Shown here piece after piece: positions 1 through 20,138 of a stretch of 20,138 nucleotides of DNA. The notes under the pieces were generated by a model. It did no database searches. It saw nothing but the letters and a program-made list of their open reading frames with translations, and had not been told where the DNA came from. This DNA comes from a virus, in IMG/VR virus record IMGVR_UViG_3300042485_004773, positions 1 through 20,138 of that record. One strand, 5' to 3'. Within the stretch, counting starts at the first letter, position 1, and the number at the start of each line of letters is the position of its first letter. The position numbers were made by a program, and so were the translations under genes.

Positions 1-1296
1 TCACAGCCCTGCCGCCTTCCATTCGTCGAGCATCTGCTGCTGCTGTTCCTTCAGGTGCCAGGGCATGTCCTCGAACACGTCCTGGAACATGCTTTCCATC
101 GGATGGTGGAGGCCATGGCCCAATATGCCGTTCTTTTCGGCCTCGCGCGCGGCGTCGCGGACCATCTCGGCCAGTTCCTGGTCCATCGCGGCGTGGCGTT
201 CCTCGTCCCAGATGCCCAGCGTGATGCAATGCTGCTTCAGCCGCGCGATCGGATCGCCGAGCGGCCATTTGCTGCTTTCCTCGGCCGAGCGGTAGGCGGT
301 CGGATCGTCGGACGTGCTGTGCCCTTCGACGCGATAGGTGAAATGCTCGATCAGGGTCGGGCCGCCATTGGCGCGGGCGCGATCGGCGGCCCAGCGGGTG
401 GCGGCATAGACGGCCAGCACGTCATTGCCGTCGACGCGCAGCCCGGCAATGCCATAGCCGATCGCGCGCGCGGCGAAGGTGGTCGCTTCCGCCCCGGCAA
501 AGCCGGAGAAGCTGCTGATCGCCCACTGGTTGTTCACCACATTCATGATGACGGGCGCGCGATAGACGCTGGCGAAGGTGCAGGCCGAATGGAAGTCGCC
601 CTCCGCCGTGGAGCCCTCGCCGCACCAGGTGGCAGCGATGCGGGTATCGCCCTTGGCCGCGCTCGCCATCGCCCAGCCCACAGCCTGGGGATATTGGGTG
701 GTGAGGTTGCCGGAGATGGAGAAGAAGCCGGCCTCGCGCGCCGAATACATGATCGGCAGCTGGCGCCCCTTCATCCGGTCGCCCTTGTTCGAGTAGATCT
801 GGTTCATCATGTCGACGATGGACCAGTCCCGCGCGATCAATATGCCCTGCTGGCGATAGGAGGGGAAGCACATGTCGTCGCGCGACAGGGCAAGCGCGGC
901 GCCGATCGACACCGCCTCCTCGCCGGTCGACTTCATGTAGAAGCTGGTCTTGCCCTGGCGCTGGGCGCGGAACATGCGGCCGTCGAAAGCGCGGGTCAGC
1001 GCCATGTAGCGCAGCATTTTGAGCAGCGTGTCCGCCGGCAGCTTGGGGTCCCAGGCGCCGACCGCATGGCCATCCTCGTCCAGCACGCGGACCAGCCCAT
1101 AGGCGAAGTCGCGCATCTGCGACGGGTGGGTCGCCTCGTCCGGACGCGGCGCCGCGTCGGCCGCGGGAATGTCGAAATGGGTGAAGTCCGCGCTTTCACC
1201 GGGCCGCGCGGGCGGCTCGGGCACATGCAGCTGCAGCGGCGGCAGGTTGCGCCCCTGCCCGTCCGTCACAGCGCCGGATTCGATCGAATCGGTCAT
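1..1296 (-). CDS. bkdA: Branched-chain 2-oxoacid dehydrogenase, E1 alpha subunit
   Basis: Thiamine-diphosphate-dependent E1 alpha subunit, 431 residues. With E1 beta it decarboxylates 2-oxoacids from Val, Leu and Ile and transfers the acyl group to the E2 lipoyl domain, in the cytoplasm. The ThDP/Mg motif is visible at about residues 226-256, from GEGSTAEGDFH to NNQWAIS, and the conserved loop YRVEGHSTSDDPTAYR lies at 321-336. Residues 1-60 are a low-complexity, Pro- and Ala-rich leader typical of the longer bacterial BCKDH alpha chains. The ATG at 1296 is chosen because AGGAGG sits 6-7 nt upstream; an in-frame ATG at 1338 lacks this and falls inside the promoter region. The stop is at bases 1-3, so the gene is complete. 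The partner E1 beta and E2 genes would lie further left, outside the window. It is host core metabolism, not phage. Confidence 0.93.
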   Translation of the reverse strand: MTDSIESGAVTDGQGRNLPPLQLHVPEPPARPGESADFTHFDIPAADAAPRPDEATHPSQMRDFAYGLVRVLDEDGHAVGAWDPKLPADTLLKMLRYMALTRAFDGRMFRAQRQGKTSFYMKSTGEEAVSIGAALALSRDDMCFPSYRQQGILIARDWSIVDMMNQIYSNKGDRMKGRQLPIMYSAREAGFFSISGNLTTQYPQAVGWAMASAAKGDTRIAATWCGEGSTAEGDFHSACTFASVYRAPVIMNVVNNQWAISSFSGFAGAEATTFAARAIGYGIAGLRVDGNDVLAVYAATRWAADRARANGGPTLIEHFTYRVEGHSTSDDPTAYRSAEESSKWPLGDPIARLKQHCITLGIWDEERHAAMDQELAEMVRDAAREAEKNGILGHGLHHPMESMFQDVFEDMPWHLKEQQQQMLDEWKAAGL

Positions 1297-1314
1297 CCTG
1301 CCTCCTATTGTGCG

Positions 1315-1339
1315 TTGCAATAATATTGCTTGTGGCAAT
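1315..1339. promoter_or_regulatory. Candidate operator: TTGC half-sites over the bkd transcription start
   Basis: TTGCAA (1315-1320) is followed 11 bp later by an inverted repeat ATTGC-TTGTG-GCAAT (1325-1339). The repeat overlaps the predicted start point just downstream of the minus-strand -10 box. One-turn spacing of half-sites over a start point suits a repressor of the MarR or Lrp type, but no regulator is identified here. Confidence 0.4.
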
Positions 1340-1340
1340 T

Positions 1341-1368
1341 ATTATATTTCAACGCCGCGCAAGGCAAG
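1341..1368 (-). promoter_or_regulatory. Promoter of the bkd E1 alpha gene
   Basis: On the minus strand there is a perfect -10 TATAAT (1341-1346). A -35-like CTTGCC (1363-1368) lies 16 bp upstream. The start point would be near 1334, giving a leader of about 38 nt that carries AGGAGG. The palindrome AAGGCTTGCCTT (1361-1372) covers the -35. Confidence 0.55.
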
Positions 1369-1413
1369 CCTTACTGACCCAATTCCTTTTCGCCTGTCGC
1401 CTTCGCTGTCACC

Positions 1414-2349
1414 TCAGACGGCGACGGGCGCGGAAATATGGGCCTGCGGCGCATAATCCTGCACCTCGAAATCCTCGATCCCATAGTCGAAAATGCTTGA
1501 AGGCCGGCGATTGATCCGCAGCTTCGGCGCGCCCGCCGGGGTGCGGCTGATCTGCTCCTCCACCAGATCGGCATGGTTGAGGTAGAGATGGACGTCGCCG
1601 CCCTGCCAGACCACCTCGCCCGGTTCCAGATCGCATTGCTGGGCCAGCATCCGGGTGATCATCGACAGGCCAAAGATGTTGAAGGCAAAGCCCAATCCCA
1701 GGTCGCAGCTGCGCTGGAAGAGCAGGCCGTTGAGGCGGCCATCGGACACCTGGAACTGATAGGTCATGTGGCAGGGCGGCAAGGCCATCTGCGCGACTTC
1801 CGCGACATTCCAACCGGTGAAGAGCAGGCGGCGCGAACCGGGGTTGGTGCGAATCGCATCGACCAGCGCAGCGATCTGGTTGTGGCCCTGCGCCGCCCGG
1901 CGGAACAGGCCGTCGCCGACCGGCTCGTAGCGCGGCCAGTTCACCCATTGGGCGCCATAGACCGGACCGAGATCACCCCATTGCCGGGCAAAGGCTTCAT
2001 CCTCGATAATTCGCGCCTCGAACGCGTCGCGGTCGATATCCTCGCCGGTCGCCTTGCGGTAGCTGTCGAGCGGCCAGTCGGTCCAGATATGGACATTCTG
2101 CTTCACCAGTTCGCGGATATTGGTGTCGCCGGTCAGGAACCACAGCATCTCGCGCGCGGCGACCTTCCAATAGACCCGCTTGGTGGTGAGCAGCGGCACC
2201 GCATCGTCGGCCAGCGAGAATCGCAGGGTCGCGCCCAGGATCGATCGGGTGCCAACGCCGGTGCGGTCAATCCGCTCGTCGCCATGGCGCCAGATATGGC
2301 GCATCAGGTCGAGATATTGCTCTTCATAATGGGGCGGCTGCGGCGACAT
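1414..2349 (-). CDS. thyA: Thymidylate synthase
   Basis: Methylates dUMP to dTMP using 5,10-methylenetetrahydrofolate; a cytoplasmic homodimer in the family. From the ATG at 2349 the protein has 311 residues against 264 in E. coli. The excess is a short N-terminal extension and an insert around residues 95-125, as in the long-insert ThyA group. Visible motifs are RTGVGT near residue 29, GDLGPVYGAQW at 125-135, the nucleophile Cys193 in ALPPCH, QRSCDLGLG near 212, FNIFGLSMI, and the C-terminal APVAV. The start is uncertain: the in-frame ATG at 2403 has a better ribosome site (a G-run ending 7-8 nt upstream) and would add 18 residues. Homology clearly begins at HYEEQYLDLM in either case. The gene runs in the same direction as the bkd gene but is separated from it by a promoter. 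Confidence 0.95.
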   Translation of the reverse strand: MSPQPPHYEEQYLDLMRHIWRHGDERIDRTGVGTRSILGATLRFSLADDAVPLLTTKRVYWKVAAREMLWFLTGDTNIRELVKQNVHIWTDWPLDSYRKATGEDIDRDAFEARIIEDEAFARQWGDLGPVYGAQWVNWPRYEPVGDGLFRRAAQGHNQIAALVDAIRTNPGSRRLLFTGWNVAEVAQMALPPCHMTYQFQVSDGRLNGLLFQRSCDLGLGFAFNIFGLSMITRMLAQQCDLEPGEVVWQGGDVHLYLNHADLVEEQISRTPAGAPKLRINRRPSSIFDYGIEDFEVQDYAPQAHISAPVAV

Positions 2350-2403
2350 GGCGTGCAAGGTCGGTGATCCTGGGATGGGAATGAATCTGGGCGTTCCGTC
2401 CAT

Positions 2404-2553
2404 GTAGCATCCCCCCTGCCCCGCTGTCCCGACCAAAGGTCGCGCCATAACGGATGCGACTGCCGGCCCGGCCCGCTCCGTTCCGCCACTACGGATCATT
2501 CCGCGTCTCCGCTCCCGGCCCATTGCTGACAGGCTGCGTGCCTAGGGGGTGCG
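2404..2553. other. Divergent intergenic region, thyA / RadC-like gene
   Basis: These 150 bp separate two divergent genes and must hold both promoters. No convincing -35/-10 pair was found on either strand. The region is strongly G+C-rich. Confidence 0.4.
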
Positions 2554-2829
2554 ATGCTGACATTGGTGATTCTCGACGAGGACGGCCAGCCGCGCGACCG
2601 GCTGCACCCCGATGGCAACTGGCCCTGTCTGGTGGCTCATCTGCTGGCCAGCGATGCGCGACGGGTCATCCTGCACCAGCGGCGGCACAGTGCGGCGCCG
2701 CAGCCGGTCGACATCGCCCTGACCCGCAGCCTGCACCGCCGGCTGCGGGCGCTCGACATCCACCTAGCCGACCATCGGATCGACACGCCGAGCGGCTGTT
2801 TCAGCTTCCGCGATGCGGGTCTTTTGTAG
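2554..2829 (+). CDS. Short RadC-like (JAB domain) protein, degenerate metal site
   Basis: A 91-residue protein. Its second half matches the C-terminal part of RadC/JAB proteins: VDIALTRSLHRRLRALDI, then LADHRI, then FSFRDAGLL, equivalent to the RadC pattern D-x-x-LT-x-x-L, LxDHxI and YSFREEGLL. The canonical HNHPSG metal-binding segment is replaced by LHQRRHSAAPQ, so the zinc site looks broken or altered, while the Asp that follows it is kept. The HhH N-terminus and most of the JAB fold of full-length RadC (about 220 residues) are missing. GGGG lies upstream of the ATG at the right distance. Short standalone RadC-like proteins appear in sphingomonads, so this may be a maintained gene and not a fresh fragment. 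Its role is unknown. Confidence 0.7.
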   Translation: MLTLVILDEDGQPRDRLHPDGNWPCLVAHLLASDARRVILHQRRHSAAPQPVDIALTRSLHRRLRALDIHLADHRIDTPSGCFSFRDAGLL

Positions 2830-2856
2830 AATTTTCAAAAAAGCGCATCAGGTGGC

Positions 2857-2885
2857 TTGCCAGCCCTCAAACCCCTCTCTATAGG
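2857..2885 (+). promoter_or_regulatory. Promoter of tRNA-Pro
   Basis: -35 TTGCCA (2857-2862), 17-bp spacer, -10 TATAGG (2880-2885). A G+C-rich stretch follows the -10, as in stringently controlled tRNA promoters. The predicted start is near 2892, about 40 nt before the mature tRNA. Confidence 0.6.
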
Positions 2886-2933
2886 CGCACTCCTGCCTTA
2901 CGGGGCCGCCCCAAAAGCGGCTTCGGCACCGGT

Positions 2934-3010
2934 CGGGGAATAGCTCAGCCTGGTAGAGCACTGTCTTCGGGAGGCAGGGGCCGGAGGTTCGAATCCTCTT
3001 TCCCCGACCA
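2934..3010 (+). tRNA. tRNA-Pro (anticodon CGG)
   Basis: A 77-nt cloverleaf. The acceptor stem CGGGGAA pairs with TTCCCCG; the first pair C1-G72 is the bacterial tRNA-Pro signature. The D arm is GCTC-AGCCTGGTAGA-GCAC. The anticodon stem CTGTC/GGCAG holds the loop TTCGGGA, so the anticodon is CGG, reading CCG, with G37. The T arm contains GGTTCGAATCC. The discriminator is A and CCA is encoded. An integrase follows 7 bp downstream, so the tRNA 3' half is the likely phage integration site and has been left intact by the insertion. Confidence 0.97.
2970..3010 (+). other. Probable attachment site (att core in tRNA-Pro 3' half)
   Basis: Tyrosine integrases commonly use the 3' half of a tRNA gene as attB. 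Here the integrase gene ends 7 bp past the CCA and points toward the tRNA. The exact core cannot be set because the duplicated copy at the other prophage end lies outside the window. No second copy of the tRNA 3' end was seen within it. Confidence 0.6.
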
Positions 3011-3016
3011 CATTTA

Positions 3017-4327
3017 TTAAGCATTTCGTCCTCCATGGATGATTTTAAGTCCGGTGATGCTCCGGCGAAAGGCGCCGGGAGCCTTCACCTCAATCTCGTC
3101 GATAATCTGCTCTGTCACGGCCAGGGCATTGGTCAGGTAACCCGCCTCGAACGCCGCATAGATGTCGGACGTTTTCGAGTGGACCCGGTGGCCCAGCATC
3201 ATTTGCCCTTCCACCCAAAGCGCCTCGCCCAGACGGCTACGCGCGAGCTTCGCGATCGATCGGCGGATCAGCTTCTGCCCGGTCTCGCCGTCGCGCGGCA
3301 GGCGCAGTTCATCCTGCATTCCCTCGAACGCCGTGCGAATCGATAGCGGCCCGACATAGAATCCTACGGGCGCCGCCTTGAGGTGCTCGACCAGCTGGTG
3401 AGCCACGGGCACGACCGGGCGGTATTTCTTCGTCTGCGGCCGGCCGCGCTGGTTGAGCGCGAGGGCGCGGATGTCGGGATACCATTGCCGGCGCTCGGGA
3501 TCGGTCGACACATCATAAGCAGCGTCCGGCCGGCACCAGGTCGCGACGCTCACGCGCAGGAAGCGCAGCAGTGCCTCCCGGTAGGCAAGCTGGCGATCAT
3601 AGGCCTTGTCGCTCATGCCGGCGGCGCGTGGCGGCCGGAGGCAATAGTTGAACATCTCGGCCAGCTTGGCGATGTCGGCGCGATATGCCGGCGTCTCGCT
3701 CACCTCGTCGGGCTTCTTCGCCTGGAAGGCTGCGGCATAGGGCGTATCGCCCCGGCCGTTGGCGTGGTTGATCGCGGCGCTCAGCGCGCGGACCGACCCT
3801 TCGACGGTGCCGGCGGTGCGATCACCCAGCACCTTGCCCGCGCTCGACACGACCGGCACCTCGAAAGCCCAGTCCCGGAAATCGTCGATCCACTCCTCGT
3901 TGACCTGGTCGCAGGTGGTATCCAGCCGCTCGGTCTCGATCAGATAATTCGACACATGGGCCAGCCGCGCCTTGATCGACGTCAGCGACGGCTTCTTGCG
4001 GACCGAGATCAGATAGTTGGACATGGCATCGACCAGCGGATGCGGCGGCGCGCCGACGACGAGCTGGCCGCAGGCCGCGCAGATCAGCTGCCCGCGCTCG
4101 CGTTCTACGTAGAGGGCGTCGAGCCGTTCCTCGGCTTTCCCGACATCCGCTGTGCCCGTCGATCGCGACCGGACGCGTCGGCGCTCGACGTCGTACCAGA
4201 AGATGTAGAGATGGGGGGAGCGGAGCGAGCCGTCCGACCGGCGGTCCCATCCGAGCCAGTATTTTGGTCGCCCGAGGCTGGTTGTCCCCCTGGTATAGAG
4301 CGGCTCTTCATGGTGCGGGTCAGGCAT
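3017..4327 (-). CDS. int: Tyrosine-type site-specific integrase
   Basis: A 436-residue tyrosine recombinase that should join phage and host att sites. The N-terminus (1-90) has the arm-binding-like pattern LYIFWYDVERRRVRSRSTG plus a CAAC cysteine pair. A SAM-like core-binding part (about 95-200) follows. The catalytic part shows Arg266 (WCRPDA), Lys300/301 (TKKYRPVVP), Arg355 or 356, His380 (MLGHRVHSKTSDIY) and the nucleophile Tyr390. The usual first His of the H-x-x-R box appears to be Lys352 (KLIRR). The gene is the last of the leftward operon and ends beside tRNA-Pro. Its 5' end overlaps the preceding gene by about 220 nt in another frame, and GAGAG lies just upstream of the ATG. Expression from the leftward promoter links integrase to the repressor. 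Confidence 0.92.
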   Translation of the reverse strand: MPDPHHEEPLYTRGTTSLGRPKYWLGWDRRSDGSLRSPHLYIFWYDVERRRVRSRSTGTADVGKAEERLDALYVERERGQLICAACGQLVVGAPPHPLVDAMSNYLISVRKKPSLTSIKARLAHVSNYLIETERLDTTCDQVNEEWIDDFRDWAFEVPVVSSAGKVLGDRTAGTVEGSVRALSAAINHANGRGDTPYAAAFQAKKPDEVSETPAYRADIAKLAEMFNYCLRPPRAAGMSDKAYDRQLAYREALLRFLRVSVATWCRPDAAYDVSTDPERRQWYPDIRALALNQRGRPQTKKYRPVVPVAHQLVEHLKAAPVGFYVGPLSIRTAFEGMQDELRLPRDGETGQKLIRRSIAKLARSRLGEALWVEGQMMLGHRVHSKTSDIYAAFEAGYLTNALAVTEQIIDEIEVKAPGAFRRSITGLKIIHGGRNA

Positions 4328-4482
4328 TGTTCTCTCAGCAATTTGGCGTTTTCGGTCTGGACGAGGTCGTTGACGCCGATCGCGACAAGCAGATCGAGGT
4401 CGTTCGCTTCGAGGCGGATGCCGCGTCCGTTGAGGATGGCGCGCTGCATGCGCTCGGCGATCTCGGGGAGAGCGGCGCTCAT
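4105..4482 (-). CDS. Small protein upstream of int, excisionase position
   Basis: 125 residues, not recognised. The first 55 or so (MSAALPEIAERMQRAILNGR, then GIRLEANDLDLLVAIGVNDL, then a helix ending LREQC) look like a real compact helical domain. The rest is Ser/Gly/Arg-rich and overlaps the integrase gene in another frame, so it may be an unstructured tail. The start is well supported: an ATGA overlap with the upstream stop and GGAGG 4-5 nt before the ATG. The position directly before int is where excisionase or recombination directionality factors often lie, but no AlpA/Xis motif is evident, so that role is only a guess. Confidence 0.6.
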   Translation of the reverse strand: MSAALPEIAERMQRAILNGRGIRLEANDLDLLVAIGVNDLVQTENAKLLREQCLTRTMKSRSIPGGQPASGDQNTGSDGTAGRTARSAPPISTSSGTTSSADASGRDRRAQRMSGKPRNGSTPST

Positions 4483-4847
4483 GGGGCCTCCACTCTGGCT
4501 CTCAGAGCGGCGGCGCACAGGGCAAGCGCTGGGGTTGCGGCCGATCTCCAGTCAAGGAATCCGGCACCCTCTATCCATACGCATGCCTGCCAACCGCCCT
4601 TATGACCCGCGGTCACAGACCATTTACCGGGCGCCGGCACCAGCGTCGCCGCCGCATCAACAGAGCCGGTGAATTTCGGCAGCGGCACCCCGTGATGGTT
4701 CTCATCATAGTAGCAGGTGCCCAGCGGATGGCCTTCATCAACCACGCGGATGCAGACGATAGGAGCGATGGCGCGATCGATATCGCGATTAGGTCCGGAA
4801 AGCTCCTCTACCTGCTGCGCTATCGCAAGCGGGCTCGCTTCGCTCAT
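4479..4847 (-). CDS. Phage protein of unknown function (GPDREVD-type)
   Basis: 122 residues. The layout resembles a family common in alphaproteobacterial phages: an N-terminal helix ending ELSGPNRDIDRAIAPI, a middle segment LPKFTGSVDAAATLVPAPG with a W-rich strand region, and the C-terminal pattern SAATPALALCAAALRARVEA. Function is unknown for the family. GGGAGGG lies 5 nt before the ATG. It overlaps the upstream gene by 1 nt (TAATG) and the downstream gene by 4 nt (ATGA), so it is translationally coupled on both sides. Confidence 0.85.
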   Translation of the reverse strand: MSEASPLAIAQQVEELSGPNRDIDRAIAPIVCIRVVDEGHPLGTCYYDENHHGVPLPKFTGSVDAAATLVPAPGKWSVTAGHKGGWQACVWIEGAGFLDWRSAATPALALCAAALRARVEAP

Positions 4848-5065
4848 TACCGCCCTCCCTCAGCAAGAACGCTGTCAATCATGACAGTCCAGCCACTCGA
4901 CCAAGGGGCGTATTCGACCCCGTTTGCAGCCTCGATCATGGCCGGCGTCGCCTCACGCATTGCCAAGACGGCGTCATGAGCCAGTCCCTTGACGTCGTCG
5001 GGATGAAGCTCGACTCCGTGGTGGCGCAGCACATCGGTCAGGCGCTTCACGACATTTTCGATCAT
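4847..5065 (-). CDS. Small phage protein of unknown function
   Basis: 72 residues, predicted mostly helical: MIENVVKRLTDVLRHHGVEL and DDVKGLAHDAVLAMREATPA, then a Trp-containing segment (APWSSGWTVMIDSVLAEG). No domain recognised. GGGAGGA lies 6 nt before the ATG. It overlaps the upstream gene by ATGA and the downstream one by TAATG. The length, strong ribosome site and coupling support a real gene in the accessory operon. Confidence 0.8.
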   Translation of the reverse strand: MIENVVKRLTDVLRHHGVELHPDDVKGLAHDAVLAMREATPAMIEAANGVEYAPWSSGWTVMIDSVLAEGGR

Positions 5066-5235
5066 GCCTGTTCCTCCCTCACATCCATCTCATTGCGGAT
5101 ATCGCTGGCAAGGGCGTCGAACAGCACGGCATCGTGCTTGGCGAGCGCCCAGCCCGCGACGCCGCTGTCCGCCTGCTCGCGCAGCTTCCTGGCGCGCGCC
5201 TCGATGAAATCGGCGATGCTGTCGCGATCGGTCAC
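5062..5235 (-). CDS. Small phage protein of unknown function, GTG start
   Basis: 57 residues from a GTG at 5235. The GTG overlaps the upstream TGA (GTGA) and is preceded by GGGAGGTG at 5-6 nt, which decides the start over an ATG further upstream in the same frame. The sequence is helical (DSIADFIEARARKLREQ and FDALASDIRNEMDVREEQA) and could be a small two-helix hairpin. No domain recognised. Confidence 0.75.
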   Translation of the reverse strand: MTDRDSIADFIEARARKLREQADSGVAGWALAKHDAVLFDALASDIRNEMDVREEQA

Positions 5236-5780
5236 AGCTTCACCTCCCGGATGGCGGGCGCGTCGGGAAGCGGGCGCCAGTGGGTGACATCGCCTTGATA
5301 CCAGTGATTGTTGCCTGTAACTTCCCAATGACCGGGGCGATCATCACCAACCCATGTGCAGAAAAACCCGCAATCGACTAACTGCTCATCTGCGTTGAAT
5401 AGCAGAACTGTCTCTCCCGCCCTCGGCGCCGTCTCGATCGGCTGCCATCCCCTCTCAGCCGCCTCCAACCGATCCAGCAGGGCCGGGAGTTGGTTGATGG
5501 CGGCGATCACCAGTTTGGCGTTGGCCTCGCCGACTGCATCCCATGCACGATGATGGTCCTCATCGTAATCTTCCTCGATCTCCTTGACCGTGCTGTTCTC
5601 GGTCGTGAGCAATGTCGCCCACTTTCCGGCGATGTCAGCGCCAATCAGGAAATCGTCATAGCCGGTGCCAGTGTCGGGCGCGCTGCCATACTCGCCTTCC
5701 GACTGCTCGGTGTCGATCTCCCACGGCCCCGGCGTCGCCTTCGCGATCAGCCCGCGCAACTCCTGGATGATGTCAGTCAC
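5232..5780 (-). CDS. Ea22-like protein with C-terminal DUF551 domain
   Basis: 182 residues from a GTG at 5780 that forms a GTGA overlap with the upstream stop. The N-terminal part is Ea22-like: a helix IIQELRGLIAKATPGPWEID, an acidic middle, then the typical NAKLVIAAINQLPALLDRLE helix. Residues 112-173 match DUF551, a short phage domain with W-x-PIETAP near its start, an aromatic middle, and a terminal THWRPLPDAP. In lambdoid and related phages these proteins lie in the accessory left arm. Their biochemical role is not established. It overlaps the downstream gene by 4 nt. Confidence 0.87.
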   Translation of the reverse strand: MTDIIQELRGLIAKATPGPWEIDTEQSEGEYGSAPDTGTGYDDFLIGADIAGKWATLLTTENSTVKEIEEDYDEDHHRAWDAVGEANAKLVIAAINQLPALLDRLEAAERGWQPIETAPRAGETVLLFNADEQLVDCGFFCTWVGDDRPGHWEVTGNNHWYQGDVTHWRPLPDAPAIREVKL

Positions 5781-6175
5781 GCCGCCTCCTCCATCAACAC
5801 AAGGGCAACCAGGTCGCCGATCGTCTCGGCCGCCAGAACATCCGCATCCTCGATCGGCAGGCCGCGCAGGATCTGGAGATGGAAGGCAATCCACAGCCGC
5901 CGAAACTCGGTCGCGCGGATCAGCCCATCATCGTCGGCCAGCTTGACCGGGATGAAGAGATGCGCGGCGATCACGATGCGCGCGGCCTGCACCGGATCGA
6001 CCTCAGGCCGGAACGCTTCGGCAAGGAACGGCAGCGGCTGGCGCTCACCATCGCGGTTGCAGTCACGGCACCAACCGGGCTCCCCGCACTTCGACGTCAT
6101 CCATTTGCCGTCGGCCTGCAGATATTCGTGGCAGACATCGATCCAATCGCGGCGGACGCGGACATCATTGCACAT
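5777..6175 (-). CDS. Phage protein with N-terminal cysteine cluster
   Basis: 132 residues. The N-terminus has five Cys and a His within 40 residues (MCND, DVCHEYL, SKCGEPGWCRDC), suggesting a small zinc-binding module. The remainder is helical (VQAARIVIAAHLFIPVKL, ATEFRRLWIAFHLQIL, DLVALVLMEEAA). No family recognised. The ATG at 6175 is chosen because GAGGAG lies 7 nt upstream, although this overlaps the preceding gene by 11 nt. Confidence 0.82.
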   Translation of the reverse strand: MCNDVRVRRDWIDVCHEYLQADGKWMTSKCGEPGWCRDCNRDGERQPLPFLAEAFRPEVDPVQAARIVIAAHLFIPVKLADDDGLIRATEFRRLWIAFHLQILRGLPIEDADVLAAETIGDLVALVLMEEAA

Positions 6176-6407
6176 CGGTCGGCTCCTCGATCGGCAGGGC
6201 CAGCTGCGCCACCTCGATGCAATGGTTCGCCATCGCTTCCAGGATCTTCACTGCCTTCTTCATCGAAGCGGCGCGCCGGTGCTTGTCCTGCTTGCGCATG
6301 CGGCCGGAGTTGCGGAGCACGTTGCGGCCGGTCAGGTGCATCTCATCGCGGTTGCCCCATGCGGGCCCGTCGATGATGGCGGCGATGGTCTGGGCGATGT
6401 CAGGCAT
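6165..6407 (-). CDS. Small phage protein of unknown function
   Basis: 80 residues from the ATG at 6407, which has GAGGG 8 nt upstream and overlaps the preceding gene by 8 nt. An ATG at 6425 in frame would add 6 residues and has AGGAGG, but 12 nt away. The sequence is basic in the middle (GRNVLRNSGRMRKQDKHRRA) and helical at the end (SMKKAVKILEAMANHCIEVA). This fits a small nucleic-acid-associated protein, but nothing specific is recognised. Confidence 0.75.
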   Translation of the reverse strand: MPDIAQTIAAIIDGPAWGNRDEMHLTGRNVLRNSGRMRKQDKHRRAASMKKAVKILEAMANHCIEVAQLALPIEEPTDVQ

Positions 6408-6750
6408 GGGCTTGGCCCTCGACATAGATCCGGTGGGCCTCCTGGAGGTCAGCCAGATTGCTGAATGAGAAGATCAGGCGGAAGCTGCGCTCGGCCGGAT
6501 CAGGATGGCCGCCGCTCAGAGATGAGCAAAAGCCTTTGGCCAGCGCCGGGCGCAGCGGCTGATCCGCATAGACCGGGAACGCCTCGACCTTGCGCCAGCT
6601 GTTCGTCTCGCGCTCGGCGGCAGCTATCGCCGTTTCCTCCGACATGAACACTTTTCCGCACAGGACGCGGAACTCGCCATATTGGCGGGCCGATCGCGTA
6701 TGCAGTGCGCGGGCAGCGCGAAGCATCCAGGCCACGGGAGCATCACTCAT
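6400..6750 (-). CDS. Phage protein of unknown function (PVAWM-type)
   Basis: 116 residues. It begins SDAPVAWMLRAARALHT and has a later helix FMSEETAIAAAERETNSWRK followed by VEAFPVYADQP. This PVAWM ... W-x-VEPLYA-like layout recurs in small phage accessory proteins whose function is unknown. The start ATG overlaps the upstream stop (ATGA) and has GGGGGTG 4-5 nt before it. The C-terminal third has a strand-like RSFRLIFSFSNLADLQEAHR. Confidence 0.8.
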   Translation of the reverse strand: MSDAPVAWMLRAARALHTRSARQYGEFRVLCGKVFMSEETAIAAAERETNSWRKVEAFPVYADQPLRPALAKGFCSSLSGGHPDPAERSFRLIFSFSNLADLQEAHRIYVEGQAHA

Positions 6751-7040
6751 GCCGCACCCCCAATCGAAGCCCGGAACGCCCGGCCGGCGTCCGTCACATG
6801 GATGAAGCAGTCGCGCCGATCCTCGCCCTTGCGCCGCTCCAGCAGCCCTTCCCGCACCATGCGATCGAGCGCACGGGTGATGACGGGCTTATCGACCATG
6901 ATCGCGGCCGCCATTTCCTTGACGCGCAGCGGCTGGCGCGCGTCCATGGCGACGCCGATGATGGCGAGCTGGCGCGCGGTCAGGTCGATGTAGGAGGGCG
7001 ACCGTACGAAGGTCAGCGCCTGGTCGATGAGGTCAGCCAT
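6747..7040 (-). CDS. MarR-like winged-helix protein
   Basis: 97 residues, shorter than typical MarR proteins (about 140). The winged helix-turn-helix is clear: LTARQLAIIGVAMDA, then LRVKEMAAAIMVDKPVITRA as helix-turn-recognition helix, then LDRMVREGLLERRKGEDRRD as the wing, and the C-terminal VTDAGRAF. The N-terminal dimer helix is reduced to about 20 residues (MADLIDQALTFVRSPSYIDL). It may be a phage regulator or may blunt a host stress or defence promoter; the target is unknown. It sits mid-operon and overlaps the neighbours by 8 and 4 nt, so it is made together with the accessory proteins when the repressor is lifted. Confidence 0.85.
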   Translation of the reverse strand: MADLIDQALTFVRSPSYIDLTARQLAIIGVAMDARQPLRVKEMAAAIMVDKPVITRALDRMVREGLLERRKGEDRRDCFIHVTDAGRAFRASIGGAA

Positions 7041-7383
7041 TGGGCTTATCCAATTCCTTGTGGGCGAGCATCATCAGCTCGGCGTTCGCCTTGGCGATGG
7101 CGGCGTCGGCGCCGGGGGTTGAGCCACTCACGAACTCTTCGTCCGATCCGGCTGCGCGACAAGCGTTGTGGAACCGGCCGCGAAGGTCGATCAACTCCGA
7201 CAGCAGTTCCGGAGCGGCGGCGACCAGCGGACCGATGACATCCCGCTCCGCAAAGCCGGAATGGTGTCCCACCGATGCCACGACCGCGCCATGCGGACGC
7301 CCTGGCGCCGGGGCAGTGTGAACCTGCCCGGCGTTAGAATTCAGCCGCCAGGGGCCGTGCAGCGCTTCCATCATGGCGCTCAT
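7033..7383 (-). CDS. Ea22-like small phage protein
   Basis: 116 residues from the ATG at 7383, fixed by an ATGA overlap with the upstream gene. It has the general Ea22-like layout: HGPWRLNSNAGQVHTAP at the N-terminus, then RDVIGPLVAAAPELLSELIDL, then ADAAIAKANAELMMLAHKEL at the end. No biochemical role is known for such proteins. An alternative ATG three codons downstream (7374) would also fit. Confidence 0.8.
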   Translation of the reverse strand: MSAMMEALHGPWRLNSNAGQVHTAPAPGRPHGAVVASVGHHSGFAERDVIGPLVAAAPELLSELIDLRGRFHNACRAAGSDEEFVSGSTPGADAAIAKANAELMMLAHKELDKPNG

Positions 7384-7703
7384 GACGGTTCGAGATCGCC
7401 AGCGTGGACGTTGACGCCCATGTCGATCAGGGCATTGAGCCACATGTCGCGCATCTCGGGCGTGCAATGCTCGGTCGCGTCCAACCAGTTCGGCGAGCGG
7501 CCATGCAGCGCGCTGAAGCGCACGCCGTAGAACAAGCTCTGCGCATTGTGCGGCAGTTCCGGCTCATGCTCGGCGCCGCACATCTCGCAATGCCCAAGCT
7601 TGGCCGGCATCAGCATCATGGTCGTGGTGCCCGGCGTTTCCTCGCCGGTGGTCATGTCCACAGTCACCATCTTGGTTTCGATCGGAATCATGGGGCGCGT
7701 CAT
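7380..7703 (-). CDS. Conserved phage protein with CxxC motif
   Basis: 107 residues. The N-terminal 30 are Thr- and Met-rich (VTVDMTTGEETPGTTTMML). The rest has GHCEMCGAEHEPELPHNAQ, then SLFYGVRFSALHGRSPNW, then ATEHCTPEMRDMWLNALIDM. A CxxC plus a later His-Cys could bind zinc. I have the impression of a phage family with the same HEPE-PHNAQSL core, of unknown function. AGGA precedes the ATG. A gap of 95 nt separates it from the upstream small gene, the only notable gap in the operon. Confidence 0.82.
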   Translation of the reverse strand: MTRPMIPIETKMVTVDMTTGEETPGTTTMMLMPAKLGHCEMCGAEHEPELPHNAQSLFYGVRFSALHGRSPNWLDATEHCTPEMRDMWLNALIDMGVNVHAGDLEPS

Positions 7704-7798
7704 GGTTCTGTCCTGTTGGCGGCCAGCCCGCCTCGAAGGCCGGCCGCTGGGGGTTAGGCGACGTCATTGGGGGCGGACGTCCGAGGCTTTGGGGTTCG

Positions 7799-7927
7799 TT
7801 AATTCCTGCGGGGCGCGGTCGGCGGGGGCAGCGGCTTACGCCTGTCACCCTCGACATGGACGCGGCCCCAATGTTCGGCGCCCTGACGCGGAAGCGGCTG
7901 AAGCGGGACGGGCACAGGCTTAGCCAC
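7799..7927 (-). CDS. Very small Pro-rich phage protein, GTG start
   Basis: 42 residues from a GTG at 7927, ending with TAA at 7799. A strong GGGAGG lies 6 nt upstream and the start overlaps the preceding gene by 8 nt, matching the operon's coupling style. The sequence is MAKPVPVPLQPLPRQGAEHW, then a short strand GRVHVEGDRRK, then PPPTAPRR. It is too short for a domain call. It fills a gap otherwise unusual for this operon. Confidence 0.5.
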   Translation of the reverse strand: MAKPVPVPLQPLPRQGAEHWGRVHVEGDRRKPLPPPTAPRRN

Positions 7928-8150
7928 GGCTCGCCTCCCACGCTTCCAGCGCCTCAAGCGCCTGCTCCCGCGCGCCGGCCGCGCCGATCGAGAGGGCAAT
8001 GCCGTCAGCCAGGTCGGTGTCGACGGTGGCGGTCAGCAGCCGATTGAGCGCGCGGGCCAGCAAGGTCGGGACATCGCCCGCGATCGGACCGGGCGACACC
8101 GGCGCGTCGGTGCCCAGCACGCGCTGGACGGGGAAGCCGATCACATCCAC
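7920..8150 (-). CDS. Small phage protein of unknown function, GTG start
   Basis: 76 residues from the GTG at 8150. A second in-frame GTG at 8144 forms a GTGA overlap with the upstream stop and may be the true start (74 residues). The sequence is helical from residue 28 (LLARALNRLLTATVDTDLAD, then AREQALEALEAWEA). No family recognised. The start lacks a clear ribosome site, consistent with coupling to the upstream gene. Confidence 0.7.
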   Translation of the reverse strand: MDVIGFPVQRVLGTDAPVSPGPIAGDVPTLLARALNRLLTATVDTDLADGIALSIGAAGAREQALEALEAWEASRG

Positions 8151-8566
8151 GACGCGACATTCCGTGCGATGGCGAAGAACAGCACGCCGAAGGCAACCAC
8201 GCCGCCCGCGATCATGACAACCTCATGCCAGAGGTTCGCGGTCCAGATCTGGGAGATATGGCGCTTGCGATATTCGGGCGTGCCGACGGTGAAGGCCGCA
8301 GCGCGCGGCACCGGCCGGCCAAACTGGCGCAGATAATCCTCCGCCCAGGCAACGACGCCCTCTTCCTGCCCGTCCGGCATGCCCAGCGCATGAGCCAGCC
8401 GCTCAAGGCGCAGCCAGGCGTCCTCGAAGTCCTGCACAGCATGCGCGCTATGGACGTCGCACAGATATTGCGTGAGCCAGTCCAGCTCGACGGAGGCGAT
8501 GTCTGCCTCGATGCCTTTGGGGAAGGAGCCGGCGCGGAGCGTCGCGGCAGTGATGAGAGCGAGCAT
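8141..8566 (-). CDS. First gene of the leftward operon: C-terminal membrane-anchored protein
   Basis: 141 residues. A soluble helical part (DWLTQYLCDVHSAHAVQDFE, DAWLRLERLAHALGM, AWAEDYLRQFGRP) is followed by a single hydrophobic segment near the C-terminus (VVMIAGGVVAFGVLFFAIA), which predicts a tail-anchored inner-membrane protein with the bulk in the cytoplasm. GGGAGG lies 4 nt before the ATG. It directly follows the operator-covered promoter at 8593-8621, so it is the first protein made from the leftward transcript. Membrane anchoring and position would suit an exclusion or host-takeover role, but this is inference. Confidence 0.78.
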   Translation of the reverse strand: MLALITAATLRAGSFPKGIEADIASVELDWLTQYLCDVHSAHAVQDFEDAWLRLERLAHALGMPDGQEEGVVAWAEDYLRQFGRPVPRAAAFTVGTPEYRKRHISQIWTANLWHEVVMIAGGVVAFGVLFFAIARNVASWM

Positions 8567-8592
8567 ATGGCCTCCCGTTGATTACGGGATCG

Positions 8593-8621
8593 ATATTACG
8601 ATTATCGTAATACACGGTCAA
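8593..8621 (-). promoter_or_regulatory. Leftward early promoter (P_L-like)
   Basis: Minus-strand -35 TTGACC (8616-8621), 17-bp spacer, -10 TAATAT (8593-8598). The 17-bp perfect palindrome (8595-8611) fills the spacer and overlaps the -10, so a bound repressor would block polymerase. The leader is about 20 nt and carries GGGAGG before the ATG at 8566. Confidence 0.8.
8595..8611. promoter_or_regulatory. Repressor operator O1 (left)
   Basis: ATTACGAT-T-ATCGTAAT, a perfect 8+1+8 palindrome lying between the -35 and -10 of the leftward promoter. It is the best copy of the set of five. Confidence 0.88.
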
Positions 8622-8629
8622 GCTAGAAA

Positions 8630-8646
8630 AATACGGTTATCGTAAT
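8630..8646. promoter_or_regulatory. Repressor operator O2 (left)
   Basis: AATACGGT-T-ATCGTAAT. The right half is perfect and the left half matches at 6 of 8. Its centre is 35 bp from O1, upstream of the leftward promoter's -35. Confidence 0.75.
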
Positions 8647-8659
8647 TTTCGGCCAGCGG

Positions 8660-8668
8660 TTATCCACA
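8660..8668 (+). promoter_or_regulatory. DnaA box
   Basis: TTATCCACA, identical to the strongest E. coli DnaA box. It lies 14 bp beyond operator O2 in a non-coding stretch. No second perfect box was seen nearby. Confidence 0.5.
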
Positions 8669-8762
8669 GCTTTCTATGCCGATGAAAAACAAGCCGTCTT
8701 TCATTCCGGCTTCGGATCGATAGAACATAGAGAGAACAACGTTCGATTCGATGTGGGGTGCG

Positions 8763-9050
8763 ATGAGCGGGAGGACGGTTTACAGGGCTGTTTGTCTGGG
8801 TCGGCCGATAGGGCCGTGGCGCAGCTCGCTGAGGCAGGTGCATCGCGATCTGATGGAAGAGGGGCTGGGGCAGTACAGCGAATGGAGCCGCACGTTCTAC
8901 GTTACCGTGCCCGGCGATATTCAGCACGCATGGAGAAGCGATGTCCAGCGCGCGAACCAATCACATGCGGGAAGCGCGCCAAATAACCCGGCCGATGATA
9001 CGAAAGCCGCCGCCGCTGATCGGGATATCCTGGTGCGACGGGTTGCTTGA
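8763..9050 (+). CDS. Small protein convergent with the repressor gene
   Basis: 95 residues from the ATG at 8763; an ATG at 8751 in frame is the alternative. GGGGTG lies just before the ATG. The first 60 residues have a phage-like pattern: YRAVCLGRPIGPWRSS, then RQVHRDLMEEGLGQYSEW, then RTFYVTVPGDI. The tail is low-complexity and its last 90 nt lie antisense to the 3' end of the repressor gene. It is the only rightward gene between the left operators and the repressor. No function recognised, and no clear promoter was found. Confidence 0.6.
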   Translation: MSGRTVYRAVCLGRPIGPWRSSLRQVHRDLMEEGLGQYSEWSRTFYVTVPGDIQHAWRSDVQRANQSHAGSAPNNPADDTKAAAADRDILVRRVA

Positions 9051-9584
9051 ACAGGGGACCAGCCGCGCCGGGCTTTCCTGGTATTGCTTGAAGGTGGTCT
9101 CACCCTCCCCGTTTTCGACGACATAATAGCGACCCGGCCAGAGATCGAGATCGGTCGGGTCAATAATGATCGTGGATTTATCGGGAACGACGAGATCCAT
9201 GGAATCACCGTCGACCGTGAGCGCGTAGGCGCTGGACGGCAGGGACGGATCGGGCGAGGGAATGGAACGCCGCGCGCTGCTGATAGCCTCACGCCAATTG
9301 CCGCCGGGAACTTCGCCCAGCAGCGGGATGGGCCGCGCGGCTGGTGGCGCATCTTCTTGCATTCCTAGCCACGCAGCGACCGCAGGCATCTCGTGCTGCT
9401 GCACGCGACGATTGCCCTTGATCACCTCCGCTATGCGCGCCGGGGCAACGCCAATGTGAGCAGCAAGCTCGTTCTGCTTGAACATCTTGGCGGCCCACTG
9501 GCGGCGCAGCTCAGCGACAATTTCATCATGATTCGGCACTGGGATACATTGCGAAAATCGTAATGGGTGGTCGATGACGGACAT
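8961..9584 (-). CDS. S24-family prophage repressor (CI/LexA-like)
   Basis: 207 residues. An N-terminal helix-turn-helix lies at about 33-60 ([20 protein letters not shown], then VIKGNRR). The S24 domain has [10 protein letters not shown] as the cleavage region, Ser128 ([10 protein letters not shown]) and Lys166 (ETTFKQYQ) as the catalytic dyad, and the ending FRIIGRVIW. It should bind the five palindromes around it and be cleaved on RecA activation. The usual Ala-Gly scissile bond appears as Gly-Gly (residues 94-95). The ATG at 9584 is chosen because AAGGA lies 9 nt upstream; a GTG at 9539 would start nearer the HTH (192 residues) but has no ribosome site. With the ATG start, two operators fall within the start region and first codons, allowing self-repression. 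Confidence 0.9.
9548..9564. promoter_or_regulatory. Repressor operator O3 (right)
   Basis: ATTGCGAA-A-ATCGTAAT. The right half is perfect and the left half matches at 6 of 8. It lies within the first codons of the repressor gene if that gene starts at 9584. Confidence 0.7.
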
Positions 9585-9590
9585 CGTAAT
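9574..9590. promoter_or_regulatory. Repressor operator O4 (right)
   Basis: ATGACGGA-C-ATCGTAAT. The right half is perfect and the left half matches at 5 of 8. It covers the repressor ATG at 9584. Confidence 0.65.
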
Positions 9591-9596
9591 CAATCC

Positions 9597-9624
9597 TTGC
9601 GAAAAATTACGGTAATCGTAATAT
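9597..9624 (+). promoter_or_regulatory. Rightward early promoter (P_R-like)
   Basis: -35 TTGCGA (9597-9602), 16-bp spacer, -10 TAATAT (9619-9624). Operator O5 fills the spacer just as O1 fills that of the leftward promoter. The expected start point, about 7 nt past the -10, falls on the ATG at 9631. Confidence 0.7.
9606..9622. promoter_or_regulatory. Repressor operator O5 (right)
   Basis: ATTACGGT-A-ATCGTAAT, with the left half matching at 7 of 8 and a perfect right half. It covers the rightward promoter. Confidence 0.82.
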
Positions 9625-9630
9625 GGCGAA

Positions 9631-9849
9631 ATGCGGAACGCGGCAGAAATAGTAGAAGCGCTTGGCGGCACGGTTGCTGTCGCCAATGCGCTGGGCATCG
9701 CACCAACGACGGTATCGAGCTGGAAGAAAGCCGGCCGGATACCCCCATGGCGGGTGCCAGTCATCCGTCAAATGGCCGAGAAATCCTCGATCGCGCTGCC
9801 GGACATCTCCCCGCCTATCGCAACCGCAACGACATTTCCAACAGATTAA
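9631..9849 (+). CDS. Cro/YdaS-like DNA-binding protein
   Basis: 72 residues. The N-terminal helix-turn-helix is clear: [20 protein letters not shown], then [17 protein letters not shown], then [10 protein letters not shown]. This is the YdaS-like or Cro-like pattern of phage antirepressors that act on the same operators as the repressor and favour lytic growth. No ribosome site precedes the ATG, and the promoter -10 ends 7 nt before it, so the mRNA may be leaderless. It is the first gene of the rightward early operon and divergent from the repressor. Confidence 0.85.
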
Positions 9850-9896
9850 TCATCTTTTGTTCACCCATCGTTCCATTTTTGTACAGCGGGGACCAC

Positions 9897-10460
9897 ATGT
9901 CTGAGGGCAGCATCGCAGCGGACCAGCTTCGTCTTCTGATCGAGCGCATCGAGCGGCTGGAGGAAGAGAAGAAGGGGATCAGCGACGACATCAAGGACGT
10001 CTATCTGGAAGCCAAGGCGACCAGCTACGACCCGAAGATCATGCGCCAGATCATCCGCCTGCGCAAAATGCAGCCGCACGACCGTCAGGAAATGCAGGCG
10101 GTGCTGGAAACCTATCTCTCCGCGCTCGGCATGGAAGACGGCCCCGGCTGCCAGCCGGACATGTATGAAGGCCATGACGGCCGGCCCGAACCGAGCAAGC
10201 CCGCCCCTGCCCCGACGGCAGACGATGCGGAACGCTTCACGGCGGCGCTGAGCCTAGTGGTGGATCATCAGAACGCGTCCGCCTCGTGGCTGCAGCGTCA
10301 GATGCGCATCGGCTATAACAGCGCGCAGCGGCTGATCGAAGAACTGGAGCGCAAGGGCGTGGTGGGTCCGCCCAACCATATCGGCAAGCGCGACGTGCTG
10401 ATCCCGGCCGGTGGACAGGCGCAGGCGGCATTGCAGGCCATGCACGAGGCGGCTGGCTGA
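9897..10460 (+). CDS. GapR (DUF2312) domain fused to an FtsK gamma-like winged helix
   Basis: 187 residues. Residues 8-79 match GapR/DUF2312: [20 protein letters not shown], then [13 protein letters not shown], then [10 protein letters not shown] and a helix ending YLSALGM. GapR binds overtwisted DNA ahead of moving polymerases and works with gyrase and topoisomerase IV in Caulobacter. After a linker (about 80-108), residues 109-170 match the FtsK gamma domain: [17 protein letters not shown], then [20 protein letters not shown], then [20 protein letters not shown]. In FtsK this winged helix reads KOPS sequences and contacts XerD. The fusion is unusual. It is the second early gene after the Cro-like gene and overlaps the methyltransferase start by 1 nt (TGATG). 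GGGGA lies 5 nt before the ATG. A role in phage DNA topology or replication is inferred. Confidence 0.88.
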
Positions 10461-11164
10461 TGCTTGATGTCACCACACCCGCGGTCGTGACGATGGATCA
10501 TGCCACGCTCTATCTCGCCGATGCCAACGAGCTGCTGCACCGCCTCGGTCGTGTGCTGCTGGTTGCCGACCCGCCCTATCTGTTCGACAATTCGGGCGGC
10601 GGCGCTTTTCGCGCTGCGCGTGGCGCATCGGACCAGATCGTTGCGGAGCGGCTGGACGAGGGCTTCGATCACAGCATCATCAATCCGCTGCTGCATCCCA
10701 GCGTCGTCGTGTTCTGCCACAACGACCAGTTGCCCGAACTGCTCGCCTATCTGACTGGCAATTACCGCCGGGTGTGCGTGAACGTGTGGATCAAGCCCAA
10801 CCCGTCGCCGCATCGGAACAAGCATTATCTGGCGGACACGGAGTTCTTCATCCACGCCTGGCAGGAAGGCCATCACCCGGTTGGCGATCACCACGACATG
10901 CACCGCCATGTCACCGCGCGCAGCCAGCCGTCAAAAGTCCACGACCATCCCACGGTGAAGCCGGATGCTGTGATGGAAAAGATCATCGCCAATATGGGCG
11001 AGGGCATCATCTGCGACCCGTTCATGGGCACCGGCTCGACTGGCGTCGCAGCGGTCAAGGCCGGCCGGACGTTCATCGGGATCGAGCATAATCCCAAGCA
11101 TTTCGCCACCGCTGTCGAACGGCTGCGGCTGGCCCATGAGCAGCGTCCCCACGCGCCACCCTGA
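10460..11164 (+). CDS. Orphan DNA methyltransferase (beta class, N6-A or N4-C)
   Basis: 234 residues. Motif IV DPPY (37-40) comes first and the SAM-binding motif DPFMGTGSTG (186-195) last, the beta-class order. The segment HPTVKP (163-168), typical just before motif I in this group, is also present. It should methylate adenine N6 or cytosine N4 in a short site that cannot be predicted from the sequence. No restriction enzyme gene is nearby, so it is an orphan enzyme, likely protecting phage DNA or tuning gene expression. Translation is coupled to the GapR fusion by a TGATG overlap. An alternative ATG at 10493 would remove 11 residues. Confidence 0.9.
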   Translation: MLDVTTPAVVTMDHATLYLADANELLHRLGRVLLVADPPYLFDNSGGGAFRAARGASDQIVAERLDEGFDHSIINPLLHPSVVVFCHNDQLPELLAYLTGNYRRVCVNVWIKPNPSPHRNKHYLADTEFFIHAWQEGHHPVGDHHDMHRHVTARSQPSKVHDHPTVKPDAVMEKIIANMGEGIICDPFMGTGSTGVAAVKAGRTFIGIEHNPKHFATAVERLRLAHEQRPHAPP

Positions 11165-11344
11165 TCCCAGTTACCCCCTTTCGGCATGCAGCCCGGACGC
11201 CGCGTCGGCCCGGGTGGAAACAAGGCCACGATGTCCCGCCGGCTGGTTCGTACTCCCAGCCGGCAGGGGCCAAGCGGTTCGATCTGGGGGCAAGGCTACT
11301 GCCGTAAATCGTGGTCACCGACGCACATTTTTGAGGAGATCATC
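11165..11344. other. Leader region with a 9-bp hairpin
   Basis: This is the longest non-coding stretch of the rightward early region (180 bp). It contains GCCGGCTGG (11238-11246), a 9-nt loop and CCAGCCGGC (11256-11264), a perfect 9-bp stem. No T-run follows, so it is not a standard terminator. No convincing promoter was found. It ends in GAGGAG before the next gene. Confidence 0.5.
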
Positions 11345-11581
11345 ATGTCTGAGATTCACCCGGCACCGGCCGAGTTCTCGTCCGACCAGATCGGCGCCGA
11401 CCCAATCCTGCGCTACTTCCATTATTCCCACCTGCCGCCCGTCCTGCAGGGCGCATCGCGGCCGTTCTGCGATCTCGCCCGCCACATCGTGGAAACGCTG
11501 CCGCGCAATCCCGAGCGCACCGTCGCGCTGCGCAAGCTGCTGGAAGCCAAGGACGCGGCTGTCCGCGCCAACGTCAACTGA
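11345..11581 (+). CDS. Small helical protein resembling Acb2/Tad1-type hairpins
   Basis: 78 residues. After a short leader, residues 19-75 read DPILRYFHYSHLPPVLQGAS, then RPFCDLARHIVETLPRN, then PERTVALRKLLEAKDAAVRA. The pattern is F-x-Y, then PP, a first helix, a loop P-R-N-x-ER, then a second helix ALRKLLEAKDAAVRA. It follows the layout I recall for the Acb2/Tad1 hairpin family, which has F-x-Y-x-PP, helix, CPDSREKSLAL and EEAVMWAN. Acb2 proteins form oligomers that sequester cyclic nucleotides made by CBASS defence. The match is by pattern, not alignment. GAGGAG lies 7 nt before the ATG. It is expressed in the early region with a methyltransferase, a fitting place for a counter-defence protein. 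The gene is certain; the function is tentative. Confidence 0.85.
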   Translation: MSEIHPAPAEFSSDQIGADPILRYFHYSHLPPVLQGASRPFCDLARHIVETLPRNPERTVALRKLLEAKDAAVRANVN

Positions 11582-11591
11582 GGGGCCTATC

Positions 11592-11882
11592 ATGAAGACA
11601 GATTCCTTTTCCAGCGCGGAGATCGCCGACCGATCCCTGTCGATGTTCGAGGTGATCTCGGGCGAACTGAGTAACGCGATCGCTCGCACCAATGAGCTCG
11701 CCGACCGGCTGCACACGCGGAACGACCGCCTGTTCGGAACCGCCCCTGAGGGCGGGGATGACCCGCATCCTGTGCCGTCGCCGGACGGCGCCATTCAGAC
11801 CGCCATGCTCCTGCTCTCTGACCTTAATTTCGCGCTCGACCGCGTGAATGCGCAGGTGGAGCGCCAGCACGTCCTGATCTGA
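11592..11882 (+). CDS. Small helical phage protein
   Basis: 96 residues. Two long helices (DRSLSMFEVISGELSNAIAR then TNELADRLHTRNDRLFG, and AIQTAMLLLSDLNFALDRVN then AQVERQHVLI) are separated by a Pro/Gly/Asp linker. This suggests a coiled-coil or helical-bundle adaptor. No family recognised. GAGGGG lies 7 nt before the ATG, and the gap to the upstream gene is only 10 nt, so the two are co-transcribed. Confidence 0.82.
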   Translation: MKTDSFSSAEIADRSLSMFEVISGELSNAIARTNELADRLHTRNDRLFGTAPEGGDDPHPVPSPDGAIQTAMLLLSDLNFALDRVNAQVERQHVLI

Positions 11883-11887
11883 CCAGA

Positions 11888-11906
11888 CCCCGGCCATGTG
11901 CCGGGG
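11888..11906 (+). terminator. Hairpin without T-run after the small early genes
   Basis: CCCCGGC, loop CATGT, GCCGGGG: a 7-bp perfect stem 5 nt after the stop codon. There is no T-run, so it may act as an mRNA 3' stabiliser, a partial terminator, or a target for antitermination. No strong terminator separates it from the downstream genes. Confidence 0.4.
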
Positions 11907-11969
11907 CGAGGCTGAGATCAGCGGGTGCCATATGCAAATCGAACTGCCCTTTCATCAGGAGTGCGCCAC

Positions 11970-12416
11970 ATGTCGCGCATGACGCCGCGCGCCCGGCTGG
12001 AGCAGCGCCTGATCGCCGAGGGCAAGCTGGCTCCGCGCGACACGAAGACGCCTGCCCCGCTCAAGGGCAAGGATCGCCTGTTCGCGCTGGGCCGCCTGAA
12101 GACGGGCGAGAAGAACAAGTCAGAGCAGCGCTTCGAAGACGAGATCCTGCGCCCCGGCATGATGGCAGGCGATATCCTCTGGTACCGCTTCGAGGGCATC
12201 AAGCTGCGCCTGGCCGATAACACCTTCCTGACCGTTGATTTCGCGGTCATGGGTGCCAACAGCATCATCACGATGATCGACGTCAAGGGCAGCGAAGCCG
12301 TCATCCAGGAAGACGCGCGCGTGAAGATGAAGGTCGCCGCCGAAGCCTATCCCTTCCGGTTCCAGTTCGCGTTCCCCGGCAAGGCCGGCTGGACCTATGA
12401 GGATGTTGGGGCATGA
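11970..12416 (+). CDS. DUF1064-type, PD-(D/E)XK nuclease-like protein
   Basis: 148 residues from the ATG at 11970, with GGAG 9 nt upstream; an in-frame ATG at 11925 would extend it by 15 residues without a ribosome site. The core reads NKSEQRFEDEILRPGMMAGD, then YRFEGIKLRL, then FLTVDFAVM, then ITMIDVKGSEAV and later VKMKVAAEAYPFRFQF. Asp90 (VDF) and Asp104-x-Lys106 (IDVKG), preceded by acidic residues near 55-58, fit a PD-(D/E)XK nuclease site. Related phage proteins are thought to act on replication or recombination intermediates. It couples to the replication initiator by an ATGA overlap, which supports a replication role. Confidence 0.82.
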   Translation: MSRMTPRARLEQRLIAEGKLAPRDTKTPAPLKGKDRLFALGRLKTGEKNKSEQRFEDEILRPGMMAGDILWYRFEGIKLRLADNTFLTVDFAVMGANSIITMIDVKGSEAVIQEDARVKMKVAAEAYPFRFQFAFPGKAGWTYEDVGA

Positions 12417-13471
12417 GCTGGGAGGCTGAGAACTGGGCGCGCCAGCAGCGCACCGGCGACCCCGTCACCAAGGCGGTGCTGGTCGGCATCGCGAACTGGA
12501 TGAACCCCAAGGGCGACGAGTGCCAGGTGTCGATGCGCCGGCTTGCGGACGAGGTCGAAATCTCGGTCCGCACCGCGCAGCGCCATGTCCAGCGCCTCGC
12601 AGAGCTGGGCTTTATCGTGAAGTCCGACGCGGTGCGCAGTGACGGCGGACAGGGCTGGAACAGCTTCAAATTCCCCGGCTACAAGCCGCCCCGCGTCAGC
12701 CATGTTGAACCGCCTGCGAAGGTCGATAACCCCCATGACAATTTGACAGGGGGGGAGGGTGACAAATTGACACCCCCCCATGACAAATTGACACCCTCCC
12801 CCGCGACAGATTGTCATGGGGAGGGTGACACAGCTGTGTCAGGGGAAGGATCTGATAAGGATAATAATATCCCCCCTATAGCCCCCCAGGGGGCAAAAGA
12901 CCCTGCCGAGAAGCGAAATCGGGGAAGTCGGATTCCGGCGGACTGGAAACCGCCAGCGCTCACCGACCTCCCGCCTGCTGCCATGGCCAAGGCTCGCCAA
13001 TGGCCTGCCGGCGCCTACGAGGCCGAGGCAGAAGCGTTTCTGAACTTCTGGCTGGCTGAGGCGAGCGGCCGCGCCTGCAAGCTCGACTGGGACAAGGCCT
13101 GGTGTACCTGGATCAACCGATCGACGGGGCAAATCCTGCGCGATGCCCGCTCCGGCGTCCAGCACAGCGCGCCGTCGTCCACGCCCCGCCCTGCCCTGCC
13201 TGCCAAGGCCCACGATACCAGCCGTGAGAACGGCGCGGCGGCGAAGATCCGCACGCTGGTCAAAGCGAAGATCGGCGATCAGCAATATGACCGCTGGGTC
13301 GCGCCGTCCCGGCTCGACATCGATGCCGGCACGATGACGGCCGTGGCGGTCAGCAGCTTCGCCAGCAATTATCTGCGCGACAATTTCGCCAACGACCTGG
13401 CGCAGGCGATGCACGCGGTGCTCGGCCCCGACGCCGAACTGCGCTTCGCCAATGAACAGCCACCGGCGTGA
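12413..13471 (+). CDS. Phage replication initiator: winged helix plus DnaA-N-like domain
   Basis: 352 residues. Residues 15-90 form a replication-type winged helix: VTKAVLVGIANWMNPKGDEC, then QVSMRRLADEVEISVRTAQRH, then VQRLAELGFIVK. Residues 105-145 are a repetitive linker (HDNLT, DKLTPPHDKLTPSP) encoded by the iterons. Residues 175-235 carry the DWKPP ... FLNFWLAEASGRACKLDW ... WINR pattern common to phage replication proteins. The C-terminus (275-340) resembles DnaA domain I or its relatives in replication proteins: AAKIRTLVKAKIGDQQYDRW, then LDIDAGTMTAVAVSSFASNY and LRDNFANDLAQAM. It would bind the intragenic origin and recruit host helicase machinery. The start has an ATGA overlap with the nuclease-like gene. 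Confidence 0.87.
   Translation: MSWEAENWARQQRTGDPVTKAVLVGIANWMNPKGDECQVSMRRLADEVEISVRTAQRHVQRLAELGFIVKSDAVRSDGGQGWNSFKFPGYKPPRVSHVEPPAKVDNPHDNLTGGEGDKLTPPHDKLTPSPATDCHGEGDTAVSGEGSDKDNNIPPIAPQGAKDPAEKRNRGSRIPADWKPPALTDLPPAAMAKARQWPAGAYEAEAEAFLNFWLAEASGRACKLDWDKAWCTWINRSTGQILRDARSGVQHSAPSSTPRPALPAKAHDTSRENGAAAKIRTLVKAKIGDQQYDRWVAPSRLDIDAGTMTAVAVSSFASNYLRDNFANDLAQAMHAVLGPDAELRFANEQPPA
12736..12816 (+). repeat. Iterons of a probable phage origin
   Basis: Direct 13-bp repeats: TGACAATTTGACA (12736-12748), TGACAAATTGACA (12760-12772), the same again (12781-12793), and a degenerate CGACAGATTGTCA (12804-12816, 10 of 13). The start-to-start steps are 24, 21 and 23 bp, about two helical turns. G- and C-runs separate them. 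They lie inside the initiator gene, as in lambda O. Confidence 0.8.
12826..12841. repeat. 16-bp perfect palindrome beside the iterons
   Basis: TGACACAGCTGTGTCA reads the same on both strands. It starts with the same TGACA element as the iterons, so it may be an inverted initiator site. Confidence 0.7.
12845..12882. other. A+T-rich patch, candidate unwinding element
   Basis: A stretch with GATAAGGATAATAATAT and CTATAG directly follows the iterons and palindrome. It is markedly A+T-rich for this G+C-rich region, and G- and C-runs bound it. It could be the DNA unwinding element of the origin. Confidence 0.5.
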
Positions 13472-13514
13472 GCCCGCCGGAAAACATGATCAACATCAAC
13501 GAGGAGCGACCAAC

Positions 13515-13802
13515 ATGACCGAAGATGACAGCTTCAAAGTGGAGCTTGAGGAAGGTCGGGAGTTCACGTTCTGGTCGCATGACGGATACACGATGGATTT
13601 CCCGGTGACGGCGATGTCGATCCAAGTCTCGATGGATCATTGCCCTGGGTGGTACCGACGAACATTTGCGGTTGGGATTGTGCTGGGTTGGTTCGCCGCG
13701 GCAATAGCAGGCCTGTTCGATTACGACACATGGAGCTGGGAGTGGAGCCGTTCTGCTGGCTTCAAGGCCTTCCGTTTTGAGAAGCGCAAACGCGTTCCCT
13801 GA
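13515..13802 (+). CDS. Small phage protein, possible single membrane segment
   Basis: 95 residues from the ATG at 13515, with GAGGAG 8 nt upstream. An acidic N-terminus (MTEDDSFKVELEEGREFTFW) precedes SHDGYTMDFPVTAMSIQVSM and CPGWYRR. A hydrophobic segment TFAVGIVLGWFAAAIAGLF is followed by a Trp-rich and then basic tail (WSWEWSRSAGFKAFRFEKRK). One transmembrane helix is likely. The codon use looks less G+C-rich than its neighbours. No family recognised. Confidence 0.75.
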   Translation: MTEDDSFKVELEEGREFTFWSHDGYTMDFPVTAMSIQVSMDHCPGWYRRTFAVGIVLGWFAAAIAGLFDYDTWSWEWSRSAGFKAFRFEKRKRVP

Positions 13803-13848
13803 TGGCGAGCGCTCAGATGTCACCAGCTTGAACGGAACGGGGGATGGA

Positions 13849-14001
13849 ATGAGGAATGACCAGTTGGAGCTGTCCGTTGCCCACCGGATCAACCGCAAGC
13901 TCTGGCCGTTCGGCGCGCCGGTGAAGCGGGTGACGCTGGCAGAGCTGCGCGCCCGCGAGCGCTCGACCAATCGGAAGCTGAAGCAGATGGGGGGAATATG
14001 A
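13849..14001 (+). CDS. Very small basic phage protein
   Basis: 50 residues, basic and helical: MRNDQLELSVAHRINRKLWP, then FGAPVKRVTLAELRARERST, then NRKLKQMGG. GGGGGA lies just before the ATG. It ends in an ATGA overlap with the next gene, which supports the reading. It may bind nucleic acid, but no family is recognised. Confidence 0.65.
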   Translation: MRNDQLELSVAHRINRKLWPFGAPVKRVTLAELRARERSTNRKLKQMGGI

Positions 14002-14447
14002 TCAGACAGCCAAAGCCGGGCCGCACGCTCAACGATCGCGAGGAAATCCTGATGGGGATCATCCGCGAATGCACCGAGGCGGCCTTGCCCATCCCGACGA
14101 TCGACAGCATCGCCGAGAAGCTGGACGTCGCGCTGGGCGGCACCGTGCCCGAGATGTTCCGCCGGCTGCAGGACATGGGGCTGATCATCAACGAGCCGTT
14201 CCAGCGCGGCCGCCGCGTTTGCCTCGTTGAAACCGGCAAATGGTCGGCCGCGCCGCTCAACACCGCGCCGCACTGGCGCACGCGCCCCAAGAAGGTGCCG
14301 GCGCCCGCGCCGGTCGCCATCCGCACCCGCCGCCCCGACATCGCCGCCGAGATCTTCACCGAGGCCGCGCGCCTGGGCAAGCCGGCTGTCGAATATCTGG
14401 CGGACCTCGTCTTCATGGGCTGGGAGGCAGAAAAGAACCGTGTCTAA
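13998..14447 (+). CDS. Winged-helix-like phage protein before the terminase genes
   Basis: 149 residues. Residues 10-80 look like a winged helix: TLNDREEILMGIIRECTEAA, then IPTIDSIAEKLDVALGGTVP, then EMFRRLQDMGLIINEPFQRG, then RRVCLVETGKW. The C-terminal part (DIAAEIFTEAARLGKPAVEY, LADLVFMGWEAEK) is helical. Such proteins often precede TerS in related phages and may regulate late genes; this is inferred from position. It overlaps the small upstream gene by ATGA and TerS by 8 nt. Confidence 0.8.
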   Translation: MIRQPKPGRTLNDREEILMGIIRECTEAALPIPTIDSIAEKLDVALGGTVPEMFRRLQDMGLIINEPFQRGRRVCLVETGKWSAAPLNTAPHWRTRPKKVPAPAPVAIRTRRPDIAAEIFTEAARLGKPAVEYLADLVFMGWEAEKNRV

Positions 14448-15144
14448 GCTCTCCGCGAAGCAGCGGCGCTTCGTTGACGAATATTTGATCGATCTCAACG
14501 CGTCGGCAGCAGCTCGGCGCGCGGGCTACAGCGTCAAATCCGCCTATTCCATTGGCGAAGAGAACCTGAGGAAACCTGAGATCAAGGCCGCAATCGAGGA
14601 AGCGCAGGCCGCGCTGAGCGAGCGCACCCAGATCACACAGGAGATGGTGCTACGCCGCTGGTGGGACATCGCGACCGCCGATCCCAACGAACTGATCCAG
14701 TATCGCCGCACCAACTGCCGGCACTGCCATGGCGAGGGATTCGCCTATCAATGGGTCGATCAGGCGGAATTCCAGAAGACGCTGGCCGCCGCGGCGGCCG
14801 TCGAGAATGCGACCTATGAATCGATGCCGACCGACGATGGCGGCTATGGCTTCAGCAAGAAGGCCGATCCGCACCCCGACTGCCCGATGTGTGGCGGCGA
14901 AGGGCGCGAGGATGTGTTCGCCCACGACACGCGCCATCTGCTCGGCGCCGCGCGCCTGCTCTATGCCGGCGTGAAGATCACGAAGGATGGCCTTGAGATC
15001 AAGATGAAGGATCAGGACAAGGCGCTGGAGAATGTCGCCCGGCACCTGGGCATGTTCAAGGACAAGGTCGAGCACGACATCACCGACGATCTCGCCGCCG
15101 CCATCATCGCCGGCAATGCCAGGGTGAACCGTGGCGCTGAGTGA
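14440..15144 (+). CDS. Terminase small subunit (TerS) with zinc-finger insert
   Basis: 234 residues from a GTG at 14440 that overlaps the upstream gene by 8 nt; GGGAGG lies 12 nt upstream. The N-terminal DNA-binding part is typical: LSAKQRRFVDEYLIDLNASA, then AARRAGYSVKSAYSIGEE, then LRKPEIKAAIEEA. An insert carries two cysteine pairs, CRHCHGEG (93, 96) and CPMCGGEG (148, 151), as in DnaJ-like zinc knuckles. The C-terminal part (LLGAARLLYAGVKI, KALENVARHLGMF) is helical. It recognises the pac or cos site and loads TerL. It overlaps TerL by 14 nt. Confidence 0.9.
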   Translation: MSKLSAKQRRFVDEYLIDLNASAAARRAGYSVKSAYSIGEENLRKPEIKAAIEEAQAALSERTQITQEMVLRRWWDIATADPNELIQYRRTNCRHCHGEGFAYQWVDQAEFQKTLAAAAAVENATYESMPTDDGGYGFSKKADPHPDCPMCGGEGREDVFAHDTRHLLGAARLLYAGVKITKDGLEIKMKDQDKALENVARHLGMFKDKVEHDITDDLAAAIIAGNARVNRGAE

Positions 15145-16627
15145 CCGCATCGCGCTAGCCGAGCGGATCGGCGAGTTTCGCTATTCTCCCCTCGATCATG
15201 CCCGCTTCGCCTATCCCTGGGAAACGGAGGCAATGCCCGCCTCGGGTCCGCGTACCTGGCAGGCCGAAGTGTTCCAGCAGATCGAGGAGCATCTCGCCAA
15301 CCCGGAGACGCGGCACGCGCCCTGCCGCATCGCCGTCGCGTCCGGCCACGGCATCGGCAAGTCGGCCGGCATCTCCATGATCAACAAGTGGGCGCTCGAC
15401 ACCTGTGTCGACACCCGCATTGTCATCACCGCCAACACCGAGGGCCAGCTCCTCACCAAGACAGGGCCGGAGCTCGCGAAGTGGGCGCAGCTGGCGGTCA
15501 CCGGCGACTGGTTCAAGGTCAACGCCACCAGCATCGTGTCGACCATGGGCGATCGGTCCAAGTCCTGGCGCACCGACCTTGTCACCTGGTCGGCAAACAA
15601 CACCGAGGCCTTCGCCGGCCTGCACAATCAGGGCAAGCGCATCGTCCTGATCTTCGACGAGGCGTCGGGCATCATCAACAAGGTGTGGGAGGTGGCGCTC
15701 GGCGCGCTCACCGACGAGGACACCGAGATCCTGTGGCTGGCCTTCGGCAACCCGACGCTCAACACCGGCTCGTTTCGTGACTGCTATGGCAAGAGCCGTA
15801 ACATGTGGAAGACGCGGCAGATCGATAGCCGCAATGTCGAGGGCACCAACAAGAAATATCTCGACGAGCTGGTCACCACATACGGCGCGGACAGCGATAT
15901 CGTGAAGGTCCGCGTGCGCGGCATGTTCCCCTCCGCCTCGTCGATGCAGTTCATCGGCATGGACCTGGTCGAGCAGGCACAGAAGCGCGAGGTGGAAGCC
16001 ATGCGGTCCGATCCGCTGATCTATGGTGTGGACTGCGCGCGGTTCGGTGACGATCACAGCACGCTCGCCAAGCGCTGCGGCCGCGATGCCCGGTCCCGCC
16101 CCTGGCTGCGCTGGTATGGCGCCGATACGATGAAGGTCGCCGGCGACATCGCGACAGAGGCGATGCGCGAGCATCCTGACGCGATCTTCGTCGACGTCGG
16201 CAACATGGGCGCCGGCGTGGTCGATCGCCTCCGCCAGCTGCTGCCCGACATGCTGATCATCGAGGTCAACTTCGGGGGCAAGGGGCGCGATGCCGTCTGG
16301 GCCAATGGCGTTCGCGTGAAGACGGCGAACAAGCGCACCGAGATATGGACGTCCATGCGGTCATGGCTGGAGCATGGCGCGATCCCCGACGATCAGGGCC
16401 TGTCCGACGATCTCACCGGGCCGGAATATGGCTATGATGAGGAACAGCGGCTGGCGCTGGAGAAGAAGAAGCACATGAAGGCGCGCGGCCTGCCCTCGCC
16501 TGACGATGGTGACGCGCTGGCCACGACGTTCGCCGAGCCGGTCGCGCCGCGCTCGGTGCCTGGGTACATGAACCCCGAGAATTACGGCCGGTCGCGCGGG
16601 GGCGATCGCTATGCGGAGTTGGATTGA
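15131..16627 (+). CDS. Terminase large subunit (TerL)
   Basis: 498 residues from a GTG at 15131, with AGGGTG 4 nt upstream. It packages DNA into proheads using ATP and cuts it. Walker A is SGHGIGKS (71-78), Walker B is IVLIFDE (171-177) followed by ASG, and the coupling motif is WLAFGNPT (202-209). The nuclease domain shows GVDCARFGDDHS (Asp301) and a later FVDVGNMGAGVVD. Its length is normal. It sits directly after TerS and is followed by accessory genes, not by the connector. Confidence 0.95.
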   Translation: MALSDRIALAERIGEFRYSPLDHARFAYPWETEAMPASGPRTWQAEVFQQIEEHLANPETRHAPCRIAVASGHGIGKSAGISMINKWALDTCVDTRIVITANTEGQLLTKTGPELAKWAQLAVTGDWFKVNATSIVSTMGDRSKSWRTDLVTWSANNTEAFAGLHNQGKRIVLIFDEASGIINKVWEVALGALTDEDTEILWLAFGNPTLNTGSFRDCYGKSRNMWKTRQIDSRNVEGTNKKYLDELVTTYGADSDIVKVRVRGMFPSASSMQFIGMDLVEQAQKREVEAMRSDPLIYGVDCARFGDDHSTLAKRCGRDARSRPWLRWYGADTMKVAGDIATEAMREHPDAIFVDVGNMGAGVVDRLRQLLPDMLIIEVNFGGKGRDAVWANGVRVKTANKRTEIWTSMRSWLEHGAIPDDQGLSDDLTGPEYGYDEEQRLALEKKKHMKARGLPSPDDGDALATTFAEPVAPRSVPGYMNPENYGRSRGGDRYAELD

Positions 16628-16863
16628 TGACAGAGGAAGACATGGAAACGGTAGTATCTGTTCACGACCGGGAGATCGGTGAATGGAAGCTGGTCGAGTT
16701 TGCATGGAACAATCACCATGCTTTGCGTTCCTGCGGACAGGTTGCGACCTTCAACGACAAGGAAGATGCGCGCCGGCATGTGAAGAAAATGGCCATGCAA
16801 GCTGCGCTCGCGCACGCTGCGACCAAAGCGTTCCCGCCCGTCGATCGTGCGGATCTCGATTGA
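16627..16863 (+). CDS. Small phage protein of unknown function
   Basis: 78 residues from the ATG at 16627, coupled to TerL by a TGATG overlap. It begins TEEDMETVVSVHDREIGEWK and has a helical end (KEDARRHVKKMAMQAALAHA). No family recognised. It is less G+C-rich than TerL and is the first of the accessory genes between TerL and the connector. Confidence 0.75.
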   Translation: MTEEDMETVVSVHDREIGEWKLVEFAWNNHHALRSCGQVATFNDKEDARRHVKKMAMQAALAHAATKAFPPVDRADLD

Positions 16864-17303
16864 TGCGCAGCAGCGATGAGCGCGCGGGCCTGCCTGAGGT
16901 CAAATGGGAAAAGGTCGAGTTGACCGATGTTCGTGACGTCGGCGGAGGCGTGAAGGTGGGCTTGTACAATGGCGCGCCTGTCGTGATTCATCCCGCCGCG
17001 CCGGTAAAGGCGAAGGCGCTGGTTGTGCCGCCGCATAAGGCGGGCTTTACCCTTCACCATAACGATCACTATGCCAACTATTGGACCGCGGAAGAGGCTA
17101 TTACGGACGGCCAAGGCGGCTGGTATGGTGACGATGACAACTGGGTCAGCCTCGAAGAGAAGGCGAAGGCCTGCGCGACCAACGAGATATGGACCGCGCA
17201 ATGGTATCCCGAAACGCCGATTGGCTTTTGCTTGCTGCACGCGTCGACGCTGGAAGCCCTGAACATCGGCCTGAGTGCGGTCGATTCAACCGACGCCCCC
17301 TAG
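16863..17303 (+). CDS. Phage protein of unknown function
   Basis: 146 residues, coupled to the upstream gene by a TGATG overlap. Strand-rich N-terminal half (VKWEKVELTDVRDVGGGVKV, GLYNGAPVVIHPAA), then Trp/Tyr-rich segments (HHNDHYANYWTAEEAITDGQ, WYGDDDNWVSLEEKAKACAT) and IWTAQWYPETPIGF. It may be a small soluble enzyme-like or binding domain, but no motif was identified. Confidence 0.75.
   Translation: MRSSDERAGLPEVKWEKVELTDVRDVGGGVKVGLYNGAPVVIHPAAPVKAKALVVPPHKAGFTLHHNDHYANYWTAEEAITDGQGGWYGDDDNWVSLEEKAKACATNEIWTAQWYPETPIGFCLLHASTLEALNIGLSAVDSTDAP
17280..17291 (+). repeat. 12-bp direct repeat, copy 1
   Basis: GTCGATTCAACC, identical to 17915-17926. It lies at the 3' end of the upstream gene and marks the left side of a 635-bp step that holds two small genes and a terminator. 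Confidence 0.6.
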
Positions 17304-17356
17304 CGCCCACACCATCGGCACCGTGATCGATATCACCCACGGATAAGGAGAACCCC

Positions 17357-17569
17357 ATGAAGCGCTTCTTCACGATCTTCGCCCTGCTCGCCGTCTCCGC
17401 CTGCACCGGGCTGCTCGCGTTCGCGTCCGCTTCCATTGCCGCCGTCGATCGAACGATGGACTTCGCCTTCAACCTGATCCCCGACATGATCGGCAACAAG
17501 GCACGTTTCGTTCTCGACAATGGCCATCCGCGTTCGCCGCTGGCATCGTTGCGCGCCGGCCTGGCCTGA
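17357..17569 (+). CDS. Small exported or membrane-anchored protein, lipobox-like
   Basis: 70 residues. The N-terminus MKRFFTIFALLAVSAC has a basic start, a hydrophobic core and a lipobox-like VSAC with Cys16, so it may be a lipoprotein. Hydrophobicity continues to about residue 30 (TGLLAFASASIAAV), so a simple signal anchor is also possible. The rest is short (MDFAFNLIPDMIGNKARFVL). AGGAG lies 6 nt before the ATG. A rho-independent terminator follows within 25 nt, suggesting a separately controlled unit of the moron type. Function unknown. Confidence 0.78.
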   Translation: MKRFFTIFALLAVSACTGLLAFASASIAAVDRTMDFAFNLIPDMIGNKARFVLDNGHPRSPLASLRAGLA

Positions 17570-17592
17570 CGCGAGCGCCGGATTGACTATGC

Positions 17593-17619
17593 GGGCGGCC
17601 AGCGATGGCCGCCCTTTTT
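17593..17619 (+). terminator. Rho-independent terminator
   Basis: GGGCGGCCA, loop GCGA, TGGCCGCCC, then TTTTT: a 9-bp perfect stem with a 4-nt loop. It ends the small exported-protein gene in the middle of the late region. Confidence 0.92.
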
Positions 17620-17645
17620 GATGGCGCGGATCGTCGGGCGGGATC

Positions 17646-17891
17646 ATGATGAACCCTCCACTTTGGAGACGATTCTTGGAACATGCACCGCTGACGCAGC
17701 AACATATCGATTTTCTCAACAATGCGGAGAACGGCCCCATCGAACTCTCGACCATCGACAAGATGGACCAAGGCCTTGAGCTCGAATTTCTTGCGGATGC
17801 CGGCTATCTACTGTGTGAGCAAACCTATGTAGATCCGGTTCCGGCCAATAATCGGTACCGCTGGACGCGCACCGACAAGCCGATCCCGTAA
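17646..17891 (+). CDS. Small phage protein of unknown function
   Basis: 81 residues from the ATG at 17646; a second ATG follows directly at 17649. The sequence has HIDFLNNAENGPIELSTIDK, then GLELEFLADAGYLLCEQTYV, then NRYRWTRTDKP. The latter two resemble a degenerate winged helix (recognition helix plus wing), but this is weak. It is relatively A+T-rich. It sits downstream of a strong terminator and so needs its own promoter or antitermination; no promoter was recognised. Confidence 0.65.
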   Translation: MMNPPLWRRFLEHAPLTQQHIDFLNNAENGPIELSTIDKMDQGLELEFLADAGYLLCEQTYVDPVPANNRYRWTRTDKPIP

Positions 17892-17914
17892 CTCTCACCG
17901 CTTGGGGCGGGGCC

Positions 17915-17926
17915 GTCGATTCAACC
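17915..17926 (+). repeat. 12-bp direct repeat, copy 2
   Basis: GTCGATTCAACC, identical to 17280-17291. It lies between the small gene at 17646-17891 and the ATT-start gene. Confidence 0.6.
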
Positions 17927-17977
17927 CGATAGCCCTGCCCCATATCCCTGCTCCCGCAACCCAGCGGGAGACAGGCC

Positions 17978-18172
17978 ATTTGCACATCCACCCCCGACGT
18001 TCCGACCGTCCCGGAGCGCCAGTCCGTGCAGCTGCCCGACGAGGGCGCTGATCCCGTAGCCGATCGCGATGCGCGTCGTCGGCGCCGCGCAACCATCGCT
18101 GGCATGATGACCAGCCCCTCCGGTGCGCTGGGTTCCGCCAACACATCGGCGACCTCGGGCACGCTCGGCTGA
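17978..18172 (+). CDS. Small Cys-initial virion-region protein with ATT start
   Basis: 64 residues if translation starts at ATT 17978. GGGAG lies exactly 7 nt upstream (17966-17970). In frame, a stop at 17930 closes the region and no ATG, GTG or TTG precedes the conserved part. The product is (M)CTSTPDVPTVPERQSVQL, then PDEGADPVADRDARRRRRAT, then SPSGALGSANTSATSGTLG. This matches a small protein usually found before podovirus connectors: initial Cys, Pro-rich start, an Arg-run helix and a Gly/Ser/Thr-rich end in TLG. The stop overlaps the connector start (TGATG), the usual coupling. Its role in the virion is not known. Confidence 0.75.
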   Translation: MCTSTPDVPTVPERQSVQLPDEGADPVADRDARRRRRATIAGMMTSPSGALGSANTSATSGTLG

Positions 18173-19827
18173 TGGCGTCGATCCGCCAGGATTGCGAGAC
18201 GCGCCTGATCGGCATGAAGGCGATCCGCTCCGACTATGAGGCGGAGTGGAAGGAAATCGCGCGCTTCTGCCAGCCGGCTCGCTCGCGATTCCTGAACGGC
18301 GACACCAACAAGACGGCGCGGCGCGCGCGCAACGCCCGGCTCTACGACGAATATGCGATCGGCAGCTACCGCACGCTTGCCAATGGCATGACGTCGGGCC
18401 TGTCCTCGCCATCGCGCCCCTGGAAGAAGCTCTCCACCTACGACGACGCGCTGCTCGATGAGCCGGAGGTGCGCTTCTGGCTGTCCGAGGTTGATCGGCT
18501 GATGGACGCCTTCTTCGCGCGCACCAACTTCTACGGCGCGGCAAAGACCGGCTACCATGAACTCGGCCTGTTCGGCACCGAAGCCTGCGTCATGATGGAG
18601 CATCGCGACGTCGGCATGGTCTGCCACCCGCTGACGGCCGGCGAATATTGGATTTCCATGTCCGACGCGATGGTCGCGGACACGCTCTATCGCCGGTGCC
18701 CCATGACCGCGCGCCAAGCGGTGCAGTCGTTCGGCAAGGAACGGGTCAGTACCACCGTCCGCAATGCCTATCACCGGTCGAACCATGAGGATCTGGTCAA
18801 TGTGTTCCAGGCGATCGAGCCCAACCCGCAATGGCGGCCGGGCGATCCCTTCTCTCACCGGTTCCGCTCCATCTATTGGGACGAGAATGATCAGGCGGAC
18901 CGCGTCCTGCGCATCTCCGGCCATCACGACCAGCCCTTCTATGCGCCCCGCTGGGATCTGACTGGCTCCGACGCCTATGGCTATTCCCCGGCGATGGAGG
19001 GCCTCGCCTCGATCCGCGAGCTGCAGATGCAGAACAAGCGCGAGAACGAGGCGATCGACGGCATCGTGAAGCCGGAGAAGGTCGTCAAGCCCGGCCTCAA
19101 GCTCACCGGCCAGCCCGGCAACATCGTCTCGGCCGCCGACGTCGACAAGGATGCGGTAATGGTGCCGTACGAGATGCCCTGGCAGGCGCTGGAACAGATC
19201 TCGAACAAGATCGGCCGGCTCTATCAGCGCATCGACGCTACCTCCTACGCCGACCTGTTTATGGCGATCACCAACATGCAGGGCATCCAGCCCCGCAACA
19301 TCGAGGAGATCGCGGCGCGCAACGAGGAGAAGCTGACCCAGCTCGGCCCGACGATCGAGCGCGTCAACAATGAGAAGCTCGCTGTCGCCATCGACCGCGT
19401 GTTCGGGATCATGATGCGCGGCAATATGCTGCCGCCGCTGCCCGAGGCGATGCAGGGGCAGAGCGAGATCAAGGTCGAGTTCGTCTCGATCCTCACCCAG
19501 ATGCAGCGCATGGTCGGCCTGGGCCAGATCGAGCGCACCGCGTCCTTCGTCGGTAACCTCGCCGGCGCGTTCCCCGAAGCGGCGGACAAGCTCAACACCG
19601 ACGAGATGATCGACGAATATGCCGATCGCGCCGGCACGCCGCCCAAGCTGATCCGCACCGCCGAAGAGGTTGCCAAGCTCCGCCAGCAGCGCGCGCAGCA
19701 GCAGAACCAGCAGCGCATGGCCGAGATGATGCCAGCCGTGCAGCAGGGCGCCGACGCCGCACGCCTCCTGTCCGAAACCGACGTCAACGGCACGCCGATG
19801 CTGGGCACGCTCCTGGGGGCGGGATGA
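18172..19827 (+). CDS. Podovirus head-to-tail connector (portal) protein
   Basis: 551 residues. It matches the podovirus connector family: an N-terminal helix RSDYEAEWKEIARFCQPARS, then LYDEYAIGSYRTLANGMTSG and LSSPSRPWKKL, later YGYSPAMEGLASIRELQMQN, and PEKVVKPGLKLTGQPG. The tail is Gln-rich (QQRAQQQNQQRMAEMM), as in related proteins. It forms the dodecameric ring at the prohead vertex through which DNA is packaged and to which the tail attaches. The start overlaps the preceding stop (TGATG) and the end overlaps the next gene (ATGA). The length is normal. Confidence 0.94.
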   Translation: MASIRQDCETRLIGMKAIRSDYEAEWKEIARFCQPARSRFLNGDTNKTARRARNARLYDEYAIGSYRTLANGMTSGLSSPSRPWKKLSTYDDALLDEPEVRFWLSEVDRLMDAFFARTNFYGAAKTGYHELGLFGTEACVMMEHRDVGMVCHPLTAGEYWISMSDAMVADTLYRRCPMTARQAVQSFGKERVSTTVRNAYHRSNHEDLVNVFQAIEPNPQWRPGDPFSHRFRSIYWDENDQADRVLRISGHHDQPFYAPRWDLTGSDAYGYSPAMEGLASIRELQMQNKRENEAIDGIVKPEKVVKPGLKLTGQPGNIVSAADVDKDAVMVPYEMPWQALEQISNKIGRLYQRIDATSYADLFMAITNMQGIQPRNIEEIAARNEEKLTQLGPTIERVNNEKLAVAIDRVFGIMMRGNMLPPLPEAMQGQSEIKVEFVSILTQMQRMVGLGQIERTASFVGNLAGAFPEAADKLNTDEMIDEYADRAGTPPKLIRTAEEVAKLRQQRAQQQNQQRMAEMMPAVQQGADAARLLSETDVNGTPMLGTLLGAG

Positions 19828-20138
19828 GCAGCCAGGAACAGGACATGGCCGAGCTGATGGCCCTCCCATCCTTCCGTCGCTTTTTGTGGCGGTCGATTCA
19901 ATCGAGCGGAATCCTGAGCCAAGGAACGAGCGGGGCTGATGGCCGCGATCTCTCATATGCAGAGGGGCGGCGCAGCCAGATGTTCGCGATCCTTGCCGAT
20001 GTCGAAGTCGGCCAGCCCGCCGCGGCGCGCCACCCTCACAGCATCATGACGATCTTGGCGGTCCTGCGCGAGGCAGCGAACCCAGCCCCGAAGGAGAAGA
20101 AGAGTGCAACTGGTCGGTATGACGAAATCCCGGAATAG
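19824..20138 (+). CDS. Bbp19-like phage protein
   Basis: 104 residues ending with TAG at the last base of the window. The pattern LMALPSFRRFLWRSIQSSGI, then ADGRDLSYAEGRRSQMFAIL, then HPHSIMTILAVLREAAN matches Bbp19-like proteins of BPP-1-type podoviruses, which lie just after the connector gene. Their function is unknown. The start is fixed by an ATGA overlap with the connector gene. Confidence 0.82.
   Translation: MSSQEQDMAELMALPSFRRFLWRSIQSSGILSQGTSGADGRDLSYAEGRRSQMFAILADVEVGQPAAARHPHSIMTILAVLREAANPAPKEKKSATGRYDEIPE

Follow-up and report, generated by a model that had tools for sequence, protein, structure and literature searches.

A recurrent phage protein joining a GapR domain to an FtsK gamma winged helix

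Gene content of the locus

The window, by which we mean the whole stretch of DNA analyzed here, covers 20,138 nucleotides of the IMG/VR record IMGVR_UViG_3300042485_004773. From position 1 to about 3010 it is host-like, with genes for 2-oxoisovalerate dehydrogenase E1 alpha (PF00676, E = 2e-98) and thymidylate synthase (PF00303, E = 6e-100), and a tRNA-Pro (CGG) gene (2934 to 3010, plus strand) lies at the border between host and prophage. Adjoining the tRNA gene is an integrase-like ORF (3017 to 4327, minus strand), the likely attachment end, which has a weak match to phrog_1 (E = 2.5e-4) and none in Pfam. Farther in are a gene for a CI-like repressor with an S24 peptidase domain (8961 to 9764, minus strand; PF00717, E = 4e-18; phrog_4) and a cro gene for a Cro/YdaS-type helix-turn-helix (HTH) protein (9631 to 9849, plus strand; PF15943, E = 6e-8; PF14549, E = 3e-7). 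The listed start of the repressor gene overlaps cro, and its true start is probably further in.

Directly downstream of cro, where the first-pass annotation had placed it, is the gene under study (9897 to 10460, plus strand), which encodes a GapR-FtsK gamma fusion of 187 amino acids (aa). Like the first-pass annotation, we start the gene at the ATG codon of 9897; an alternative in-frame ORF with a GTG start (9567 to 10460) overlaps cro, and relatives aligned to the fusion, with starts picked by hand, have Met at the position of 9897. The fusion's stop codon is overlapped by the start of an N6/N4 DNA methylase gene (10460 to 11164, plus strand; PF01555, E = 1e-15), which is followed by genes for a Holliday junction resolvase-like protein (11925 to 12416, plus strand; phrog_190, E = 1.5e-18) and an O-like replication initiator with HTH_36 and DnaA_N-like parts (12413 to 13471, plus strand; Pfam and PHROG), and then by small terminase and head-tail connector genes (Pfam and PHROG). 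We place the fusion gene in the early region of a temperate phage. Its host was probably a sphingomonad, since fusions of 68 to 76% identity are present in Sphingobium genomes (L219 in S. sufflavum and L220 in Sphingobium sp. Leaf26).

A relative of the methylase was found at 13 of 19 loci with the window's domain order (GapR-gamma), 1 of 20 with the opposite order (gamma-GapR), and 4 of 25 with GapR only, and the C-terminal part of the initiator was found at 12 of 19, 0 of 20, and 0 of 25, respectively, these loci being unequal in length. The initiator was also searched for in 298 whole host-family genomes; no match was obtained, and as the search had no positive control, this result carries no weight. 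The neighbors of gamma-bearing phage genes include methylases, resolvases, RecT, and SSB.

Domains, structure model, and residues of the fusion

The first-pass annotation had read the protein as a GapR (DUF2312) half followed by an FtsK gamma half, and profile searches bear this out. GapR_DNA-bd (PF10073) matches residues 7 to 78 (9915 to 10130, plus strand; E = 1.7e-33; 114 bits against a cutoff of 22.6), and FtsK_gamma (PF09397) matches residues 110 to 169 (10224 to 10403, plus strand; E = 7.8e-23; 80 bits against a cutoff of 30.6). These are the only Pfam families above cutoff in the 187-aa fusion; a TrmB match was subthreshold, and the scan returned no RecA-type motor domain of FtsK/SpoIIIE translocases. 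The 18-letter gamma motif cited in the earlier reading is present in the protein. In NCBIfam, the GapR-type subfamily PRK13694 was matched (110 bits against a cutoff of 94), and the matches to the GapR equivalog and the PRK10263 FtsK model lay below their cutoffs. By sequence, the best PDB entries were 6cfy for the GapR half (E = 7.7e-22) and, among FtsK gamma structures, 2j5p for the gamma half (E = 4.9e-11). The top PHROG match of the fusion was PHROG 4212 (150 bits, in two stretches), a family given with neither function nor architecture, which is perhaps built from gamma-GapR proteins, a guess based on how long it is and where GapR lies within it. The two-domain match lies far outside what chance could produce, and the searches also recovered relatives carrying this pair of domains.

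An AlphaFold2 model of the fusion, built from a 39-row alignment, had a mean pLDDT of 77.4. It contains three helices in the GapR part (residues 3 to 41, 46 to 57, and 60 to 76) and a winged helix at residues 110 to 167, preceded by a Pro/Ala-rich linker (10131 to 10223, plus strand) that was modeled with low confidence and carries a GHDGRP motif in close relatives. The gamma part matched FtsK gamma of Pseudomonas aeruginosa (Foldseek, E = 1.2e-5 at best) and superposed on the KOPS-bound structure 2ve9_A with a Z score of 12.7 and an rmsd of 1.1 over 62 residues, and the gamma assignment of the first-pass annotation therefore held in this structural check as well. The PDB fold matches listed for the window model were winged helices over residues 107 to 187, and the GapR half was assigned by sequence.

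Caulobacter GapR (UPF0335/DUF2312, PF10073) is a protein of 89 residues without a second domain, and the fusion has in common with it the domain itself by sequence, the three model helices, and helix 3. GapR touches DNA without base-specific contacts (PMC7498317), whereas the window protein adds a domain of a sequence-reading type. GapR is further characterized by a preference for overtwisted DNA and by stimulation of gyrase and topo IV. When the contacts given in the available text of PMC7498317 (K34, K42, K49, K56, K59, K60, R63, and K66) were placed by hand via an ungapped PDB alignment, seven of the eight positions were found to be basic in the fusion (K25, K33, K40, K47, R50, R54, and K57), the exception being Q51. 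GapR tetramers are driven by helix 3, as stated in the accessible part of PMC7373187. This helix (residues 60 to 76) is present in the fusion model, and the tetramer of the fusion is a prediction.

The window gamma keeps the equivalents of Escherichia coli R1289, N1296, R1300, E1303, and E1306. Across 34 fusion gammas, N1296, which we take to be a KOPS-reading residue, is kept in 33, E1303 in 33, E1306 in 32, and R1300 in 24, with Lys in 7 more and Q, G, or L once each in 3. R1289 is kept in all 34, a constancy that is partly built in, as the search pattern LQRQ favored the QR pair that includes it. These counts cover 34 of 45 fusion gammas, with the E. coli numbering laid on the motif by hand; the 11 fusions left out here and from the tree described below were mostly near copies (L174, L176, L181, L182, L197, L203, L213 to L215, L220, and L305), L217 was left out of both as well, and L333 stood outside the residue counts. 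In E. coli FtsK gamma, KOPS recognition involves R1300, E1303, and E1306 (PMC2680272, available text), and R1289 forms a salt bridge with XerD (PMC5052618, available text). Compared with the gamma domain (PF09397) of FtsK/SpoIIIE proteins, the winged helix is the same and the reading residues are kept, whereas the motor and membrane parts are absent from the fusion.

Both domains are under purifying selection: against eight relatives, dN/dS was 0.06 to 0.21 for GapR and 0.03 to 0.38 for gamma, with 0.21 to 0.62 for the linker. Within the linker, a GHDGRPxPxxPAPxP-like motif (10170 to 10214) is still recognizable in the more distant fusion L305.

Recurrence of the fusion and gamma on other phage proteins

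Scanning the IMG/VR viral contigs with gamma alone gave 45 loci, 39 of which have GapR and gamma in a single ORF (18 GapR-gamma and 21 gamma-GapR), a share that is biased upward because the scan patterns were derived from fusions and that includes some near copies. Domain order was assigned by reading the scan results and was confirmed for L186 by a separate Pfam scan. The six loci without GapR are L198, L199, L201, L216, L217, and L218 (three scanned singly and the others by reading). In a set of 51 proteins, biased in the same way and made up of the window protein, the 45 scan loci, L219, L220, L305, and the proteins of Ruegeria phage 45A6 and Rhodobacter phage RcMeacham, Pfam found FtsK_gamma in all 51 and GapR in 45. 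In this tally across phage genomes, of the kind that the first-pass annotation had called for, the fusion recurs in both domain orders. A control set of 41 records (38 with GapR only, plus the initiator controls L300, L305, and L307) had gamma above cutoff in L305 only, itself a fusion, and none of the 38 GapR-only records, which may include fragments, had gamma above cutoff as a separate gene; the record of L050 has a subthreshold gamma match. Phages with GapR alone were common among the fetched loci, and a second scan of the viral contigs returned mostly matches to the GapR half. When plasmids were searched with the fusion of a relative (L178), none of the 276 matching records covered 80% of it. 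FtsK_gamma is present in 365 of 385 alphaproteobacterial genomes, among the matches listed mostly in ORFs of FtsK length.

The two named phages, Ruegeria 45A6 and Rhodobacter RcMeacham, are cultured, and among the matches listed for the Ruegeria protein, 11 of 20 rows are cultured Rhodobacter capsulatus phages with gamma and GapR in one stretch. The RcMeacham ORF (L003, 4734 to 6059) has two gamma stretches, then GapR, and then a tail that weakly matches RMF. The gamma-GapR proteins L186, L187, L190, L192, and L194 have a long linker and a GapR half that has diverged, and they are perhaps a separate subfamily.

A tree of 78 gammas joins the window gamma first to other GapR-gamma proteins of its kind. 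Together with most gamma-GapR proteins and 10 sphingomonad FtsKs, these form one set of 44 rows (95/99), and the gammas of L211, L212, L002, and L003 are placed with 30 other, nonsphingomonad alphaproteobacterial FtsKs. Approximately unbiased (AU) tests over 64 columns do not reject a single clade for all fusions (P = 0.14), for GapR-gamma (P = 0.09), or for gamma-GapR (P = 0.14), and we accordingly rejected the tree as proof of repeated gamma capture. Separate captures are nevertheless likely because the two domain orders are opposite; it is this arrangement, and not the tree, that suggests them.

The fusion is not unique in carrying gamma outside FtsK, as gamma also occurs on RdgC, on a beta-clamp fold, and on the small terminase (TerS). 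A tblastn search with the gamma half matched 374 phage records, and partners were looked at in a few. In Vibrio phages D79 and HY01, gamma is joined to RdgC (PF04381, E = 1.4e-29 and 5.4e-95, respectively; for HY01 also PDB 2owl, E = 2e-83), and a gamma protein of Pseudomonas phage CF126a is RdgC by annotation. Dimers of RdgC are rings with a pore for DNA, according to the accessible text of PMC11077077. The gamma protein of Gordonia phage Ewald is annotated as a sliding clamp and as FtsK-like, with PF02767 just under cutoff (E = 2.6e-5) and PDB clamps from E = 0.00095. Mycobacterium phage ThulaThula gp56 (L312, 664 to 1728; 354 aa) is annotated as an "FtsK-like DNA translocase," and Pfam finds in it gamma only and no motor. 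The L346 ORF (2001 to 3062) matches gp56 at 100%; its model is weak (mean pLDDT of 52, with block means of 60 to 84 over residues 1 to 150), and in Foldseek its best 50 matches are all titled beta clamps but one, a mismatch repair complex entry, with a best E value of 9e-4 and the remaining matches above 0.001. The best-aligned structure was 3t0p_A (Z score of 15.3, rmsd of 2.7, 162 residues). From this model, gp56 looks like a sliding-clamp fold followed by FtsK gamma. At least 80% of the L346/ThulaThula-type protein is covered in 99 phage records, and its relatives L357 to L361 were matched over the clamp part only. About 100 mycobacteriophage-type genes, several of them annotated as FtsK-like translocases, may thus be motorless clamp-gamma proteins.

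TerS with gamma is known from Bacillus phages Sam46 and Sam112 (PMC8190038, available text), and a BFVD search returned Sam46 TerS among its matches (E = 2.8e-3). Like the window protein, this is a phage gamma fused to a DNA-handling protein; in the same text the partner is the small terminase and gamma is N-terminal, whereas the window gamma is C-terminal to GapR. In the four RdgC-gamma and clamp-gamma proteins examined (D79, HY01, Ewald, and ThulaThula), gamma is likewise on DNA-encircling proteins, several of them near recombination or replication genes, and it is C-terminal, while the partner folds differ from GapR. Several gamma partners elsewhere are themselves replication or recombination proteins. 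Beyond recognized rings, the gamma partners of L198, L199, L216, L313, and L314 lack a family match over part of their length, gamma in L311 is in a 105-aa ORF, L217 is a short ORF, and L218 is a polyvalent protein. L313, L216, and L005 have an N-terminal domain without family before gamma, and the two from Pseudomonas, L313 and L005, are annotated as FtsK. In L201 (4323 to 7523), gamma lies between Prim-Pol and D5_N in a 1,066-aa primase-helicase-like ORF.

The first-pass annotation knew of no described protein with this architecture, and our search of the open-access PMC literature agrees, having found no description of GapR-gamma, RdgC-gamma, or clamp-gamma proteins. In their available text, PMC12185513 presents a phage GapR as the first one, and PMC8190038 states that what single phage FtsK_gamma genes do is unknown. 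The window protein therefore appears to be an undescribed but recurrent two-domain phage protein within a wider pattern of gamma on DNA-encircling proteins.

KOPS octamers and possible roles of the fusion

The octamer GGGNAGGG was counted in 48 phage records, and the groups were compared. KOPS density did not differ between GapR-gamma phages (0.246/kb, 15 records) and GapR-only phages (0.226/kb, 17 records; P = 0.82) and was lower in gamma-GapR phages (0.177/kb, 16 records; P = 0.007). The major-strand fractions were 0.82, 0.88, and 0.90 for GapR-gamma, gamma-GapR, and GapR-only phages, respectively, against 0.65, 0.77, and 0.71 for a reversed-pattern control. With density the same or lower and polarity present with or without gamma, KOPS enrichment was rejected as a sign of gamma function. 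A strand bias in host DNA was likewise left unused: in contig C1 of G050, to 214 kb, 47 of 54 GGGNAGGG matches among those listed are on one strand, a weak signal with codon usage uncontrolled and no readable switch point.

Within the initiator gene lies an iteron array (12730 to 12830), a putative phage origin composed of TGACAAATTGACA units and GGGGAGGG octamers. Three exact GGGGAGGG KOPS occur there in 74 bp (12752 to 12825), at 12752 (plus strand), 12794 (minus strand), and 12818 (plus strand), and at least one is present in the iteron stretch at eight of nine GapR-gamma loci with the window's initiator type. Both observations would fit a fusion whose gamma reads the iteron octamers in the O-like gene and helps to open or decatenate the phage origin. 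This reading failed its control and is very unlikely: L300, a record without a gamma match, has three octamers arranged as in the window, and L307, likewise without a gamma match, has one, whereas L305 is a GapR-gamma locus with none in its iterons and L007 and L008/L220, GapR-gamma loci with another initiator type, have none. The origin octamers follow the N-terminal type of the initiator, not gamma, which may or may not use them.

We propose instead that the fusion is a GapR-type DNA clamp with an address reader, loaded at or beside KOPS-type sites in phage replication or recombination, a reading to which we give about an even chance. GapR oligomers would grip DNA without base specificity, and gamma would read GGGNAGGG-type octamers with three gammas per site, as three FtsK gammas bind KOPS, with the ring loaded on one side (PMC5052618 and PMC5357621, available text). 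A GapR tetramer bearing four gammas would have the valency for one octamer, as the hexamer gives in FtsK, and it is this gain in valency, together with the address that GapR lacks, that leads us to the proposal. Loading would then take place early in the lytic cycle, on DNA of the phage, the host, or both, and the fusion would handle overtwisted DNA during phage replication or recombination. More generally, gamma may serve phages as a portable loading address on GapR, RdgC, the beta-clamp fold, and TerS, as for the FtsK ring. More tentatively, FtsK gamma could be a mobile loading address put repeatedly on sequence-blind DNA-encircling proteins (the GapR clamp, the RdgC ring, the DnaN-type sliding clamp, TerS, and perhaps a primase-D5 helicase), with the rings loaded at oriented octamers; the window protein might then be a sequence-addressed topology sensor, an undescribed kind of nucleoid protein. 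The pairing of gamma with GapR in both orders, with RdgC, and with the clamp fold condenses into one testable idea, the sequence-directed loading of DNA rings, and since cultured phages of R. capsulatus and Mycobacterium smegmatis encode such proteins, it is testable now.

The early position of the gene would also suit a decoy in host takeover, in which the fusion sits on host KOPS or on XerD, blocking FtsK-guided segregation and dimer resolution, or in which it triggers XerCD in the absence of FtsK. The equivalent of R1289 is kept throughout the fusion gammas, bearing in mind the pattern that favored it, and a 9-aa gamma stretch suffices for XerD activation (PMC5052618, available text). By the same source, however, every gamma residue that touches XerD also touches DNA, and conservation cannot tell the two roles apart. 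For integration, the phage has no evident need of XerCD because its own integrase-like gene, weak as the match is, lies beside the tRNA gene, and Xer alone leaves unexplained why phages of unrelated hosts carry gamma on RdgC, the clamp fold, and TerS. We therefore regard the decoy as unlikely and favor sequence-addressed loading over a host-dimer-specific role, as both domain orders recur and gamma is found on those other partners. The functional guesses of the first-pass annotation (steering of host topology, the chromosome-dimer machinery, or placement of the phage genome relative to host KOPS) are possible, as the KOPS-reading residues and the XerD arginine are retained, although this retention singles out none of them.

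A transcription regulator, in which a GapR nucleoid protein with an operator-reading winged helix switches early or late phage promoters, is quite unlikely in our view. The fusion adjoins cro, gamma is a DNA-binding winged helix, and the available text of PMC7824862 names T4 DsbA as a GapR homologue. DsbA might bring RNA polymerase to late promoters. Against it, the initiator iterons hold the sole group of at least two KOPS within 200 bp in the 12 kb of the window examined around the gene, the octamers nearest to the fusion gene are one in the repressor gene (9103) and one in the fusion's own linker (10205), and replication and recombination proteins recur among gamma partners elsewhere. That neighboring domains were joined by chance, with gamma dispensable, is most improbable: the abundance of GapR-alone phages among the fetched loci would allow it, but both domain orders recur, gamma has a dN/dS of 0.03 to 0.38 against eight relatives, and the reading residues are mostly kept.

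The linker octamer is an exact GGGCAGGG (10205 to 10212, minus strand) within Pro/Ala codons, and L006, L007, and L008 have a GGGNAGGG match at the same offset.

Follow-up and report, generated by a model that had tools for sequence, protein, structure and literature searches.

The window that we analysed, a 20,138-base virus record without an attached host genome, carries a provirus. An integrase open reading frame, called from its sequence (3017-4327), abuts a tRNA-Pro (CGG) gene (2934-3010), and this part of the window (2934-4327) is a likely attachment site. Further along the window lie genes for a GapR/FtsK-gamma protein (9876-10460), an N6_N4 DNA methylase (PF01555; 10460..11164, plus strand), a DnaA_N/HTH replication protein (12413-13471), and a head-tail connector (18172-19827). 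Between the methylase and the replication protein, a single plus-strand open reading frame (11345..11581) encodes a protein of 78 amino acids followed by TGA, which we call P0001 (MSEIHPAPAEFSSDQIGADPILRYFHYSHLPPVLQGASRPFCDLARHIVETLPRNPERTVALRKLLEAKDAAVRANVN), a member of the PHROG 1761/5120 family that we propose to be a divergent Acb2-type hairpin protein. A Shine-Dalgarno sequence, GAGGAG (11333..11338, plus strand), stands 6 nt before the ATG and is present in most close relatives. Comparison with nine such relatives reveals changes that are chiefly synonymous and at third codon positions (11 synonymous versus 2 nonsynonymous codons against L005, and 36 versus 7 against L009); the gene is real, and purifying selection acts on it.

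An earlier note on this DNA, made from the sequence alone, had read the protein as a candidate cyclic-nucleotide sponge of the Acb2/Tad1 hairpin kind from an F-x-Y, PP, and P-R-N-x-ER layout. The elements are all there (F25-H26-Y27, with codons at 11417..11425 on the plus strand; P31-P32; and P53-R54-N55-P56-E57-R58), and position 27 is aromatic in all family members, but the second proline of the PP pair is only 38% conserved. The second long helix with its flank, E57-A75 (11513..11569, plus strand), bears the signature ER-TVALRKLLEAKDAAVRA. The same note took the adjacent methyltransferase as an argument for counter-defence. The neighbouring N6_N4 methylase is indeed present, but a P0001-family gene lies nearby in only 4/69 loci with related methylases; we rejected the methylase as a marker of a linked counter-defence module and, because the linkage is not conserved, left it out of the P0001 system.

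A family gene occupies this place in four phages with a closely related terminase and is absent from three others (L471, L473, and L475), and the P0001 gene is accessory. Close relatives were checked for an Acb2-type gene in its stead at this site, and none was found; L473 has a Phage_gp49_66 protein there.

A candidate RNA leader upstream of P0001

Directly before the P0001 start codon and after the methylase lies a conserved structured RNA leader of 178 nt (11167..11344, plus strand), which is kept in sphingomonad proviruses even where the preceding gene differs (L007/L472), and in L473, where the following gene differs. Its consensus fold has 36 pairs with 96.5% of cells paired, and five pairs have changed on both sides versus 1.7 expected (0/500 shuffles; 0-1 in slid versions). 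The single-sequence fold is unexceptional (z -1.2), a search of Rfam returned no match, and a covariance model places the leader at this locus only, once per genome in two Sphingobium genomes. Since eight related sequences are few, we treat the leader as a lead rather than a demonstration. In the predicted outer helix (helix 1), a conserved CCTT near the 5' end of the leader pairs with the GAGG of the Shine-Dalgarno sequence, and this helix would close over the ribosome-binding signal of P0001.

Spread and conservation of the P0001 family

P0001 matches PHROG 1761 (2.4e-28) and PHROG 5120 (4.8e-17), neither of which has an assigned function, and the literature that we searched yielded no paper on PHROG 1761 or PHROG 1454. 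Relatives were retrieved by tblastn in 327 phage records, from phages of Vibrio, Erwinia, Acinetobacter, Gordonia, Brevibacterium, Ruegeria, Mycobacterium, and other hosts, and in at least 578 IMG/VR stretches. They also occur in 65 loci of the species collection, ranging from Sphingobium and Novosphingobium to Streptomyces, Leptolyngbya, and MAGs labelled Planctomycetaceae or Acidobacteria. Because relatives are found in phages of many phyla (Proteobacteria, Actinobacteria, Cyanobacteria, and others), the family is not sphingomonad-specific, and the earlier note, which had confined it to sphingomonad phages, drew its scope too narrowly. A close relative of an enterobacterial family member is present in five E. 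coli chromosomes, where it is annotated "hypothetical protein." Among 156 distinct members, eight residues are 100% conserved: F25, H29, L30, S38, K64, E67, K69, and R74.

Some members carry additional sequence. C-terminal extensions in L017, L049, L058, L064, L071, L231, and L234 end in an acidic motif with P-x-x-F or P-F (e.g., DIDRDGPVPFSD), and we take these acidic tails to resemble SSB-type C-terminal tails. In Ochrobactrum phage vB_OspP_OH (L002:765-1130), an N-terminal DnaJ/anti-TRAP-like zinc-finger stretch is fused to the family domain. Separately, an open reading frame with an Acb2-like second helix (AAAKLEELFFWIRAGMARG) stands directly upstream of a family member at L076:3675-3986, as well as in L078 and L220; the L076 frame has no match in Pfam or PHROG.

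Kinship with Acb2 hairpin proteins

Searches with P0001 of Pfam, NCBIfam, and, as a single sequence, the PDB gave no usable match, and in Pfam P0001 does not match PF24729 (Acb2_Tad1_hairpin; gathering cut-off 27 bits). Among the sub-threshold Pfam matches of 36 relatives, PF24729 is nevertheless the commonest (7/36 members, best E 0.0024); Occludin_ELL is matched by 4 (best 0.0052), and HEAT_2 at 0.019. Taken alone, these sub-threshold matches are the weaker support for Acb2 kinship, and both the silence of Pfam at threshold and the comparable weakness of the other helical models would suit a short helical hairpin that resembles Acb2 only as a small two-helix protein, with no homology between them. 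T4 Vs.4 and a REKS-type protein from Paenibacillus phage Bob pass PF24729 (7e-20 and 2e-27, respectively), the REKS type being close to PDB 9ptq, "Acb2 homolog 43." The search leading to 9ptq started from a REKS sequence that we took as a lead only.

Comparison of profiles argues strongly against such a chance resemblance. Using 159 P0001-family and 77 PF24729-type sequences, hhalign aligned the two groups over 37 columns with 91.7% probability (E 7.7e-7); a first comparison with shallow alignments had reached only 9%. Reversed profiles, a control that preserves helix periodicity, gave 0.2-0.3%; among 50 column shuffles the highest value was 3.9%. Retrieval was specific in both directions. A profile built from PF24729-type proteins only, run over 30,922 open reading frames, recovered 238 of 243 P0001-family members (best E 1.6e-5), the best of which outrank every decoy and T4 Vs.4; the first scores outside the family are 0.11 (L295, itself a PF24729 Acb2) and 0.13-0.15 (T4/T2 Vs.4); the copy in the window has E 1.0. 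In the opposite direction, the P0001-family profile returned 47 matches outside the family, all 47 in Acb2-type loci. PHROG 1454, which holds the REKS or PF24729-type proteins, is matched by P0001 at 0.011 and by its relatives at 2e-5 to 2e-4. The family profile also matched phage Gp22 (PDB 8jaj) weakly (E 0.009), which we judged to be chance. The F-x-Y and both long helices fall into register with one four-residue loop gap, in a global alignment on which the F-x-Y match depends, the strong local match covering the two helices only. Homology of the P0001 family to PF24729-type Acb2 is well supported by these results, and we regard an unrelated hairpin as very improbable. In the tree, the P0001 family stands on one side of a long branch (support 100/97), and our preferred reading is that it forms a separate sister clade within the Acb2 hairpin superfamily, outside PF24729 as defined.

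The AF2 model of P0001 (pLDDT 91.6) has helices at 13-18, 20-25, 32-51, and 56-74, and that of a PF24729 control protein has helices at 4-9, 19-40, and 45-67, with the F-x-Y at the end of the short helix in both. The modelled P0001 protomer has the same layout as that of Acb2: two long helices preceded by a short helical part at the N terminus. Foldseek against the PDB returned no Acb2 chain for the P0001 model, and likewise none for the bona fide PF24729 model run through the same pipeline; this negative, which an unrelated hairpin would also produce, carries no weight because the positive control is itself unmatched. Its neighbours in BFVD outside the family include many entries named Acb2/Tad1 hairpin, with weak E-values of 0.7 and above.

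The kinship with Acb2/Tad1 proposed in the earlier note is borne out, for Acb2 and the hairpin domain, by profile-profile comparison, specific retrieval, PHROG cross-matches, and AF2 secondary structure, but the N-terminal part of Tad1 is absent from P0001. The note named the lack of a profile or fold match as one sign against its idea, and this is only half the case: Pfam is silent at threshold but the profile-profile comparison is not, and Foldseek is silent in the PDB but is so for its control as well.

Proposed function and comparison with known systems

Acb2 is a phage protein that sequesters the immune signals of bacteria. T4 Vs.4 forms a hexamer holding three cGAMP molecules (PMC10097602): its Y8 and F82 provide the base stacking, polar contacts come from Y8, H11, K23, and R79, and the hexamer interface is lined by L29, A66, A73, and A77 (PMC10097602); Panoptes activation is lost in T4 Acb2 F82C and Y8A (PMC12657218). 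In the profile alignments, T4 Y8 corresponds to Y27 (aromatic in 100%) and R79 to the invariant R74. At the interface, L29 corresponds to L44 (L in 90%), A66 to A61 (A/G in 97%), A73 to A68 (A/S/G), and A77 to A72, which is partly kept (A 54%, L 31%). The contact residues K23 and F82 fall on S38 and V77 and are not kept in the family, and H11 falls in a gapped region with the invariant H29 close by. T68 and W76 of T4, which are T52 and W60 of the REKS type, align with R63 (97%) and A71 (A 77%, C 21%), so that neither Thr nor Trp is kept, and K64, E67, K69, and D70 are charged residues newly invariant in the P0001 family.

Since its sequence and predicted fold mark it as a distant cousin of Acb2, P0001 is probably a counter-defence sponge. 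We consider it reasonably likely that P0001, as part of a divergent sister clade of the Acb2 superfamily (PHROG 1761/5120), works much as Acb2 does; its hexamer, its binding of nucleotides, and its role in counter-defence are what we infer. Small residues on the second long helix would join the small helical protomers into an oligomer, which in Acb2 is a hexamer, and pockets between protomers would hold an anionic cyclic-nucleotide immune signal, so that the effector is not activated. In such a pocket, base stacking would fall to the aromatic Y27 and phosphate contact to the invariant R74. That R63, K69-D70, and A71 stand in place of the Acb2-invariant Thr and Trp points to a ligand range unlike that of T4 or PaMx33 Acb2, and the family is probably a nucleotide sponge with altered specificity. 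Several points count against this reading: for a protein in an arms race the second helix is extremely conserved, the family lies below every curated threshold, the contact residues K23 and F82 are lost, and T68 and W76 are replaced.

The genomic surroundings of the family bear on the same question. In annotated phages, its gene is found upstream of the terminase, between Rz and the small terminase, after minor tail genes, between the minor and major capsid genes, before the portal, and after the holin, and with structural or lysis genes so often around it, it may have a late role that is not sponging. The L295 provirus carries a PF24729 Acb2 (1e-15, PHROG 717) about 0.6 kb from a P0001-family member (L295:1637-1879 and L295:2501-2677), and since both are present in one provirus, the two may differ in job. 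As to CBASS in the hosts, a SMODS nucleotidyltransferase domain scores above cut-off in 7/35 carrier genomes, including Sphingobium and Sphingopyxis, which shows only opportunity (hosts able to make signals) and not enrichment.

Such settings, together with the loss of the Thr, Trp, and K23/F82 equivalents in favour of new invariant charges, the occasional zinc-finger fusion, and the acidic proline-phenylalanine tails, would also fit a protein that has kept the ancestry and protomer fold of Acb2 and lost the sponge role, serving in late operons as a small oligomeric adaptor or regulator that binds, for example, a host or phage protein. We think this unlikely, if a serious contender: Y27 and R74 are retained, a strongly conserved second helix is also seen in known PF24729 families, and a variable genome position suits a mobile counter-defence gene. 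Returning to the sponge, a bolder form of it, in which the family is a very large separate clade of nucleotide-signal sponges with a pocket changed for a signal outside the range of known Acb2s, and with a sphingomonad leader gating its translation, is a tentative proposal to which we give rather little credence. If the family shares the function of Acb2, phages would sequester second messengers far more widely than is now recognised, and an altered pocket that is invariant would hint at a signal that deserves to be sought. Kinship with Acb2 makes a family without assigned function directly testable in existing CBASS, Thoeris, and Panoptes assays.

Among known systems, Tad1, an anti-Thoeris and anti-CBASS sponge, has an N-terminal antiparallel beta-sheet part (PMC12043709) and resembles P0001 in its two C-terminal helices only, whereas P0001, at 78 amino acids, is predicted to be all-helical, with no strand in the AF2 model. 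T4 Acb2 (Vs.4) and PaMx33-type Acb2 (p26), both of PHROG 717, share with the P0001 family the equivalents of Y8 and R79, small residues at the equivalents of L29, A66, and A73, and the K69-x-x-E72-A73 pattern; the long inter-helix loop of T4 is missing from P0001, the equivalents of K23 and F82 are lost, and other residues stand in for T68 and W76. From the REKS-type proteins of PF24729 and PHROG 1454 (9ptq), the P0001 family differs in having R63 and A71 for the invariant T52 and W60, in a loop after the F-x-Y that is four residues shorter, and in forming a separate clade below the Pfam cut-off. With these same proteins it shares its size, the short N-terminal helix, the F-x-Y, the two long helices, and a common register, P-x-x-x-E-[KR]-[ST]-x-A-x-x-x-L-x-x-A.
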